Positions 1-64,000 of a stretch of 64,000 bases of DNA are shown piece by piece. Location of the stretch: assembly GCA_947425245.1 (NCBI GenBank), contig CANDYU010000004.1:1-64000 (forward strand), in the 5' to 3' direction. Position numbers and translations under genes: made by a program. The notes under the pieces are model-generated. The model searched no databases. It was not told where the DNA came from and saw only the letters and a program-made list of their open reading frames with translations. The DNA comes from an uncultured Candidatus Saccharibacteria bacterium. Lineage in GTDB: Bacteria; Patescibacteriota; Saccharimonadia; Saccharimonadales; Saccharimonadaceae. The first letter of the stretch is position 1. Every line of letters begins with the position of its first letter.

Positions 1-4
1 CATT

Positions 5-97
5 GGAGGGTTACCCAAGTGGCTGAAGGGGACGGTTTGCTAAATCGTTAGTCTGGGGAGACCTGGAGCGGGAGTTCGAATCTCCCACCCTCCGCCA
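5..97 (+). tRNA. tRNA-Ser (anticodon GCT)
   Basis: A complete type II cloverleaf. The 7-bp acceptor GGAGGGT pairs with ACCCTCC at 87-93. The anticodon loop reads TTGCTAA, giving GCT (decodes AGC/AGT). A long variable arm follows, then a T-arm with GTTCGAATC and an encoded CCA at 95-97. The window starts only four bases upstream, so no promoter can be judged. The next 200 bases show a weak stem with a T-run (about 107-132) and no gene. Confidence 0.97.
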
Positions 98-267
98 TTG
101 TTGATAAACGTTCTCCTTCGAGACGTTTTTTTGTTTGTAAATTATTTTTATCGCTTTTAAATTGGAAGAATTAAATCGCTATCAAACAAATATAAAAACT
201 TTTCGTATGTCTTTTACTCATTTAACATAATTGTTCTAACTTTGTATGATATGCTTTGCCAGCTATA

Positions 268-299
268 AATAAAATAAGACCGCTAGGTCTTATTTTATT
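268..299. terminator. Bidirectional hairpin beside cassette C1
   Basis: A perfect 14-bp inverted repeat (268-281 with 286-299) with a 4-base loop. It is A/T-rich on the outer side and so could terminate transcription in both directions. It lies 3' of cassette C1 on the minus strand. Confidence 0.7.
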
Positions 300-317
300 C
301 GGTTCTAGCAATCTTAT

Positions 318-538
318 CTAACCTAGTACGCCAGACAACGGACGGGGAAACCGTAATAACGATTGCCCGGAGCATTAGCAGGTGAGACTCCACCATGATG
401 AAGATTAAAACTATAGCCAGTTAGGCCAGGTGCACCACTCCAGTAAGCATTTGACGAGGTTGCAGACCAGTTGTAGCCATTGACGCCTAAGTGTGCTGCT
501 GACTCCAAACTGTGATCAACTTCCCCGCTACGGACGAA
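318..538 (-). repeat. Variable cassette C1 (FISUMP-like C-terminal module)
   Basis: Read on the minus strand from the invariant TTCGTCCGTAGCGGG to the invariant CTGGCGTACTAGGTTAGA. It encodes FVRSG-EVDHSLESAAHLGVNGY... and ends NRYYGFPVRCLAY-stop. There is no start codon or gene body upstream, so it is a stand-alone C-terminal module. Its first 20 codons are almost identical to those of C19 (55141-55362), including silent positions, while the rest differs. That indicates mosaic exchange between cassettes. Confidence 0.85.
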
Positions 539-651
539 CTAGTATAGCCTATACGGGTTGGATTTAGAATTACCTCTGTTATTTTGGTTGATTCCTCGGT
601 TAATTAAGCGATATTGGTTACTTCGTCCGTAGCGGGTATTGTGAGTATTTA
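539..651 (+). repeat. Cassette leader with palindrome plus truncated cassette start
   Basis: Begins with half of the GTATAGCCTATACGGGTT palindrome, followed by the conserved leader text (ACCTCTGTTATTTTGG, then TTAATTAA) and a plus-strand cassette start TTCGTCCGTAGCGGG at 622. The cassette breaks off within a few codons and runs into unrelated sequence before the 706 gene. It is divergent to C1, the same head-to-head arrangement as C10/C11, C12/C13 and C20/C21, so it looks like the remnant of a lost partner cassette. Confidence 0.7.
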
Positions 652-693
652 GAAAGTGCGATCGATAACACGCTAAAGGCTAGAAAACTGTGG

Positions 694-699
694 TATAAT
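694..699 (+). promoter_or_regulatory. TATAAT -10 box of a leaderless gene
   Basis: A perfect TATAAT ends 6 nt before the ATG at 706, so transcription would start at or next to the start codon. No Shine-Dalgarno sequence could fit. This is the first of many examples in the window. Confidence 0.6.
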
Positions 700-705
700 G
701 TAATT

Positions 706-1176
706 ATGGTATCTGACAACATGGACGTAATTACTTGGGATGCGGAGGAGTATATTGCTCGTGATAAGACGATGTGGTGGTATGTCGGTTTGGTGGTAGT
801 TGGACTTCTGCTGTCGGGGATTGCGATTTGGTTTCAGGCGTGGACTTTTTTGGCGGTGATAGTTTTAAGTGTGGTGGCTCTGATAGTGTATTCGATGCGA
901 CCGCCCCGGATTTTACATTATACGCTAGATAACAATGGGTTGATGGAGGGGGAGAAGTTGTACGCGTATGATGATTTTCGAGCGTTTGGGATTCTGAATG
1001 AGTCGAATCATTTTGCAATTGTATTAATACCGAGGAAGCGATTTTCTGTAAAGGTAACGGTATTCTTCCCTCAATCGCGGGGTGAGAAGATTGTGGATGC
1101 TTTTGGGGCGAGGTTGCCGATGGAAGAAGTTAAACCGGATATGCTAGATAAGTTGATAAAGTTCTTGCGGATTTAA
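706..1176 (+). CDS. Two-pass membrane protein with PH-like cytosolic domain
   Basis: A 156-residue protein with no assigned function. Residues about 24-40 and 46-62 form two hydrophobic helices separated by a short turn. The soluble remainder starts with a basic turn (RPPR) and alternates strands ending in a helix, which resembles the bacterial PH-like/YdbT-type domains found after two membrane helices. The start ATG lies 6 nt after a TATAAT box, supporting a leaderless mRNA. Fold assignment is inference from layout only; the membrane topology is clear. Confidence 0.75.
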   Translation: MVSDNMDVITWDAEEYIARDKTMWWYVGLVVVGLLLSGIAIWFQAWTFLAVIVLSVVALIVYSMRPPRILHYTLDNNGLMEGEKLYAYDDFRAFGILNESNHFAIVLIPRKRFSVKVTVFFPQSRGEKIVDAFGARLPMEEVKPDMLDKLIKFLRI

Positions 1177-1242
1177 AATATGTGATATAATTGATAGTAT
1201 ACGTTATGTAATATAAGGTAAACAATAAAGAAGGTGGGTAAT

Positions 1243-1731
1243 ATGAACCAAAACCGTAAAGAAAACGATTTGCAGCGTGCAATCGACGAGATCACTCAGA
1301 AGGGTGGTAACAATCCAGGTCCAAAGCCTGCTGCACCAGTACCGCAGCCTCCTGCGGCCATGATGCCTCCGGTGTCTGCTCCAGCTGTTGCGGCTCCGGC
1401 GAATGGAGCGATGAGGCTGCCAACTAACCCGGCACCACAGATGGCTATGCCAGCGATGTCGATGGGTGGTGGATATGGTCGTCCAATGAGCTATGGTGCT
1501 GATATTTCCAAGGTCAAGGAAGCAGCTTTGAAAGAGTTGTTCCCTATCATGGATCGCGTAGAAGTTGAGCCGGAGAAGCGTTTCTTGCTATATCAGGAAA
1601 TGTTGAATACGATGCGTGATAAGGCGGTGATTGCACCGGCTTATGAAGCGGCTCGTCAGATTCGTGATGATAAGGTAAGGGCTGATTCCTTACTGTATCT
1701 CATCAATAGTATTGACGAAATGTCACTCTAG
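1243..1731 (+). CDS. Hypothetical protein with Pro/Ala/Met-rich N-terminal half
   Basis: A protein of 162 residues. An AAGAAGG ribosome site about 8 nt upstream favours the ATG at 1243 over the in-frame GTG at 1234. Residues about 20-80 are low complexity (Pro, Ala, Met, Gly) and probably disordered. The C-terminal 80 residues are charged and predicted helical (motifs EAALKELFPIMDR and EKRFLLYQEML). There are no membrane segments and no recognisable enzyme motif. A clear terminator follows at once. Unknown function, possibly an adaptor or scaffold. Confidence 0.75.
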   Translation: MNQNRKENDLQRAIDEITQKGGNNPGPKPAAPVPQPPAAMMPPVSAPAVAAPANGAMRLPTNPAPQMAMPAMSMGGGYGRPMSYGADISKVKEAALKELFPIMDRVEVEPEKRFLLYQEMLNTMRDKAVIAPAYEAARQIRDDKVRADSLLYLINSIDEMSL

Positions 1732-1742
1732 ATTTGAGTATT

Positions 1743-1774
1743 AAAAGCTACTCACTGGTTGGGTAGCTTTTTGT
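1743..1774 (+). terminator. Rho-independent terminator
   Basis: AAAGCTACTC pairs with GGGTAGCTTT around a short loop and is followed by a T-rich tail. It ends the 1243-1731 gene. Confidence 0.75.
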
Positions 1775-1793
1775 ATGGTGTATAATTGTGTTG

Positions 1794-2759
1794 ATGGCTT
1801 TCCGGAAGAGATCCTTAGGATTATGGAAGATGCCGCTAGGTTTTATCGTGATGGCGGCTGTCTTTTTGATGGTGGGGTTTGGAAGTTTCTTGTTTTTAAG
1901 GCCGAATGAATCTATTGCCACTACGCCAGGAGAGGAGACGATAGAGGAAGGTAGTGATGGAGAAAATGAGCCTGAATTGTCGATTGATGAAGGCATTTCG
2001 GGTTGGGAGGATTCGTTGTTACCCTTGCAACTTCCAGAGTTGAAGTAATCTTTCGAATCTTTGGTGTCTTTGACATTTAATTCCTTGCAAGAGGTGGTGG
2101 ATGTTTGGGCGGCGACGTATGGATCAAATTTGGTGGCGGTGGAAACGTATGATGTAACGGCAGGTATGGTTGTGGCGGGTCATCGGGCGAATGCCCAGAT
2201 GAGGCCGAGATCGATCTATAAGTTGTTTTACTTGTATGATGCATATGCTCAAGTAGATGCGGGTCAAGACAGCTTAGAGCAGGAACTAATCCCGGGGTAT
2301 TCGCTTGGGACTTGTTTGGATTTAATGATAAGATACTCTAATAATTCTTGTGCGGAGGTTATGTTGGACGATCCGGCGAGATCGGCGAGGGTCGGACAGT
2401 TGATACAGCGTTTGGGTTTGTCTAGTACTTGGCCGGATGGGCTAAGAACATCAGCACATGATGTTTCGGTGCTCTTACAGTATTATTATAGACATCCAGA
2501 ATGGTCAGAGGGGTCTTGGTGGAAGTTTAGAGATTCGGCTTTGAATCAGGCATATACATATCGTAAGGGGTTGCCAAGTGGCTTTTCAGTGGCGAAGGTC
2601 TATAATAAGACGGGATGGGGAGGGGCTAATTATAACGATGCGGCAATGGTGGAGTTTGGAAATGGGCAAAAGTATATCGTAGTGGTAATGACGGATGGTG
2701 TGGGATATACAGCGTTGACTGAACTGGGGAGAATGTTAGAAAAAATGATGCTGAAGTAA
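1794..2759 (+). pseudogene. Membrane-anchored penicillin-binding/beta-lactamase-like serine hydrolase, interrupted by an in-frame TAA
   Basis: One continuous reading frame broken only by TAA at 2046-2048. The first part has a signal-anchor helix (residues about 16-38) and an acidic linker. The second part is a class A beta-lactamase/PBP-like domain with SIYK (SxxK nucleophile), SNN (SxN) and NKTGWG (KTG) motifs in the right order and spacing. Known members of this fold cut or cross-link peptidoglycan or hydrolyse beta-lactams. The domain after the stop has only a TTG/GTG start without a ribosome site, so it would be made without its anchor. A TATAAT box lies 10 nt before ATG 1794. Either a recent nonsense mutation, readthrough, or a sequencing error. 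Confidence 0.7.
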
Positions 2760-2895
2760 AGATTCTTGGCTGGGCTGGGGATGTTTTTTTGTGGTAAAAC
2801 GCTTGACTTTTTGAGCGAAGTGTGATAGGATTATTAGTAATGATGATTGTTTTTACAATGGAACGTTAACTAATTTGAAGAGAGGGGTGTTATAT

Positions 2896-3405
2896 ATGGG
2901 AGTTGACGTAGCGACTGAGTATCGCTTTGACAAGGCGACATGGATTTTGGCAACAGCAATGGGTATGAGACCGCGTTTAACCTCGGTGGATGTGGTAGCG
3001 ATGGAAGAGTTTGTTTTATTGTCGTTTTCCTGTTCGATTGCTGCCGGTTCAGCCGTATTAGTGACAAAGTCCTCTATAGATTTGTCGGATGTTGAGGACG
3101 AGGAAGAGGCTGTCATGGTATGGATGGCCGAAATTGCCACTATGTTTACAATGGCGGCGAGAAGCTTAGGATTATCGGAGAACTTTGAATACAGTTTTGC
3201 CAGAACTGATATAGATGGTCCTTGGTGCTTCGAGAAGGTGCCGGTAATGGATTTTGATGATGACGGACCTTTTGTGGTAACTGGATCTATACCCTCTGGG
3301 GAGCGGGTGACTGTCGTAGGGGAAACCTTTCCCGAATCTGGGGATCTCGAGGCTTGGAAGGCGTTGATTTGGCGTCTCGGAATAAAAGTCTTCGGATATA
3401 AATAA
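2896..3405 (+). CDS. Hypothetical acidic protein
   Basis: 169 residues from ATG 2896, chosen because a GAGAGGGG ribosome site lies about 9 nt upstream; an in-frame TTG at 2875 is less likely. The protein is soluble with no signal peptide, and mixes strands and helices. It has acidic stretches (SDVEDEEEA, DFDDDG). I do not recognise the family. A TTGACT -35-like and GATAGGATTA region lies upstream, and a terminator hairpin follows the stop, so it is probably a single-gene transcript. Confidence 0.7.
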   Translation: MGVDVATEYRFDKATWILATAMGMRPRLTSVDVVAMEEFVLLSFSCSIAAGSAVLVTKSSIDLSDVEDEEEAVMVWMAEIATMFTMAARSLGLSENFEYSFARTDIDGPWCFEKVPVMDFDDDGPFVVTGSIPSGERVTVVGETFPESGDLEAWKALIWRLGIKVFGYK

Positions 3406-3412
3406 TCTCTCT

Positions 3413-3443
3413 TGCCCCTAGACGAAAGTTCGGGGGTCTTTTT
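3413..3443 (+). terminator. Terminator hairpin
   Basis: CCCC...AC-GAAA-GT...GGGG stem followed by TCTTTTTA directly after the 2896-3405 stop codon. Confidence 0.55.
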
Positions 3444-3583
3444 ATTCTTATCAACTGCGGGGCCGGTTTGCAGCTGGAGGTAATATGATGAAAATGGGAT
3501 TTATGGAAGTGCTATGTGGTATAATTATCAGACGAGATTGCAGGTGTGATTCGTACGATAATTTCAGATTATGGAGGGATAAG

Positions 3584-4333
3584 ATGGAAACGATATTTTT
3601 GATTCCGGCGGAGGGTGACGGACCGGAAACTATGCAATGGTACATTAAGGCGTTAAGAGCGACTCGGGATGTAAAGGTGATAGTCTTCGATCATGCTGCT
3701 TTGGAGGGGAGTAATGATTGGAGCGGGCTCGGTCTTAAGGTGCATCGTGTGTTGGATTCGCTGGTGGCGGAGCACGGAGGTGAGTTGGTTGCGGCTGAAG
3801 TGCATGCACAGGGAGGATTTGGTGCATATGTGGCGGTGGCACTGCTTGAGCGGTTCCCCGGGCTGGTGAAAAGAGTGTTTTTTATTGGCGGAGCACCGTC
3901 GGATGCGATGACTTTGGTGGCGAAATGGTTTCATCGAAGTTTTTCGAGAGTTTGGTATTATTTGCCAGTTCCCTTTTTTGCGGATGATCCGAATCCGACT
4001 TCGGATCCGAGGATTGTGGCGATTAAGAAGTCGTCAACGGATTTTATGCGTAAGTACCCAAAACTTTATATGTGTCAGCTGGTTATGATGAGTTATTGGG
4101 GTCTACCTCAAGGATCAATTGCACCGTGTGAGGCGTATTTTGTGCCGAACGGGGATACGGTGCGACCTAAGTGGTGGGATAATACATATAATCATGAGAG
4201 GGCGGCGGAGATTTGGCAGAAGTATGGGGTAACAACGACGAGGAAGCCGGGCGGCAATTTTAGTTTTTATAGTATGATGCCGGCAGAAGAGCTCTTTAAT
4301 GTAATGGATGAAGTGCGGTGGATTGATTTGTAG
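3584..4333 (+). CDS. Alpha/beta-hydrolase-like protein without the catalytic serine
   Basis: 249 residues from ATG 3584, preceded by GGAGGG with good spacing. The upstream extension to 3485 lacks such a site. The layout (strand FLIPAEGDG, helix, strand VIVFDH, a nucleophile-elbow-like AQGGFGAY, then RVFFIGGAP) follows an alpha/beta hydrolase fold. Where GxSxG should carry the nucleophile serine, the turn reads Q-G-G-F-G, so ordinary hydrolysis is unlikely. A degenerate or binding-only member is my inference. It converges on groEL with a shared bidirectional terminator. Confidence 0.65.
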   Translation: METIFLIPAEGDGPETMQWYIKALRATRDVKVIVFDHAALEGSNDWSGLGLKVHRVLDSLVAEHGGELVAAEVHAQGGFGAYVAVALLERFPGLVKRVFFIGGAPSDAMTLVAKWFHRSFSRVWYYLPVPFFADDPNPTSDPRIVAIKKSSTDFMRKYPKLYMCQLVMMSYWGLPQGSIAPCEAYFVPNGDTVRPKWWDNTYNHERAAEIWQKYGVTTTRKPGGNFSFYSMMPAEELFNVMDEVRWIDL

Positions 4334-4399
4334 CTAGTCTCCTGTTCTTAGTCCTATCTTTGTTGTTAAGCGCTAGCGGATGCTGGGCGTTTGACAATC

Positions 4400-4433
4400 T
4401 AAAACCTCCGGATGGAAGACCGGAGGTTTTTTC
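4400..4433. terminator. Bidirectional terminator between convergent genes
   Basis: AAAACCTCCGG pairs with CCGGAGGTTTTTT. The stem is flanked by A-run and T-run, so it can end both the 3584 gene and the groES-groEL operon. Confidence 0.85.
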
Positions 4434-4486
4434 TGGCTTTGTATGGGAAGGTATGATTTCCCATACAAATTAAAGGATATTGGGTA

Positions 4487-6103
4487 TTAGTACATACCGC
4501 CCATGTCAGGGGAGGCAGCGGCTGCTTTTTCAGGGATATCGACAATGAGGGCACCCATGGTGATAGCTGTAGCGGCGATGCTGGTGGCACTTTGGACGGC
4601 TTCTTTGGTTACCTTGGCAGGATCAATGACGCCGGTTTTCTTGAGGTCGACGAGACCCTTGGTAGGATCCATGACATTAATTCCCTGACCAGGCTTAGCT
4701 TTTTCGACTTCGGCAAGGAGGGCTTGGGAGTTAAGACCGGCGTTCTCCATAATATGGACAAAGGGAGCTTGGAGGGCTTTTTTGACGATCTTGGCACCTT
4801 CGTTGTCGGCCTTTAGGTTCATGGCGAGATTGACGAGAGTGACACCACCACCAGTAACGATACCTTCGGCGAGAGCAGCTTTCGTGGCAGCAACGGCGTC
4901 ATCGACACGGAACTTTTTCTCGTCGATTTCGGTTTCGGAAGCACCACCGACCTTAATAACGGCGACTTTGCCGAGTAAGGCAGCGGCACGCTTGTCGAGC
5001 TCTTCGCGTTCGTAGTCGGATTTGGCGAGCTTGGACTGAGACTTGATAAGGTCGATGCGGGATTCGACAGCCTTTTTGTCGCCGGCACCCTTGATGATGG
5101 TAGTTTCGTCTTTAGTAGCGATAACTTTACCACAAGTTCCGAGGACTTCCATGCCAACTTCTTCAAGCTTCATTCCCTTGTCGCTAGAGACGACTGTGGC
5201 GTCAGTGAGGATAGCGATATCTTCCATAATTTCTTTGCGGCGATCACCGAAGGATGGGGCTTTTAGAACGAGGGTGTTAAAGACGCCTTTGAGCTTGTTG
5301 AGAACGAGAACAGAGAGGGCTTCGCCTTCGACTTCTTCGGCGATGATGACGAGATCTTTACGACCGCTGCCAGCACATTGTTCGAGGATGGGTAAGAGTT
5401 CCTGGGCACTGCCGATTTTTTTGTCGGTAATGAGGATGAGAGGTTTATCGAAGACGGCTTCTTGGCGGTTGGTGTCAGTAATGAAGAATGGCGAAGAGAA
5501 GCCCTTGTCGTAAGTGAAGCCTTCGACGATTTCTTGTTCCATCTCGAGGCCTTGGCCCTGTTCGACAGTAACAACGCCGTCTTTGCCGATTTTGCTGATA
5601 ACATCGGCAATAAGTTGACCGATTTCTGGGTCGCCGGCAGAGATGGAGGCTACTTCGGCAACTTTCTTATCATCGCCTTCGATCTTTTCGGAGGCTTTTT
5701 CGATGCCTTTGATGATTTCAGCACCAGCTTCTTCGATTCCTTTGCGGAGCTCCATAGGGTTCACGCCGGCGGCGATGAGCTTGTTGGCTTCGGCGAGGAT
5801 GTTATAGGTTAAGACAGTAACGGTGGTGGTACCATCGCCGGCTACCTTGTTGAGCTTTTGAGCGGCGGATTTGATTAGTTTAGCACCGATTTGTTCGCCG
5901 AGATTTTCCTCGGTAGAGCCGAGATCGACAGCTTCGGCGACGGTGACGCCATCATGGGTGATGGTTGGGTTGCCGTAGGATTTTTCGATGACGACATTTT
6001 GGCCTTTAGGACCGAAAGTGACTTTAACGGCGTCATAGAGTTGTTTAGCACCGGTGAGGACTTTTTCGCGGGCTTCATTAGTGTAAAAGATTTTTTTAGC
6101 CAT
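4487..6103 (-). CDS. groEL: Chaperonin GroEL (60 kDa)
   Basis: 538 residues, full length for GroEL, folding client proteins in the cytosolic double-ring complex with ATP and GroES. Visible family motifs include the ATP-site GDGTTT after the KVA segment, the N-terminal KVTFGPKGQNV, the equatorial GGGVT and the apical LILITDKKI. The tail is short and ends MGGMY instead of the usual long GGM repeat. The start follows AAGGAATTACAA. It is the second gene of the groES-groEL operon with a 36-nt gap, under the CIRCE operator upstream of groES. Confidence 0.98.
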   Translation of the reverse strand: MAKKIFYTNEAREKVLTGAKQLYDAVKVTFGPKGQNVVIEKSYGNPTITHDGVTVAEAVDLGSTEENLGEQIGAKLIKSAAQKLNKVAGDGTTTVTVLTYNILAEANKLIAAGVNPMELRKGIEEAGAEIIKGIEKASEKIEGDDKKVAEVASISAGDPEIGQLIADVISKIGKDGVVTVEQGQGLEMEQEIVEGFTYDKGFSSPFFITDTNRQEAVFDKPLILITDKKIGSAQELLPILEQCAGSGRKDLVIIAEEVEGEALSVLVLNKLKGVFNTLVLKAPSFGDRRKEIMEDIAILTDATVVSSDKGMKLEEVGMEVLGTCGKVIATKDETTIIKGAGDKKAVESRIDLIKSQSKLAKSDYEREELDKRAAALLGKVAVIKVGGASETEIDEKKFRVDDAVAATKAALAEGIVTGGGVTLVNLAMNLKADNEGAKIVKKALQAPFVHIMENAGLNSQALLAEVEKAKPGQGINVMDPTKGLVDLKKTGVIDPAKVTKEAVQSATSIAATAITMGALIVDIPEKAAAASPDMGGMY

Positions 6104-6139
6104 TTGTAATTCCTTGTTAAATAGTGATTATGATCGAGG

Positions 6140-6394
6140 TTAGAGAGTAGCGAGGACATCCTCTTCTTTTAAGATGATGTAATCTTTATCGTCTAACTTA
6201 ATATCGGTAGTGGAATAGTTTTTATAAACGATTTTGTCGCCGGTTTTGACGATTTTTACATCGGGGCCAACAGATTCAACAACTGCGTAAGCAGGAGCTT
6301 CTTTCGCTTCGCCGAGCAGGATGCCGGATTTGGTGGTTTCCATAGGTTGTTCCTTGAGAGCAACAACACGATCTTGTAGTGGTTTTAACTGCAT
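6140..6394 (-). CDS. groES: Co-chaperonin GroES (10 kDa)
   Basis: 84 residues, some ten fewer than most GroES proteins. It caps the GroEL ring. The start LKPLQDRVV, the mobile-loop segment TTKSGILLG and the C-terminal YIILKEEDVLA are all recognisable. A ribosome site AAGGAG lies before the ATG at 6394. It is first in the operon, directly downstream of a consensus promoter overlapped by CIRCE. Confidence 0.97.
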   Translation of the reverse strand: MQLKPLQDRVVALKEQPMETTKSGILLGEAKEAPAYAVVESVGPDVKIVKTGDKIVYKNYSTTDIKLDDKDYIILKEEDVLATL

Positions 6395-6415
6395 TTGTAA
6401 CTCCTTTATGACTTA

Positions 6416-6458
6416 ATGATAGCGTAGATGTTTAGCACTGTCAACGGTTAAGTGCTAA
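6416..6458 (-). promoter_or_regulatory. groES promoter with CIRCE (HrcA) operator
   Basis: On the minus strand TTGACA (6439-6444) and TATCAT (6416-6421) are separated by 17 bp. The operator 6432-6458 reads TTAGCACTG-N9-AAGTGCTAA, matching CIRCE (TTAGCACTC-N9-GAGTGCTAA) except for the two innermost bases. It overlaps the -35 box. HrcA repression relieved by heat stress is established for this element; hrcA itself is not in the window. Confidence 0.9.
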
Positions 6459-6563
6459 AAAGTTGGGATTGCTTGGTTTTGGGGTGATTGGTATAATGGG
6501 GAGTACTGTTGCCATTGCAACTGTTGCACATTAATGTGGTGTTTCTGAGAGGAGACTTTAACA

Positions 6564-6953
6564 ATGACAAAGAAGGAGTTTCTAGAGAGGCTGAATGGGC
6601 TGGGTTTGAATCGATCGAGGTTTTGTATTATCTCGGGAGGTACGATGTTGATGTATGGACTACGTAGTGAGACGAATGACATTGATATCAAGATGGGAGT
6701 ACAGTATTTTGAGGAGATTCGGAAGAAATTTCCGGTTAGAAAGTCGCCGAAGTTTGATTATTTGTATGAATTGACGGATGATGTCGAGGTGGCGGTGCAG
6801 GAGTTTGACCTGAAGGATACGGTAATGATCGACGGGTATTTAGTGGAGTCGTTAGAATTGCAGCTGGCATGGAAGCTGAAGAATGGTCGAGCAAAAGATG
6901 AGCCGGAAATTAAGCGGATTCAGAAATATTTACAAGAAAATAGGACAGGGTAG
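6564..6953 (+). CDS. Small nucleotidyltransferase-fold protein (AbiEii/MNT-like)
   Basis: 129 residues. GGTMLMYGLR followed by TNDIDIK is the nucleotidyltransferase-fold core (GG/S near the start of the helix, then DxD metal-binding acidic pair), and a third acidic position may be the D/E in DDVEVAV. Small proteins of this type are often toxins or antitoxins that nucleotidylate RNA or protein, but no partner is obvious here; the neighbour is vapBC. A TATAAT box at about 6493 precedes a 60-nt leader with AGAGGAG. Family level moderately certain, role unknown. Confidence 0.65.
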   Translation: MTKKEFLERLNGLGLNRSRFCIISGGTMLMYGLRSETNDIDIKMGVQYFEEIRKKFPVRKSPKFDYLYELTDDVEVAVQEFDLKDTVMIDGYLVESLELQLAWKLKNGRAKDEPEIKRIQKYLQENRTG

Positions 6954-7020
6954 GATGCTTCCTCGGTCAATAGATCGGGGATTTTTCAATGAGTATGATA
7001 TTACATTTGAAGTCTTATTT

Positions 7021-7120
7021 TTCAAAGTAGATTTATTGTTCAAAGTATTTTTGTAATTCAAAGTGAGTTGTGTAATTCAAAGTGGTATGATATACTCAAA
7101 GTAGGATAAAAGTTCAAAGG
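7021..7120 (+). repeat. Six iterons upstream of vapBC
   Basis: The motif TTCAAAGT (one copy CTCAAAGT, the last TTCAAAGG) occurs six times at irregular spacing of roughly 14-20 bp, ending just before the vapB start. A -10-like TATGAT lies between copies four and five. Inferred to be the operator on which the VapB/VapBC complex represses its own promoter. Confidence 0.75.
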
Positions 7121-7129
7121 GATTAAAAA

Positions 7130-7462
7130 ATGCCAAGGATAGAGGTAACAATGTCGGCGGGGTATCAGATTACGGTGCCGAGTGTGTTGAGGCAAGAGCT
7201 GAAGTTGGTACCAGGAGATAAGATGGTTTTTGATATGGATGGCGGGGTGGTTATGGTGGAAAAGGGGGAGACTCATGAGGAAAAGGTCAAGAGAGTTTTT
7301 GCTAATTTAGATAGATTGAAGGCTGAGCGTGAGAAGCGTATGACGCCTGAGCAAAGGAAGTTTGCTGAGAGGTCGGCTGGTTGGACAGTGAATCAGTATC
7401 ATGAACATATTGATAATTTACCAGAAACTAAAGAATATCTTAAGGAGAAATATGGCGTTTAA
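7130..7462 (+). CDS. vapB: VapB-type antitoxin (AbrB/SpoVT fold)
   Basis: 110 residues. The N-terminal 45 form a swapped-hairpin AbrB domain (SAGYQITVPSVLRQELKLVPGD, then a second strand pair). The C-terminal 60 are charged and would wrap the toxin. As antitoxin it should bind DNA at the iterons directly upstream and neutralise the PIN toxin encoded next. The vapC start codon overlaps its end (ATG 7452 against stop 7460-7462), so the two are translationally coupled. Confidence 0.85.
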   Translation: MPRIEVTMSAGYQITVPSVLRQELKLVPGDKMVFDMDGGVVMVEKGETHEEKVKRVFANLDRLKAEREKRMTPEQRKFAERSAGWTVNQYHEHIDNLPETKEYLKEKYGV

Positions 7463-7853
7463 GATTTGTGAATCGTTGGATACGAATATAATTTTAAGAT
7501 TGATGCTGAGGGATGTTCCCGAGCAGTGTTTAAAGATTCAAGATTTGTTCATGAGGCAAGGGGTGACATATCATGTGGCGGATTTGGCGATTACGGAGGC
7601 AGTTTATGTGCTGCAAAGGTATTATGATCGGCGTGATATTGTCGATATGCTGTCGGGTATTTTTGAGCTGGGTGATTTGAACTATAATAGGAACTTATTT
7701 GAGCGAGTGTTTCCGATGTATCTAAACTGTCCGAAGCTGTCGTTTAATGATTGTTGCTTGGGGGGATATGCGGCCTTGAATGAGGTGGAGCCGCTTTGGA
7801 CTTTTGATAAGGCATTAGCAAAGGAATCTGGGACGGCGAAGATGTTGGGGTGA
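7452..7853 (+). CDS. vapC: VapC-type PIN-domain ribonuclease toxin
   Basis: 133 residues from ATG 7452, preceded by AAGGAG. The first acidic residue of a PIN active site is in LDTNIILRLML, the second in AITEAVYVL, and late acidic positions are in FNDCCLGGYA and WTFDKALA. The arrangement fits the Mg-dependent PIN RNases that cleave tRNA or rRNA. Paired with VapB. The frame upstream of 7452 overlaps vapB and is unlikely to be used. Confidence 0.85.
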   Translation: MAFKICESLDTNIILRLMLRDVPEQCLKIQDLFMRQGVTYHVADLAITEAVYVLQRYYDRRDIVDMLSGIFELGDLNYNRNLFERVFPMYLNCPKLSFNDCCLGGYAALNEVEPLWTFDKALAKESGTAKMLG

Positions 7854-7860
7854 GATTCGT

Positions 7861-7928
7861 AGTACTATAAAGATTTCGTAATTATTTTTATAGTACTAAT
7901 AAAAAAGTTAAAGAATTTTTATAGTACT
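7861..7928 (+). repeat. Left 68-bp direct repeat flanking the Fic gene
   Basis: 68 bp repeated at 9083-9150 with only one or two differences. Each copy contains AGTACTATAAA facing TTTATAGTACT in inverted orientation, repeated as half-sites up to the promoter. They may be both the borders of a mobile gene unit and operators for the Fic protein, which has its own C-terminal DNA-binding domain. Confidence 0.85.
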
Positions 7929-7940
7929 AGGCGGTGCTGG

Positions 7941-7968
7941 TTGACAACTATAAAAAAATTGATAAAAT
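7941..7968 (+). promoter_or_regulatory. Promoter of the Fic gene
   Basis: TTGACA (7941-7946), 16-bp spacer, TAAAAT (7963-7968), 9 nt before the ATG. Additional ACTATAAA / TTTATAGTA half-sites lie over the spacer and start codon, consistent with autoregulation. Confidence 0.75.
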
Positions 7969-7977
7969 CTTTATAGT

Positions 7978-9084
7978 ATGAATATAGTTGATGTTAATGT
8001 TCCGTATAACGATTTGCCGTTGTTACCGCCGGATGTTAATCTAAAGGACACGGAGTTGCTTTTGTTAACTTTAGATGTGGAACGGGCCATATCACAGCTT
8101 AGGACGAGGTTGACGCTTAGTAAACGGACGATTGCTAATACTTTGGATTTATTGTCACCATTGTTTGTGCCTGAGGCGGTTGCTAGTTCTGGGGTTGAGA
8201 ATATTATTACGACTAATGATAGTGTGTATGTGGCGAAGCTAAAGGAGGAGCGAGACTTAACATCGTCGGAGAAGGAAACGATGCGTTATGCGGATGCATT
8301 AGTGGTGGGGGCACGCTTGATTAATAAGAAGGGGTTTTTGGCGACGAATGACTATCTGGCAATCCAAGGGATTTTGGAACCGAATAATAAGGGTATTCGG
8401 AATATTCCTGGTACTCAACTGAGAAATAGGATGGGCAAAGTTTATTATACTCCGCCGGCGGGTGAGCGATTGATTCGTGATAAATTGACAAATTTTGAGC
8501 AATACTATAATGAGAAGGCTCCGATGCATGAAGTTTATGCGAGGATGGCAATTTTGCATTATCAGCTGGAGGCGATACATCCCTTTTGGGATGGTAATGG
8601 TAGAACTGGGAGGATTTTGATGCCATTATATTTAACATTGCAGAGGGAGTTGCCTGTGCCGGTGTTATTTATCAGTCAATATATTTTAAATCATCGGGAT
8701 GAGTATTATGAGAAATTGCGTGACGTGACGAATCGCGGGCGCTGGAAGGCGTGGATTAAGTATATTATGTCAGCGACCAAAGAACAGGCGGATTATACGA
8801 CTGAAGTGTTGGATAAGATACAGAAGAATTTGAGTGAAGTGAAGAAGATGTTGAAGGAAAAGTATAAGAACATGTATTCTTCGGAGTTGGTGGACTTTTT
8901 GTTTTCTAGAGCGTACTTTACGGAGAAGCAGTTTGAGACGGAGTTGAAGGTGAGTTTTCCTACTGCACGTAAGTACTTGGCATGTTTGGAGGAAGAAGGC
9001 ATTATAAAAAAAGGAATGCAGGCTGGAAGGAATCGTTATCTGTATGTCAATAAACGATATGCGAAGATTTTATTGAATGCATAG
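7978..9084 (+). CDS. Fic-family AMP-transferase with N-terminal inhibitory helix and C-terminal winged helix
   Basis: 368 residues. The active-site motif HPFWDGNGRTGR (residues about 200) matches HPFx(D/E)GNGRxxR of Fic enzymes, which transfer AMP from ATP to hydroxyl groups of proteins. Near residue 65 SSGVEN fits the (S/T)xxxE(G/N) inhibitory helix of class II Fic proteins, so activity is probably self-restrained. The C-terminus (ARKYLACLEEEGIIKKG) looks like a winged helix-turn-helix. The gene is exactly framed by 68-bp direct repeats, suggesting insertion as a unit between vapBC and the murE-like gene. Confidence 0.9.
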   Translation: MNIVDVNVPYNDLPLLPPDVNLKDTELLLLTLDVERAISQLRTRLTLSKRTIANTLDLLSPLFVPEAVASSGVENIITTNDSVYVAKLKEERDLTSSEKETMRYADALVVGARLINKKGFLATNDYLAIQGILEPNNKGIRNIPGTQLRNRMGKVYYTPPAGERLIRDKLTNFEQYYNEKAPMHEVYARMAILHYQLEAIHPFWDGNGRTGRILMPLYLTLQRELPVPVLFISQYILNHRDEYYEKLRDVTNRGRWKAWIKYIMSATKEQADYTTEVLDKIQKNLSEVKKMLKEKYKNMYSSELVDFLFSRAYFTEKQFETELKVSFPTARKYLACLEEEGIIKKGMQAGRNRYLYVNKRYAKILLNA

Positions 9085-9150
9085 TACTATAAAGATTTCG
9101 TAATTATTTTTATAGTACTAATAAAAAAGTTAAAGAATGTTTATAGTACT
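9083..9150 (+). repeat. Right 68-bp direct repeat flanking the Fic gene
   Basis: Near-identical to 7861-7928. It overlaps the last bases of the Fic gene and supplies sequence right up to the TATAAT (9153-9158) of the murE-like gene. Confidence 0.85.
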
Positions 9151-9163
9151 GTATAATGGTGCT

Positions 9164-10474
9164 ATGGGTTTAAAGAGGATTGTGGAGAAATTGCCGGGGT
9201 ATAATAAGCTGGTTTTGCCGGTGCACTATTTGCAGGCAAGGCGAGCGGCGAAGAAAAACGGTTATCCGGCGAGGGGGTTACGGGTGATTGGAGTGACTGG
9301 GACGAATGGCAAGACGACGACTTGTTGGATGATTTGGAAGATGCTGAACGAGAATGGGCGGAAGGCGGGACTGCTGACGACGGTGGGGTGGGGAGGAGTG
9401 GGGATTGTTGATGGGGCTGTTTCTTCGGATGGGGTACATTCCGAGCGTGCTTTAGATGGACAGGTATTGCATCAGCAGATTGAGCATATGACGACAGAGC
9501 GGGTTGAGGTGCTTGATGAGCGAATCGCAAAAATACGAGATGCAGGGGCGGAGTTTTTGGTTTTAGAGGTGACATCGCATGCTTTGGCTCAGTATCGGAC
9601 ATGGGGGATACCGATTGAGATTGCGGTAATGACGAATGTGACGCACGAGCATTTGGATTATCATGGGACTTTTGAGAAGTACCGGGCGGCGAAAATGAAG
9701 CTGTTTCGGGGGGCGAAGTACGGGGTGGTGAATGCGGATGATTCTAGTGCGGATTGGTTTGAGAAGGCGGTTGGTGATGGAAAATATATCACATATGGTA
9801 TAAAAAATGGGGATTTGCGAGCAGATGAAGTAAAAATGAGGGCTGATGGCGTGGAATATTCGTGTGGTGATATAAAGATTAGGACGCAGATTCCGGGGAG
9901 ATTTAATGTTTATAATTCCCTGGCGGCGGTGGCAGTGGGGCAGAAGATTGGTTTGACGGACGAGGAGATTGAGCAAGGGATTTTTGCACTGGATGCGGTT
10001 GAAGGGAGGATGACGAGGGTTCGGAAGGGGCAGGATTTTGAAGTGATTGTCGATTATGCTCATACGCCGGACGCGTTGGAGAAGGTATTTGAGAGTGTTA
10101 AAGGTCAGGAGGGTCGGGTGATTGCGGTGCATGGTGGGGCGGGGAGGCGTGATGAGTCGACCAGGGCGTTGAGGGGGGAGATTTTGGGTATGAATGCGGA
10201 CACGGTAATTATTACGGAAGACGATACGAGGGATGAGGATCCGAAGGAGATTGCACAGATGTTTGTTGATGGGGTGGTGAGGGCTGGGAAGGTTTTAGAG
10301 AAAGATTTGTTTGTAGAGTTAGATAGGCGAAGGGCGATTCGGAAGGCGGTACGGATGGCGAGGAAGGGGGATGTGGTTTTGATTCTTGGGAAGGGGCACG
10401 AGAAGACGATTTTGAGGGGAGATAAGGCGGAGCCGTTTGAGGATATTAGGGTTGTAGAAGAAGAGTTAGTGTAA
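9164..10474 (+). CDS. murE: MurE-like UDP-N-acetylmuramyl-peptide synthetase
   Basis: 436 residues from ATG 9164, 5 nt after a TATAAT box. An ATP-dependent Mur ligase acting in cytoplasmic peptidoglycan precursor synthesis. The P-loop GVTGTNGKTTT, the carbamylated-lysine region, the HEHLDYHGTF segment and the C-terminal domain with YAHTPDALEKV and GKGHE are all present. The residue-selecting motif is DDTRDEDP instead of the DNPR of meso-diaminopimelate-adding enzymes, so a different third amino acid is likely (inference). The N-terminal UDP-MurNAc domain is short. A second, truncated Mur ligase lies nearby (11212-11979). Confidence 0.85.
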   Translation: MGLKRIVEKLPGYNKLVLPVHYLQARRAAKKNGYPARGLRVIGVTGTNGKTTTCWMIWKMLNENGRKAGLLTTVGWGGVGIVDGAVSSDGVHSERALDGQVLHQQIEHMTTERVEVLDERIAKIRDAGAEFLVLEVTSHALAQYRTWGIPIEIAVMTNVTHEHLDYHGTFEKYRAAKMKLFRGAKYGVVNADDSSADWFEKAVGDGKYITYGIKNGDLRADEVKMRADGVEYSCGDIKIRTQIPGRFNVYNSLAAVAVGQKIGLTDEEIEQGIFALDAVEGRMTRVRKGQDFEVIVDYAHTPDALEKVFESVKGQEGRVIAVHGGAGRRDESTRALRGEILGMNADTVIITEDDTRDEDPKEIAQMFVDGVVRAGKVLEKDLFVELDRRRAIRKAVRMARKGDVVLILGKGHEKTILRGDKAEPFEDIRVVEEELV

Positions 10475-10481
10475 GTATACC

Positions 10482-10696
10482 TCCAGAGTTTTAGTTACTT
10501 GTTTTCGGACCGGATGTCTTCGCATCCCGTCTTCACGGGTGCGAAGACATCCTACGCTCAACGCGACTAAAGTCGCTACCGGCTGGGCGTCACCTCAAGA
10601 TAAAGAATGCGAAGCATTCTTTATCTATTCGGTTCCTACGGCTGGACGGTCGTAAGCTCCGAGAGTTCCTCTAACAAGCAACTAAAACTCTGGGGA
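10482..10696. repeat. Long hairpin repeat, family A (copy 1, expanded)
   Basis: The outer arms CCAGAGTTTTAGTTACTTGTT and its complement ending in CTAAAACTCTGG enclose nested stems, including GGATGTCTTCGCA/TGCGAAGACATCC and a 10-bp stem around GAATGCGAAGCATTC. It is longer than copies at 35508 and 45352 because of an internal insert. It follows the stop of the murE-like gene. Confidence 0.85.
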
Positions 10697-10808
10697 TATG
10701 CTTACACTATGATAAGTTGTATGGGTATCCTAATACTATGCTGTGGTGGGGGACAGAAAGTTGGTTTAAGACTAGTCCTAAGTAATAATCTCTCACAATG
10801 TATTAGAC

Positions 10809-10947
10809 ATTATCATTTCACCGCGTCGAAGGTGTGGTTGGGTTTTCTAGTCTTGATTATTCTAGGCTGACGCGGGTCTGAGTCTTCAGACGAAGAGAGC
10901 GTCACCAGACTAGAAAACCAACCACCCTTGCAGGTGAAATGATAATA
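10809..10947. repeat. Long hairpin repeat, family B (inverted copy)
   Basis: A roughly 140-bp imperfect inverted repeat. Outer arms are ATTATCATTTCACC / GGTGAAATGATAAT, inner arms GGTTGGGTTTTCTAGTC and its complement. The same element occurs in the other orientation at 20342-20487 and 54609-54753. Between families A and B (10697-10808) lie degenerate pieces related to family C and no gene. Confidence 0.85.
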
Positions 10948-10954
10948 TCGAAAC

Positions 10955-11180
10955 CTTATCTAACCTAGTACGCCAGACAACGGACGGGGAAACCATACCA
11001 ACGATCATGCTGGCCGCCCGACGAGTAGACGCCACTAGCATCGAAAGTGAGGTAGTAACCTGCTAAACCAGTCGACCCATTGTTGTAAACGGGTGAAGCC
11101 GTAGCAGGCCAATCGTAGCCATTGCTGCCAAGATACCGGGCAGAGCTGTTGTTGCGATTGATATACCCGCTACGGACGAA
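10955..11180 (-). repeat. Variable cassette C2
   Basis: Encodes FVRSGYINRNNSSARYLG...ending DRWYGFPVRCLAY-stop. It belongs to the seven-member core subfamily (C2, C4, C6, C10, C13, C16, C17) whose variable codons differ in bases 1 and 2 but keep C or T at base 3. No gene body upstream; it sits directly between hairpin B and the truncated Mur ligase. Confidence 0.88.
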
Positions 11181-11211
11181 GTGGAACTAATTGTAGTATG
11201 GTTGGTTTGGG

Positions 11212-11979
11212 TTATTTTGTGTTGGGAGCGGCGGGAGTTGGGGTGTCTGGATCGTAGTTTGCGATCCCCTCGGCGATGATGTTGGGGGCGATGTTGAGAG
11301 AAGTGGCGATGGCGGCGGCACAAGCCATATAAGAAACGGTTGGTTCGCCGGCGAGGAAGCTGGCGATACTAAATGAGTGGTTACCGAAGCTGAGTGAAGC
11401 TTCAGTTCCCTTCCGGTAAAGTTTTGAATAATCGATACGCAAGTTGGCGTCAGAGGAGGCACCGTAGGTGATAGTTTCGGTCTTGCCGCGGAAGTTGGAG
11501 AAGTCGGGGTAGTGCGGGTCGTCACGATTCAAGATAGCGACATCGGGATTCATGCTAAAGAGAGTAGACTTAGCATCAATGTAGGACTTCACTTCTGTTT
11601 CAGGGAGATTGTTGGTAACGCAATCGGTGATAGCGGCGACGTAAATTGGTAAGCCGTAAAAGGTTTCACGACTAAGGGAGGCGGCGGGGGCAGTGATGAT
11701 AGCATAAGTGGCCTTGGCCTTCCAGGCGTCATTGAGGAACTTATGAAGAATGGAGGCTTTAATTTCATGGTCGGAGGCAAGAATGGCAGCAGGTTGGCTA
11801 GCGGAGCGAAGGATTTCGTGGACGAAATGGGCGACGGTAGTCTTTCCGGTCGAACCGGTTATGCAGATGAGTCGGAGGTCACGAGCGGGGTGACCGTAGT
11901 ATGCAGCGAGCAGCTTGACTTTCGTGCGTTCTAAACGAGAACGTTTCGGTCCAGCGTTAAGTTTTTTCTTACCTTCCAT
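11212..11979 (-). CDS. Mur-ligase-family protein lacking the C-terminal domain
   Basis: 255 residues. A basic N-terminus leads into a P-loop ITGSTGKTT, then VTNNLPETEV and LNRDDPHYPDF as in the central ATPase domain of MurE/MurC. The protein stops after ANYDPDTPTP, about where a C-terminal substrate-binding domain would begin. Without that domain a normal ligation is doubtful. It could be a regulatory or complementing paralog of the full MurE-like gene 1.7 kb away, or a decayed duplicate. On the minus strand its downstream end adjoins cassette C2, so truncation by insertion is possible. Confidence 0.75.
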   Translation of the reverse strand: MEGKKKLNAGPKRSRLERTKVKLLAAYYGHPARDLRLICITGSTGKTTVAHFVHEILRSASQPAAILASDHEIKASILHKFLNDAWKAKATYAIITAPAASLSRETFYGLPIYVAAITDCVTNNLPETEVKSYIDAKSTLFSMNPDVAILNRDDPHYPDFSNFRGKTETITYGASSDANLRIDYSKLYRKGTEASLSFGNHSFSIASFLAGEPTVSYMACAAAIATSLNIAPNIIAEGIANYDPDTPTPAAPNTK

Positions 11980-12094
11980 AATAGGACTATTGTATCACAA
12001 AAGGTTTTGTGATACAATATAGGTGTTGCGAGTTCCGCAATGCTCATTTTCATTTCAAGTGGATACTCACGCTTTGGCGGGAATGTCCACATAT

Positions 12095-12171
12095 GTGCTC
12101 GTAGCTCAGTTGGATAGAGCGTTGGCTTGCGGAGCCAAAGGTCGTAGGTTCGAATCCTATCGAGCATACCA
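12095..12171 (+). tRNA. tRNA-Arg (anticodon GCG)
   Basis: 77-nt cloverleaf. Acceptor GTGCTCG pairs with CGAGCAT (one G-U), D-arm AGCTCAGTTGGATAGAGC, anticodon loop TTGCGGA giving GCG, T-arm GGTTCGAATCC, encoded CCA. An unmodified GCG (instead of ACG read as ICG) would read CGC and, by wobble, CGT. Confidence 0.96.
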
Positions 12172-12212
12172 TAGAAAGACCATCATGCCTTTTGGTATGG
12201 TGGTTTTTCTAT
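12172..12212 (+). terminator. Terminator after tRNA-Arg
   Basis: AGAAAGACCATCATGCC pairs with GGTATGGTGGTTTTTCT, a strong stem with a T-run. Confidence 0.8.
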
Positions 12213-12268
12213 GGTGCGAGTTGGTGTACTAGGTTGGAAAGATGAGAAAGATTTGGTATAATAGGAAT

Positions 12269-14107
12269 ATGTTTGGGAGGTTGAAAGCAGATAAGGCAGA
12301 AAAGGACCTTGGGCGGAGTATTGATGGAATGAAGGGTTCGAGAACGGCGGATGGAGCGTCAACGGTTTTGGATGCTCATGTTTTGCCATGGAAGACAAGT
12401 GGGTTGAGCGATAATTATGAAGAGGAAGCGGAGCGAATTAAGGCGGAGCGTCAGCAGAATAGAATTATTAATTTCTTTAGCGTGGGGCAGCGTGAGCTGG
12501 TGACGCCAGAGGAGATTGTGGGACTTGGATCGAGGGCTTTGACGAATTTGAAGCGTGAGAGGGTGGAAGAACTGAAACGGAAGGTAATGGAAGACTCGAA
12601 TCCGAAAACGAGCGTTGAGGAGAGGCGAAAGTTTTTGCGAAGGTTGGCTTCGGGGGAAATCACGACGGTGGATGAAACGGAGTTTTTGTTGCTGATTCGG
12701 GATCCTATTAATATAGAGGGGGTGGGGGCGACGAAGATGTTTGATAAGGTAGCGGCGGATCCGCGGCAGACGCAGATTTTGGCAGTGGCGGCGGGATATA
12801 ATCTAAACAATTGGCAGAAGATTGATAAAGAAGCCTTAACGAAGATTTTGTCGTCGGTGCAAGCGAATGGGGATGATTATCGGACGCCGGTGGGGTTTGA
12901 AGGTTTGCGGAAATACTTCCTAAGAGGAATTAAGCCGAAAACGAATGAGAAAGTATATCGTAGGTATGTCCAGTCGATGAATGAGTTGGAGAAGACGATG
13001 TATGGGATGCGGTGGGAGTATTATAGGCAGTTTGAGAGTTTGCGACGCATGGCGGCGGAGGAATCCGTGGATACTGGGGAGCCGCAAGGGCGAATTGAGA
13101 GAGAGAAAGTGGAGCTAGTGCCGGTTTCTTCGGAGAAGAGTGCGGAGATGTTGGGGAAGGCGGTGATTGAGGGGAATTCTTGGAAGAATAGCGGGGTGGA
13201 ACGGATGTTGGGGGCATATAATTTGTCGGAGGCGAAGCTGGGGCCGAAGTATGAGGTGATGGTGGGGGATGTAAAGGTTTGTGTGTCGGATTTGTTCCAA
13301 TTGGGTAATGGTCAGATTGGGACGATGGCATATGTACTGTCGGCCGGAAATACGAAGGTGCGGACTTTTTATCGGAACATGATGCAGGGGTTGTGGCGTT
13401 ATGCTCCGGATTATTTGCGAAAGGGGGATGGCGGGGTTGAGAAGTTTTTGATGGGGTATGGTGAAGAGTCAGTTTTGTTGCCGTTCGAGGTGCAGGAGAT
13501 GTTGGTGAGTTTGGAGCAGGAGAAGGGGGTGCGGAATCTGGCGGCTGACGGAGTGGGGTTGATGGCGGAGTTTTTTGGGGCGGGGGCGGCTTATGGATAT
13601 GACTCGATTCAGGAATATCAGACGGCATGGAACTATGCGAAGCTGAAGGGGGACTTTTATCGTGAAGTGTCGAGTGATCCGATTAATCATGATTTAGGGG
13701 CTAGTAGTACGGGTCAGAAGAAAGCTCCGTACACGTTAGGGATTGATTTTGAGCGGGCACCGGATTTTGATCGAAGAGGCAATAGGTTCGAGATACATAT
13801 GATTGATGTGGGGTCGGTGGAGATTGAGGAGGTTTTGTCGCATGATGGGCAGATGAGGTGGTGGTTTTGCCGAGATAGCCGAGGTCGGGTTTGGGTTGAG
13901 CATGTCGAGGTTTTGTCGGCGGTGAACTCGTTGGGCCTGAGGCGGAATTGGGCGGCGATGGGAGATTTTACGACTGGACTGTATGAGCATACGACGAAGG
14001 CGGGGATTTATGGTGATCGAGATGATACAAAGGGGGCAAGGCAGTGTATGTGGAAGAATTATTTGAGTAATGTGCCGATTATTAGGGAATATAAAGAGTT
14101 AGGATAG
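12269..14107 (+). CDS. Large hypothetical cytosolic protein
   Basis: 612 residues from ATG 12269, which lies about 8 nt after TATAAT, so the in-frame ATG at 12242 upstream of that box is rejected. Highly charged, no signal peptide or membrane helix. The N-terminal 200 residues are helical and rich in Lys/Glu/Arg. The C-terminal third has strand-rich segments (FEIHMIDVGSVEIEEV, MRWWFCRDSRGRVWVEHVEV). No catalytic motif recognised. It may be a lineage-specific protein; the 514-residue gene at 40148 has a similar style (long, charged, no motifs) but I see no convincing alignment. Confidence 0.8.
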   Translation: MFGRLKADKAEKDLGRSIDGMKGSRTADGASTVLDAHVLPWKTSGLSDNYEEEAERIKAERQQNRIINFFSVGQRELVTPEEIVGLGSRALTNLKRERVEELKRKVMEDSNPKTSVEERRKFLRRLASGEITTVDETEFLLLIRDPINIEGVGATKMFDKVAADPRQTQILAVAAGYNLNNWQKIDKEALTKILSSVQANGDDYRTPVGFEGLRKYFLRGIKPKTNEKVYRRYVQSMNELEKTMYGMRWEYYRQFESLRRMAAEESVDTGEPQGRIEREKVELVPVSSEKSAEMLGKAVIEGNSWKNSGVERMLGAYNLSEAKLGPKYEVMVGDVKVCVSDLFQLGNGQIGTMAYVLSAGNTKVRTFYRNMMQGLWRYAPDYLRKGDGGVEKFLMGYGEESVLLPFEVQEMLVSLEQEKGVRNLAADGVGLMAEFFGAGAAYGYDSIQEYQTAWNYAKLKGDFYREVSSDPINHDLGASSTGQKKAPYTLGIDFERAPDFDRRGNRFEIHMIDVGSVEIEEVLSHDGQMRWWFCRDSRGRVWVEHVEVLSAVNSLGLRRNWAAMGDFTTGLYEHTTKAGIYGDRDDTKGARQCMWKNYLSNVPIIREYKELG

Positions 14108-14144
14108 TATTAGTATATCCCAGGGTTCTGGTGGGATATCTAAA

Positions 14145-14367
14145 CTTATCTAACCTAGTACGCCAGACAACGGATGGGGAGAGCGAGCCAGCGGTTGGTG
14201 GGGCCATCGGACGGATTAACTCCACCGGGATAGAAATTAAGAAGATAACCCAATAAATTGGTTGACGTAGTATAGTCTGGAGAGGTTGTAGCAGTCCAGT
14301 TGTAGCCAGCGTAACCTAAGTAACGTATTAAGCCGGTACGAATATTGGTATACCCGCTACGGACGAA
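14145..14367 (-). repeat. Variable cassette C3
   Basis: Encodes FVRSGYTNIRTGLIRYLGY...ending NRWLALPIRCLAY-stop. A short palindromic spacer (ATATCCCAGGGTTCTGGTGGGATAT) separates it from the stop codon of the 12269 gene. Confidence 0.87.
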
Positions 14368-14445
14368 CTAGTATAGCCTATACGGGTTGGATTTAGAATT
14401 ACCTCTGTTATTTTGGTCGGGTTTTTGGTTAATTAAGCTAATAGT
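14368..14445 (+). repeat. Cassette leader without a cassette
   Basis: GTATAGCCTATACGGGTT, ACCTCTGTTATTTTGG and TTAATTAA in the same order as other leaders, on the plus strand and divergent from C3. The expected plus-strand TTCGTCCGTAGCGG does not follow; the sequence moves into the tRNA-Ser promoter. Probably the scar of a lost partner cassette. Confidence 0.75.
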
Positions 14446-14491
14446 GGAGGTTGGGTAGAAAAATGGGATAGGATATGCTAGAATGGGAAGT

Positions 14492-14579
14492 GGAAGCGTG
14501 GCCGAGTGGTTGAAGGCGCACGACTCGAAATCGTGTATGCAGCAATGTATCGGAGGTTCGAATCCTCTCGCTTCCGCCA
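14492..14579 (+). tRNA. tRNA-Ser (anticodon CGA)
   Basis: Type II cloverleaf with acceptor GGAAGCG/CGCTTCC, anticodon loop CTCGAAA giving CGA (decodes TCG), a variable arm, GGTTCGAATCC and encoded CCA at 77-79 of the line. The bases AGGATATGCTAGAATGG upstream look like a -10 region. Confidence 0.96.
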
Positions 14580-14613
14580 GAAAATAACAGGGGTCAAACG
14601 GCTTCTAATCATA

Positions 14614-14646
14614 AAAATAACACCCTCTTTGAGAGTGCTATTTTTG
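14614..14646. terminator. Bidirectional terminator after tRNA-Ser
   Basis: AAAAATAACACCCTC pairs with GAGAGTGCTATTTTT with A- and T-runs on both sides. Confidence 0.8.
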
Positions 14647-14672
14647 TGACTACTCCAAAATCTACTCCAACT

Positions 14673-14757
14673 CAGACGGAAATCCCTACTTTCTGGAGAT
14701 ATCCTCGGTATTGAAACATAGCCTCGGCTTGGTCGTTGTTGAATAATGTTATTGATT
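14673..14757 (-). pseudogene. Gene remnant downstream of tRNA-Ser
   Basis: A minus-strand open stretch reads ITLFNNDQAEAMFQYRGY LQKVGISV followed by a TGA stop. It has coding-like composition but no start or body, as if the 3' end of a gene survived a deletion. Position behind a tRNA gene would fit a lost integrated element. Family not identified. Confidence 0.3.
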
Positions 14758-14815
14758 TATGGGGCAGTTTATGTGACTTGGGTGGGTAGCTATTGGGTTT
14801 TTTGGAGTTGGTTAT

Positions 14816-14842
14816 GTTAAAATGCCCCAGCAGAGCTGGGGC
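14816..14842 (-). terminator. Terminator of the 14851-15621 gene
   Basis: GCCCCAGCTCTGCTGGGGC followed on the minus strand by ATTTTAA. A perfect 8-bp GC-rich stem. Confidence 0.8.
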
Positions 14843-14850
14843 AGGGACAA

Positions 14851-15621
14851 CTAGGCTTCGTAAATGTCGAGAAGCTCAATCCAAAAAGCGAGATGGGGAT
14901 TCTGCTCGAGAGCACGGAGATTATACCAGAACTGATCGTGATCGAACAAAAAGTTGATGGCTTGTTGGAGGCTCTTGAATATCGATAGGGCGAAGAATGC
15001 GTCTTCCCACTCGGTAGCACCGCTGAAGCTGATGAGGACTTCACCGAGTTCTGTCGTGATGGCCTGGTTGAGACCATTGGTGGAGACGGGATGATCGAGC
15101 TGTGACGGTGCTTGGTGGGAGGTGATCATCGCTTCATAAGGCACGCGGATAGCTCCGTAATAGTGGGTTAGATCGTGGCATTTGAGGCGACACCAATATT
15201 CTTGACCAAGCTCGGATAGGCTGTTAAGATGAGGCAGTTGCTGAAGGAGGTCGGTCGCGAAATGATTGGGCAGGCGAGAGGCCGAGTCGACGTGAGCCTG
15301 GAAGTCCTCGATAATGCGACAGAACTCGTCTGGAGTATCGCCGCCGGTATAGAAGCGGTGATTGGAGAACTTCAGCATATTGAGTTTTGTAGGGGCATAG
15401 TCACCGCCACCGATGTTGCTGCTAAGATCGAGGAGATAATATGGTTGCAATTTACTCATATCTCCATTGTTTTGGAGGTCGGCGTAATCGCGTAATTCAA
15501 TGATGGCTCGCCAACCTGCGGGCAGAAGCTTGCGGTGCTTGCAGACTAACTGCTCGATTGAGCGTAGGATCTGGGTATTGAACTGTGGATCTTGGGTTGA
15601 ATGGTAACGAATGATTCTCAT
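14851..15621 (-). CDS. Hypothetical protein
   Basis: 256 residues, soluble, without signal peptide. It is rich in His, Gln and Leu and begins MRIIRYHSTQDPQFNTQ. Codon choice (more CTG/CTC, CAC, GAC) differs from the G-rich neighbours. An AGGAGGGATTAAC ribosome site precedes the start. Another minus-strand protein at 32229-33047 is similar in size and codon use, but I do not see clear homology. No function can be proposed. A strong terminator follows. Confidence 0.75.
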   Translation of the reverse strand: MRIIRYHSTQDPQFNTQILRSIEQLVCKHRKLLPAGWRAIIELRDYADLQNNGDMSKLQPYYLLDLSSNIGGGDYAPTKLNMLKFSNHRFYTGGDTPDEFCRIIEDFQAHVDSASRLPNHFATDLLQQLPHLNSLSELGQEYWCRLKCHDLTHYYGAIRVPYEAMITSHQAPSQLDHPVSTNGLNQAITTELGEVLISFSGATEWEDAFFALSIFKSLQQAINFLFDHDQFWYNLRALEQNPHLAFWIELLDIYEA

Positions 15622-15864
15622 GTTAATCCCTCCTAGTTGTGAGTTTTTAAGGTGCAGTAGTATTTTATAATTGATTCACTATTTTGTCAATTAGAGTAGA
15701 TGATACTGGAGGAAAATGGAAGTTTTATCATGCGATGAAAAAATATTACATGATGAAGAGAGATTGATTTTCCGGGTTGGGCGTGGTATCTTAAAGAGAT
15801 AACGAAGATAATTGCCAGGATATACACCGAAGGGACTGAATGGAGGTGATAAGGAAGGAGAGGA

Positions 15865-16239
15865 ATGAGTAGCGTTTTTGCAAAGATTATTAGAGGTGAA
15901 ATTCCCTGCTATAAGGTTTATGAGGATGAGAGAACCTTGGCGTTCTTAGACATTGCACCGGAAGCGGAAGGGCATACGCTGGTAATCCCAAAGGTGGAAG
16001 TGGATAAAGTCTATGACTTGACGGATGAGGACTACATGGCGGTGATGAAAACGGTGAAAAAGTTAGCGAAACACATGGAGGAAGTTCTAGGGGAGAGGAT
16101 GCAGATCAAGATTGTGGGGATTGATGTACCGCATGCCCATGTACATATTTTGCCTGTGAATGAGAATTGGGCGGGCGAGAGATTTATGAAACCAACAGAG
16201 GAAGAGTTTAAGGCAATGCAGGAGAAACTGAAGCTGTAG
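15865..16239 (+). CDS. HIT-family nucleotide-binding hydrolase
   Basis: 124 residues. The histidine triad HAHVHILP (pattern HxHxH plus hydrophobics) is near residue 92, and the N-terminal SVFAKIIRGEIPCYKVYED is typical of the Hint branch. These proteins hydrolyse nucleotide phosphoramidates or related compounds in the cytosol. A ribosome site AAGGAGAGG lies before the ATG. Reads as a complete single-domain protein; substrate unknown. Confidence 0.93.
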   Translation: MSSVFAKIIRGEIPCYKVYEDERTLAFLDIAPEAEGHTLVIPKVEVDKVYDLTDEDYMAVMKTVKKLAKHMEEVLGERMQIKIVGIDVPHAHVHILPVNENWAGERFMKPTEEEFKAMQEKLKL

Positions 16240-16252
16240 CCTCAGACCAGGT

Positions 16253-16501
16253 TTAGGGTTCGATAAATTCACCAGGGGCGGGATTTTGGGCAGTGGATTC
16301 AGGCGAGTCGCTAGAGAGGGTGTGTTCAAAAGTTGGTGAGGCGGAATGGTCGGCAGCAGCGAGGGCGGATTCGATTTCCTCGGCCTTTTGTTCGTCATAT
16401 TCCTTCGAGGTAATGTCAACGGAGTCTTCTAGGGTGCCGAGATGATCGGCGTCGTAGCCGGAGGTTGGAGTAGTGTCTTGAACGTAATGTGTTTGGGTCA
16501 T
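16253..16501 (-). CDS. Small acidic hypothetical protein
   Basis: 82 residues, strongly acidic (Asp/Glu about one quarter) with Ser/Thr/Pro, so probably disordered. It ends convergently 14 nt from the HIT gene. Its neighbours 16536 and 17261 on the same strand are also acidic or Pro/Asn-rich, and the three may be one transcript. Function unknown. Confidence 0.55.
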   Translation of the reverse strand: MTQTHYVQDTTPTSGYDADHLGTLEDSVDITSKEYDEQKAEEIESALAAADHSASPTFEHTLSSDSPESTAQNPAPGEFIEP

Positions 16502-16535
16502 GTTTTGGTCTCGTTTAGTTTAATATAGAAGTAAA

Positions 16536-17240
16536 TTAGGCGATGAGATCGCTAGAGAGTGCGTCAGGAGAGAGTTCGGGTGAACCGTCGGAGGAAGGAT
16601 GGTCGGGTTCGTCGCGGCCGTGGGTGGCGGCGAAGTGTTCATAGTGGTCGGCGAACCTGTTTTGGAGGAGGTTGGCACGATTGGCGTACTTGCTGGCGAG
16701 ATATTGACGGTTTTCGCGTTGGTAGAGTTTAGAGAGATTGGTGTATTTTTTCTCCAAATGGTTAAAGATGTCGGTAGGTGACTTGTTGTCGTCCTCGTCA
16801 ATGATGAAGCCATAATAGTCTTCGCCGATACTGATGAGTTCGGTGAGTTCTTGGCGTTCACCAGGCTGTTTAGACTTGTCGAGCTGGATCTCGAGGTAAC
16901 TGAGGAAGTTACCGGCGATGCCGATTTCGAGATTACGATCGATAGAGGTTTCGGCAGATTCAGAAGCTAAGGTATCTTGGTCTTCGCCAAAATCGAGGTC
17001 AGGATCCTCGTTGGGGTTAGAGTTCTGATCCTCACCAGAAGTTGAGTTGTTAATAATCATGTTGGCAATATCATCAAAATCCGATTCGATGGTTTCGTTG
17101 GTAGGTTGGTCGGGTTCGTCGTCGACGAATGGAACTGCATCGGCAAGGGATGCCCAATCGGTTTCGGTGTATTCTTCGCTATCGAGGGGGTCGTGATTGT
17201 TGGGGTTGGACTGTTTGGGGAAACGGTTGATATTTGACAT
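16536..17240 (-). CDS. Acidic hypothetical protein
   Basis: 234 residues. The N-terminal half is Asp/Glu/Asn/Pro-rich and disordered in appearance (DSEEYTETDW, VDDEPDQPTNETIESDFDD). The central part (NFLSYLEIQLDKSKQPGERQ, FNHLEKKYTNLSKLYQREN) is helical and may form a coiled coil. No signal peptide. Located 35 nt upstream of 16253-16501 on the same strand. Unknown role. Confidence 0.65.
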   Translation of the reverse strand: MSNINRFPKQSNPNNHDPLDSEEYTETDWASLADAVPFVDDEPDQPTNETIESDFDDIANMIINNSTSGEDQNSNPNEDPDLDFGEDQDTLASESAETSIDRNLEIGIAGNFLSYLEIQLDKSKQPGERQELTELISIGEDYYGFIIDEDDNKSPTDIFNHLEKKYTNLSKLYQRENRQYLASKYANRANLLQNRFADHYEHFAATHGRDEPDHPSSDGSPELSPDALSSDLIA

Positions 17241-17260
17241 GTTTGTTTTTGTTGCCTTGT

Positions 17261-17506
17261 TTAATTATTTATCAGTCTAGCACACCATAAGCATTTTGTC
17301 AAGAGTGGTATGGGAGAGATGATTTTAGCATTGACTTTTTGGGCGATATCTAGTTCGTCCTGGTTGATGAGGATGGTGTAATTGTTGGGGTTGACACGGA
17401 AGCGGTCGGCTGGGCTGAGGGGCGATTCGGGGCAAGGGGTAAGATTGTCCCAAGAAGGGTCGGATTTTGGGGCTAAGGTATGAGAGATAGATGATTCGTG
17501 TTTCAT
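17261..17506 (-). CDS. Small hypothetical protein
   Basis: 81 residues, polar N-terminus, then NNYTILINQDELDIAQKV, which resembles a strand-helix unit. It begins 79 nt from valS in the divergent direction. Weak evidence beyond an open frame, a plausible start after a minus-strand AT-rich region, and co-direction with two neighbours. Confidence 0.45.
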   Translation of the reverse strand: MKHESSISHTLAPKSDPSWDNLTPCPESPLSPADRFRVNPNNYTILINQDELDIAQKVNAKIISPIPLLTKCLWCARLINN

Positions 17507-17584
17507 ATAGATTAGTATAGTTAACTTAGGGAGGAGTGTCGAGGTGGTGTGGTATAATAGAGAGAATTAGAGTTGGAGAAAGTG

Positions 17585-20305
17585 ATGAAGTTTACGAAGA
17601 GCTATGAGCCGGGGGAGTTTGAACCGCAGATTTATGCGGGTTGGGAGAAGACTGGGGTGTTTTTGCCACGGGAAGTGGTGGCGAATTCTTTTGAGACAGA
17701 AACGCAGGATTGTTATTCGTTGGTGATGCCGCCACCGAACGCAAACGGGAACTTGCATATTGGGCATGGATTGACGATTGCAGTGGAAGATTCTCTGGCG
17801 AGGTATTATCGGCTTAGGGGGAAGTCGACTTGGTATATTCCAGGTGCGGATCATGCGGGGTTTGAGACTTGGGTGGTTTATGAGCGGGCTTTGGAAAAGG
17901 ATGGGCATAGTCGGTTCGAGTATTCGCGAGATGAGCTATATGCGAGGGTGTGGAAGTTCGTCGAGGAACAACGGGGTAATATGGAGTTGCAGCTGAGGGC
18001 GTTAGGGGCGAGCTGTGCATGGCGGGACTTGACATTTACACTGGATGAGAATGTGGTCTCAAGAGTCTATAAGACTTTTGAGAAGATGTGGAACGACGGG
18101 ATGATTTATCGAGGGGAGAAATTGGTGAACTTTTGCCCGAAGCATCAAACGGCGTTTGCGGATATTGAGGTTGAGCATGTTGACGAGGAAGGTGGGCTTT
18201 GGGAGATTGCTTATAAAGTAGCTTCGGTGCCGGAGGATATGGTTGACTCGTCATCGGATTTTTTGGCTCATGAACTTATTGTGTCGACGACGCGACCGGA
18301 GACGATTTTTGGCGATACGGCGGTGGCGGTGAATCCGAAAGATGAGCGATATCAGTGGATGATTGGTGGGCTGGTGGAGTTGCCATTAACGGGGAGGACA
18401 ATTCCGATTATCGCGGATGAACATGCGGATCCGGAGTATGGAACGGGTGCGGTCAAGATTACGCCGGCACATGATTTTGATGATTTTGAGGTGGGGGAGA
18501 GGCATGGCCTAGAGCGGATTCGGGTGATTAGCGAGGATGGTAGGATGTTGGAGACGGCGGGGGAGGAGTTTGTCGGCCTGACGACGGAAGAAGCTCGTAA
18601 GAAGGTTCTGAAAGAACTCGAAGAGCAGGGCTTGCTCAGGGGCGAGAAGAAGATTACGCATGCGGTAGGTCGTTGCTATAAGTGTGGCACGAGATTGGAG
18701 CCGATGTTGAAGGCACAGTGGTTTATTGATGTTGAGCGGCTGGCGAAGGGGGCGATTGAGAAGCTGGAGGCGGAGAAGATTAAGTTTTATCCGGCTAACA
18801 AGAAGAAGGTTTTAATCGATTACCTGAAGGGGCTGAAGGATTGGAATATATCGCGGCAGATACCGTGGGGGATTCCAATTCCGATGTTCCATAAAGCTCC
18901 GGAGTCGGATGCACTGGATGCACCGGAATGGATTTTTGATACGAGGACGAATTTGGCGAAGATTGAGGTCGGGGGTGTAGCTTATTATCGGGATGAGGAT
19001 ACTTTCGATACGTGGTTTTCGAGTTCGCATTGGCCCATAGTATGTACAAATTGGTTGCCTGGCAAGGAAAATCCGTATTATCCGTTGAATGTGATGGAGA
19101 CGGCGAGCGATATTTTGTTTGCTTGGGTGGCGAGGATGATTATGATGGGGGTGTATGTAACGGGAGAGGTGCCGTTTAGAGAAGTGTATTTGCATGGTTT
19201 AGTGCTGGATGCCCACGGAAAGAAGATGTCGAAATCGAAGGGCAACGTGATTAATCCGATGGAGCTGGTGACGAAGTATGGTTCGGATGCGTTTAGGCTG
19301 GGGATTTTGAGAGGACGAAGTGCGGGGATGAACCAGGCGTTTTCGGAGAATAGTGTCGTTTCGGGGCGGAATCTGTGTAATAAACTGTGGAACATCTCGA
19401 GGTTTATCCAGGGGATGGTGGACGAATCGAAGAGCGGGGGCGTGGTCGCGGCGGAGATGATTGAGGCGGAGGCTGGCTCGGAGATTGTTAATGAAGGTGC
19501 GGTACAGGCGGGGGTTGAGCTTCCCTACTCGACGGATAATATGGGGGAGGACTGGATTTGTCGGGAGATTATAAAATGTAAGGAAGAGATTGAGGATGAT
19601 ATGGCGGCATATCGATTCTCGGAGGCGGTTGAGACGCTTTATAATACGATTTGGGATAAGTATGCGGATTGGTTTATTGAGAACCAGAAGCTATATAAGA
19701 ATGTTCCCTTGTTAAAGGTGACACTTGAGATGATTCTGAAGATGTTGCACCCGTTTGCACCATTTGTGACGGAGGCGATTTGGCAAAGTTTAAGCTGGAC
19801 AGAGGGGCAGTTAATCGTCCAGAAATGGCCGTCAAGGCTCAAATTTGACGCTGTGAGTGCGGAGAACTTTGAGAGATTGGTCGATGTCGTGTCGGAGATT
19901 CGAAGGGTCTCAAATGAGCTGTCAGTGGCCTCTAACGGTAAAAGATGGACTGTGCTGTATGGCGATGATTCGTTGGTGGATGATAACCAATTGTTGATTG
20001 CGAGTTTGGCGAGGGTGCCGGCGGTGATTTCCTGCGAAGGGCAACCGAGAGGGATGAGGTTGGCATTGGCGAATCATGAGGTTTATCTTGATGTGCCGAA
20101 AGAAGTGGTGGCGGAATATCGCGAGAGGCTAGAGGAGAGGATTTTGGCGGTGGGGCGAGAGCTAGATGCTCTTAATCGAAGGATGATGAACTCGAATTAT
20201 GTTGATAAGGCACCAGCAGAGTTGGTGAAGGAGACGAGGAAGGGGATTGAAGAGAAGGAGAGGGTGATTGAGGGGTTGAAGGCGGAGCTAGAAGTTATTG
20301 GGTAG
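17585..20305 (+). CDS. valS: Valyl-tRNA synthetase
   Basis: 906 residues from ATG 17585. GGAGAAAGTG supplies the ribosome site, and the upstream in-frame TTG at 17573 is rejected. It charges tRNA-Val and edits mischarged threonine. HIGH signature in NGNLHIGHG, KMSKS in HGKKMSKSKGNV, the CP1 editing domain around STTRPETIFGDTAVAV, and the C-terminal coiled-coil arm (RERLEERILAVGRELDALN). TATAAT at 17552-17557 gives a short leader, unlike the leaderless genes. Followed by hairpin B and the six-cassette cluster. Confidence 0.98.
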   Translation: MKFTKSYEPGEFEPQIYAGWEKTGVFLPREVVANSFETETQDCYSLVMPPPNANGNLHIGHGLTIAVEDSLARYYRLRGKSTWYIPGADHAGFETWVVYERALEKDGHSRFEYSRDELYARVWKFVEEQRGNMELQLRALGASCAWRDLTFTLDENVVSRVYKTFEKMWNDGMIYRGEKLVNFCPKHQTAFADIEVEHVDEEGGLWEIAYKVASVPEDMVDSSSDFLAHELIVSTTRPETIFGDTAVAVNPKDERYQWMIGGLVELPLTGRTIPIIADEHADPEYGTGAVKITPAHDFDDFEVGERHGLERIRVISEDGRMLETAGEEFVGLTTEEARKKVLKELEEQGLLRGEKKITHAVGRCYKCGTRLEPMLKAQWFIDVERLAKGAIEKLEAEKIKFYPANKKKVLIDYLKGLKDWNISRQIPWGIPIPMFHKAPESDALDAPEWIFDTRTNLAKIEVGGVAYYRDEDTFDTWFSSSHWPIVCTNWLPGKENPYYPLNVMETASDILFAWVARMIMMGVYVTGEVPFREVYLHGLVLDAHGKKMSKSKGNVINPMELVTKYGSDAFRLGILRGRSAGMNQAFSENSVVSGRNLCNKLWNISRFIQGMVDESKSGGVVAAEMIEAEAGSEIVNEGAVQAGVELPYSTDNMGEDWICREIIKCKEEIEDDMAAYRFSEAVETLYNTIWDKYADWFIENQKLYKNVPLLKVTLEMILKMLHPFAPFVTEAIWQSLSWTEGQLIVQKWPSRLKFDAVSAENFERLVDVVSEIRRVSNELSVASNGKRWTVLYGDDSLVDDNQLLIASLARVPAVISCEGQPRGMRLALANHEVYLDVPKEVVAEYRERLEERILAVGRELDALNRRMMNSNYVDKAPAELVKETRKGIEEKERVIEGLKAELEVIG

Positions 20306-20341
20306 TATCAGGATACCTCCCAGAGTTTTAGCATTATACAT

Positions 20342-20487
20342 AATATATCTCTTTCACCTGCGAGGGTGGTTGGGTTTTCTAGTCTGGTGACGCTCTCTTC
20401 GTCTGAAGACTCAGACCCGCGTCAGCCTAGAATAATCAAGACTAGAAAACCCAACCACACCTTCGACGCGGTGAAAGAGATATATTA
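20342..20487. repeat. Long hairpin repeat, family B (copy 1)
   Basis: AATATATCTCTTTCACC at one end pairs with GGTGAAAGAGATATATT at the other. Within lie GGTTGGGTTTTCTAGTC and its complement plus GACGCTCTCTTCGTC. Nearly the same as 54609-54753. Located between the valS stop and cassette C4. Confidence 0.88.
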
Positions 20488-20555
20488 TCTATATTCCTAA
20501 ATATGTGGGGATATACTTACACTACGATAAGTTGTGGGATATCCTAATACCTAAA

Positions 20556-20780
20556 CTTATCTAACCTAGTACGCCAGACAACGGATGGGGAAACCGTCCC
20601 AACGATGGTCCGGACCGGTCGACGGGCCGACGCCACTAGCATTGAAAGAGAGGTCGTAACCTGCTAAGCCAGCAGACCCAGCGGCGTAAACGGGCGAAGC
20701 CGTCGTAGACCAATCGTAGCCATGGAGGCCAAGATACCGGGCAGAGCCGCTGTAGCGATAGACGTACCCGCTACGGACGA
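20556..20780 (-). repeat. Variable cassette C4
   Basis: Encodes LVRSGYVYRYSGSARYLG...ending DHRWDGFPIRCLAY-stop; the first conserved residue is L instead of F. Core subfamily with the NNC/NNT pattern. It is the 3'-most member of a run of six cassettes on the minus strand (20556-22356). Confidence 0.88.
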
Positions 20781-20810
20781 GATAGATTTCAGGCTGAATT
20801 GGCAAGATAG

Positions 20811-21083
20811 TTATAAGTTGGGGGTTGGTTGAACTTTAAAAATGCCGTTGGCGAAGATTTCGGGAGCGGTGATTCCCTGGTCGAGAAGGTGTTGGATGAT
20901 GGCACCGGCGATAGCTGAGAGAAGAATCTTGGCGGTTTCGGAGAGATGGTTAAGTTTGGCGATTTCGGTGGCTTCCATTTTTCCGAGGCTGTAAGTTGTA
21001 TTGATGAGTTCGTCGAAGTGTTCGCTGGCAGCCCAAGTGATCTGGCCGGTGATGTTGCATACTTGGTAAGTGATTGTCGTCAT
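20811..21083 (-). CDS. Small hypothetical protein inside the cassette cluster
   Basis: 90 residues, starting 8 nt after a minus-strand TATAAT (leaderless). Mixed composition with an amphipathic helix (ETAKILLSAIAGAIIQHLLDQ). No cysteine pair apart from one C, no signal peptide. It is the only gene between cassettes C4 and C5. Unknown; a role in cassette biology is conceivable only by position. Confidence 0.6.
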   Translation of the reverse strand: MTTITYQVCNITGQITWAASEHFDELINTTYSLGKMEATEIAKLNHLSETAKILLSAIAGAIIQHLLDQGITAPEIFANGIFKVQPTPNL

Positions 21084-21117
21084 AAGAGGATTATATCATT
21101 TTTCGGGGATTTTTTAT

Positions 21118-21339
21118 TCTAACCTAGTACGCCAGACAACGGATGGGGAGAGCGTACCAACGGTCGCTGGGTCCGTTGGATGGAAAGTTGTTATGGTGGT
21201 TGTAGCTAAAATAAAGAGCTGTTGAGCCTGACGAAGCATTCTCGTAAACAGAGGCTGATGTTTTCGCCCAACTGTAGCCATTGACTCCAAGGAAGCGGTT
21301 TGAGCCGGTAACGAGATTGATATATCCGCTACGGACGAA
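21118..21339 (-). repeat. Variable cassette C5
   Basis: Encodes FVRSGYINLVTGSNRFLG...ending DRWYALPIRCLAY-stop. The bases before it read in frame as NKESP-FVRSG, similar to NRESS before C7 and C9, so some coding text 5' of the module is also shared. Confidence 0.86.
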
Positions 21340-21385
21340 GGGTGATTCTTTGTTGAGGTTGGCTATGAACTAGACTGAACCACGC

Positions 21386-21607
21386 TCTAACCTAGTACGC
21401 CAGACAACGGATGGGGAAACCGAGCCAACGATCGTACGGGCCGTGCGACGGGAGGACGCCACTAGTATGAAAATCGAGGAAGTAACCTGACAAATCAGCT
21501 GACCCATCGTTGTAAACGGGCGAAGCCGTAGTCGACCAACCGTAGCCAGCGAGGCTAAGATCCCGGGCAGAGCCGTTGTTGCGAGAGGCGTGCCCGCTAC
21601 GGACGAA
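21386..21607 (-). repeat. Variable cassette C6
   Basis: Encodes FVRSGHASRNNGSARDLS...ending YDRWLGFPIRCLAY-stop. Core subfamily; compared with C2 or C10 nearly all differences are in codon positions 1 and 2 of NNC/NNT codons. Confidence 0.88.
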
Positions 21608-21643
21608 GTGATAGTTTTGGAGAGGACTGGACTTTTTGCTCTT

Positions 21644-21849
21644 ATGTTAACCTAGTACGCCAGACAACGGATGGGGAAACCATGATGATAGGGGTTTGGA
21701 CCAAGCGATGGATAAACTGAAGACCCTGCAAACCTAAGATAAAAAGCAGTCTCACGATCAATAACACTGGTGATGGTCCAGAAATTGCCATTTAAGCCTA
21801 GGTCTCGTTGCGATCCATTGGTTATCTGGGTCCAGCCGCTACGGACGAA
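21644..21849 (-). repeat. Variable cassette C7 (short)
   Basis: Encodes FVRSGWTQITNGSQRDLG...ending NPYHHGFPIRCLAY-stop. About 15 bp shorter than most, with the middle VY...GS loop missing. Preceded in frame by NRESS. Confidence 0.84.
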
Positions 21850-21886
21850 GGATGATTCCCTGTTGAATAGCTATGAGGTTTGAAAC

Positions 21887-22112
21887 CTTATCTAACCTAG
21901 TACGCCAGACAGCGGATGGGGAAACCGAGCCAACGAGCGTACGGGCCGTCCGCTGGACTGACATTGCTAGCACCGAAATAGAGGTTGTAATCTGTTAAGC
22001 CTGCCGATCCAGAATTGAAAACAGGGGAAGCTGTAGACGACCAATAATAACCATCGATACCAAGATATCGGGTGGAGCCATTATCTAAATTGATGTTTCC
22101 GCTACGGACGAA
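21887..22112 (-). repeat. Variable cassette C8
   Basis: Encodes FVRSGNINLDNGSTRYLG...ending YARWLGFPIRCLAY-stop. Some third-base differences from the core subfamily show that it is an older or separately templated copy. Confidence 0.86.
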
Positions 22113-22130
22113 TCGTAATTCCCCGTTAAA

Positions 22131-22356
22131 CTTATCTAACCTAGTACGCCAGACAACGGATGGGGAAACCGTTCCAACGAGGGCCAGGACCACCAGCTGT
22201 ATTAGTAGTATCAGCGTCAAAACCAAGGCGATAACCTGTATAACTAATTGTGTCATGATCAACCTGATAAGGGGCGGTAATAGCCCAATTGTAGCCACTG
22301 AGACCAAGATTGCGAAGTGTACCATAATCACGATCGGTATTCCCACTACGGACGAA
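22131..22356 (-). repeat. Variable cassette C9
   Basis: Encodes FVRSGNTDRDYGTLRNLG...ending GPRWNGFPIRCLAY-stop, with CACTACGG in place of CGCTACGG at the border. An open frame extends about 45 codons further upstream (to about 22497) without signal peptide or FISUMP motifs; this could be a stub of a former gene body. First (5'-most) of the six-cassette run. Confidence 0.84.
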
Positions 22357-22915
22357 GGATGATTCCCTGTTGATTATCTGAGCGGCAGTTCCCTTTTTGC
22401 GATAATCTTTTGTTGTAGCGGTTGCTTCTTTTTTGTAAGAAAAGCTCTTGTGTAATGAAAATGCTTGCGGTATAATAGAAGTACGGATTATTAGCAATTG
22501 GGCGGTGATTCGGAAGTATGTTTAGTTATTGGTTGATAAGCTGGTTTTAGAAAAAGACAACTTATCTGCTATTATAAAATACTTATGATTATTGGTCAAA
22601 GTTTTTCACATTTTTTTGTGTTAGGTTTCTGTGTGTTTCACCTCTGTTAATGAGGTGTTTTTGCAGTTTTGGGGTAATTTCGTCTTGAGGGGAAATGTGG
22701 TGAAATATGTCTAAAAATGGACAAAAAGGGTGATTTTATTTTGGTGCATGGTGACAGGGGTGGAGAGCGTGCTAGGCTTTAGCTGAAAAATCTCCCCGAG
22801 GGGAGATTTATAAGTGGTCAGGGTGTTGGGGAAGAAGTAATTGATGTTGGTTGGTGAATGGTAAAATGATGAAAGGTAAGTTGATAGTAGATTGGATGGG
22901 ATGCTGAAGTTGGGC
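22357..22915. other. Intergenic region between the cassette cluster and the FemAB gene
   Basis: About 560 bp without a convincing gene. It holds the open stub upstream of C9, several T-rich stretches, a hairpin pair around TTTCACCTCTGTTAATGAGGTG, and the minus-strand terminator at 22785-22810. Nothing else is recognisable. Confidence 0.5.
22785..22810 (-). terminator. Terminator of the FemAB-like gene
   Basis: AAATCTCCCCTCGGGGAGATTTTT on the minus strand: a 10-bp stem and T-run, about 110 nt downstream of the gene. Confidence 0.75.
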
Positions 22916-22921
22916 AGGGAA

Positions 22922-23869
22922 TTAGTGAGAGCGGAAGAGCTTACGCTTGAGGCGGTTAAAGGAGCGGAGGATTAGATAGAGACGGTAGCGTAAGGAGTTA
23001 AGGGGAAGATCCCAGGTGCCGGAGTAGTTAACTTGGGATCCGCCGAAGGATTTTTTGTATTTTGTGAAGCCATACCAGGGGTGTGAAGGATTTTCGGAAG
23101 TGGTAATACCCCAGAAATCGAAGATTTCATCGCCGTGGTTTTTGGCATCTAGAATCATCTGTACTAGAAGAACGGTGCCGGCGGCGAGTTTACGTTCGAC
23201 ATCGCTAGTTGCAGCATGGGCGTAAAAACGGGTGTGATCATAATCATAGATTAGGGAAGCGGCGAGGGGTTGAGAATCGAGTTCGGCGATATAGAGAGTG
23301 GCGAAGCCGGATTTGAGTTGATTCTTGAGATGAGACTCGTCTTGGGGATTAAAGTTATCCTTTTCGCCGATGGCTCGGAGAAGGGAACTAAGGATGGTAA
23401 TCTCGGCGGGATCTTGAGTTTGGCGAATCTTGAGACCTTTGTTTTTATGGCTACGCCAGTATTGCACATTCGACTTCCGCATGTTTTTAAGGAGGTCGGT
23501 TTCGGGGATGGTTAGATTGAGAGTCCAGGTATGAGCAGGGTTTAAGTCATGGGATTTTTTCAAGTTGAGATACTTAAGGTCGGAGGGGGTGAACTCGTAA
23601 GTCGGCTCGATGCGGATGAAGAAGGCATTATGTTGTTTGGCAAGAGTGGAAAGGGAATCAAGGGCGGATTTTAAGAGTTCGGAGGGGGATTTGTCGGAGC
23701 TTTCCAGATTCAAGGATGGGCCGTATGGACAGTAGAGATAGTTGCCAACAGGAGTGGATTTCAGGATAACCAGGACCTCGAAATCTGGGGTTTTTAGGCG
23801 GAAAGTGGTAGAGTCTTCAAGTTGTTCGAATTTTTCCCAAGTAGTTGATTGGAGAAGATGCTGTTTCAT
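22922..23869 (-). CDS. FemAB-family aminoacyl-tRNA:peptidoglycan transferase-like protein
   Basis: 315 residues from the ATG at 23869, placed 6 nt after a minus-strand TATAAT; longer upstream frames overlap the divergent tsaD promoter. The double GNAT fold of FemX/FemAB is suggested by KSNVQYWRSHKNKGL, RFYAHAATSDVERKLAAGTVLLVQMI and EIFDFWGITTSENPSHPWYGFTKYKKSFGG; the last is the family's signature segment. Known members add amino acids to lipid II peptides to form cross-bridges. With the MurE-like ligase it points to an own peptidoglycan pathway. Confidence 0.88.
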   Translation of the reverse strand: MKQHLLQSTTWEKFEQLEDSTTFRLKTPDFEVLVILKSTPVGNYLYCPYGPSLNLESSDKSPSELLKSALDSLSTLAKQHNAFFIRIEPTYEFTPSDLKYLNLKKSHDLNPAHTWTLNLTIPETDLLKNMRKSNVQYWRSHKNKGLKIRQTQDPAEITILSSLLRAIGEKDNFNPQDESHLKNQLKSGFATLYIAELDSQPLAASLIYDYDHTRFYAHAATSDVERKLAAGTVLLVQMILDAKNHGDEIFDFWGITTSENPSHPWYGFTKYKKSFGGSQVNYSGTWDLPLNSLRYRLYLILRSFNRLKRKLFRSH

Positions 23870-24028
23870 ATGATGATTATAGCATGTCTTGAGGGGCGAT
23901 TGGGAGGATGATGAGGATATTGTGTCGGTGGAATGTGAAGGGGGTGTTTGAGAAGTTTGCTGAGTATGGGGTGATGATTGACGGGCAGCAGATTTGTGAC
24001 TTTTTACTGATGATGTTATAATGAAATC

Positions 24029-25174
24029 ATGAAGATTCTGGCGATTGAGAGTTCGTGTGACGAGACGGCGGCGGCGGTAGTAGAGGATGGGGTGCGGGTT
24101 CTGAGTAACGTAGTAGTGTCGCAGGTGGATGTTTTTGCGGAGTATGGTGGGGTGATACCAGAGGTGGCTGCAAGATCGCATCTTGAGGTAATTTTGCCGG
24201 TGGTGAAGAAAGCGATGAGTGAGGCTGGGTTGACTAAAGATGGAATTGATTGTATAGCTGTAACATATGCACCGGGGCTTTTAGGATCGCTGTTGATTGG
24301 GACGCTGACGGCGAGAATGTTGGCGATTTTATGGCAGAAACCGTTGTATGCAGTGCATCATTTAAAATCGCATATTTATGCAAATTGGCTGAGTGAGGAA
24401 GCGGAGCGACCAGAGTTTCCGTTGATAGCTTTGGTGGTGAGTGGGGGGCATACGCAGATTATTTACATGTCGGTTCATAATCGGTTTGAGATTGTCGGGA
24501 TGACGAGGGACGATGCAGTGGGGGAGTGTTTTGATAAGGTGGCGAAGGTGTTGGGGTTGCCGTATCCAGGTGGGCCGTCTATTAGTAAGATTGCGTTGAG
24601 CTCACGAGCGATTGCGTCCAACTCGCGAATTTCTTCGTTAAGCTCTGCGGCTGCTCCCTCGCAGGTTTCTTTAGTGGATTCTGCGGTTTCGTTTGCGAGC
24701 TTGGGGAAGAATTATATTTTGCCACATCCGAATGTGGAGGGGTTGGACTTTTCGTTCTCGGGGTTGAAGACGGCGGTACTTCGGGCGGTGCAGGCGGAGC
24801 TTGGGGTGCCGATTAGTACGCCTTCTTTTGAATTGGCAGGGAAGTTGTCGGAGCAGCAGAAGGCGGATTTTGCGGCGGCGTTTCAGGAGACAGCATGCGA
24901 GATTTTAGTAGAGAAGTTAAAAATGGCAGTTGAACAGTATCCGGAGGTGAAATCGGTTGTGGTGGCAGGGGGAGTAAGTGCAAATGAAGTGTTAAGGAGA
25001 AAAGTGACGAGGTTGGGTGAAAAACTGGGGATTCGGGTGTTTTTCCCGGAGCTGCGGTTTGCGGGGGATAATGCGGCGATGGTGGGGGCGGCGGCGTACT
25101 ATGAGGTGATGACGGGGGTAGAGCCGACTGATCCGTATAAGTTAAATATTGCACCAAGGACGCCAATTGGATAA
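24029..25174 (+). CDS. tsaD: tRNA N6-adenosine threonylcarbamoyltransferase TsaD
   Basis: 381 residues. Transfers threonylcarbamoyl to A37 of ANN-decoding tRNAs with TsaB/TsaE. Family start ILAIESSCDETAAAVV, metal-binding HHLKSHIYANW, VVSGGHTQ and C-terminal RFAGDNAAM are all visible. An extra Ser/Ala-rich stretch of about 35 residues (around residues 190-225) lies between GGPSISK and NYILPHP, not usual in TsaD. TATAAT 24016-24021 lies 7 nt before the ATG; divergent from the FemAB gene. Confidence 0.97.
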   Translation: MKILAIESSCDETAAAVVEDGVRVLSNVVVSQVDVFAEYGGVIPEVAARSHLEVILPVVKKAMSEAGLTKDGIDCIAVTYAPGLLGSLLIGTLTARMLAILWQKPLYAVHHLKSHIYANWLSEEAERPEFPLIALVVSGGHTQIIYMSVHNRFEIVGMTRDDAVGECFDKVAKVLGLPYPGGPSISKIALSSRAIASNSRISSLSSAAAPSQVSLVDSAVSFASLGKNYILPHPNVEGLDFSFSGLKTAVLRAVQAELGVPISTPSFELAGKLSEQQKADFAAAFQETACEILVEKLKMAVEQYPEVKSVVVAGGVSANEVLRRKVTRLGEKLGIRVFFPELRFAGDNAAMVGAAAYYEVMTGVEPTDPYKLNIAPRTPIG

Positions 25175-25189
25175 TTCTTGAAAAAGTAG

Positions 25190-25218
25190 TTGACAAAAGA
25201 TCTAGAATGCAATAAAAT
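25190..25218 (+). promoter_or_regulatory. Consensus promoter of the RNA candidate
   Basis: TTGACA (25190-25195), 17-bp spacer, TAAAAT (25213-25218). One of the best sigma-70-type promoters in the window, with no start codon in a useful position downstream. Confidence 0.8.
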
Positions 25219-25225
25219 GGGGTTA

Positions 25226-25622
25226 CGTTCGAAACAAAAGGTTGTTTAGGGACCGGATTGCGGGGAGCGGTTTCTGGGGAATCAGGTTTCGACGTGTTGC
25301 TGTAGAAACAGAGATCTTTCAAAAGAAAGGAAGGTGATTATCCGTGCGGGGAGGATAAGTTTTGTGAATGAACCATAGTAGATTGAGATGCAAGCAAGGG
25401 CAAGATAACCATAACGTCGCTATGCTGACCTTGGGTCGACTCAGCCTAGATACGGGACTGTCGGTGGTGTATCGCATGGTACAGTTAAGGAAGCTAGGGG
25501 GTGGCTCCTGGTCAGTGTGGTGTTTGGTAAGACGATCGATTTGTAACTTTTCATTTATTTTTTCATTTATTATGACCTCCTATACTGTGTGTGGCCGTCG
25601 GTTTGTTTGACGGCCTTTTTTT
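25226..25622 (+). ncRNA. Structured RNA candidate, possibly tmRNA-like
   Basis: A unit of about 395 nt bounded by a consensus promoter and a perfect terminator (25593-25622), with no convincing protein. GGGGAATCAGGTTTCGACG at 25276 resembles the tmRNA 5' end (GGGG...GG-TTCGACG). About 115 nt on, GCAAGCAAGGGCAAGATAAC... begins with a GCA codon and reaches a TGA inside a GCTGA/TCAGC stem, like a tag region, but the encoded tag would end SLC instead of the usual LAA. I find no 3' tRNA-like domain with CCA, so the tmRNA call is tentative. The 80-residue open frame at 25368 is not coding-like. Confidence 0.45.
25593..25622 (+). terminator. Strong Rho-independent terminator
   Basis: GGCCGTCG...CGACGGCC-type stem (GGCCGTC with GACGGCC) followed by eight T residues. 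Confidence 0.92.
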
Positions 25623-25656
25623 TAATGGTTTGGGTTTTGGAAGGAGAATCGAGTCT

Positions 25657-26478
25657 TTAGCTGGCGAGTTTGACAAGAGTCTTGAGCGTGAGAACGACGT
25701 CGTTGATGGTGCTGCCGCGGGATAAATCAGAAACGGGGTAATTGAATCCTTGGAGGATGGGCCCGGCAACAGTGAAACCGGCGAGTTGTTCAAAGGATTT
25801 GTAGAGGAGGTTGCCGGAGTTGAGGTCGGGAGCAATGAGAACATTAGCTCGGCCGGCGACGGGGGAATGAGGTGCTTTCTTTTTGGCTACGGTAGGGTTA
25901 ATGGCGGCGTCGAGTTGGAGTTCGCCGTCAATGAGGAAGTCGGAGCGACCGGATGAACGGAGTTCGGCGACGATTTCGTTGAAGGTGGTGATTATTTCGT
26001 CGCGTCCGCCACTGCCAAGGGTAGAGAAGGAGAGGAGGGCGAGGCGTGGGGTGTCGCTCAGGATTTTTTGGCTGCTGATGATGGTTTGGTGGATGATCTC
26101 GAGGAATTGGGTTTTTGTGGGGTGTTTGCAGGCGGCCATGTCGGCAAGAAGGAAGGTTTCGGTGTTGCCAGAGGGGGTTTGGCGTTCCATGACAGCGAGA
26201 CCAGAGAAGGTTTTATAGGCGAGCGTAGTATCAGGCTTGTTGAAAGAGGAGTAGGTCGCCATGCCGAGGTGATCTCGGCAGGCAAGAATTACATCGCGAG
26301 AGGAATAGTCAATACCGGCGACCAGAGCGGCTGCGGCGTTAGAGCTAAGGGCGTCGCAGGCGGATTGGAGGTTGGTGGTGGGGATGGGGGTGATTGGGGC
26401 TACATCAGGGAGGGAATTGTAAAGGGCGAGAGCGGAGTTTATAATGGGGTTGTTTAGTTCGGGGAAGATGATGTTCAT
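25657..26478 (-). CDS. pta: Phosphate acetyltransferase-like protein
   Basis: 273 residues, shorter than the usual 320-330 of the catalytic Pta unit; the N-terminal region is condensed. The C-terminal signature is strong: DGELQLDAAINPTVAKKKAP, VAGRANVLIAPDLNSGN, GPILQGFNYPVSDLSRG. Pta interconverts acetyl-CoA and acetyl phosphate, fitting a fermentative organism that gains ATP with acetate kinase (not in window). Loss of N-terminal parts leaves open whether it is fully active. Confidence 0.9.
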   Translation of the reverse strand: MNIIFPELNNPIINSALALYNSLPDVAPITPIPTTNLQSACDALSSNAAAALVAGIDYSSRDVILACRDHLGMATYSSFNKPDTTLAYKTFSGLAVMERQTPSGNTETFLLADMAACKHPTKTQFLEIIHQTIISSQKILSDTPRLALLSFSTLGSGGRDEIITTFNEIVAELRSSGRSDFLIDGELQLDAAINPTVAKKKAPHSPVAGRANVLIAPDLNSGNLLYKSFEQLAGFTVAGPILQGFNYPVSDLSRGSTINDVVLTLKTLVKLAS

Positions 26479-26527
26479 AAAGATAATTTTAGCATAGTAT
26501 TAAGATATCTCATTATAATATAATCAT

Positions 26528-26590
26528 ACCCCCAGCTGGACGGTCGTAAGCTCCGAGAGTTCCTCTAACAAGCAACCAAAACTCTGGGAA
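26528..26590. repeat. Half of a family A hairpin
   Basis: Only the right arm (CTCCGAGAGTTCCTC, AACAAGCAACCAAAACTCTGGG) and the neighbouring CTGGACGGTCGTAAG are present, as in copy 1 at 10482-10696. Lies between the pta promoter side and cassette C10, with the TAGTATTAAGATATC short repeat next to it. Confidence 0.75.
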
Positions 26591-26629
26591 GATACTTATA
26601 CCAATCCTAGTTCTGGTGGGATATCTAAA

Positions 26630-26855
26630 CTTATCTAACCTAGTACGCCAGACAACGGATGGGGAAACCGTACCAACGATTGTTCGGGCCGTTCGACGGG
26701 CTGACGCCACTAGCATCGAAACCGAGGCTGTAACCTGCCAAACTAGCAGACCCAGCGTCGTAAACGGGCGAAGCCGTAGTGGACCAATGGTAGCCAGCGA
26801 TACCAAGACGCCGGGCAGAGCCGTAGTAGAGACCGACGTACCCGCTACGGACGAA
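26630..26855 (-). repeat. Variable cassette C10
   Basis: Encodes FVRSGYVGLYYGSARRLG...ending NNRWYGFPIRCLAY-stop. Core subfamily: against C16 its first 12 codons are identical apart from codon 9 (CTC/CGC), while later NNY codons differ (CGT/GCT, GCT/GTT, CAT/AAT). Head-to-head with C11 across a leader. Confidence 0.9.
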
Positions 26856-26967
26856 GCTAAAACCGAAATCGAATATCGTATTTCAGGGCACTTTTCAGTT
26901 AATTAACCCAAAACCCGACCAAAATAACAGAGTTAATTTCAATTTGAACCCGTATAGCCTATACTAC
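26856..26967. repeat. Leader between divergent cassettes C10 and C11
   Basis: Contains TTAATTAA, CCAAAATAACAGAG and AACCCGTATAGCCTATAC (palindrome with one arm replaced by the C11 border). Stops in all frames show that it is not coding. Confidence 0.8.
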
Positions 26968-27192
26968 TTCGTCCGTAGCGGGTATATCAATCGTAGTAAC
27001 GGCTCCGTGCAAGGAGCAGGCTTTTATAATCTATTATGGTCGTCAACCTCATCACCATATTTCCGCGATGGTACATCAGGACTAACAGCATTTAGCCTAT
27101 CAACTGTCACATCTACCGTTAATACCGCCAACGGACCATACTCACGTTGGGACGCTTACCCCATCCGTTGTCTGGCGTACTAGGTTAGATAA
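26968..27192 (+). repeat. Variable cassette C11 (plus strand)
   Basis: Encodes FVRSGYINRSNGSVQGAG...ending SRWDAYPIRCLAY-stop. More divergent than the core subfamily in the middle. Followed by two decayed copies of the 3' border. Confidence 0.87.
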
Positions 27193-27232
27193 TAGAAGCT
27201 TGCTCTTTCGAGAATGAAACAGCTTCCTCAGT

Positions 27233-27295
27233 TGACGTACTAGGTTAGATAGTTTTGTTGTTGGGTTTATTGGTTGGCGTATTGGGCTAGATAAA
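27233..27295 (+). repeat. Two decayed 3' cassette borders
   Basis: GACGTACTAGGTTAGATAG (27234) and GGCGTATTGGGCTAGATAA (27274) match the cassette 3' border GGCGTACTAGGTTAGATAA with few changes but have no cassette body in front. They show repeated loss or failed insertion at this spot. Confidence 0.65.
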
Positions 27296-27312
27296 TATAG
27301 TATAATGAGGCT

Positions 27313-28524
27313 ATGAAGGATTTTGAATATTTGTCAGAAAAGGAAGTGTACTTGGATGCGGCGTGTCAGAGTTTGCGGCCGAAATGTGTGGTGGAGGCGT
27401 TGAATGATTATTATTTTAGGCATAATTCTTGTGGGGAGAGGGTGAAATATGCGTGGGGTGAGGAAACGGATCGTTTGGTAGAAGGAGCGAGGGGGAAGAT
27501 TCTAAAGCTGTTGAAGCTAAAGGAGAAAGAGTACTTTGTGAGCTTTACCTTGAACACGACTTATGGGATTAACCTGATCTTGAATGAGATTAAGCCGGAG
27601 TTGGTGACGAAAGTGGTGACATCGGAGATCGAGCATAATTCGCCGTTTTTGGCGACGATGGCGATGGCGAGACGGCTAGGGGTGCCAAGGCTGGTCTTGA
27701 GGCGAGAGGAGAGTGGGGCTCTGATGATAGAGGGGGAGCTGGGGGAGATTGCGAGAGATTTAGGGGGGATGGAGCCGGAGGTGGAGATGGATTTTCGGGG
27801 GGCGGTGGTGGTTGTGAACTGTGCGGCGAACTTCGATGGGCGGCAGTTGGTGAATCTGAAGGAAGTAGTAAAGCGGGTACATAAGGATGGGGGAATTATT
27901 ATTATCGATGCGGCACAGGCGATGGCACATGCACATGAGATGTTGGAGAAGACGGAGGCGGATGCGATTTGTTTTTCGGCACATAAGATGTATGCACCGT
28001 CCTTGGGAGTGATTGTGGCACGGCGGGATTTGATTCCGAAGCTGGAGATGAACTTTTTGGGAGGGGGGATGGTGGACGATGTGCGGGCGACGGAATATGA
28101 CTTGAGTGCCTTGGGGAATGCGGAGCATGTGCATACGATTTTTGAGGCGGGGTTGCAAGCTTGGGGGGAGATTGTGGGGCTGGGGGTGGCGGTGGATTGG
28201 TTGTCGAAACGGACGAAGGCGGATAAACAGAGGCTGGAGAAATGTACGCGAGAGCTGGATGGGTTTTTGCGGGCGAAGGAGAAAGTGCGGATGGTGGGGG
28301 ATGAGGCGAATCCGACGATGAGTTTTTATGTCGAGGGGGTGGATTCGCATTTGCTGGGGAAGGCATTGGGGGCGTCGGGCGTGATGACGAGGACGGGATA
28401 TTTTTGCGTGCATTATTATTTGGATAAGGTTTTAGGGTTGCCGCCGCTGGTGAGGTTTTCTTTGAGTTATGCGACGCGGGAGGAGGATGTTGAGAGGGTG
28501 AAGGAGGCGATGAAGAAGATTTAG
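27313..28524 (+). CDS. Cysteine desulfurase / class V aminotransferase (SufS-like)
   Basis: 403 residues, PLP-dependent. The Schiff-base lysine is in CFSAHKMYAP, the cofactor aspartate/histidine region in IIIDAAQAMAHAH, and the likely catalytic cysteine loop in RTGYFCVHYY. It would provide sulfur for Fe-S clusters or tRNA thiolation by taking it from cysteine; no scaffold gene is adjacent. TATAAT lies 9 nt before the ATG (leaderless). The conserved 3' flank carries the TAGTATCAGGATACC short repeat and cassette C12. Confidence 0.9.
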   Translation: MKDFEYLSEKEVYLDAACQSLRPKCVVEALNDYYFRHNSCGERVKYAWGEETDRLVEGARGKILKLLKLKEKEYFVSFTLNTTYGINLILNEIKPELVTKVVTSEIEHNSPFLATMAMARRLGVPRLVLRREESGALMIEGELGEIARDLGGMEPEVEMDFRGAVVVVNCAANFDGRQLVNLKEVVKRVHKDGGIIIIDAAQAMAHAHEMLEKTEADAICFSAHKMYAPSLGVIVARRDLIPKLEMNFLGGGMVDDVRATEYDLSALGNAEHVHTIFEAGLQAWGEIVGLGVAVDWLSKRTKADKQRLEKCTRELDGFLRAKEKVRMVGDEANPTMSFYVEGVDSHLLGKALGASGVMTRTGYFCVHYYLDKVLGLPPLVRFSLSYATREEDVERVKEAMKKI

Positions 28525-28579
28525 TATCAGGATACCCCAGAGTTTTAGCATTATATATTATCTATGTTCCTATTCTTAC

Positions 28580-28792
28580 TCTAACCTAGTACGCCAGACA
28601 ACGGATGGAGAAACCGTACATGCGTCGACTCTGGTCATTTAGAGTTGTGCTGACGGCATCAAATAGTAGGTCGCTACCTGAAGCTAAGCCGGAATCGGTA
28701 AAAATGCTAGAAGATGCAGACCAGATATATCCATTAGTACCGTAATTACGAAGTGAACCATTACTGAGATAAATATTGCCGCTACGGACGAA
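28580..28792 (-). repeat. Variable cassette C12
   Basis: Encodes FVRSGNIYLSNGSLRNYG...ending SRRMYGFSIRCLAY-stop. One of the most divergent cores (no RW before the end), but both borders are intact. Head-to-head with C13. Confidence 0.83.
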
Positions 28793-28875
28793 CTAGTACA
28801 ACCTATACGGATTCAACTTGAAATCACCTCTGTTACTTTGGTCAGGTTTTTAATTAATTAAACAATATTGACCGC
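28793..28875. repeat. Leader between divergent cassettes C12 and C13
   Basis: GTACAACCTATACGGATTC is a decayed palindrome. CACCTCTGTTACTTTGG and TTAATTAA follow in the standard order. Confidence 0.78.
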
Positions 28876-29098
28876 TTCGTCCGTAGCGGGAACATCAATT
28901 GCGACTACGGCTCTACTCGGTATATTGGCTTTGCTGGCTACAATTGGTCAGCTGCCTCCTCCTCAGTTTACGGCTCTGGATCAACCGGTTTGACAGGTTA
29001 CTACCTCGATTTCAATGCTAATGACGTCTACCCGTCAAACGGCCCGGTCAATCGTTGGGTCGGTTTCCCTATCCGTTGTCTGGCGTACTAGGTTAGAT
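28876..29098 (+). repeat. Variable cassette C13 (plus strand)
   Basis: Encodes FVRSGNINCDYGSTRYIG...ending NRWVGFPIRCLAY-stop. Although on the opposite strand it belongs to the core subfamily: the same codon columns are NNC or NNT, so the two orientations share one ancestor or template. Confidence 0.89.
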
Positions 29099-29165
29099 GT
29101 GATTAGACAAATGGTATTGCTTTTTAAGAAGCTTGTGATATTATGGGGTTATAAGGGTTATTAGT

Positions 29166-30872
29166 ATGCAAGACCAAAATCAAAACACAAAACCAATAAA
29201 TCCGGTAGTGGGCAGTGCGAGCGTGGCTGGTGCGATGCCGACACCACCAGTGCCGCCAGCATCATTGGCATCGACGCCACCGACACCGGCTGGACGGCTG
29301 GCAGGCATGCAGAAGAAGGAAGATGCTCCAACGATTAATAAATCGCAGGATGTGTTTTTGCGGAAAATTACAGATAAAATAAAATCTTCGGATAATATCT
29401 TAGTGGCTTTGTCGCGAGATCCGTCAGTGGATGAGTTGGCGGCGGCGATTGGATTGACTTTGTTTTTGGATGGTATACAGAAACATACAACGGCAATTTA
29501 TTCGGGGCAAACACCGGATGCTTTGCAGTTCTTGCAACCGGAGGGGACTTTTGAATCTTCGACTGAAGGGTTGAGGGATTTTATCATAGCTTTAAACCGG
29601 GATAAGGCGGATAGTTTACGCTATAAATTGGAGGGGGATTTTGTACGAGTATACATCACCCCATACAAGACACAGATTAGTGAGGAAGACCTGGAGTTTT
29701 CTTATGGGGATTATAACGTGAACTTGGTTTTGGCGATTGGGGTGCCGTCGGCGGGGGATTTGGATGCAGCGTTGTCGGAGCATGGGCGGATTATGCATGA
29801 TGCGACGACGGTGGATATTACGGTCGATGTGCCGGGGAAGTTTGCGGAGATTGAATGGAGCAATCCGGATGCAAGTTCGGTGTCGGAGATGGTAACGAAG
29901 CTGATTTTTGCGGTACAGGGTTCGGAAGCGAATATGGATAAGGATGTAGCGACAGCCCTATTGACGGGAATTGTGGCGGCGACGGGGAGGTTTTCGAATG
30001 ATAAGACGAACTCGGAGACGATGCAGCTGGCTTCGAAGCTGATGGCGATGGGGGCGGATCAGCAGCTAATTTCGATGCATTTGACGGATGATAGCTATAG
30101 CCAGGGATATGGACAGATGGGGTATATGCAGCCGGTGGCGATGCCGGTGCAGGAACCGGTAGTGGAGACGGTGACACCAGAGCAAGTGGCAGCGGTGTCG
30201 GCGGAGTTTACGAATCAGGTTGAGGATATTGCGAAGGATCGGGTGGAGGATCCGATGGCGGTAGTGGTGCAGCCTGATGTGGTGCGGGATACGGTGCCGG
30301 ATATGTTGAAAACGGGAGAAGGGACGGGGATTGCAGATTCGGCAAGAGCAGCGGTAAACGCAGCGATGGCGGCAGCGACGGAAAATATTGCGGCGTCGGG
30401 GGCGAATGGAGTGGGGTTTGGTGATATGACTGGTACGCAAGCGGTGTCGGCAGAGACGAAACTCCAACAAGAAGTGCAGAAAGTGGCGGGGGTGACGAAT
30501 GAAATGAATCCGTCAAATACGACGGTGGGTGAGGCACCGGTTTTAGCGACGGGAAATCGAGATTATTCGCAGATGATGGCACAAGCTTTGGCGGGGACGG
30601 AGGGGGTACAGGCTGAGAAGCCAGCAGTGGTTGAGCAGAATAATGTGCAGCCGACGGTTGGCCAGAGGGTGAATGCTCCGGCTGGCACTCAGGTAGCGAC
30701 GATGGCGGTGCCACAAGAGGAGAAGCTGGAAGCGGAGCCGGTGGCGAATCCTAGTATAGTTTTGCCGCCGCCACCAGCACCAAACCCGGTGATGAATGGA
30801 GATATGATGCCGCCGGTTTTACCTCAAGTGCAAGCACCAGCACCGGGTGAGTTTAGAATACCAGGGATGTAA
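29166..30872 (+). CDS. DHH/NrnA-like phosphoesterase-fold protein with long disordered tail
   Basis: 568 residues. After a Pro/Ala-rich N-terminus (1-60) comes a domain of about 250 residues similar to DHH phosphoesterases: DPSVDELAAAIGL stands where the first Asp motif (DxDAxxS/G) would be, and LLTGIVAATGRFSNDKT matches the DHHA-type GIxxDTGxF segment. Metal-binding residues are partly replaced, so a binding or altered function is possible. Residues about 310-568 are low complexity (Ala, Pro, Val, Gln, Met). A GATATTATG box lies upstream. Next to truB. Confidence 0.72.
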   Translation: MQDQNQNTKPINPVVGSASVAGAMPTPPVPPASLASTPPTPAGRLAGMQKKEDAPTINKSQDVFLRKITDKIKSSDNILVALSRDPSVDELAAAIGLTLFLDGIQKHTTAIYSGQTPDALQFLQPEGTFESSTEGLRDFIIALNRDKADSLRYKLEGDFVRVYITPYKTQISEEDLEFSYGDYNVNLVLAIGVPSAGDLDAALSEHGRIMHDATTVDITVDVPGKFAEIEWSNPDASSVSEMVTKLIFAVQGSEANMDKDVATALLTGIVAATGRFSNDKTNSETMQLASKLMAMGADQQLISMHLTDDSYSQGYGQMGYMQPVAMPVQEPVVETVTPEQVAAVSAEFTNQVEDIAKDRVEDPMAVVVQPDVVRDTVPDMLKTGEGTGIADSARAAVNAAMAAATENIAASGANGVGFGDMTGTQAVSAETKLQQEVQKVAGVTNEMNPSNTTVGEAPVLATGNRDYSQMMAQALAGTEGVQAEKPAVVEQNNVQPTVGQRVNAPAGTQVATMAVPQEEKLEAEPVANPSIVLPPPPAPNPVMNGDMMPPVLPQVQAPAPGEFRIPGM

Positions 30873-30911
30873 GGTGGTGATGAAAGTGATGTTTCGTGGT
30901 ATGCTTAGAGC

Positions 30912-31712
30912 ATGAAAGAAAGTTCTAGGCAAGACGAAGGGATTTTGTTGATTGACAAGCCGGTGGGGGTGAGTTCTTTTGGGGTGGTGGCGAGAGTGCG
31001 GCGGAAATTGTCGGAAGAGGCGGGGTATGTCGAGGTAAAGGGGAAGGATGGAACCTTGCGTCGGAAGTTGAAGAAAGTGAAGGTGGGGCATACGGGAACA
31101 CTAGATCCGTTTGCGACGGGGTTATTGATTCTTTTGGTCGGGAAAGGAACGAAGCGGGCGGGCGAGTTCTTAAAATTGGATAAGGAATATATTGCAACGA
31201 TTCGGCTAGGCATGGTGTCGACGACGGGTGATCCGGAGGGGGAGATTACGGAATGGGACCGAGAACAAGGGGTGGAGGGGGCGGTTGAGCAAAAAACCGA
31301 ACACGGTTCGTGCCAAAAACCGAACGCAATCCCGAACAAAGAGGCTGTGGAAAAGTGTGTGGAAAAGTTTGTTGGGGAAAACTGGCAGACAGTGCCGGCG
31401 TTTTCGGCGGTGAAGATTAATGGGCAGCGGGCATATGAGTTGGCACGGGAGGGGAAGCAGGTGGAGATGCCGCGGAGGAAGGTGACGATTTATGAGATTG
31501 AGATTTTACGGTATGAATGGCCGGAGTTAACGATTCGGTGTAAGGTTTCGAGTGGAACATATATTAGGACGCTAGGGGAAGATATCGGGAAGGCTTTAGG
31601 GGTTGGGGGTTATTTGACAGCACTAAGGCGGACGCAGGTGGGGGAGTATCGGGTGGAAGAGGCGGAGGAGATGGAAGTTAGTGCCGATAGAGACTTAGAT
31701 CGGGGTCGATGA
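30912..31712 (+). CDS. truB: tRNA pseudouridine(55) synthase TruB
   Basis: 266 residues. Makes the pseudouridine of the T-loop in tRNAs. LLIDKPVGVSSF at the start, catalytic aspartate in HTGTLDPFATG, and later SSGTYIRTL. An insert of about 40 residues (EQKTEHGSCQKPNAIPNKEA) sits between the catalytic part and VPAFSAVKINGQ. Situated 40 nt after the DHH-like gene and upstream of rpsO, a conserved truB-rpsO-pnp order in bacteria. Confidence 0.96.
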   Translation: MKESSRQDEGILLIDKPVGVSSFGVVARVRRKLSEEAGYVEVKGKDGTLRRKLKKVKVGHTGTLDPFATGLLILLVGKGTKRAGEFLKLDKEYIATIRLGMVSTTGDPEGEITEWDREQGVEGAVEQKTEHGSCQKPNAIPNKEAVEKCVEKFVGENWQTVPAFSAVKINGQRAYELAREGKQVEMPRRKVTIYEIEILRYEWPELTIRCKVSSGTYIRTLGEDIGKALGVGGYLTALRRTQVGEYRVEEAEEMEVSADRDLDRGR

Positions 31713-31738
31713 ACATTAGTATGGTATTTTTTTAAAAA

Positions 31739-31763
31739 AAGCAAGCATGTGCTTGTTTTGGTA
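31739..31763 (+). terminator. Terminator after truB
   Basis: AAGCAAGCATGTGCTTGTTTTGG: a 6-bp stem followed by a T-run. Confidence 0.65.
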
Positions 31764-31822
31764 ATTAATAGTTTGGATTAGGGGTTGTGGAGAATTAAGA
31801 GGTGTGCTATAATCGGGAGTAT

Positions 31823-32089
31823 ATGATAAGTAGAGAGAATAAACAGAAGGCGATGGAAAAGCTCGCTCGCAGTGAGAAGGATGTGGGTTCTCCAGAGGTG
31901 CAGGTTTCTATTTTGACATCTCGGATTAAGGAAGTGACCGAGCATGTGAAACAGAATAAGCACGATTTTATGGCGAAGCGTGGTTTGATGCAAATGGTTG
32001 GTCAACGCAAGAAACTGTTGAAGTATCTTGAACGAACGAACTTCGATTTGTACAAGAAGACAATCGCAGAGCTTGGTCTACGCAAGTAG
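31823..32089 (+). CDS. rpsO: Ribosomal protein uS15
   Basis: 88 residues from ATG 31823, the normal length of S15. It binds 16S rRNA in the platform and acts early in 30S assembly. Conserved DVGSPEVQVSILTSRI and DFMAKRGLMQMVGQRKKLLKYL. TATAAT at 31809 is followed by CGGGAG before the ATG. The longer frame from 31802 begins upstream of the promoter box and is rejected. Confidence 0.98.
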   Translation: MISRENKQKAMEKLARSEKDVGSPEVQVSILTSRIKEVTEHVKQNKHDFMAKRGLMQMVGQRKKLLKYLERTNFDLYKKTIAELGLRK

Positions 32090-32103
32090 GGATGCTAGAA
32101 TAA

Positions 32104-32136
32104 AGGGAAGAGCTGGGAGACTGGCTCTTTTTTTGT
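32104..32136 (+). terminator. Terminator after rpsO
   Basis: AAGAGCTGG...CTGGCTCTTTTTTT; stem with seven T residues. Confidence 0.85.
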
Positions 32137-32228
32137 GGGTGGCGTGATGGACGTGTTTGGTTTTAGGAGCGGAGCGGGATAGAAAATATCCCCCTTCTCG
32201 GAAGAAGAGGGATGGGGAGGTTAATTTG

Positions 32229-33047
32229 TTACTGGGGGGGGGTGACATTATCGGGGTTTACAACGAGGAGCCAGCGGTATTCGGTCTCTTCGTGTTTTCG
32301 CTTGGGACACGGTTTCCATAGCGGGGAATTAGCTTTAAGCTCTCGCTTAGCCGGAAATTCTAAACGACTGCCCCAGTAGTTGGGGGGTTCGTTGTGCTTG
32401 GTGGCTTCCTGATAGGTAAAATCGATATATCGCTGCAAGCTGTTTTGAATGAGCTTGAGGCAGTAGCTGATCAGGATGCTACTGTCAGCCGGATTGACCT
32501 GGTCTTGCAATACAAACATATCGGCTCCCGCAATGTAGAGTAGAGCGTGTTTGCTCAATTCTTTGCGAATCTGTTTTAGGCGGGATTTGCTAGCATTCGG
32601 CTCGAGATCACGAGGTCGCTGACGACTATAAACTACCGGAACGTCGCTGATGTTAAAATGGATCGCTTGTTCCCCGTTATTGTTTTGAAAGAGATAGGCC
32701 ATACAGACACTGAACTCCTTACTGTGATTATTGCAGGCGGTGAGTGCTTTGGCGTCGTCTATTGTATGATAGCCAAACATAAACGATTCTTTGTAGTAAT
32801 TCAAGAGTCGCTCAATGTCGCTGTCGTCAGCGAACTGAGGGCGAACGGCGGGGAGACCGTGGATAGTTAGCTCTTGGGGCCCGCTGATAACCACTTCTGG
32901 TTTGGTGCGGTCCCGGATAACCTTGCCGATGGTAGTCCCGAAGTCCTCGATAGTAAAGTCGGGGATTTTGGACTTGGGAGCTCCCGAGCCGGAAAGGACT
33001 AGCGAGAGACGGGCAGTGTTTGCCGGCCTGTTGTGTAACTGTTTCAT
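32229..33047 (-). CDS. Hypothetical protein between rpsO and pnp
   Basis: 272 residues, basic at both ends, no signal peptide or membrane helix. It begins MKQLHNRPANTARLSL after an AGGAGG ribosome site. Codon use resembles the 14851-15621 gene and differs from the flanking housekeeping genes, so recent acquisition is possible. It splits the usual rpsO-pnp pair. No motif recognised. Confidence 0.75.
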   Translation of the reverse strand: MKQLHNRPANTARLSLVLSGSGAPKSKIPDFTIEDFGTTIGKVIRDRTKPEVVISGPQELTIHGLPAVRPQFADDSDIERLLNYYKESFMFGYHTIDDAKALTACNNHSKEFSVCMAYLFQNNNGEQAIHFNISDVPVVYSRQRPRDLEPNASKSRLKQIRKELSKHALLYIAGADMFVLQDQVNPADSSILISYCLKLIQNSLQRYIDFTYQEATKHNEPPNYWGSRLEFPAKRELKANSPLWKPCPKRKHEETEYRWLLVVNPDNVTPPQ

Positions 33048-33196
33048 AATAAAAACCTCCTAAGGTTCAATGTAGCCAAATATGGTATTTGGCCCATTTG
33101 TCTATTTTATAACAGATTATTATTTATGTCAATGTTTAGCATAGGTATTTCAGGCGGGATTAAGGTTTGGATGGGCGAGAAAGCGGAGAATCGTGA

Positions 33197-33270
33197 TATA
33201 ATAGAGAAGGGAAGAAAGTTTAATAATAGGAAGACAGCAGAAATTGGCCTTGGAACTCGGAGTTCCAAGG
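33197..33270 (+). promoter_or_regulatory. pnp promoter box and leader hairpin
   Basis: TATAAT at 33197-33202 starts a leader of about 95 nt. CCTTGGAACTCGGAGTTCCAAGG (33248-33270) forms a perfect 10-bp hairpin. In enterobacteria PNPase controls its own mRNA through a leader stem; a similar role here is inference. Confidence 0.6.
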
Positions 33271-33302
33271 CGGATTTCTGGAGTTTTCCTAGGAAGGAAA
33301 AG

Positions 33303-35471
33303 ATGGAAATTATTAATCCAAGTGGAAAGCAGATGGTAAAGGTCGAGACGGAGTTGATGGGGAAGAAGCTGAGTCTCGAGGTGAATAGAGTGGGTTTTCG
33401 GTCGACGGCGAGTGTCTTAGTGACTTATGGTGATACGGTGGTATTGGGATCGGTGGTGGTGGGGAAGAAACCGGTTGTGCAGGATTTTTTCCCGTTAAGC
33501 GTAGATTACGAAGAGAAGTTTTATGCGGCAGGAAAGATATCGGGATCGAAGTTTATTAAGCGAGAGGGGAAGCCGGCGGATGAGGCGGTGCTGGTCGGGA
33601 GGTTGATTGATCGGCCGATTCGACCGCTGTTCCCGAAGGGGTATCGACAGGAAGTGCAGGTAGTGACGACGGTTTTGTCGATGGATCCGAGTTTTCGGCC
33701 GGATATGGTGGCGATGTTGGCGGCGTCGAGTGCTTTGATGCTGTCGGGAACGCCATTTGACGGTCCAGTGGCGGGGCTAAGGATTGGGCGGATTAACGGG
33801 GAGTTTAAGGCATTTCTGTCGCCGGAAGAGCGTGAGCAGAGTATGCTGGATCTCGTCGTGGCGTGTAAAGATGGTAAAGTGATGATGGTGGAAGCGGGGG
33901 CGAACGAAGTGCCGGAGGTGATGATTATTGAGGCGATGTATTGGGCGGTGAAGAATGTGCAGCCGATGTTGGATTTGCAGAGGGAACTAGTAGAGAAGAT
34001 ACAACCAGAGATGCAGGAATATGAGTTGGTGTTGCCGGACGAGAGTATTCAAGAACGGGTTGACCGATGGTGTGAAGGGAAGCTTGGTGGTCAAGTGCGG
34101 GGGAATGTCTTGGAGAGGCAGAAGATTGTTGATCAGTTGCGAGATGAGATGAACGCGGAATTGGCACTGGAGTTAGGGGAAGGGGAGACGGAAGAAGAGA
34201 AGATTGCTGATTATACGGAGAGGTTGCAGGCGGAGTATGAGCAGGCATTTGAGCTTGCAGTACACCATGAGGTGCGGAGGGGGATTATTGAAGATGGGGT
34301 GCGACCGGATGGACGAAAACTGACAGAGGTGAGGCCGTTATCATCGCAGGTGGGGATTTTGCCAAGGACACATGGATCGTCGTTGTTTACGAGGGGATTG
34401 ACGCAGGCGATGAATATTGTAACACTGGCACCGTTGTCGTTTGCACAGGTGGTGGATACGATGGAGGTGACAGATGGGAAGCGGCGTTACATGCATCATT
34501 ATAACGCCCCTTCTTATACGGTGGGGGAGCCAGGGAGGATTGGTTCGCCAGGACGACGGGAAATTGGACATGGATATTTAGCGGAGCGAGCACTGCTGCC
34601 GATGTTGCCGAGCGAAGAGGATTTTCCGTATGCGATTAGGAGCGTGACGGAGATTATGAGTCAGAATGGTAGTACGAGCATGGCGGCGACTTGTTCGAGT
34701 TGTATGGCTTTGATGGACGCAGGGGTGCCGTTGAAGCGACCGGTGTCGGGGGTGGCGATGGGGTTGATGTTGGATGTTCCGAAGGGGGAGGAAGTGAAGC
34801 CGGAAGACACGGACAAGGCTTATGTTTTGACGGATTTGATGGACGCGGAGGATTTCGCGGGAGATATGGACTTTAAGGTGACTGGCACGACAGAGGGGAT
34901 TACGGCGTTGCAGATGGATATGAAGGTGCATGGTTTGCCGGTGGAGATCCTAGAGAAGGCGATTGAGCAGTCGCATGAGGGGAGGATGTTTATCTTGGAC
35001 CATATGCTGAGTGTTATTCCGGAGCCGAGAAAAGAGATTTCGGTATATGCACCGAGGATTGAGAAGCTGATGGTGAATCCGGATAAGATTGGAGCGATCA
35101 TCGGTAAAGGTGGGGAGACGATTAATAAGATTACTTCTGAGACGGGGGCGATGGTGGATATTGATGATTCGGGGCTAGTGACAGTGTCGGGTGAAAATGA
35201 GGCCATCGAAAAGGCGGTGAACTGGATTCGGGGGCTGGTCGAGGAGCCGGAGGTGGGGAAGATTTATGAGGGAACGGTGGCGACGATCAAAGATTTTGGA
35301 GCTTTTGTGACGATTTTGCCGGGGATTGATGGGATGCTACATGTTAGCCAGATTTCTGATAAGCGAACTCAGAATGTGAGCGATGTACTTAAGGTTGGAC
35401 AGAAGGTGCGAGTGAAGTTAGTGGCGATTGATGAGCGGGGAAGGTTGTCGCTGAGTATGAGGGGGTTGTAG
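33303..35471 (+). CDS. pnp: Polyribonucleotide nucleotidyltransferase (PNPase)
   Basis: 722 residues from ATG 33303, with AGGAAGG upstream; the frame extends to 33126 but lacks a ribosome site there and crosses the promoter. Phosphorolytic 3'-5' RNA decay in a trimeric ring. Two RNase PH domains (PVQDFFPLSVDY, RGLTQAMNI...GEPGRIGSPGRREIGHG), a KH domain (IGAIIGKGGETINKI) and an S1 domain (YEGTVATIKDFGAFVTI) are all present in order. Confidence 0.98.
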   Translation: MEIINPSGKQMVKVETELMGKKLSLEVNRVGFRSTASVLVTYGDTVVLGSVVVGKKPVVQDFFPLSVDYEEKFYAAGKISGSKFIKREGKPADEAVLVGRLIDRPIRPLFPKGYRQEVQVVTTVLSMDPSFRPDMVAMLAASSALMLSGTPFDGPVAGLRIGRINGEFKAFLSPEEREQSMLDLVVACKDGKVMMVEAGANEVPEVMIIEAMYWAVKNVQPMLDLQRELVEKIQPEMQEYELVLPDESIQERVDRWCEGKLGGQVRGNVLERQKIVDQLRDEMNAELALELGEGETEEEKIADYTERLQAEYEQAFELAVHHEVRRGIIEDGVRPDGRKLTEVRPLSSQVGILPRTHGSSLFTRGLTQAMNIVTLAPLSFAQVVDTMEVTDGKRRYMHHYNAPSYTVGEPGRIGSPGRREIGHGYLAERALLPMLPSEEDFPYAIRSVTEIMSQNGSTSMAATCSSCMALMDAGVPLKRPVSGVAMGLMLDVPKGEEVKPEDTDKAYVLTDLMDAEDFAGDMDFKVTGTTEGITALQMDMKVHGLPVEILEKAIEQSHEGRMFILDHMLSVIPEPRKEISVYAPRIEKLMVNPDKIGAIIGKGGETINKITSETGAMVDIDDSGLVTVSGENEAIEKAVNWIRGLVEEPEVGKIYEGTVATIKDFGAFVTILPGIDGMLHVSQISDKRTQNVSDVLKVGQKVRVKLVAIDERGRLSLSMRGL

Positions 35472-35507
35472 GATTAAGATATCCCACCAGAATTAGTATA
35501 AGCATAT

Positions 35508-35775
35508 CCCCAGAGTTTTAGTTACTTGTTTTCGGACCGGATGTCTTCGCATCCCGTCTTCACGGGTGCGAAGCATCCTACGCTCTCGGCAGCAGCCTCC
35601 GAGAGTTCCTCTAACAAGCAACTAAAACTCTGGGGATATACTAATACTACACTGTTGGTGGGGGGAATAGGAAGCTAGTTTCTTAAGGCCCAGTCGCTAG
35701 CCCGTCTTCACGGGTGTCTCCTTCTCCCAAGCGAGCTTCGCTTGGGGTTTAGTCTTAAGTAACTAGCTTCCTAAA
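35508..35775. repeat. Duplicated hairpin block, families A and C (copy 1)
   Basis: Family A (35508-35636) with nested stems, then family C (about 35670-35775) whose arms are AGGAAGCTAGTTTCTTAAG and its near complement ending TAACTAGCTTCCT. The 268-bp block is identical by eye to 45352-45619 and both lead straight into a minus-strand cassette (C14, C17). Confidence 0.9.
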
Positions 35776-36002
35776 CTTATCTAACCTAGTACGCCAGACA
35801 ACGGATGGGGAAGCCGAGATAACGATTAGTGGGGCCATCGGATGGACCAACACTGTTTGTGAAGAAATGGAAAAGGTAGCTTGATGGAGCGGTGACTCCA
35901 GTACCATAAGTTGGAGAAGCAGTACTTGCCCAGTTGTAACCGTCTCTGCCAAGATAGCGTATAGAATTATTAGCAAGATAGAGATACCCGCTACGGACGG
36001 GT
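35776..36002 (-). repeat. Variable cassette C14
   Basis: Encodes PVRSGYLYLANNSIRYLG...ending TNRYLGFPIRCLAY-stop; its 5' border is CCGTCCGTAGCGGG instead of TTCGTCC. Followed upstream by a leader with palindrome half GTATAGTCTATAC at about 36061. Confidence 0.84.
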
Positions 36003-36110
36003 TTTGGTTTACTAACAAGGAAATCTGCGGATTTTATAGGGGTGATTTTGGGTTGAACCCGTATAGTCTATACTAGTTGAGGTAAAATGTATGACGAGAT
36101 TTCATGCGTA
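36003..36110. repeat. Cassette leader upstream of C14
   Basis: GAACCCGTATAGTCTATAC (palindrome), then TAGTTGAGG-AAATGTATGACGAGATTTCAT, which is repeated almost exactly at 55086-55138 in front of the C19 3' end. The TTAATTAA motif is changed to TTACTAAC. Confidence 0.7.
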
Positions 36111-36335
36111 TCTAACCTAGTACACCAGACAACGGATGGGGAAGCCGTTCCAACGATAGTTTGTGCCGTCCGATGGATCTACGCTAGAAGCATCAAGGTT
36201 GAGATATAAACTCGCTAGGCCAGTCGCCCCAGCACTAGTAGTATTTGGGGTTGCAGTGGCGGACCAACCATAACCATTGAATCCGAGTCGGCGTGCTGAA
36301 CTGCGGTCCTCACTGATAGCACCGCTACGGACGAA
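36111..36335 (-). repeat. Variable cassette C15
   Basis: Encodes FVRSGAISEDRSSARRLG...ending NYRWNGFPIRCLVY-stop; one substitution each in the DNA border (TACACC for TACGCC) and the protein end (LVY). Confidence 0.85.
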
Positions 36336-36344
36336 GTTTTTACG

Positions 36345-36570
36345 CTTATCTAGCCTAGTACGCCAGACAACGGATGGGGAAACCGTACCAACGACCGTCT
36401 GGACCGTTCGACGGATTGACGCCACTAGCATAGAAATCGAGGAAGTAACACGTCAAACCAGCAGACCCATTGCCGTAGACGGGCGAAGCCGTAGCTGACC
36501 AATTGTGGCCAACGATGCCAAGAGCCCGGGCAGAGCCGTAGTAGCGACCGACGTACCCGCTACGGACGAA
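36345..36570 (-). repeat. Variable cassette C16
   Basis: Encodes FVRSGYVGRYYGSARALG...ending DGRWYGFPIRCLAY-stop. Core subfamily, closest to C10; in tandem with C15 only 9 bp apart. Confidence 0.89.
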
Positions 36571-36758
36571 GTGGATCAGGAAATTACATTTTTTGATGCG
36601 AAAAAGCAGATGGGCTGATTTGTTGTGGTGGGATTTGCTGGAGTTTATGGTATGAATATGGTTGACTTGTGATAGAAAATCTGGTGAAGTCCTAGTTGTT
36701 ATTTTTGTAATTTATGGTAAGGGATTTAATAATAGGGCAGAAGAGGTGAAACTTAGTA
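36571..36758. other. Intergenic stretch without recognisable content
   Basis: AT-rich DNA between C16 and the promoter at 36759. I see no gene, hairpin or repeat in it. Confidence 0.5.
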
Positions 36759-36787
36759 TTGACAATTGTTGGTAACTGTTCTATACT
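36759..36787 (+). promoter_or_regulatory. Consensus promoter with long leader
   Basis: TTGACA (36759-36764), 17-bp spacer, TATACT (36782-36787). The start codon is about 210 nt further on, unusual here, where most genes are leaderless. Confidence 0.75.
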
Positions 36788-36916
36788 TTAGGGAATGATG
36801 GCAGAATTGAGCCATGCACATTAAGATTTAAAACTATCTAGAAAATAGGAAAAGATTGCAGGATAAGACGATGTCGAGTTAATGATTTGTGAGACCGGGG
36901 TGGTATTTAGTTGGCA

Positions 36917-36974
36917 ATTCTGGATAAGGCTAAGTTTACTAGGATAACTTAGTGGAATTGGCGTTATCCAGAAT
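36917..36974 (+). promoter_or_regulatory. Nested hairpin in the mRNA leader of the 37007 gene
   Basis: ATTCTGGATAA pairs perfectly with TTATCCAGAAT, and inside it CTAAGTT pairs with AACTTAG. The stem ends shortly before the AGGAGG ribosome site at about 36992. Could control translation or be the binding site of a regulator; no T-run, so not a terminator. Confidence 0.6.
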
Positions 36975-37006
36975 AGGGTGACAAAAATATACAGGAGGTT
37001 AGCAAT

Positions 37007-37615
37007 ATGAAAACAATGGAATGGATGGCAAATGCAGGACAGAATCAGGTAGTAAAGCCGGGCATTACGAGGATGATCATGAAGCAGAAGTTTGTGACAG
37101 GGGCACGGGGTATTGAATCTCGGATTTGGTGGCCAGAAAACAGCTCAGCTGGAAAGCGTGTGATGATTCCTGTGAGTAAGATTGTGGTGGCAGTAACGAA
37201 GCTCTATAGGGAGACGAAGAGGGTGTCACGGTCGGCTGTGAACGAGATTATGTTGGCGGTTGCTCAGTGGGGACTGGGCGAGAGTCAGGTCCTGATAGGG
37301 AAGTGTGATGTAGTGACAGGGTGGTTTGATGTTGCTGAGAGTCAGGCTTTGCTTGGGAATGGTAAGCATATGCTGGTTGAGAGGAAATGGTCGACTCAGA
37401 ATGGGCAGTTTGATATCTATCCGGTGATTGGCACGTCAGGTGTGGTGCTCTATGCAGAACAGCGACGGGTTGTCCGTGAACATGACCGAAACGGTGCTGA
37501 TTGGGGTGTTGATTTCATGGTTTTGGATTTGGACAAGATATTGTCTGTGGTGGCGATCGATGTCTTGAGAGAGGCGTATAATCAGGTCGTTCAATCTGCG
37601 TTGGGGGTGTGCTAA
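37007..37615 (+). CDS. Hypothetical protein with regulated leader
   Basis: 202 residues, soluble, moderately basic. Strong ribosome site AGGAGG 9 nt before the ATG. Contains SRSAVNEIMLAVAQWGLGESQVL and a strand-rich C-terminal part ending LREAYNQVVQSALGVC. No motif recognised. It has its own consensus promoter, a structured leader and a terminator, so is an independent unit possibly expressed at high level. Confidence 0.75.
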   Translation: MKTMEWMANAGQNQVVKPGITRMIMKQKFVTGARGIESRIWWPENSSAGKRVMIPVSKIVVAVTKLYRETKRVSRSAVNEIMLAVAQWGLGESQVLIGKCDVVTGWFDVAESQALLGNGKHMLVERKWSTQNGQFDIYPVIGTSGVVLYAEQRRVVREHDRNGADWGVDFMVLDLDKILSVVAIDVLREAYNQVVQSALGVC

Positions 37616-37634
37616 TTTCTAGTAGTTTTTGGTC

Positions 37635-37660
37635 AGCCCAACTTCGGTTGGGCTGTTTTT
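37635..37660 (+). terminator. Terminator
   Basis: AGCCCAACTTCGGTTGGGCT with a stable UUCG loop, then TTTTTG. Confidence 0.92.
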
Positions 37661-37719
37661 GTGTTTAGTTGTAAGCTCGGGGGTCGACATTTTGAAAAAA
37701 ATCATATACAATGCTTAAT

Positions 37720-40116
37720 ATGGTAAATCGGAGGTCAATGTCGAAAAAGACGTCAAAAAAGCGAACTAGTTCAAGTGCGAGGAGTCGTGCTCGATCTAAG
37801 GAGGTGGCACCGGAGCATGAGTTGCCGGGTGGTTTTTGGCGACAAGTTTTAGCGGTGTTGATGCTGGTTTTAGCGGTAGTATTTATCTTTAATTGGTTGG
37901 GGGATGGTGGTCCGGTTTTACAGATGATTGATGAGGGGATTTATTATGGTATCGGGGGTGCGGAGTTTTTGATTCCGGCGATTCTGGTGTGGTTGGCAGT
38001 AAAGATTTTTAGGAGTGAAGACAACCGGATTCCGGCGGTGATGTGGGTGACTTCTTTGTTGATGCTGGTTTGGGTCGCGGGGCTAACTGGGGTGTCGAGT
38101 TATGGAACAGCTGAGGCGAATGGGGGGGTAGTAGGGACGGCTTTGAATGATGCGATGTTCCAGATTGGTAATGCGGGGGTGGCGATATTCATATATGTGG
38201 TGCTGATTTTTGTGACGACGATGTTCATCTTGCAGATGAATCCGGTAACGGTGTTCCGAGCGATTGGGCGAATGTTTAACACTAGTGCGAAGGAAGAGAA
38301 GAAAGCGGCGAAGCTGGCAGTGAAGGAGAAGAAGGCTGCAAAGGGGAAGGCGGTTGAAGAATCGGGTGAGAGGGATGGTCGAATTAAGGTGAATAAGGGG
38401 GTAGCGATCGACGAGGAAGAGGCGGAAAATGAGAAGCCGCTGGTGCCGTTGAAAGCAAAGCTAGGGATGATGGGGAAGCTAGGACGAGGTGCGGAGAAGG
38501 AAGAAGCTAGGGGTAAAGTAGAGAAGGTAGCAGCAGTGCCGGGCAAGGTGGTTTCGGAGACTGATAGAGCTTTGGTGGCGGTGAGTGATCCGAATTGGAA
38601 AATGCCGGCCTTAAGCCTACTGGAGAAGAAACAATCGCCAGCGAATCCGGGTGATATCCAACAGAATGCCCATATTATCAAGACGACTTTGTCGGAGTTT
38701 GGTATTGACGTGGAGATGGAAGGGGCGAATGTGGGTCCGAGGGTGACGCAATATACGATGCGGCCGCCAGCGGGGGTGAACTTGTCAAAGATTTTGGCGA
38801 GGGATAAGGAGTTAGCTTTGAATTTGGCGGTCGATAAGATTAGGATTGAGGCTCCGATTCCGGGAACGAGATTGGTAGGGGTGGAATTGCCGAACGAGAG
38901 GTCGGCGGATGTGCGGCTGAGGAGTGTTCTGGAGAGTCAAGAGTGGAAAAAGGCGACGGAGCCGTTGACTTTTGCGGTAGGTAAGGATATTTCTGGTAAG
39001 TCAGTGGTGGCGAACCTGGCGAAGATGCCACACCTTTTGATTGCAGGTACGACTGGTTCTGGTAAATCGGTGATGACGAATACTTTGATTTCTTCGCTGT
39101 TATACCGGAATGCTCCGAGCGATATGAAATTAATTATTGTGGATCCAAAGCAGGTTGAGATGGCACAGTATGATGGGATTCCGCACCTGTTAACACCGAT
39201 TATTACACAGGTGGAGAAAGCATTGTCGGCTTTGAAATGGGCGGTGAATGAGATGGAGAAACGCTATACGATTATGGCGGAAGAGCGAGTGAAAAACATT
39301 GTCGACTATAATGCGAAAATGGCGAAGAAAGCAGAAGAGGCGGCGAAGGCACAAGGCGAGGCAGGCGGGGAAGGGGAAGAGATAAAAGTGCAGGGGGAGC
39401 AGATGCCGTATATTGTGATTTTGATTGATGAGATGGCAGACTTGATGATGATGGCAGGGAAGGATCTGGAGTTGCCGATTGTAAGGATTGCACAGAAGGG
39501 GCGGGCAGCGGGAATCCATCTTGTGTTGGCAACGCAAAGGCCGGAAGTTAAGGTGATTACTGGTTTGATTAAAGCGAATATTCCGGGTAAGATTGCGTTT
39601 GCGGTGGGTAGCCAGGTTGACTCGCGAGTGATGTTGGATGCGACGGGGGCAGAGAAGCTGCTTGGGAAGGGCGATATGTTGATGTTGACGACAGAGATGA
39701 TGGGGAAGCCGCGAAGGATTCAGGGGGCGTGGGCGAGTGATGAGGACGTGACGAAGGTGACGGATTTCTTGAGGGCGCAGAGAGCTCCTGAATACAATAA
39801 TGAGGTGGTAGCACAACAGGTGCAAATTAAGGGGGTGAGTATGGGGGGTGAAGAGGGGATGTTGGGTCTGGGACGGAAATATGATCCGAATGATCCGGTC
39901 GTACGGAAGGCAATTGAGATTACCTTGAAACAGGGGAAGTTCTCGACTGCGAGCTTGCAGACATGGTTGGGGAAGGGGCATGGGTTTGTGTCGGGTCTGG
40001 CAATCTGGCTGGAGGAAATTGGGGTGATTGGGCCGGCGAATGGGCATAAGCCACGGGATGTCTTAATCAGCTCTATGGAGGAGTTTGAGCAGCTGGCGAA
40101 TGCTGGGGAAGTATGA
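37720..40116 (+). CDS. ftsK: DNA translocase FtsK/SpoIIIE
   Basis: About 798 residues; ATG 37720 is chosen from position after TATACAAT, ATG 37738 being an alternative. A hexameric motor that moves chromosomal DNA through the division septum. N-terminal membrane part with about four helices (residues 35-185), a Lys/Glu/Ala linker, then the motor with Walker A GTTGSGKS, Walker B VILIDEMADLM, and a C-terminal winged helix (gamma domain, KFSTASLQTWLGKGHG) that normally reads KOPS sites. FtsK works with Xer recombinases at dif; a Xer-type gene begins at the end of the window. Confidence 0.96.
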   Translation: MVNRRSMSKKTSKKRTSSSARSRARSKEVAPEHELPGGFWRQVLAVLMLVLAVVFIFNWLGDGGPVLQMIDEGIYYGIGGAEFLIPAILVWLAVKIFRSEDNRIPAVMWVTSLLMLVWVAGLTGVSSYGTAEANGGVVGTALNDAMFQIGNAGVAIFIYVVLIFVTTMFILQMNPVTVFRAIGRMFNTSAKEEKKAAKLAVKEKKAAKGKAVEESGERDGRIKVNKGVAIDEEEAENEKPLVPLKAKLGMMGKLGRGAEKEEARGKVEKVAAVPGKVVSETDRALVAVSDPNWKMPALSLLEKKQSPANPGDIQQNAHIIKTTLSEFGIDVEMEGANVGPRVTQYTMRPPAGVNLSKILARDKELALNLAVDKIRIEAPIPGTRLVGVELPNERSADVRLRSVLESQEWKKATEPLTFAVGKDISGKSVVANLAKMPHLLIAGTTGSGKSVMTNTLISSLLYRNAPSDMKLIIVDPKQVEMAQYDGIPHLLTPIITQVEKALSALKWAVNEMEKRYTIMAEERVKNIVDYNAKMAKKAEEAAKAQGEAGGEGEEIKVQGEQMPYIVILIDEMADLMMMAGKDLELPIVRIAQKGRAAGIHLVLATQRPEVKVITGLIKANIPGKIAFAVGSQVDSRVMLDATGAEKLLGKGDMLMLTTEMMGKPRRIQGAWASDEDVTKVTDFLRAQRAPEYNNEVVAQQVQIKGVSMGGEEGMLGLGRKYDPNDPVVRKAIEITLKQGKFSTASLQTWLGKGHGFVSGLAIWLEEIGVIGPANGHKPRDVLISSMEEFEQLANAGEV

Positions 40117-40147
40117 TGCGGCTCCGGTGTATGCATGAAGGGCAGTA

Positions 40148-41692
40148 ATGAAGAATTACGAGGGAACGAGCAGTAGTGCGGCTGAAAGGGATGGGGTGGA
40201 TTGGTCGATTTTGGAGACTAGTGGGGATTTTGATTGGAAGGAAAGTAATCAAGAGAAAAATGAGCGAGCTCCGTCAGTTTTACGAAAGCTGGGGCGGAAA
40301 GTCTTGGGCGTACTGAACTTTTGGCACAGTCAAAAAGCGGAGACGCGGGTTTTGAATGAGAATGAGAGAGTGCAGGAGGTGCTAGAAGGAGAGCTGAATG
40401 CTAGATTGACAAGAGTAGAGGAGATTCGGAGGCAGGCAGAAGCAGGGAATCCTGAGGTAGAAAGGCGAATGGGGGGGGGTGACAATACGGGGCAGGAGGT
40501 TGAGATTTTTGATTTAAAGGGGTATCCCTTTGCAATGCTAAGCCATGATTTGGAGTATCAAGGTCGGACAGAAAAGGAGTTTGGGGCGAAAAATGCGGTA
40601 GATTTGATTGTAGAAAGGCCGGCATTATGGATGAGGGCGAAGGCAGATGTACTCAATGAGAACAAAGGGGCGGAGCGGGGTTTGAGTGCGGTGACTTTGT
40701 CGACGTCTTATATTAATTCCGGGAGCAATATCGAGACGAGGATGGGGACGGCAGAAGACGGAGAATATCCGGAGTTGTGTTATGGTTTTGATCATGTGGA
40801 GCCGAATTCTTTGTTGGATTTAGCGGAGGCGGATGTGGGGCTATTGAGTGATCAAGAAGAAACATTGGTTAATGAACGCCGGATGAACTTTTTTGAGGAT
40901 GCGGAAGGTAACAATAGGACTGGGGGCTATAATGAAGTGGCAATTAAGCGATATGGTCGAGATGGGATGGCTCGAAGGCCGGATTATATCATTGCTGAGA
41001 ATGGTCAAATTACGGATGAGATGATGAATCATGCGGCGTTTTTTGGAGTGCCGATTATGAATATTGAAAGAGCTTTTTATGATCGTAAATTTGCCGAGAA
41101 GGTAAAAACGGTGTTGCAAGAAGTGAATGTGGGTAGTAAGTTTGAGGAGATTGAGAAGGCAATTGGTACGATTGGTAGTTTGGCGGGTTATGTAGGGCTG
41201 ATGAAGCCGATGATGATGTATGGAGATGGGAAAGAAGGGGATTGGTGGCAGAGGCGAGAGAAGAAGGTGATGGACGAAGCTATATTGCTAGAAGAGGCGG
41301 AGAAGCGGGCGTTGTTGGTTTTGTTATGGGCAGAAAAAGAGAGACGGATAGTGTTTTTTGGGCAGCAACTTGATTTTGAGACTGAGAAGTTTCAAGGTGA
41401 GACGGATCAAGGTGAGAAGTATGAGTTACAATCGGGAGTGCTGAGAGAGTTGACGGTGAGTGCAGAAAGCGGCAAGACGCGGAAGAAGATTGCTAAAGAT
41501 GGAGAGTGGAAATGGGAGGATATCTGGATGGTTGAGGTTGATATGGTGATGAAGGATGGTGGGCGACGAGTTCGGACGCGAGTGTATCGGGACGAGGGGG
41601 AAGAAGGGGAGGCTTTTAGGGAGCTGGCTCCGAAAGTCGTAGGGTATTTGCAGGCACGGTGGCAGAATGAAGAGAGAGCGGCAGATATGTGA
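40148..41692 (+). CDS. Large hypothetical protein downstream of ftsK
   Basis: 514 residues, charged and soluble. No signal peptide or transmembrane helix. Central text such as RRPDYIIAENGQITDEMMNH and FGVPIMNIERAFYDRKFAEK looks like a compact alpha/beta domain in which an Asp/Tyr/Glu surface might bind a ligand. The end is strand-rich (KWEDIWMVEVDMVMKDG). Starts 31 nt after ftsK and may be co-transcribed. Same style as the 12269 gene but not clearly related. Function unknown. Confidence 0.75.
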   Translation: MKNYEGTSSSAAERDGVDWSILETSGDFDWKESNQEKNERAPSVLRKLGRKVLGVLNFWHSQKAETRVLNENERVQEVLEGELNARLTRVEEIRRQAEAGNPEVERRMGGGDNTGQEVEIFDLKGYPFAMLSHDLEYQGRTEKEFGAKNAVDLIVERPALWMRAKADVLNENKGAERGLSAVTLSTSYINSGSNIETRMGTAEDGEYPELCYGFDHVEPNSLLDLAEADVGLLSDQEETLVNERRMNFFEDAEGNNRTGGYNEVAIKRYGRDGMARRPDYIIAENGQITDEMMNHAAFFGVPIMNIERAFYDRKFAEKVKTVLQEVNVGSKFEEIEKAIGTIGSLAGYVGLMKPMMMYGDGKEGDWWQRREKKVMDEAILLEEAEKRALLVLLWAEKERRIVFFGQQLDFETEKFQGETDQGEKYELQSGVLRELTVSAESGKTRKKIAKDGEWKWEDIWMVEVDMVMKDGGRRVRTRVYRDEGEEGEAFRELAPKVVGYLQARWQNEERAADM

Positions 41693-41734
41693 GCAGCTAT
41701 GAATGATGTATGTTAGGATATCCATTTTGAAAAC

Positions 41735-42202
41735 TTGAAGAATGCACAGATTAATAGCTCGTTGAATACGGTGAAAGAAAATACAGCACCACAGCTTGAT
41801 AACACTACAACTGTGATTCAGAATTACGATGTTACTTTGAAGAATGATGGGGATTCGATTACCTATACATTCGATGTAAAGAATAATGGAGATATTGATG
41901 CGAAGATTACGGCGATTGTGATGAATACAGGTGCGAACTTAACTTGTAATTCGACGAGCGGTTCAGCAGCTGATCAAGCAACCCGGAATACGAAGACTTG
42001 TGCGAACTTGAACTACACATTGACTTATGTGGATGGCACGGCGGTGCAAGTGAATGATAAATTGGCGGCTGGGGCTTCGAAGACGATGAAACTAAAATTG
42101 GAGTATAAGTTGCAGCCAAATCAAACTGATTCGGATCTTCCGGACGATGATGTGGCGGTGAGCGATTTAGGGGTTACGATTACTTATGGTCAGGACAGCT
42201 AG
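41735..42202 (+). pseudogene. 5'-truncated surface beta-sandwich protein
   Basis: 155 codons open from a poor TTG without ribosome site. The text QNYDVTLKNDGDSITYTFDVKNNGDIDAKI, later LTYVDGTAVQVNDKLAAG and SDLGVTITY, matches a secreted beta-sandwich family that normally starts with a membrane anchor or pilin-type signal. That N-terminus is missing. The short repeat TTAGGATATCC, common at cassette sites, lies right at the 5' breakpoint (about 41713), suggesting deletion at a repeat. Ends TAG-GATATAG, again a repeat fragment. Confidence 0.65.
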
Positions 42203-42237
42203 GATATAGTCGGTCTGGCAAAAATGAAGCTGAGCAC

Positions 42238-43413
42238 ACGCAAAATTGTTGGGATTGAGACGGGGGTGGGACGAGGTTTGATGTGAACTCGGATCTGAGT
42301 AGGTGGGACAGTACGAACTATTCGAATCCGGCGAACTATTATTATCGAGGTGATAATGATTTAGGTAGGGATTCGTTGGGGAGTCTGTATAGCTACAAAG
42401 CGGCAAGTAATGTTTGTCCGGTAGGGTGGAGATTGCCGATTGGTGGAAAGGGTGGAGATTATTACAACTTGTTGGGAGATTATACATCGGGAACGACGAC
42501 GGCGGTAAATGCGACGAAGAAGTATTTACAGAGTCCGTATTTCTTCGTATATGGCGGATGGGTAGATGGCGAAGACGGTATGGTATATAGCGGTACAAGG
42601 GCGAACTATCGGTCGGCACGGATGACGGGCGATTCGACAGTGTATACATTGGACTTGTCGGTGGGTGATAAAGTGATGAAGTCGATTGCGACGGATGATT
42701 TTCACTGGGGAGAGTCGGTGAGGTGCGTATATGGTGAGCCGGCGACTGAGCCAGAGGATATATATACAGTGGATACGATGCAGGAGCTAACGCCGACATT
42801 GTGTGCGAATACGACATTGGCGGATAGGCAGACTCTTCGGCTGTTGACGGATTCGAGGGACGGGCATAGGTATTGGGTGTCGAAGTTATCGAAAGATGGG
42901 AATTGTTGGATGGTGCAGAACTTGGACTATGACGGTGGTGGGACAAGGTTTGATAAGAACAGTGACTTCTCGAAATGGGATACGGTTGGTTTTCCGGAAC
43001 AGTATTATTATCGTGGGGACTGGGAGGATGGCTTGAGTTCATATGGGACTTTGTATACTTGGCAGTCGGCACAGAATGTTTGTCCGGTAACTTGGCGGTT
43101 GCCGACTGGTGGACCAAGCAGTGAGGAAACGGCTTTGTGGAGTGGGATAGCGAATAGTTTGGCCGGGGTGAATAAACTAGTAGCGGCACCGTTCTATTTC
43201 GTAAAAAGTGGATTCTTTGAGGCGGGGGATGGTCCAGTGTCAGAGGAGGTTGAGGAGTATTGGTGGTCGAGTACGCCGGGGCCACTAGGCGGATATGCGA
43301 TGGCGATTAATACGAAAGGTCGGCAGTATATACGGTCGAGTAGCGATGAGGGCAACACGGGAGGAGGAAGCTATTGGGGCGAGTCGGTGCGATGTATGAT
43401 GTCGGGAAATTGA
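42238..43413 (+). pseudogene. 5'-truncated FISUMP-domain surface protein (two repeats)
   Basis: In one frame a TGA lies just before DGGGTRFDVNSDLSRWD, which aligns to the second repeat text DGGGTRFDKNSDFSKWD. So the upstream part of this protein is lost and the open frame (GTG 42283) is a remnant of about 376 codons. Each repeat has YYYRGD, NVCPVxWRLP and ends WGESVRC, typical of Fibrobacter-succinogenes-major paralog (FISUMP) domains. The ends APFYFVKSGFF and ESVRCM correspond to the FVRSG and PIRC borders of the cassettes, which identifies what the cassettes encode. Confidence 0.7.
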
Positions 43414-43516
43414 CGATTAGGGAGCGATGTGGTAGACTAGAAGAGTATATTAACTCAGCGAGCAGGTGTTTGTGAAGAGCATAGGAGCCGTGCTTGCTTT
43501 AACCAAAGGAGTTGTA

Positions 43517-43891
43517 ATGAAAAATTACGAACTTACGGTTCTGGTTCATCCTGATTTGGAGATGAACTTAGAGCCAGCCATCGCTAAGGTCAAGGATTTG
43601 ATCGAGAAGAATGGCGGAAAAATTACTAAAGAATCGAATGATGGCAAGAAGCGATTGTCCTATTCTATCGGCGGTCAGGATTTTGCCGTGTACTATTATT
43701 TCGAGATGGAGTTGCCGGCGGAAGCTCCAGCAAAGATTGAATCGACACTAAACATTACGGACGAGGTTCTGCGTCATCTCTTGGTGAAGGTTGATGAGCG
43801 TAAGTTGAAGTATGAAGCAAAGCAGGCGGAACGCCGTGCTCATGGCGAGGAAACTAATACTGAAGCTTCAGAGACTGAAGAGGAGAAATAA
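43517..43891 (+). CDS. rpsF: Ribosomal protein bS6
   Basis: 124 residues from ATG 43517, preceded by AAAGGAG; the frame to 43466 is not needed. Conserved start NYELTVLVHPDLE and the strand-helix pattern of S6, which binds S18 in the 30S platform. A Glu/Thr-rich tail ends the protein. Its stop overlaps the ssb start (TAATG), and rpsR follows: the classical rpsF-ssb-rpsR operon. Confidence 0.97.
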   Translation: MKNYELTVLVHPDLEMNLEPAIAKVKDLIEKNGGKITKESNDGKKRLSYSIGGQDFAVYYYFEMELPAEAPAKIESTLNITDEVLRHLLVKVDERKLKYEAKQAERRAHGEETNTEASETEEEK

Positions 43892-44370
43892 TGCGAGGAT
43901 TTAGTAAAGCTATTGTTGCTGGTAATGTAACTCGTGATCCAGAGATGCGGGCGACGGGTAGTGGTTCGCAAGTTTGTAGTTTCGCGATTGCAGTGAACCG
44001 TTCTTATAGAGATAGCAGCGGTAACCAGCAAGACCAGGTGTCATACTTGGACTGCGTAGCTTGGGGGAAATCTGCAGAAGTGATTTGTCAATATGTTCAC
44101 AAGGGTTCGGCATTATTAGTTTCTGGGCGTTTGGAACAAAGGAGCTGGGAAGATAAGAACTCTGGCCAAAGGCGTTCTCGGACGGAAATCGTAGTTGATG
44201 ATTTCTCGTTCGTTGGTGGGAACGGCAATGGTGGGGGAGGATCCGGTAGTTATAGTGGTGGTTCGAAGAGCTCAAGTAGCTCTGCTGCCAAAGAAGATGA
44301 TTTTGGCAGCGATGTCGTACCGGACGATGTGCCGGATGATCAGATAAACTTGGACGAGATTCCATTCTAA
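43891..44370 (+). CDS. ssb: Single-stranded DNA-binding protein
   Basis: 159 residues. OB-fold with AIVAGNVTRDPEMRATGSGSQ, VSYLDCVAWGKSAEVI and GRLEQRSWEDKNSGQRRSRTEI; Gly/Ser-rich linker; acidic C-terminal tip ending DEIPF, the protein-docking peptide used to recruit replication and repair enzymes. Translationally coupled to rpsF. Confidence 0.98.
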   Translation: MRGFSKAIVAGNVTRDPEMRATGSGSQVCSFAIAVNRSYRDSSGNQQDQVSYLDCVAWGKSAEVICQYVHKGSALLVSGRLEQRSWEDKNSGQRRSRTEIVVDDFSFVGGNGNGGGGSGSYSGGSKSSSSSAAKEDDFGSDVVPDDVPDDQINLDEIPF

Positions 44371-44397
44371 GGGTGGCTAAGGAAAGGAGAGAATAAA

Positions 44398-44595
44398 ATG
44401 AGAAAAGTAAAAGTTAACCCAAATTTGTATTTTGATTATCGCGATGTGAAAACTTTGCAGCGGTATATTGACCCGTATGGTCGGATTGAACCAGTGTCGA
44501 AGACTGGCTTGACGGCTAAGCAACAAAGGCAGCTTGCGGTGGCGATTAAGCGAGCAAGGCATTTGGCTTTGTTGCCGTTTGTGGCTAGCAACTAG
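44398..44595 (+). CDS. rpsR: Ribosomal protein bS18
   Basis: 65 residues. Conserved [20 protein letters not shown] and [25 protein letters not shown]. Partner of S6 in the 30S platform. AAGGAGAG ribosome site 7 nt upstream. Confidence 0.98.
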
Positions 44596-44743
44596 GAGAA
44601 TTGCTATCTGGGCATAACGCGGAGGCGGTATTGTAGGTACAGCCTCTTCGTGTTGCTCGGGTCTGGCATGTGCTTTGTTTAATAGCCTTACGCTAGGGGT
44701 GGGGAATATATTATTGAATAATGGAAAGGGTAAACTGTAAAAT

Positions 44744-45304
44744 ATGTATGGTCCAACCGATTTGAAGAAAAACGTGCTGATTACGTTAGATGGGCAACCA
44801 TATAAGGTGGTGGAATATTCGCAGAAGGTGATGGGGCGGGGTGGTTCGATTGTGAATGTGAAGGTAAAAAACTTGATTACTGGAGCACTTTTGCCGAAGA
44901 CTTTTAAAGGTCAAGAGAAGATTGAGCCGGCAGAAGTCGAGACGCGGAAGGTACAATATCTCTATAAGGATGATGAAAAATTTTATTTCATGGATCCGGA
45001 GACTTTTGAGCAATATGAATTGTCGGCGGAGATGGTGGGTGATTCAAAGGACTTCATGCGAGACGGCGACGAGATGGAGATTCAGTTCTATAATGGGACG
45101 CCGATTAACTTGGTCTTGCCGAAGAATATTTGGCTTAAAGTGACCTATACGGAGACTGCTGTTAAGGGTGATACGACGAGTTCAGTGCAGAAGGATGCGA
45201 CTTTGGAGACGGGAGTGGTTATTAAGGTGCCAGCTTTTATTAAGACGAATGATGTCGTATCGGTTGATACAGAGACTTATGTGTATAGGGAGAGACAAAA
45301 GTAG
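44744..45304 (+). CDS. efp: Elongation factor P
   Basis: 186 residues, full length. It relieves ribosome stalling at polyproline. The N-terminal KOW domain (LKKNVLITLDGQPYKVVEY), then the tip loop VMGRGGS, where arginine occupies the place of the modified Lys/Arg. The family normally has PGK/RG, and Pro is replaced by Met here. OB domains follow and the C-terminal VVIKVPAFIKTNDVVSVDTET is typical. TAAAAT directly abuts the ATG region. Many proteins of this window are Pro-rich, so EF-P should matter. Confidence 0.96.
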   Translation: MYGPTDLKKNVLITLDGQPYKVVEYSQKVMGRGGSIVNVKVKNLITGALLPKTFKGQEKIEPAEVETRKVQYLYKDDEKFYFMDPETFEQYELSAEMVGDSKDFMRDGDEMEIQFYNGTPINLVLPKNIWLKVTYTETAVKGDTTSSVQKDATLETGVVIKVPAFIKTNDVVSVDTETYVYRERQK

Positions 45305-45351
45305 GGTTTAGTATTAGGATACCTCCAGAGTTTAGTATAGTGTGAGTATAT

Positions 45352-45619
45352 CCCCAGAGTTTTAGTTACTTGTTTTCGGACCGGATGTCTTCGCATCCCG
45401 TCTTCACGGGTGCGAAGCATCCTACGCTCTCGGCAGCAGCCTCCGAGAGTTCCTCTAACAAGCAACTAAAACTCTGGGGATATACTAATACTACACTGTT
45501 GGTGGGGGGAATAGGAAGCTAGTTTCTTAAGGCCCAGTCGCTAGCCCGTCTTCACGGGTGTCTCCTTCTCCCAAGCGAGCTTCGCTTGGGGTTTAGTCTT
45601 AAGTAACTAGCTTCCTAAA
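45352..45619. repeat. Duplicated hairpin block, families A and C (copy 2)
   Basis: Identical by eye to 35508-35775 over 268 bp, 10 kb away, between efp and cassette C17. Such identity in non-coding DNA means recent copying or ongoing gene conversion. Confidence 0.9.
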
Positions 45620-45845
45620 CTTATCTAACCTAGTACGCCAGACAACGGATGGGGAAACCGGCCCAACGATTGCTCGGGCCGTCCGACGGGTTGACGCCAC
45701 TAGCATAAAAATCGAGGAGGTAACCAGTTAATCCAGCTAATCCATCACTATAAACTGAGGAAGAAGTAGCTGACCAACCGTAGCCGTCTCTGCCAAGATA
45801 CCGGGCAAAGCCGACGCTGCGATTGATGAGCCCGCTACGGACGAA
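45620..45845 (-). repeat. Variable cassette C17
   Basis: Encodes FVRSGLINRSVGFARYLG...ending SNRWAGFPIRCLAY-stop. Core subfamily in its second half. Confidence 0.88.
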
Positions 45846-45950
45846 ATTTGGCTTGAAAATCGGGGATATTTTGGTTAATTAATCAGAAAATTAGCAGAAA
45901 TAACAGGGGTAATTTAGGTTTGAACTAGTATAAGCTATACGGGTTGGAGG
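45846..45950. repeat. Cassette leader upstream of C17
   Basis: TTAATTAA, AATAACAGGGGTAATTTAGG and GTATAAGCTATACGGGTTGG (palindrome) in standard order as seen on the minus strand. Confidence 0.78.
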
Positions 45951-45974
45951 TTGTATTTATAGGATTGGTTTGGT

Positions 45975-46988
45975 ATGATGGGGGTACTGATTAAAATTGG
46001 AGGTAGGGTGGATAAGCAAGTGATGATTTACGAAACGGGCGGGAAGAATGTGCGGTTTGAGCTAGAAGAGGGAGCTGAGACGCTGTGGATGACGCGGATG
46101 CAGATGGCTGAGTTGTTTGATGTGACGCCGCAAAACATTGCACTGCATCTGAAGAATATTTTTACGGATGGCGAATTGGAGCGAGAGCGAACCAGTAAGG
46201 AACTTTTACTGGTTCAGAATGAGGGTGGACGCGAAGTGTCGCGACGGACAAAAGCATACAACCTAGACGCCATTATTTCGGTGGGATATCGGGTGAATTC
46301 GCGGAGGGCGACGGATTTTCGGATTTGGGCAACGAAGATTTTGAAAAATTATGTGGTTGATGGGGTGGCGGTTAATGAACGACGACTGGCGGAGCTGTCG
46401 CAGGAAAAGTTAGAAGAAGCGAAGGGGGTTTTAGGGGTGATACAGAAATTGATGACCCAGAAAGAGCTGATGGAGGATGAAACTAAAGGCGTTTCGGAGA
46501 TTATTGCACAGTATGCGAAGACGTTTCGGACACTGAGGGAATATGACGAAGGATTTGTAAGGCTGCGAGATGAGACGAAGGCACGGAAGGTGCTGGAGGC
46601 GGGGGAGTGTGTAGTGATGATTGACCAGCTACGGGAAGCGGTGCAAGCGGGAGAGATGTTCGGCAAGTTGAGAGGGGATCAATTCGAGGGGATTTTGAGG
46701 ACGATTTATCAGAGTTTCGACGGGGAAGAGGTATATTCGACGGTGGGCGAGAAGGCGGCGAATTTGCTGTATTTTATCGTGAAGGATCATCCATTTTTTG
46801 ACGGGAATAAGCGGATTGCGGCGTTACTATTTATAGTATTTCTGATGTTGAATGAGTATGGATTGACGGAAGATGGCGGGGTGAAGATTACGGATCGGGC
46901 GTTGGTGGCTTTGACGCTGATGATTGCGGAAAGTGAGCCGAAGGAGAAGGGGTTGATCACGGCGGTGGTGTGCCGGATTTTGGAATAG
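45975..46988 (+). CDS. RhuM-like N-terminal domain fused to Doc/Fic domain
   Basis: 337 residues (start uncertain; an ATG at 46023 before IYETGGKN is also possible). The N-terminal 150 residues match the virulence-associated RhuM family (TLWMTRMQMAELFDVTPQNIALHLKNIF, YNLDAIISVGYRVNSRRATDFRIWATKIL), probably DNA-binding. The C-terminal domain has DHPFFDGNKRIAALLF, the Doc/Fic active motif HxFx(D/G)xNKR, which in Doc phosphorylates EF-Tu. A TATGAT box lies just upstream. Second Fic-family gene in the window; target unknown. Confidence 0.88.
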   Translation: MMGVLIKIGGRVDKQVMIYETGGKNVRFELEEGAETLWMTRMQMAELFDVTPQNIALHLKNIFTDGELERERTSKELLLVQNEGGREVSRRTKAYNLDAIISVGYRVNSRRATDFRIWATKILKNYVVDGVAVNERRLAELSQEKLEEAKGVLGVIQKLMTQKELMEDETKGVSEIIAQYAKTFRTLREYDEGFVRLRDETKARKVLEAGECVVMIDQLREAVQAGEMFGKLRGDQFEGILRTIYQSFDGEEVYSTVGEKAANLLYFIVKDHPFFDGNKRIAALLFIVFLMLNEYGLTEDGGVKITDRALVALTLMIAESEPKEKGLITAVVCRILE

Positions 46989-47022
46989 GGATACAGGGGC
47001 GAAAGAGTGATATAATGGGGGC

Positions 47023-48306
47023 ATGATGAAGGTAAAGCGAGATTTGAGTTGGCTGGGGTCGCTAAGTTTGAGCACGGGGAAGCGACCGACTTTGACGGCG
47101 ATGGAGTTTTTGATGGAGCGGTTGGGGCATCCGGAGAGGCAGATGCGATTTGTGCATGTTGCAGGGACGAATGGCAAGGGGAGCGTGACGGAGATGATGG
47201 CGAAGATTTTGGAGAAGGCTGGGTATAAGACAGGGAAGTTTTTGTCGCCACATCTAATACGGTTTAACGAGCGAATTCAGATCAATGGGCAGGAAATTAC
47301 GGATGGAGAGATTGAAGAGATTTTGACGGAGTTGGAACCGGTGATTGATGAGTATGAGGCAAAGTTTGGGGTGGACATTACATTGTTTGAGATTGAGACG
47401 ACGATGGCGTTGATGTATTACCTGCGGAAGAAGTGTGACATTGTCGTGTTAGAAGTGGGACTAGGGGGGAAGTTTGATTGTACGAATATTGTGGTAGCGG
47501 ATGTGTCGATCATTGTTTCGATTGGGTATGACCACATGAATATATTGGGGGAGAGTCTGGCGGAGATTGCGGCACAGAAAGCAGGAATTATTAAGGCTGG
47601 AGGGAAGGTGGTAAGCGGAAAGTTGCCGGAAGAAGCGGAGGAGGTGGTGCGAGCTAGATGCGAGGAGGTGGGGGCGGAATGGCGTGAGGTGGGGGTGTGT
47701 AAATATGAAATTATTGCGAGCGGGGTGCGAGCATCGGATAAGGAGTTGGGGGAGATAGAAGTGTCGCTAAAAGGCAGGAAGCAGGCGGAGAACGCGGCGA
47801 TTTGTTTTGAGACGGTGCGGTTTTTGCGAGAAGCAGGGCTAGAGATTGGCAATGATGCGGTTCGAGAGGGAATGAGCGGAGTGGTGCACCGGGGGAGGTT
47901 TGAGATGATGTGCAGGGAACCGATAGTAGTGTTTGATGGGGCACATAATTTGCCGGCGGTGGAGAACTTTTGGGAGAATGTCCAAGATTATTATCCGGAG
48001 GGGGAGAAAGTGCTGGTCGTATCGATACTAAAGAAAAAGGATTGTCGGGGGATTTTGAGGGTTCTGCTAAGGGAGGGGGTGGAATATGTGTTTACGACGG
48101 GGAATGATTCGGAGATTTATACGGCAGGGGAGGAGCTAGTGAAATTAGCGAAGGAAATTAAGCCGGAAGGACGATACCGAGCGGCAGATTTAAGAGAAGT
48201 GCTAGGAAAAATAAAGGCGGGGAAGGAAGCTAAGGGGAAGACGGTGTTTGTGGTGGGGAGCTTTTATGTGTATGGGGACGTGGTGGAGGTGTTTAGTGCA
48301 GAATAG
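47023..48306 (+). CDS. folC: Folylpolyglutamate synthase/dihydrofolate synthase-like ligase
   Basis: 427 residues. Mur-ligase-superfamily enzyme that adds glutamate to folates. VAGTNGKGSV P-loop, FLSPHLIRFNERIQING, LEVGLGGKFDCTN and FDGAHNLPA are the family signatures. TATAAT 7 nt before the ATG. Saccharibacteria are usually thought to scavenge folate, in which case polyglutamylation would retain it in the cell (inference). Overlaps tlyA by a few bases. Confidence 0.93.
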   Translation: MMKVKRDLSWLGSLSLSTGKRPTLTAMEFLMERLGHPERQMRFVHVAGTNGKGSVTEMMAKILEKAGYKTGKFLSPHLIRFNERIQINGQEITDGEIEEILTELEPVIDEYEAKFGVDITLFEIETTMALMYYLRKKCDIVVLEVGLGGKFDCTNIVVADVSIIVSIGYDHMNILGESLAEIAAQKAGIIKAGGKVVSGKLPEEAEEVVRARCEEVGAEWREVGVCKYEIIASGVRASDKELGEIEVSLKGRKQAENAAICFETVRFLREAGLEIGNDAVREGMSGVVHRGRFEMMCREPIVVFDGAHNLPAVENFWENVQDYYPEGEKVLVVSILKKKDCRGILRVLLREGVEYVFTTGNDSEIYTAGEELVKLAKEIKPEGRYRAADLREVLGKIKAGKEAKGKTVFVVGSFYVYGDVVEVFSAE

Positions 48307-48958
48307 ACGAGAGGAGGGGGGAAAATCGGAAGTAGTGGGGCGAGCGGAGCTGAAATTGAAAGAAGCGGTGGAGGCTTTTGGCTATGATTTTCGGGGGAAG
48401 ACGGTGCTAGATATTGGTTCATCGACGGGAGGGTTTACGGAGTTGGCACTGAGGAGGGGAGCGGTGAAGGTGATAGCAATAGAAAAGGGGACGAAGCAGA
48501 TGAAGGCACCGTTGAGGTTTGACCAGCGAGTCGAGCTGCACGAAAAAACGGACTTCCTTACGGTTAATAAGACGGAAAAAGAGGGTTTTCGACAGGGGCC
48601 GAACGAGGGGCAACCCGTATATACTATACGGGTTGGGGAGTGGATTGACCTGGATACAGTCGGGACGGTAGTGGCGGATGTAAGTTTTATTAGCTTGCGA
48701 AAAATCTTGGAACATGCGAAGAAAATTGTGCCGAAGGGGGCGGATTATTTAGTGATGCTAAAACCACAGTTTGAGGCGAGGGCGGAACAGTTGAATCGGG
48801 GAGTGGTGAAGAATGAACGGATGAGAAGGGAAATTATCCGGGAGTTTGAGGGATGGCTGGTGAAGGAGGGGTTCGTGATTTTAAAGAAGCGAGACAATGA
48901 GACAGTGGGGAGGCGAGGGAAGAACCAAGAAAGGTTCTACTGGTTAAAGGTCTGTTAG
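48296..48958 (+). CDS. tlyA: TlyA-type FtsJ-like rRNA methyltransferase without S4 domain
   Basis: 220 residues from GTG 48296, with GGAGG 6 nt upstream; overlaps the end of folC. SAM-binding VLDIGSSTGGFTELALRRGA, VVADVSFISLRKIL and LMLKPQFEA are typical of TlyA/hemolysin A methyltransferases that modify 16S and 23S rRNA at cytidine 2'-O positions. The usual N-terminal S4 RNA-binding domain is missing. Between KEGFRQGPNE and GEWIDLDTVG an in-frame 25-bp palindrome of the cassette-leader type lies within the gene (48611-48635). Confidence 0.88.
   Translation: MQNRREEGGKSEVVGRAELKLKEAVEAFGYDFRGKTVLDIGSSTGGFTELALRRGAVKVIAIEKGTKQMKAPLRFDQRVELHEKTDFLTVNKTEKEGFRQGPNEGQPVYTIRVGEWIDLDTVGTVVADVSFISLRKILEHAKKIVPKGADYLVMLKPQFEARAEQLNRGVVKNERMRREIIREFEGWLVKEGFVILKKRDNETVGRRGKNQERFYWLKVC
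48611..48635. repeat. Cassette-leader palindrome inside tlyA
   Basis: CAACCCGTATA-TAC-TATACGGGTTG matches the AACCCGTATAGnCTATACGGGTT palindrome found in cassette leaders, here within a coding region and in frame (QPVYTIRVG). No other cassette text is next to it. Confidence 0.75.
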
Positions 48959-48986
48959 AGGTGGTATGAGCGGGGGAGTTCAAAAT

Positions 48987-49013
48987 AGGCTACAGTTTTT
49001 GGAGCTGTAGCCT
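48987..49013. terminator. Hairpin terminator after tlyA
   Basis: AGGCTACAG / CTGTAGCCT stem with T-rich loop. T-run on the 3' side is weak. Confidence 0.5.
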
Positions 49014-49119
49014 AAAGGCCATATATGATTATTTTAACGTGAGCGGGAAAACTTGTCAAGTTCATGAAGCAAAGAAAAAACTGGTTGATTTTTTGTAAGT
49101 AGGTGCGTATAATAATAGC

Positions 49120-50166
49120 ATGAGCTTAATCCATGGTGTGGGCGATTTCTTCGCGTTAGATATTGGGACAACTGCAATTCGTCTTGTCCAGTTGTCTGGT
49201 GATGCTAATCATGGTTGGAGTTTGCAGAAGTTTGCTTACGTGCCGATTGATCGGAGAGTTTTAGAAGATGGTTCGAAAGCGGGAGTGCGGCAGTTGGGGG
49301 AGACGATTTTAGGGGCGATGAAGCAGGCGGGAATTACGACGAAGAATGTGGCAGTAGGCATGCCGGCGGGAAAGACTTTTACGACGATTGTGAGGGTGGA
49401 TAACCAGCCGGAAGCGGAGTTGATGAATACGATTAAATATCAGTTGGATAAATATATTCCGATGCCGATTGATGAGGCGACGGTGGATTATGTTTCGCTT
49501 GGGGTGTCGCCGAATGATGCGATGAAGGCGGAGGTTTTGATTTCTTCGACGGCGGTGGAATTTGCGGAAGCACGGATGGAGCTGATTGAGTCTTATGGGT
49601 TGAATGTGGTAGCACAAGAGCCGGAATCTTTGGCGATGGCGAGGGCTTTGATGCCGATTGGAACGCAAGATGGAAGACTAATTATTGATCTTGGGGAGAG
49701 GAGTACGGATTTAGTTATGATGTATCGAGGAGTGCCGAGGTTGGTGCGTTCGATTCCGGGCGGTTTTGCGTTGTTTATCCGGACTGTTACATCAGCTTTG
49801 AATGTGAAGGAAGATCAGGCAAGGCAGTTTATTTTGAAATTTGGGCTGGCACAAGATAAGGTTGAGGGGCAGGTGTTTAAGGCGTTGGATTCAACTTTGG
49901 AAAGTTTTGCGTCGGAACTGTTGAAGAGTATTCGATTTTTCCAGTCGGAGTATATGAATGCACCAGTAGGCGGGATTATCTTGTCGGGATTTGCGGGGAT
50001 GATTCCGTTTATCGCTGAATATATTGAGGCGAAGACGAATGTACCAACGATGCAAGGGAACCCGTGGCAGTTGGTAAGGGTGTCGCCGGAGCAGCAACAG
50101 GTTTTGATGCCAGTGGCGAGTGAGTTTGCGGTGGCGATTGGGCTAGCGGAAAGGAGTAATGACTAA
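49120..50166 (+). CDS. pilM: Type IV pilus assembly protein PilM
   Basis: 348 residues. Actin-like ATPase that couples cytoplasmic motors to the inner membrane PilN/PilO complex. FALDIGTTAIRLVQL (phosphate 1 loop), LIIDLGERSTDLVMMYRG and IILSGFAGMIPFIAEYIE are the actin-fold signatures. TATAAT lies 6-8 nt before the ATG. First gene of a pilMNO-B block in which each start overlaps the previous stop, i.e. one translationally coupled operon. Confidence 0.95.
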   Translation: MSLIHGVGDFFALDIGTTAIRLVQLSGDANHGWSLQKFAYVPIDRRVLEDGSKAGVRQLGETILGAMKQAGITTKNVAVGMPAGKTFTTIVRVDNQPEAELMNTIKYQLDKYIPMPIDEATVDYVSLGVSPNDAMKAEVLISSTAVEFAEARMELIESYGLNVVAQEPESLAMARALMPIGTQDGRLIIDLGERSTDLVMMYRGVPRLVRSIPGGFALFIRTVTSALNVKEDQARQFILKFGLAQDKVEGQVFKALDSTLESFASELLKSIRFFQSEYMNAPVGGIILSGFAGMIPFIAEYIEAKTNVPTMQGNPWQLVRVSPEQQQVLMPVASEFAVAIGLAERSND

Positions 50167-51596
50167 TGAAAGACTTGTTGGGAAAGTTGAAGGCTCAGTT
50201 TGATGAGCTGGTGGCGAAGCTGACGGGTAAACAGGTGACTCCAGAGATTCCGCTGATTACGACGGTAGCGAAGGAATATGAGATTAATTTGGTGCCGGAA
50301 GTGAAGTTGAAGATGATTAAGGCCCAGAAGGTGCGGAACTTGGTGCTGTTTATTTGTATCGTGGTATCGGCGGTGAGCGTCGGTGCGGTGGTGGTATTAT
50401 TTAGTATTAAGAGCGGTCAGGATATCGCTATGACGGTGCAGGATAATCGTTTGGAGAAGATGTCGCTGAAGTTAGGGGAGTACGATGAGCTCGGGAACTT
50501 GGTTGCGATTCAGTCGCAGCTGGAGAAGATGGGTGAGCTAGGCAAAGTGAAGACGGTGCCGTCAAGAGTGTTCGGAGCGTTGGGGGCGATGTTGCCGACT
50601 GGTGGGGATTCGGTGAGATTCTCGGAGCTACGGATTGATCTCGAGACGGGAGTGTTGAGGTTGGAAGCACAAGCGGATGCTCAAGTTGCACCGTTGATTG
50701 ATTATCGGGTTTTGGAGGCGTTTAAGAAGGGGGCGTCGCTCGCGACTTATGATTATGGGCAGTATGTAGATGCGATGGGGAATGGGATTCCTTCGTGGTG
50801 TATTAGGGAGTCGGACGGGAATGGTGCGGCTTATAAGGTGGGGGAGAGTTATTATGCTTGGTGGGATTTGACTTTAGAAGGTTGTGCGGGAAGAGTAGTA
50901 TCAAAAGATGATACTAGTGTGGATTTGACAGAGGAAGAGGAGGCAGCGTTGCCGAAGTTGTTCTATAACGAAGATTCTGAGACGGAGGTGAATGAGCAAT
51001 TCCTAACACCGGAAGAGATGGTGGAAATGGGGGTGAGGTTTGAGACCTCGGCGGATGGTCAGGTTTTGCCTAGGATACGGGATTTGAACCTTTTGGGGAT
51101 TGAACGGCGAACCGAGGAAGACGGCAGTATTTCATATGTTAAGACGACGGTTCTGAGGGCGAAAATCTGGCGAACTCCGCAGTTTACGGTTTGGCATAAT
51201 GCTGGATTTATGGACTTGAACGGGGTGATTACGGGGGTTCAGCATTTTAATAGTGAATGTATTACTTACACTGGGGTGATGCAAGGTGGAGATGTAGCAC
51301 GCTGGGCATCTTCGAATAGTTGTATGTTGGCACCGGATGGACTGGAGGTAACATCGTCATCAAATGCGAGGGATGAAAGTGATAACTTGGTTTTGAAGTT
51401 TTCGGCGACGATGGCATTAAACGAGGAGTTTCTGTTGTTTAGAAATAAACATATGATGGCGTTAGGTCCGATGGGGCAGAATGTGACGGATTCGTATGTG
51501 CAGATTGGTGGGATGTTCACGCAGGCGGCACGGGAGTGTGCTGAGGGTGATACAGAATGTTTGACGAATGCAAATAACGCAGGAGGAAGTAACTAA
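50166..51596 (+). CDS. pilN: PilN-like inner membrane pilus protein, enlarged
   Basis: 476 residues, more than twice the usual PilN (about 200). N-terminal cytoplasmic EYEINLVPEVKLKMIKA holds the INLxP PilM-binding motif, followed by one membrane helix (about residues 60-82) and a short coiled coil. The rest is a large extracytoplasmic domain not seen in standard PilN, with several Cys and DxS segments. Starts in the stop codon of pilM. Position and INLVP motif support PilN; the extra domain is unexplained. Confidence 0.88.
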   Translation: MKDLLGKLKAQFDELVAKLTGKQVTPEIPLITTVAKEYEINLVPEVKLKMIKAQKVRNLVLFICIVVSAVSVGAVVVLFSIKSGQDIAMTVQDNRLEKMSLKLGEYDELGNLVAIQSQLEKMGELGKVKTVPSRVFGALGAMLPTGGDSVRFSELRIDLETGVLRLEAQADAQVAPLIDYRVLEAFKKGASLATYDYGQYVDAMGNGIPSWCIRESDGNGAAYKVGESYYAWWDLTLEGCAGRVVSKDDTSVDLTEEEEAALPKLFYNEDSETEVNEQFLTPEEMVEMGVRFETSADGQVLPRIRDLNLLGIERRTEEDGSISYVKTTVLRAKIWRTPQFTVWHNAGFMDLNGVITGVQHFNSECITYTGVMQGGDVARWASSNSCMLAPDGLEVTSSSNARDESDNLVLKFSATMALNEEFLLFRNKHMMALGPMGQNVTDSYVQIGGMFTQAARECAEGDTECLTNANNAGGSN

Positions 51597-52474
51597 TGGC
51601 GGGAGTGAATCAGCCAGCGGACGAAAAGCGAAGGAAGATCTCGAAAGCACAGCAGATTACGATGCTGGAAGTTTTAGGAGCTTCGCTAGTGTTTGGAGCG
51701 TGTCTTGTGGTGTCGATTTTCTTGATTAAATATATCAAGTTTAATACAACGATTATTACGGAAAAGAACCAGGCGATTGATAATTATGATGTGACGCTGC
51801 GGAATGTCGGGGTTTGTATTGATCGGGATCGGAGTGGACGATTGGATGATACAGAACTGGACGCTTGTGATCCGAATGAGATTCCGTTGGATAATGTGGG
51901 CGGGAGCTTGAGGTATAAGATTTTGATGGAAATGGCTAATAATAGCGATTTGGAGCTGGTGGCACGGCAGAGGAATGAGAATTGTTTTGATGAGTCGGGA
52001 GAGAGGATTGATTTTGGGAAGCTTTACGGTGAGGCGACGGATGATGATGAGCGACAGAGATATTTGCAGTCGTTGAAGATTTGTTCGGCTCTTCGGGTAA
52101 TTCCGGATGCTTTGCCGGCGAATCGGAATACTGAGGCTTTGATGGCGAGTTTGAACGAGATTTTCTTGCAGACAGGGTGGGAGCCAGAAAGGTTGTCGCC
52201 GCAGGATGGGGTGTTAGGGGCATCCGAGGTGGAAGGGGTTTATACAATTCCAGTATCACTGAGAATGGAAGCACCAGACGAAGTTGTTATGAGAGCGTTG
52301 GACAAGATTGAGAAATCGGTTAGGCAGTTTGATATTACTGCGATGTCGGTGGAGTGGACTACTTCGGGGTTAAGCTTGACGGCGACTGCGAATGCGTTTT
52401 ATCTGGCGGAGCCGGATGAATTGGAGATTACGAAGACGCTGGCAGCATCAAAGAAAGCAAGGAGTAACGAATGA
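51596..52474 (+). CDS. PilO-like inner membrane pilus protein with EF-hand-like loop
   Basis: 292 residues; one membrane helix near residues 24-46 then a periplasmic-side region with helices and an alpha/beta domain, consistent with PilO. Just after the helix CIDRDRSGRLDDTELDAC has the spacing of an EF-hand calcium loop (DxDxSGxLxxxE). Overlaps pilN by one base and the next gene by four. PilO role inferred from order and topology; sequence similarity to standard PilO is low. Confidence 0.75.
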   Translation: MAGVNQPADEKRRKISKAQQITMLEVLGASLVFGACLVVSIFLIKYIKFNTTIITEKNQAIDNYDVTLRNVGVCIDRDRSGRLDDTELDACDPNEIPLDNVGGSLRYKILMEMANNSDLELVARQRNENCFDESGERIDFGKLYGEATDDDERQRYLQSLKICSALRVIPDALPANRNTEALMASLNEIFLQTGWEPERLSPQDGVLGASEVEGVYTIPVSLRMEAPDEVVMRALDKIEKSVRQFDITAMSVEWTTSGLSLTATANAFYLAEPDELEITKTLAASKKARSNE

Positions 52475-52827
52475 AACAATCAGATATAATTTCTTTGATT
52501 TTGATTGCAGGGATTGGAACTTTGGCGGCGTTTTTTGCTTGTAATGCGATTTTGGGGGATCCGGATAAGGCGACAACGGAGTTTACGACGATCAATAAGG
52601 TAATTACGAAGGATTTGGCAGATCCGGATCCGGAGATTTTTAATGCGTATGCGATTAACCCAACAATTGAGGTTTATGTTGGGGGATGTGAAGATATTGA
52701 TCAGAACGGGATTCTTGATATGGCGGAGTTGATTGCGTGCGGTCGGGAAGATGCTCCGGAGGAAGGAGATGAAGGGGGGGAGGGGGAAGGTACAGAAGAA
52801 GGGGAAGATAGTGGCACTGTTGACTAA
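52471..52827 (+). CDS. Small pilus-operon membrane protein with EF-hand-like loop
   Basis: 118 residues: N-terminal membrane helix (residues 7-27), a short extracytoplasmic part, a second EF-hand-like loop DIDQNGILDMAELIAC, and a Glu/Gly-rich tail. It stands where pilP might be but is not recognisably PilP. With its neighbour it forms a pair of single-pass proteins sharing the same calcium-loop motif and flanking cysteine. Starts in an ATGA overlap. Confidence 0.75.
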   Translation: MKQSDIISLILIAGIGTLAAFFACNAILGDPDKATTEFTTINKVITKDLADPDPEIFNAYAINPTIEVYVGGCEDIDQNGILDMAELIACGREDAPEEGDEGGEGEGTEEGEDSGTVD

Positions 52828-54574
52828 AGACGGTCAGGATCGGGTGATCCGGCTGTTGGTGGATGAGGGGCTGGTTGCTGCGGAGGATGTGGCGAGCGTG
52901 CAGGCTGAGGTAGCTCAAACGAAGCAGCCGTTGGTAGCAACCTTAGTAGCGAAGGGGTTGATTTCTAATGAGATGGTGGCACATGCGACGGCGATGGTGA
53001 TGGGGGTGCCGTATGTAGATCTCAAGAACGTTGAAATGGATCAAGAAGTGTTGGCGTTGTTACCGTTGGAAGTTGCTCAGCGGTCGATGGTGGTGCCGGT
53101 GGGGGAGAGTAATGGTCAGATTGTGGTAGCGATGCTGGATGTGGGGAATGTACAGTCAGTGGACTATTTGTCGACTTTGACAGGTCGGCCGGTGCGGGCA
53201 GTGATGTCTTCGGGGGATGGGATTCAGGCGGTACTTCGACAGTATAAAGGTGATTTTACGGGGGTGAAGCAAGCAGTTAAGGTTACTAATCAAGAAGTTG
53301 CACAGCAAGCGTCGAGCAATGTAAAAACAATTACTCAGGATTCGCCGATTTCTAAGGCGTTGACGAGTATTTTGGACTATGCTGTAAAATCGAAGGCTTC
53401 GGATGTACATATTGAGCCTTTGGAGAATAGCTTGGTGATTCGTTGTCGGGTGGATGGGGTGCTTCGACGGGTGATGGAATTACCGAAGGCGATTGAGCCG
53501 GCCTTGGTCTCGAGGATTAAGATTTTGTCGAACTTGAAGATTGATGAGCATCGGATTCCACAGGATGGGCAGTTTGCGGTGATGGTGGGGGATCGAGAAG
53601 TCGACCTACGTATTGCGATTTCTCCGGTGGTTTGGGGGGAGCAGGTGGTGATTCGGTTGTTGGATAAGACTGGTACGAGTATGGACATTGAGGGGATGGG
53701 GATGACTGGGCGAGCTCTAAGGATGGTGTTAAAGGGAATTATGCGGCCGAATGGGATGATTTTGACTTCTGGGCCGACGGGGTCGGGGAAGAGTACGACG
53801 CTGTATGCATTGATTAAGAAGATTAAGAGCGAAAAGATTAATATCGTGACACTGGAAGATCCGGTTGAGTATAAAATGGATGGGGTGAACCAGATTCAGG
53901 TTAATGTGGACGCTGGGTTGACATTTGCGTCGGGGCTGAGGAGTATTCTCCGCCAGGACCCGGATGTGGTGATGGTGGGGGAGATTCGGGATGCGGAGAC
54001 GGCGAACTTGGCGGTGCAGGCAAGCTTGACGGGGCATTTGGTGTTTTCGACGCTGCATACGAATTCGGCGGCGGGGATTTTGCCGAGGTTGCTGGATATG
54101 GGGATTGAGCCGTTTTTGTTGGCATCGACACTGAATACGGTGATTGGGCAGCGGCTGGTGCGTCGGGTAGCGGAGAAGCGGACGGTTTATCAGAGTAATG
54201 AAATGCAGACGACGCAAATTAAGGAAATCGTGGGTGATATCTTGCCAAAGACGGCGGAGGATGTAGCAGCGGTGAGTGATGATTTGGGGTATGCGGGATT
54301 ACCGTTAGCGGATCAGAGTTCGTATACACTAGCGAAGGGGATTGATGATCAGGCGTCGCCGGGTGGATATACTGGACGAGCAGGGCTGTATGAGGCGATT
54401 GAAGTGGATGAGGATATTCAGAAGCTGATTGTTGCACATGCGACTTCTGCGGAGGTGATGAGAGTGGCAAAGGAAAAAGGGACGATTACTATGAGGCAGG
54501 ATGGTACTCTGAAGGCGTTGTCGGGGATTACGACGATGGATGAGGTGAATAGGGTTGCCAGTGATTTGGCATAG
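52811..54574 (+). CDS. pilB: Type IV pilus extension ATPase PilB
   Basis: 587 residues from GTG 52811, overlapping the previous gene. N-terminal MshEN-like domain (VIRLLVDEGLVAAEDVASVQ...), then the motor with Walker A SGPTGSGKSTTL, Asp box TLEDPVEY, Walker B and VGEIRDAETANLA, and His box STLHTNSA. The tetracysteine zinc motif typical of PilB/GspE is absent: between RLVRRVAEKR and GYTGRAGLYE there is no cysteine at all. Powers pilin polymerisation. Confidence 0.95.
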   Translation: MALLTKDGQDRVIRLLVDEGLVAAEDVASVQAEVAQTKQPLVATLVAKGLISNEMVAHATAMVMGVPYVDLKNVEMDQEVLALLPLEVAQRSMVVPVGESNGQIVVAMLDVGNVQSVDYLSTLTGRPVRAVMSSGDGIQAVLRQYKGDFTGVKQAVKVTNQEVAQQASSNVKTITQDSPISKALTSILDYAVKSKASDVHIEPLENSLVIRCRVDGVLRRVMELPKAIEPALVSRIKILSNLKIDEHRIPQDGQFAVMVGDREVDLRIAISPVVWGEQVVIRLLDKTGTSMDIEGMGMTGRALRMVLKGIMRPNGMILTSGPTGSGKSTTLYALIKKIKSEKINIVTLEDPVEYKMDGVNQIQVNVDAGLTFASGLRSILRQDPDVVMVGEIRDAETANLAVQASLTGHLVFSTLHTNSAAGILPRLLDMGIEPFLLASTLNTVIGQRLVRRVAEKRTVYQSNEMQTTQIKEIVGDILPKTAEDVAAVSDDLGYAGLPLADQSSYTLAKGIDDQASPGGYTGRAGLYEAIEVDEDIQKLIVAHATSAEVMRVAKEKGTITMRQDGTLKALSGITTMDEVNRVASDLA

Positions 54575-54608
54575 TATTGGTATATCCCCAGAGTTCTGGC
54601 ATTATATA

Positions 54609-54753
54609 TAATATCTCTTTCACCTGCGAGGGTGGTTGGGTTTTCTAGTCTGGTGACGCTCTCTTCGTCTAAAGACTCAGACCCGCGTCAGCCTAGAATA
54701 ATCAAGACTAGAAAACCCAACCACACCTTCGACGCAGGTGAAAGAGATATATT
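54609..54753. repeat. Long hairpin repeat, family B (copy 2)
   Basis: AATATCTCTTTCACC / GGTGAAAGAGATATATT outer arms, GGTTGGGTTTTCTAGTC inner arms; very similar to 20342-20487. Located between pilB and cassette C18. Confidence 0.88.
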
Positions 54754-54773
54754 ATCTATATTACTATTCTTAC

Positions 54774-54995
54774 TCTAACCTAGTACGCCAGACAACGGAT
54801 GGGAAAAGCGTACCAACGAGTAACTGGGCTATTGTCGGGAATAATATCGTTAAAAGTAAGGAAAAAGCGAAAACCAGACGGAGCATTTGCTCCATCATCG
54901 GTAACTGAAGATGCTGTTTTTGACCAAAGGAAGCCGCGTTCGCCAACAAAACGCATAGAGTTAAGGCCAAACCATATATACCCGCTACGGACGAA
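54774..54995 (-). repeat. Variable cassette C18
   Basis: Encodes FVRSGYIWFGLNSMRFVG...ending VTRWYAFPIRCLAY-stop. Divergent core, intact borders. Confidence 0.85.
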
Positions 54996-55140
54996 GTATA
55001 TCAAGGTATTTTGGACTGCTTGCGAAACAATTTCTAGTTAATTAACCCAAAAGCTTATCAAAGTATCAGAGGTAATTTCAAGTTGAACCCGTATAGTCTA
55101 TACTAGTTGAGGTCAAATGTATGACGAGATTTCATACGTA
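54996..55140. repeat. Cassette leader between C18 and C19
   Basis: TTAATTAA, GTATCAGAGGTAATTTCAAG, GAACCCGTATAGTCTATAC and the TGTATGACGAGATTTCATACG spacer also seen at 36083-36110. Confidence 0.78.
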
Positions 55141-55362
55141 TCTAACCTAGTACGCCAGACAACGGATGGGGAAACCATTCCAGCGATTGTATGGACCGGC
55201 CGACGGGCCAATACCGCTATCATAAAGAGCAAAGCTATAGCTTGCTAAACCGGTTGATCCAGAGCTATAAACTGGTGAAGTAACAGTGGCCCAATAATAG
55301 CCATTGACGCCTAAGTGTGCTGCTGACCCCAAACTGTGATCAATGTCCCCGCTACGGACGAA
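55141..55362 (-). repeat. Variable cassette C19
   Basis: Encodes FVRSGDIDHSLGSAAHLG...ending YNRWNGFPIRCLAY-stop. The 5' third shares silent codons with C1, the remaining part resembles other cassettes: a mosaic. Confidence 0.86.
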
Positions 55363-55645
55363 GGGCGGTGGTACAACCTGTAAAACGCTTGTAGACCTGT
55401 CTATCCATATCCATCCGGTATGTGAAGATAACAGCGATAATGATGTGCATATCTTCTCCGGTGTGGTTGCAGCAAATCTTACGCTCACCTACAACCAGAG
55501 TGATATGCTAACTGTACAATTTACAATTTATGCTCAGCCGACTGATGAAGGTTACGGCATCGTTGGTGCTGGATATCTCACTCAGGAAACTCTGTATGGC
55601 CCAACTACAGGAACCTATAAACCAGTTCCCACAACTACAGAGTAA
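55363..55645 (+). pseudogene. 3' fragment of a phage structural-type protein
   Basis: About 93 codons open directly from the C19 border, with no start of its own. The text ANLTLTYNQSDMLTVQFTIYAQPTDEGYGIV resembles the end of phage tail-tube or capsid-fibre proteins. Codon choice (many ACC, CTC, ATC, CAC) differs sharply from the G-rich neighbours. A good terminator follows. It looks like the tail of a foreign gene cut by the cassette insertion. Confidence 0.5.
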
Positions 55646-55650
55646 TAACG

Positions 55651-55677
55651 AAGCCACCTCAATGTGGGGTGGCTTTT
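55651..55677 (+). terminator. Terminator after the phage-like fragment
   Basis: AAGCCACCTC / GGGGTGGCTTTT stem with T-run. Confidence 0.85.
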
Positions 55678-55710
55678 AGTGTTATGCGTGCCACTGTGGT
55701 CACATTAATT

Positions 55711-56118
55711 CTAGCCGTATTGACCATGATAAGGTCGAAATACGTGTTTCCTACTTGCACCTAAAATATAAGCACGTCGTATTGTTGAATCAATACTAAA
55801 GACAAAGCCTCTCGCTTGCCCCCTGAAGGAGGCATAATATAGAGGTCCCTTATCAAAATTACATTTACTGATGATTCCTTTGTCTTGTTTAGGATTTAAC
55901 GGTTCCATTTTTAGGCAAAGGTTACATCTTAATGGATTTTCCGCCCATAGTAAAGCTTTCATAAAATCACCTATTTTGTCTATGAGGATAGTATCTGTGT
56001 ATGCTTCGTCAATCGGCCAATGTTTTTCTTTATATAATGAGAAATCGACCAAAAAACCACGACATTTAGTAGGTTCAACATTGGCAGAGTTCTTCTTGTT
56101 CGGTTTCTTAGCCACCAT
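55711..56118 (-). CDS. Putative toxin of a Panacea-type toxin-antitoxin pair
   Basis: 135 residues, basic, beginning MVAKKPNKKNSANVEPTK. Contains NPLRCNLCLKMEP (Cys pair) and ends SRKHVFRPYHGQYG. No family recognised. It starts 3 nt after the end of the Panacea-domain antitoxin gene, the usual order of antitoxin then toxin. Panacea antitoxins are known to pair with very different toxins, so toxicity is inferred from context only. AT-richer than the surroundings, part of an acquired patch. Confidence 0.6.
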   Translation of the reverse strand: MVAKKPNKKNSANVEPTKCRGFLVDFSLYKEKHWPIDEAYTDTILIDKIGDFMKALLWAENPLRCNLCLKMEPLNPKQDKGIISKCNFDKGPLYYASFRGQARGFVFSIDSTIRRAYILGASRKHVFRPYHGQYG

Positions 56119-56121
56119 ATC

Positions 56122-56594
56122 CTATAGGGTCGCTGCAGCCATTAAGAGATTTTTTGATATGACAGTTTTATCACCCTTGCCATTGGCATAGGTCTGATCC
56201 CAGGCAGAGCCTTTTTCGTGTGTTTTACTAACCAAAGACCACGCTGAGTGACCTGCACTTTTTTCGAGAAACTTATCTAAAAAGGCAGATCGTTCTTCAT
56301 CGATCTCGCCAAAATCACTCATATCTATATCAAAATCAGTAATAAAATATGCACCACATTGCTTAAATGCGTCATACACCTCGCGTACAACAGGTCCATA
56401 TTGCCAAGCTTCGATGTCGTCATCAAAGAGAGGGTCTCCGTTATGGGACTGTATATACCCAACCTGAGCAAAGTACAGAAGTTTCTGGAGTTTAAGGTTC
56501 GTAAGATCATTGTTGCCAGAGAACTCTTCGTTACCTGCACCGAGAGAGTTAAACTTTTTACTAGGTAAGCAGCTACTGCTTTTGCACTTGCCAT
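56122..56594 (-). pseudogene. Panacea-domain (SocA-like, DUF4065) antitoxin with frameshift
   Basis: Starts MASAKAVAAYLV, then in the neighbouring frame continues KFNSLGAGNEEFSGNND, LTNLKLQKLLYFAQVGYI, DPLFDDDIEAWQYGPVV, REVYDAFKQCG to the stop at 56122. LKLQKLLYFAQ and EAWxYGPVV are the Panacea signatures. The frame changes at a run of five A (minus strand, near 56563); six A would restore one protein of about 158 residues. Either inactivated, a programmed slip, or a sequencing error. If the toxin stays active without antitoxin the cell should be affected, so slippage or error is plausible. Confidence 0.7.
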
Positions 56595-56639
56595 ATCAAA
56601 CCCTTCAACTATTACTTTTATGTTATTTTAACATGAAAC

Positions 56640-56904
56640 TGCTAATATGTAAATAGCATTATTTTCTGATGGGCTAACCTTCTTGTCTTTCATAATTACC
56701 ATCATTATATCATGTTTTCTGCTCTACTGGCTCGTACAAACTTTATGATAGCTGACAGAATACACTATAAATTAAGATAGCAGTAAAAATGAATTCAACA
56801 AAAGCCATCCAACAAAGGAATTCAAAGGATGTCATTTTGCCGACATGCTTTTTGCTCATGTTTCTATTATATCATAAAGTATCTAAACATCAAGGAGATA
56901 AATA
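56640..56904. other. AT-rich intergenic DNA of the acquired patch
   Basis: About 265 bp with low GC, stop codons in all frames and no hairpin of note. Base composition continues that of the Panacea pair. Confidence 0.45.
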
Positions 56905-57003
56905 ATGGCTAGTAGTTCAAGCAATGAATACATCGGATCTCGCTGGTAAAACTGTATCCGAAGTTATCGAGAAAAAGCAGGAAATAATAATACTTATGGT
57001 ATA
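56905..57003 (+). pseudogene. 5' stub of a foreign gene
   Basis: AAGGAGATAAATA ATG is a strong start site, but the frame stops after 14 codons; in another frame MNTSDLAGKTVSEVIEKKQE reads as plausible protein until TAA at the pilT promoter. It looks like the first codons of a gene (with a frameshift) whose remainder is gone, matching the 3' fragment at 55363 as the other edge of the patch. Confidence 0.35.
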
Positions 57004-57011
57004 ATGGGGTC

Positions 57012-58847
57012 ATGGATAATAGTGGGACTCAAAATACAAATATGATGGGCGGAAATAACCAGGGGACACCTTTTGCTCCGGTGGATTTGCCGGATTTAAA
57101 TAGTATTCCGACGCCATCGATGATGCCGCCGATGGGAAACTTGGTGGCGGGGTATGATAATTCGGCGAATGGTATGCAACCTGGTGCGGCGGGGTATGGG
57201 GTTGCTGGAGTGTCGGCTGGAGCTGCGGCTGGGACGAGTAATGGTACCGGGGCGGATGACTTAATGGCAAGAGCAGGGTTTGGTGTTGCTCAGCAGGATA
57301 TGCAAGGCATCGCTGGCGGGCAGGTAACTTCGGGTGCTGCTAGGCCTGAAGTTGATGAACTAGGATTGTTAAATGCTCGGATGAAGGGGGCGGGGACTCC
57401 AGAGTTGGCAGCGGCGGAGGCGGCGAAGATTGCGGAGTTGCAAGCACAGAGGCTGGCACAGCCAATGAAGGGGGGCGATAAGGTGGCGGGCGTGAGTGGA
57501 GCTGGTGCTGCGGTGACAGGGAAGCCAGTAGCGGCGAAACTGGCGGAACAGGGTGGGGTAAGTAAGGCTGCTGGGCAGACGGAGACCGGAAGAACGACGG
57601 AGGCTAAGCCGACGGCTCAGGCTAAACCAGTAACTCAGGCTAAACCGGTAGCTCAAGCTAAGCCAGCGGCTCAAGCAAAAGCGACAGTGGGAATTAAACC
57701 GGCTCAAACGGAGATGAAGAAGACAGCAGCGAAAGATGGCGAAGCGGCGTCGTCGAGCTTGCCAGAGCAGAAGGTGACGACGGGGGATCGGGTGGCGATT
57801 GAATCTTTGCTAGAGGAATGTATCCGACATGGGGCGTCTGATTTGCACATCCAGACTGGTTTGCCGCCGATTTTGAGGATTGATGGGGCACTGAGGCCGA
57901 TGACGATGTATCCAGTACTGACTAATGAGTTGGTGCAGGAGTTGGTGTTTGCGACGCTTGATGAAGACCAGAAGAAGATTTTGATAAAAGATAAAGAGTT
58001 TGATTATTCGTTTGCCTTTGGAGATTTGGGACGTTTTCGTGTTAATGCGTTTCATGAAAAAGGGAATATGGCGGCGGCATTCCGGTTAATTCCGAATGTG
58101 ATCAAGACGGTCGAGGAGCTAGGATTGCCGGGCGTGGTGTCGAGTATGGCAGATCATCCGAATGGATTGGTATTGGTGACTGGCCCGACCGGTTCGGGTA
58201 AGTCGACGACATTGGCGGCTTTGATTAATAAGATTAATACAGAAAAAGCGGAACATATTATTACTATTGAGGATCCGATTGAGTTTACGCATACTTCGAA
58301 GCGGAGTGTGGTGGCACAGCGAGAGGTGCATTACGATACCTTTAGTTTTGCGGCGGCACTTCGGAGTATCCTGCGTGAAGATCCGGACGTGGTGTTAATC
58401 GGTGAGATGCGTGATCTAGAAACGATTCAGGCGGCAATTACAGTGGCGGAGACTGGACACTTGGTGTTTGCTACATTACATACGAATTCGGCGGCACAGA
58501 GTGTAGACCGTATGGTAGATGTCTTCCCGGCTCATCAACAGCCGCAGATTCGGGCACAGTTGGCGAATATCCTAGTAGGTATTTGTTCACAGAGGTTGGT
58601 GCCGGCGATTGATGGTGGTCGAGTTTGTGTGGCAGAGATTATGTTATTGAATGCGGCGGTGAAGTCGATTATTCGGGAAGGAAAGACTCATCAGTTAGAC
58701 ATGACAATTCAGACTGGTGCGGAACAAGGGATGCAGACGATGGATCGGGAGCTGGCGAAATATGTGAAGGCGGGGGTGATTAGCTATGATGTAGCTCGAG
58801 AATATACGGTTGATACGACGGAGTTTGATCGATTAGCAAGAGGATAG
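57012..58847 (+). CDS. pilT: Type IV pilus retraction ATPase PilT with long N-terminal extension
   Basis: 611 residues. PilT is normally about 345; here residues 1-250 are a low-complexity extension (Gly/Ala/Pro/Gln) including tandem AKPVTQAKPVAQAKPAAQ. The motor follows: SLLEECIRHGASDLHIQ, Walker A TGPTGSGKSTTL, IEDPIEFTH, IGEMRDLETI, ATLHTNSA. It depolymerises pili to generate force. TATAAT 7 nt before the ATG. Co-directional with pilC (3-nt gap). Confidence 0.95.
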   Translation: MDNSGTQNTNMMGGNNQGTPFAPVDLPDLNSIPTPSMMPPMGNLVAGYDNSANGMQPGAAGYGVAGVSAGAAAGTSNGTGADDLMARAGFGVAQQDMQGIAGGQVTSGAARPEVDELGLLNARMKGAGTPELAAAEAAKIAELQAQRLAQPMKGGDKVAGVSGAGAAVTGKPVAAKLAEQGGVSKAAGQTETGRTTEAKPTAQAKPVTQAKPVAQAKPAAQAKATVGIKPAQTEMKKTAAKDGEAASSSLPEQKVTTGDRVAIESLLEECIRHGASDLHIQTGLPPILRIDGALRPMTMYPVLTNELVQELVFATLDEDQKKILIKDKEFDYSFAFGDLGRFRVNAFHEKGNMAAAFRLIPNVIKTVEELGLPGVVSSMADHPNGLVLVTGPTGSGKSTTLAALINKINTEKAEHIITIEDPIEFTHTSKRSVVAQREVHYDTFSFAAALRSILREDPDVVLIGEMRDLETIQAAITVAETGHLVFATLHTNSAAQSVDRMVDVFPAHQQPQIRAQLANILVGICSQRLVPAIDGGRVCVAEIMLLNAAVKSIIREGKTHQLDMTIQTGAEQGMQTMDRELAKYVKAGVISYDVAREYTVDTTEFDRLARG

Positions 58848-58850
58848 GCC

Positions 58851-60059
58851 GTGAAGAGATATACATATAAAGCGAAAGACAAGAAAACCGGGAAAGTAGT
58901 AAGCGGTACGGTGCAAGCGGATAATGAACGTGCGGCAGGTAGGATTTTGTTGGATCAGGGGTATGTGCCACAGAAGATTAATGAGGATGTGGTTGAAGGT
59001 TTTTGGGCGAAATTAGCGAACAAGGTTTCGACGAAGCAACGAATTATCTTTACGAGGCAGTTTGCGACTTTGATTGGGGCGGGGTTGCCGCTGTCGACTA
59101 GTTTAAGGATGGTGGCGGAACAGACTGAGGATAAACCGACGAAGGCGGTGATTGAGGATGTTTTGGCTCAGGTTGAGGGTGGTAAAACTTTGCATGAGGC
59201 TTTCGCGAAGCACCCTGATGTTTTTAATAAGGTCTATCTCTCGATTATTGCGGCGGGTGAGGCATCAGGTACATTGGATGTTTCGTTGAAGCGGTTGGCG
59301 ATGCAGCAAGAAAAAGATGCAAATATGATCTCGAAGATTCGGGGGGCGATGGTGTATCCGGCGATTGTCTTGGTGGTGATTGTCTTGGTGGTGATTTTCA
59401 TGATGGTGGCGGTTGTGCCGCAAGTTGATAGCCTATATAAAGATATGGGTGAAGAGTTGCCAGTCCTGACGAAGGTGATGGTAGGAATCTCCGACTTTAT
59501 CATGTTTTGGTGGTGGCTGATTCTGATTTTGGTGGGGGTAGGGGTATGGTTCTTCTTGCAGTTTAGGAAGACCGATGTTGGGCAGAAGTGGCTGGCGTCG
59601 TTTAAATTGAACGTACCGCTGTTTAAGGGGTTGTTCCTGAGGCTTTATAACGCAAGGTTTGCTCGGACGGCACAGATGCTGTTGTCGGCGGGGGTGCCGA
59701 TGTTGGATGCGATCAAGATTTCAACTGATGCAGTAAATAATATAATTTTGGAAGATCAGTTGAACCAGGCGGCAACGATGGTACGGAGTGGTAAGCCGCT
59801 GAGTGTATCTTTGAAGGGGCGTGATTATATTTTACCGTTGGTACCACAGATGGCAGCGACGGGTGAGCAGTCGGGTAAGATTGATGAGATGCTGGGGAAG
59901 GCGGCACAGGTTTATGAGGATGAGCTGGACGAGAGGATTGCGGCGATTTCGACGATGATTGAGCCGATTTTGATGGTGGTATTAGCGATTGTAGCGGGGG
60001 GGATTGTGGCGGCGATTCTGTTCCCGATTTACTCCTTAGTGTCGAACATAGGGGTGTAA
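58851..60059 (+). CDS. pilC: Type IV pilus inner membrane platform protein PilC
   Basis: 402 residues from GTG 58851. Two T2SSF domains (ARQFATLIGAGLPLSTSLRMV and ARTAQMLLSAGVPMLDAIKI) and three to four membrane helices (about 170-190, 220-240, 370-395). The family end IVAAILFPIYSLVSNIG is present. Forms the rotor platform beneath the pilus. Confidence 0.97.
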   Translation: MKRYTYKAKDKKTGKVVSGTVQADNERAAGRILLDQGYVPQKINEDVVEGFWAKLANKVSTKQRIIFTRQFATLIGAGLPLSTSLRMVAEQTEDKPTKAVIEDVLAQVEGGKTLHEAFAKHPDVFNKVYLSIIAAGEASGTLDVSLKRLAMQQEKDANMISKIRGAMVYPAIVLVVIVLVVIFMMVAVVPQVDSLYKDMGEELPVLTKVMVGISDFIMFWWWLILILVGVGVWFFLQFRKTDVGQKWLASFKLNVPLFKGLFLRLYNARFARTAQMLLSAGVPMLDAIKISTDAVNNIILEDQLNQAATMVRSGKPLSVSLKGRDYILPLVPQMAATGEQSGKIDEMLGKAAQVYEDELDERIAAISTMIEPILMVVLAIVAGGIVAAILFPIYSLVSNIGV

Positions 60060-60141
60060 AATATATTGATTATGGTAAAAATGTGGTATAATGATGGTAA
60101 AATAAAGCCGTTAACGAAATATAAAAGAAAGGAAATAAAAA

Positions 60142-60774
60142 GTGGCGAATATGAAGAAAAATATGCGTACACGAAAGAAGGTTGAGCCGATTGAACGCGG
60201 CGGCTTCACGATTATTGAGGTTGTGTTGGTGCTTGCGATTGCGGGTTTGATTTTCTTGATGGTCTTTATTGCTTTGCCGGCTTTGCAGAGGTCGCAGCGG
60301 GATACTCAAAGGCGGGAGAATTTGGGTGCGGTTACTAAGGCTATTACGAACTATCAGACGAACAACAATGGAAAGTTGCCGGGGAATGGTGGTGTAAGTC
60401 CGTATGATGAGGAAACGAAGAAGAATGAGACGAAGCTTGATACATGGTGTACGTCTGCTACTCCGTCGGATTCTATGGATAGCAAGAATAGTACGGCAGG
60501 CTGTTTGATTAAGCGGTATATTGCCGGGACGAATGATGAATATAATACCTTCTCTGATCCGGATGGTTATACATATGGTCTGAAGATCCAGAATTATAAT
60601 GAGACTGCAGTTAACACAGTGAGAGGCTTGTCGACGATGGATCATACGATTTATGTCTTTAGGCACGCACGTTGTGGTGATAATGAGACTGCGGTTGAGT
60701 CGAAGAATGCACGTGACTATGTAGTTATGTACCTGATGGAGGGGAGTGGTATGTATTGTCAGGATAATGGCTAA
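60142..60774 (+). CDS. Type IV pilin (major or minor)
   Basis: 210 residues from GTG 60142 with a GAAAGGA ribosome site. Basic leader, then class III signal GG-FTIIEVVLVLAIAGLIFLM: cleavage after G and Glu at position +5. The globular part has two or more cysteines (TWCTS, GCLIKRY, ARCGD, MYCQDN) able to form disulfides. A -10 like GGTATAATG lies at about 60089. Substrate of the peptidase at 62208. Confidence 0.94.
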   Translation: MANMKKNMRTRKKVEPIERGGFTIIEVVLVLAIAGLIFLMVFIALPALQRSQRDTQRRENLGAVTKAITNYQTNNNGKLPGNGGVSPYDEETKKNETKLDTWCTSATPSDSMDSKNSTAGCLIKRYIAGTNDEYNTFSDPDGYTYGLKIQNYNETAVNTVRGLSTMDHTIYVFRHARCGDNETAVESKNARDYVVMYLMEGSGMYCQDNG

Positions 60775-60793
60775 AGTTTAGTGCATAGGATTG

Positions 60794-60820
60794 AAAAGAG
60801 CGGTGAAAGGCCGCTCTTTT
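60794..60820 (+). terminator. Terminator after the pilin gene
   Basis: AAAAGAGCGG / CCGCTCTTTT perfect 10-bp stem. Confidence 0.93.
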
Positions 60821-60833
60821 CGCTTAATAGGTA

Positions 60834-60915
60834 TTAAGGAGAGAAATGTAGAAAATCTTATGATATTCTTGGAATTAAATCCATAAAAAATATGGTTTTT
60901 TATACATTTTATGTG
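60834..60915 (+). repeat. Left direct repeat flanking the AAA/DUF4143 gene
   Basis: 67 bp identical to 62078-62144 followed by similar bases (TACATTTT..GTG). Contains the small palindrome CCATAAAAAATATGG. Confidence 0.88.
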
Positions 60916-60938
60916 GAACTATGATATAATGGTAATGT

Positions 60939-62066
60939 ATGATTGAAAGATATTTAGAGAAAGTTATAGGACAGAGGACTGGAAGCGGGAAGGCTATTGT
61001 GATTTTTGGGGCGCGACAGGTGGGTAAGACGACGCTTCTAAAAGCAATTTTTGGGAATAATGAGGCTTTATGGTTGAATGGAGATGAGGAGGAAGTGCGA
61101 ATAGCGTTTGAGAATATGTCGGCGGCGTCGTTTGCGGCAGTGATTGCGGGACGGAAAATACTAGTAATAGATGAGGCGCAGCGGATTACTGACATAGGTT
61201 TGAAATTGAAATTACTGCAGGATAATTATGGGCATAAGATACAGATTGTAGCGACTGGAAGCTCATCGTTTGATTTGGCAAATAAGGTGAATGAACCCTT
61301 GACGGGGAGAAAATGGGAATATCGAATGTATCCATTATCATTTGCGGAAATGGTAGCGAATCATGGGTTAGTAGAGGAGCGAGCAAATTTGGAGAATCGC
61401 TTGCTTTATGGGTATTATCCGGACGTGGTGATGCATCCAGAGAGTGCGAGAGAAAGACTGAATCAGTTGGTAAGTGATAATTTATATAAAGACATTTTGA
61501 GCTTAGATGGGATTAATAAGCCGACCAAGTTGGAAAAGTTGTTGCAGGCTTTGGCGTTTCAAATTGGTTCGCAAGTGAGTATTAATGAGTTGTCGAACTT
61601 AGTAGATTTGGATAACCGAACGGTCGAGAAATATTTATCTTTATTGGAGCAGTCCTTGGTAATTTTCCGACTGCCAAGTTTTTCGAGGAATTTGCGGCAT
61701 GAATTGTCGGCGTCGAATAAATATTATTTTTATGATGTGGGCGTGAGGAATGCGGTAATTGACGATTTTCGGACGATGGGGCTAAGGCAGGATATAGGGC
61801 ATTTGTTTGAAAACTTTATAATCGCAGAGTTACAGAAGTCTTTAGAGAAAAGAAGGCAGTATTTTTGGCGGACGAGCCAGCAGCAGGAGGTGGACTATTT
61901 AATGGAGAGCGATGGCGAGATTATGGCTTTGGAGGTAAAATGGAATGATAAACGAGCGGCTCGGCTACCAAAAACGTTTGTGGAGAATTATAAGCCGTCA
62001 GAAGTAAACTATGTAAATAGAGAAAATTACCATGAGATTTTATTGAAGTATCAGACTAAGGTGTAG
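60939..62066 (+). CDS. AAA ATPase with DUF4143 domain
   Basis: 375 residues. N-terminal P-loop FGARQVGKTTLL, Walker B ILVIDEAQRI, sensor VATGSSSFDL; C-terminal DUF4143 with EVDYLMESDGEIMALEVKW, a nuclease-like E-x-D-x-K pattern. Common in archaea and CPR as stand-alone genes of unknown function, often thought to be selfish or defence-linked. Framed by 67-bp direct repeats and inserted between the pilin and prepilin peptidase genes. TATAAT 9 nt before the ATG, partly provided by the left repeat flank. Confidence 0.9.
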   Translation: MIERYLEKVIGQRTGSGKAIVIFGARQVGKTTLLKAIFGNNEALWLNGDEEEVRIAFENMSAASFAAVIAGRKILVIDEAQRITDIGLKLKLLQDNYGHKIQIVATGSSSFDLANKVNEPLTGRKWEYRMYPLSFAEMVANHGLVEERANLENRLLYGYYPDVVMHPESARERLNQLVSDNLYKDILSLDGINKPTKLEKLLQALAFQIGSQVSINELSNLVDLDNRTVEKYLSLLEQSLVIFRLPSFSRNLRHELSASNKYYFYDVGVRNAVIDDFRTMGLRQDIGHLFENFIIAELQKSLEKRRQYFWRTSQQQEVDYLMESDGEIMALEVKWNDKRAARLPKTFVENYKPSEVNYVNRENYHEILLKYQTKV

Positions 62067-62077
62067 ATGCTTGAGGC

Positions 62078-62158
62078 TTAAGGAGAGAAATGTAGAAAAT
62101 CTTATGATATTCTTGGAATTAAATCCATAAAAAATATGGTTTTTCGTACATTTTGTGA
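62078..62158 (+). repeat. Right direct repeat flanking the AAA/DUF4143 gene
   Basis: Second copy of 60834-60915. Removing one repeat and the gene would join the pilin terminator to the prepilin peptidase promoter. Confidence 0.88.
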
Positions 62159-62207
62159 GGATAAGCGATTTGGAAATTAGGGGGCTGTGTGGTATGATAA
62201 GAGAGTT

Positions 62208-63068
62208 ATGGTTGATACGTTGCTGATTAGTTTGATTTTAGTAATGATGTTTATACTTGGGGCAGTGTTTGGTTCTTTTGCGTGTTGTCAGGCGTGGCGG
62301 TGGCGATATCATGTGTTGCATAAAAAAGAGCTGGGGCAGTGGTCGGTTTGTTTGCATTGCAAAAAGAGGATTAAATGGTATGATAATATTCCAATTGTGT
62401 CATGGCTGGTGCTGCGGGGAAAATGTCGGTATTGCCATAAGAAGATTGGGCTGGCGGACTTTTTGTCGGAGATAAGTCTGGCGATAGCGTTTTTCATGTT
62501 GTCTTGGGCGTACTTAGTGCCGATTTTGGAAAATTGGAATATTTTGGCATTGAAGCCGGAGCTTCTAGCATTGCAATTAGGGGTGTTTATTGTAACATTA
62601 ATGTTGCTCGTAGTATTGATGGTGCTTGCGGTTTATGATGCGAAGTGGGGGGAATTGCCGACGGTGTTGTTGATCTTGGCGATTGTTATTGGGGCTATAG
62701 TGTGGGTTTTGAAGATGTATGAGCTAAGCTTGACTGATGATGGTGATGTAATTGGTGGGTTGTGGAATAGTTTTGGGGCGGTGATGATTTTGGCGGGAAC
62801 TTGTTTTGTGATTTATAAGGCATCGAAAGAAAAGTTGATGGGGAGTGGGGATTGGTTGCTGGCTTTGGCATTGGCGTTGCCGCTCGCAAGTTGGTGGTTG
62901 GCGTTATGGACAATTTTCTTGGCGAATTTGTTGGGGGATGTGATTGTCTTGCCGACGGCGTTGAAATCGGGGAATAAAAAGGTGCACTTTGGGCCGTTTT
63001 TAGTGGCGGCTTTTGTGATTGTGCTGGTTTTAGGGAATTGTTTGCCGTTGTTGCTTAAGGCGTTGTAG
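62208..63068 (+). CDS. pilD: Prepilin peptidase
   Basis: 286 residues from ATG 62208, about 10 nt after TATGAT. Cleaves prepilin leaders at the cytoplasmic face and usually N-methylates pilin. GAVFGSFACCQAWR, the zinc-type CLHCKKR...CRYCHKK pairs, catalytic Asp in YDAKWGELP and GSGDW (family GxGD), and about seven membrane helices. Confidence 0.95.
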   Translation: MVDTLLISLILVMMFILGAVFGSFACCQAWRWRYHVLHKKELGQWSVCLHCKKRIKWYDNIPIVSWLVLRGKCRYCHKKIGLADFLSEISLAIAFFMLSWAYLVPILENWNILALKPELLALQLGVFIVTLMLLVVLMVLAVYDAKWGELPTVLLILAIVIGAIVWVLKMYELSLTDDGDVIGGLWNSFGAVMILAGTCFVIYKASKEKLMGSGDWLLALALALPLASWWLALWTIFLANLLGDVIVLPTALKSGNKKVHFGPFLVAAFVIVLVLGNCLPLLLKAL

Positions 63069-63139
63069 TATATTGTATATAATGCTAAATATGTAGGGAT
63101 ATCCTAATGTTGTGCTGCGGTGAAATGATAATATATAGT

Positions 63140-63353
63140 CTTATCTAACCTAGTACGCCAGACAACGGATGGGGCGACCATCTGATCGTAGGTTTAAGCC
63201 GGCTGATGGATCGAGAGTGGAATGGTAAAAAGCTAAATAATTGCTTCTGAGGGAGCTAGTGTTAATAAGGGTAGTAGCTGACCAGTTGTAGCCGTAATCG
63301 CCGAGGTCTCTCGCAAAATCTCCGGTCGAGAAGATAAGACCGCTACGGACGAA
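63140..63353 (-). repeat. Variable cassette C20
   Basis: Begins VRSG-LIFSTGDFARDLGDYGYNWSATT and ends PIRCLAY-stop; short middle loop. Preceded on its 3' side by the TAGTAT and GGTGAAATGATAATATATAG remnants of hairpin family B. Confidence 0.83.
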
Positions 63354-63467
63354 GTAGTGGACTTGGATCTTATAGATCCAGTTTAGTGAGATTTTGGCTT
63401 AATTAACGAGAAAAATGTCGAGATTAACAGGGATAAAATCGATTTGAACCCGTATAGGCTATACGGG
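63354..63467. repeat. Leader between divergent cassettes C20 and C21
   Basis: TTAATTAA, GAGATTAACAGGGATAAAATC, then a complete palindrome AACCCGTATAGGCTATACGGGTT that fuses directly with the C21 border TTCGTCCG. Confidence 0.82.
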
Positions 63468-63686
63468 TTCGTCCGTAGCGGCAATATTCGTTTAGATAGC
63501 GGCTCGGTTCATTATCTTGGACTTATTAGTTATGGTTGGTCAAGTACGGCAGCACCAGTCTATATAGATCGACCAGGAGTTTTAGCGGCTTATCGGATCG
63601 ATGCAGCCATTGATAGAGTTAATCTCTCGTATGGTCCGGATTATCGTTGGCGTACTCTCCCCATCCGTTGTCTGGCGTACCAGGTT
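63468..63686 (+). repeat. Variable cassette C21 (plus strand, stop codon lost)
   Basis: Encodes FVRSGNIRLDSGSVHYLG...ending YRWRTLPIRCLAY, but the usual TAG is CAG, so the frame reads on for six codons. The 3' border continues straight into the promoter of the recombinase gene. Confidence 0.84.
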
Positions 63687-63696
63687 ATGCTTGTGT

Positions 63697-63702
63697 TATA
63701 AT
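63697..63702 (+). promoter_or_regulatory. TATAAT box of the recombinase gene
   Basis: TATAAT ends 6 nt before ATG 63709, immediately 3' of cassette C21. Confidence 0.65.
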
Positions 63703-63708
63703 ATAGGC

Positions 63709-64000
63709 ATGACGAATGATAAAGATATGGTAGAGGGTAATAGCCAGGTGGAAGAGAGGCCGAAGATTTATGTGTCGGAATTGATTGGTGATTTTGTGGA
63801 GCATCTTGAGGTGGAGAGGGGAAGGTCGAAGAAGACGGCGGAAAATTATGAACGATATTTGTTGCGGTTTTGGGAAATTGCGGGGGAGATAACGGAGAAG
63901 GATGGAGATTTAGAGCCGGCTGACATCACAAAGGAGGTACTGAGGAAGTTTCGGTTGAAACTGAATCGGGTGGAGGACGGGAGAGGCGAAGGATTGGAGA
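63709..64000 (+). CDS. Tyrosine recombinase (Xer-like), N-terminal part
   Basis: 97 codons, running off the window. VSELIGDFVEHLEVERGRSKKTAENYERYLLRF and DITKEVLRKFRLKLNR are the SAM-like core-binding domain that precedes the catalytic R..H-R..Y domain in XerC/XerD and integrases. Catalytic residues lie outside the window. It may be the cell's dif recombinase working with FtsK, or a cassette-linked integrase; directly adjacent to C21. Confidence 0.85.
   Translation, partial: MTNDKDMVEGNSQVEERPKIYVSELIGDFVEHLEVERGRSKKTAENYERYLLRFWEIAGEITEKDGDLEPADITKEVLRKFRLKLNRVEDGRGEGLE

Follow-up and report, generated by a model that had tools for sequence, protein, structure and literature searches.

Why would a bacterium keep six start-less copies of one gene end in a row between its genes, and what produces them? 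Saccharibacteria are ultra-small epibionts of other bacteria, to which they are attached, and their genomes measure about 1 Mb at most. The row lies in one such genome (G000; 882 kb, 22 contigs), within the window, the 64,000-nucleotide stretch of contig C4 that we analyzed. The original prediction saw in it a tandem store of alternative 3' ends, moved into an expressed surface gene by gene conversion or cassette exchange. We followed this up in all contigs of the genome except 2 kb of C8, and in related genomes.

The tandem run is part of a genome-wide cassette set

The predicted run of about 1.8 kb was confirmed: at 20565–22354 the minus strand holds six cassettes of about 215 bp, arranged head-to-tail (Table 1). 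The short gaps had been given as 18–50 bp and are slightly wider (29, 48, 45 and 53 bp), and the long gap, predicted at about 340 bp, measures 343 bp and indeed contains a 90-aa ORF, which has no match in Pfam or NCBIfam. The text NRESS stands ahead of two cassettes (ending at 22354 and 21847) and NKESP ahead of one (21337). This repetition had been noticed as in-frame text, but most of the frames have no start codon of their own and stops lie close upstream, so the best reading is a shared, non-coding DNA motif upstream of the cassettes.

The genome holds 76 intact cassettes, 21 of them in the window and six in the run, and by the limits used 62 of the 76 are exactly 215 bp long. A tblastn search gave 86 matches in the genome, including five copies split by an 83-bp insert. 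Each cassette starts at (T)TCGTCCGTAGCGG and ends near GGCGTACTAGGTTAGATAAG, and the sequence differs beyond both edges. In the window, 20 occurrences of the common 3' end GGTTTCCCCATCCGTTGTCTGGCGTACTAG were counted, and 100 shuffles produced none. The GTTAGAT of the cassette tail matches the attC core consensus of integron gene cassettes, itself a short consensus, and an integron reading was therefore considered. Pairs of close neighbours are head-to-head in 10 cases and tandem in 18, none is tail-to-tail, and both mosaics and exact copies were found among the cassettes.

Table 1. Features of the window (contig C4) and, where a contig is named, of the rest of genome G000. Differences are counted against the template repeat; A differences are those at template A.
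Feature	Position	Strand	Remarks
Cassette 1 of the run	22140–22354	-	Orphan variable repeat, diverged class; 60 non-A and 21 A differences
Cassette 2 of the run	21896–22110	-	33 non-A and 19 A differences
Cassette 3 of the run	21651–21847	-	197 bp, in-frame shortening
Cassette 4 of the run	21391–21605	-	Template-derived; changed at 23/45 A sites and 7/160 others
Cassette 5 of the run	21123–21337	-	Diverged class
Cassette 6 of the run	20565–20779	-	Template-derived; changed at 23/45 A sites and 6/160 others
90-aa ORF	20811–21083	-	In the 343-bp gap; TATAAT-like box upstream
Long inverted repeat	20330–20512		Arms ending GGTTGGGTTTTCTAGTC; downstream of cassette 6; limits by eye
Orphan cassette	322–536	-	
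Orphan cassette	10964–11178	-	Template-derived
Orphan cassette	14154–14365	-	
Orphan cassette	26639–26853	-	Template-derived; head-to-head with 26970–27184
Head-to-head spacer	26854–26969		Holds the ~75-bp upstream element with palindrome AACCCGTATAG/CTATACGGGTT
Orphan cassette	26970–27184	+	
Orphan cassette	28585–28790	-	Head-to-head with 28878–29092
Orphan cassette	28878–29092	+	
Orphan cassette	35785–35999	-	
Orphan cassette	36116–36333	-	
Orphan cassette	36354–36568	-	Template-derived
Orphan cassette	45629–45843	-	
Orphan cassette	54779–54993	-	
Orphan cassette	55146–55360	-	Identical to one at contig C13 (9580)
Orphan cassette	63149–63351	-	Head-to-head with 63470–63684
Orphan cassette	63470–63684	+	
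83-bp insert site	C1:74819		
83-bp insert site	C1:126773		
83-bp insert site	C2:86888	-	
83-bp insert site	C5:65310		
83-bp insert site	C16:15974		
358-aa ORF	C11:23099–24175		Overlaps the start of the reverse transcriptase; candidate accessory protein in place of Avd
Reverse transcriptase	C11:24172–25353		394 aa
Template repeat	C11:25704–25908		205 bp, non-coding

Several elements accompany the cassettes. In the genome, 11 of the 12 inverted-repeat arms ending GGTTGGGTTTTCTAGTC follow a cassette 3' end by no more than 400 bp; the repeat may itself be mobile, or it may form a stem-loop that helps the retroelement. Many cassettes are flanked directly on their 5' side by an element of about 75 bp with a perfect palindrome, which also occupies the head-to-head spacers, including those at 28791–28877 and 63352–63469. 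The 83-bp insert, a hairpin, interrupts five further cassettes at the same base (GTTGTC^TGGCGTACTAGG) although their bodies differ, and therefore either insertion was site-specific or the bodies were replaced around the insert. These five tail-less copies were considered as extra template repeats and rejected, because they carry the insert instead.

A reverse transcriptase and its template repeat

An RVT_1 profile search found a single reverse transcriptase (RT) in the genome, on contig C11. It carries the motifs IGNLTSQ and YVDD, and its best match among solved structures is 8ub7 (E = 6e-23), which we take to be the DGR enzyme of BPP-1. By its motifs and its best solved relative, the RT is predicted to be of the DGR type. 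The ORF that overlaps its start has no match in Pfam, NCBIfam or PHROGs.

The template repeat (TR), homologous to the cassettes, lies 341 nt downstream of the RT and carries AAC or AAT in the majority of its variable codons. Among the 23 cassettes that resemble TR most, 432 of 1035 template-A sites were changed (41.7%), compared with 5.1% at C, 6.6% at G and 3.0% at T. When 45 random positions were drawn 20,000 times, the maximum was 273 changes versus the 432 observed. This bias holds for the 23 close cassettes and is absent from the diverged class. The conserved 3' part shows one constant base difference, with CCCCGTCCG in TR and CCCCATCCG in 22 of the 23 close cassettes (index 193: G in the template, A in the 22), and beyond GTCTG the sequences of TR and the cassettes are wholly different. 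From their sequence, these 3' differences appear to be in the manner of IMH* and IMH as described in BPP-1 (PMC12875486).

We conclude that the RT–template unit is a DGR and that the orphan cassettes belong to it only as repeats, since they lie outside target genes. The original prediction of a store of variation had thus overlooked both the DGR that generates the variation and the genome-wide scale.

Orphan cassettes encode a selected domain

No ORF of at least 200 aa overlaps 75 of the 76 cassettes, and only a gene fragment on contig C6 continues a recognisable gene into its cassette. The orphans are intergenic, mostly without a start codon, and are partial copies of the end of a FISUMP-type gene (related genes match PF09603). 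Each begins mid-domain (FVRSG) and corresponds to the C-terminal part of the domain. An AlphaFold model of the FISUMP domain in the window reached a pLDDT of 42, too poor for assigning a fold such as the C-type lectin fold of DGR variable domains.

All 76 cassettes have a frame-keeping length and contain no stop codon. Among the 27 most diverged (at least 40 non-A differences), none has a stop, whereas about 23 with a stop were expected at random (2000 trials; minimum 15). The rate of non-A change is 0.49 at third codon positions versus 0.29 and 0.21 at the other two. Stop-free frames even in diverged copies, together with the third-position excess, indicate that the encoded domain has been under selection in the past, which requires that it was expressed at some time.

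The window also contains a two-domain FISUMP gene at 41735–43413 (plus strand), whose first domain is without its N-terminal part. A 155-aa ORF precedes it and the frame closes right before the gene, possibly through a frameshift or gene decay.

Expressed gene ends have exact copies among the orphans

The candidate expression gene, on contig C20 (minus, 1745 to 1), has an open frame of 581 aa, a signal-like N-terminus and similarity to FISUMP. The frame enters a cassette and leaves the contig inside it, so that the end is only partly visible; in the visible part, the differences from the template fall at A, as judged by eye. At the end of C6, a 256-bp pre-cassette stretch is 100% identical to C20 and is followed by a different cassette. 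This cassette is identical to an orphan at C9:2646, and its class is far from the present template.

Complete genes of this kind were found in two other genomes. In G024, a relative of the C20 gene forms a 620-aa frame that ends in a cassette on C27, about 30 bp before the contig stops; in G063, a C20-type gene is contig-internal on C2. The variable repeat is therefore inside a protein-coding gene in C20, G024 C27 and G063 C2, as opposed to nearly all of the 76 cassettes. When the gene ends were compared with their own genomes, each had one full and identical copy, of 199 bp in G063 (G063:C4:11265–11463) and of 212 uninterrupted bp in G024 (G024:C19:7622–7842). In both cases, the identity stops at the cassette edges and the flanks are unrelated. 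Exact twins otherwise make up 5–11% of cassettes (6/76 in G000 and, in the stretches read, 2/37 in G060 and 4/37 in G062), so a twin for every testable gene is unlikely to be due to chance. Because copies of about 200 bp show no change at any A, mutagenic retrohoming is disfavoured as the last step, and we infer gene conversion or cassette exchange by non-mutagenic DNA copying.

In G063, pre-cassette copies of the gene (147 and 80 bp, 100%) are joined to other cassettes. Such fragments beside other cassettes indicate that material also leaves the expression gene.

These results bear on the core of the original prediction, exchange between a store of 3' ends and a surface gene, which is well supported by the C20 gene, by the C6 cassette and its orphan on C9, and by the twins in G063 and G024. 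A FISUMP gene whose end equals a cassette was thus found in exact form in these two genomes, but none of the six cassettes of the tandem run matches an expressed gene end.

Contigs with the expression gene break in, just after or just before the variable end (G000 C20:1, G024 C27:14961, G060 C20, G062 C13), the pattern expected of an end that is repetitive, or of which the population holds a mixture. A 612-aa frame on G060:C19 was considered as a full-length target and rejected, being a cassette frame that reads through into an unrelated enzyme gene.

Cassettes turn over between relatives

The sister species G060 and G062 share about 80% identity in aligned DNA. We compared eight cassette sites of G060 with their orthologous sites in G062: five hold cassettes of unrelated sequence and three are empty, two of these three being head-to-head pairs in G060. 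Cassette order and sequence are therefore not invariant; invariance would have counted against the original prediction.

Expansion to at least 48 cassette candidates was found in 10 of 174 genomes of the genus; the next highest count was 35, and most genomes had fewer than 20. RT homologues were present in 25 of 60 relatives. As the RT is far more widespread than the expansion, the latter appears to be derived, superimposed on a widespread DGR. Four DGRs that we checked in the genus have a single target (one in G034, two in G027, one in G031), each repeat pair lying beside the RT and the target gene, and mismatches between the copies fall at A of one copy in 29/30, 21/21, 22/25 and 19/20 cases. 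The genome G014, with an RT 68% identical, has more than 10 FISUMP genes, at least some of them complete with variable-looking 3' ends, and few orphan cassettes; it may represent a stage between DGRs with one target and the orphan store.

In some cassette-like repeats, a template-type tail (...GGTGCCGATCTTTT) replaces the target tail, at four places in G060 (C1:4925, 37753, 41687 and 59117) and is also present at G062 C2:78273, C4:53306 and C4:61614. These two genomes may therefore carry several dispersed template repeats for one RT.

A proposed two-stage system and its alternatives

The cassettes are probably orphan variable repeats of the DGR, which together serve one FISUMP-type surface protein as a silent and dispersed supply of alternative C-terminal ends. 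As to how the store works, on balance we favour a two-stage system, in which the error-prone RT writes the silent cassette library and recombination loads a single expressed surface gene. In the first step, shown by the A-biased differences in the cassettes, random bases are incorporated opposite template A when TR RNA is copied, and the product reaches the cassettes, the RT presumably being able to act on orphans in place. In the second step, seen as a pattern in the cassette set, cassettes are duplicated, form mosaics by recombination, and come and go at intergenic sites, in many cases as head-to-head pairs. In the third step, a whole cassette would be swapped with the single full-length gene by non-mutagenic recombination or gene conversion, probably by homologous recombination at the invariant cassette ends, which would replace the variable domain and so presumably alter ligand binding. 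From the expressed gene, ends can also pass outward into the store. The gene–orphan copies are exact, a direct observation, and from there we infer both the direction of copying and the switching of the gene. Against this system stand the fragments of the expression gene found elsewhere, which point to outward copying, and the six tandem cassettes, which match no expressed end.

That outward copying is the essence of a one-way archive. Here the expressed gene would be the only target of mutation by the DGR, and its former ends would be left in intergenic DNA, whether as a by-product or as a record, and never reused. The perfect pre-cassette copies joined to other cassettes (256 bp in G000; 147 and 80 bp in G063) fit this idea, but we regard it as unlikely: old, diverged orphans are stop-free and changed mostly at third positions, which an archive would explain only if divergence preceded deposition, and the C6 cassette belongs to a class far from the present template.

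An ordinary trans-acting DGR could instead mutate a very large number of targets in place, with no exchange with an expressed gene. Many orphans do show A-biased differences, and near-identical cassette pairs, counted without the five insert-bearing cassettes, have 93 of their 127 differences at template A versus 22% expected by site share. DGRs with remote targets are also known (PMC4891356, PMC10907252), but their remote variable repeats sit in target genes, unlike the orphan cassettes. Moreover, exact twins of expressed ends without any A change are unexpected from mutagenic retrohoming, and we give this explanation a low probability.

It is just as improbable that the cassettes are selfish or dead repeats that spread like miniature mobile elements and have no function. 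Their intergenic and often palindromic head-to-head layout, the repeat elements close by, and their gain or loss between close species are what such repeats would show. However, every one of the 76 is in frame and stop-free, and amino-acid change was selected against. REP-like mobilisation by a Y1 transposase was rejected, as a PF01797 search of the genome found no such enzyme of the IS200/IS605 type. Finally, translation of each cassette in place into a small protein of about 70 aa, which the stop-free open frames would allow, is hardly credible, because there are no consistent starts, no conserved start codon or upstream signal, and each cassette starts in the middle of a FISUMP-type domain, of which it is the C-terminal part.

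Under the favoured two-stage system, the cell seems to hold spare binding tips in a library that renews itself. That about 2% of so small a genome goes to spare ends for a single surface protein suggests that the bacterium is under strong pressure to vary its binding, and the bound partner may be the host cell, a phage or other. If this is true, a DGR can feed a reusable library and not merely overwrite its target. Variable repeats then need not be genic, so surveys restricted to the neighbourhood of the RT or to genes will miss them.

Comparison with known systems

No report of such an arrangement in Saccharibacteria was found in a literature search that mostly did not reach subscription journals. 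To our knowledge, variation written by an RT and loading from silent cassettes are known only separately.

The system resembles DGRs of the BPP-1 type, including those of Treponema denticola and Thiohalocapsa PB-PSB1, in its RT, its adjacent template repeat, variation at template A, a template–target difference in the conserved 3' part, and the variable C-terminus of a target gene. It differs from known DGRs in having about 80 variable repeats in G000, nearly all of them outside genes. The seven DGR target genes of T. denticola (PMC4891356) and the 21 variable repeats over nine DGRs of Thiohalocapsa (PMC10907252) are the largest counts found in the literature searched, and by its own account a large metagenomic survey could not cover remote variable repeats (PMC8144416). 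With the one-target DGRs of its own genus (G034, G027, G031), G000 shares an RT of 46–57% identity, a FISUMP-like target and A-specific differences, but those DGRs have one template and one variable repeat in the adjacent gene, with few or no orphans.

Like repeats of the REP/BIME and MITE types, the cassettes are intergenic, lie head-to-head, have palindromic neighbours, and are gained or lost between close species. Unlike them, they encode a selected protein domain, and the Y1 transposase was not found.

Antigenic variation from silent cassettes is known from pilS/pilE of Neisseria, vls of Borrelia and vlhA of Mycoplasma. G000 shares with these systems the start-less partial copies, a single expression gene whose end equals a silent copy, and conserved ends as homology. 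The systems are not homologous: in G000, the cassettes are dispersed over the genome, and new variants come from an error-prone RT.
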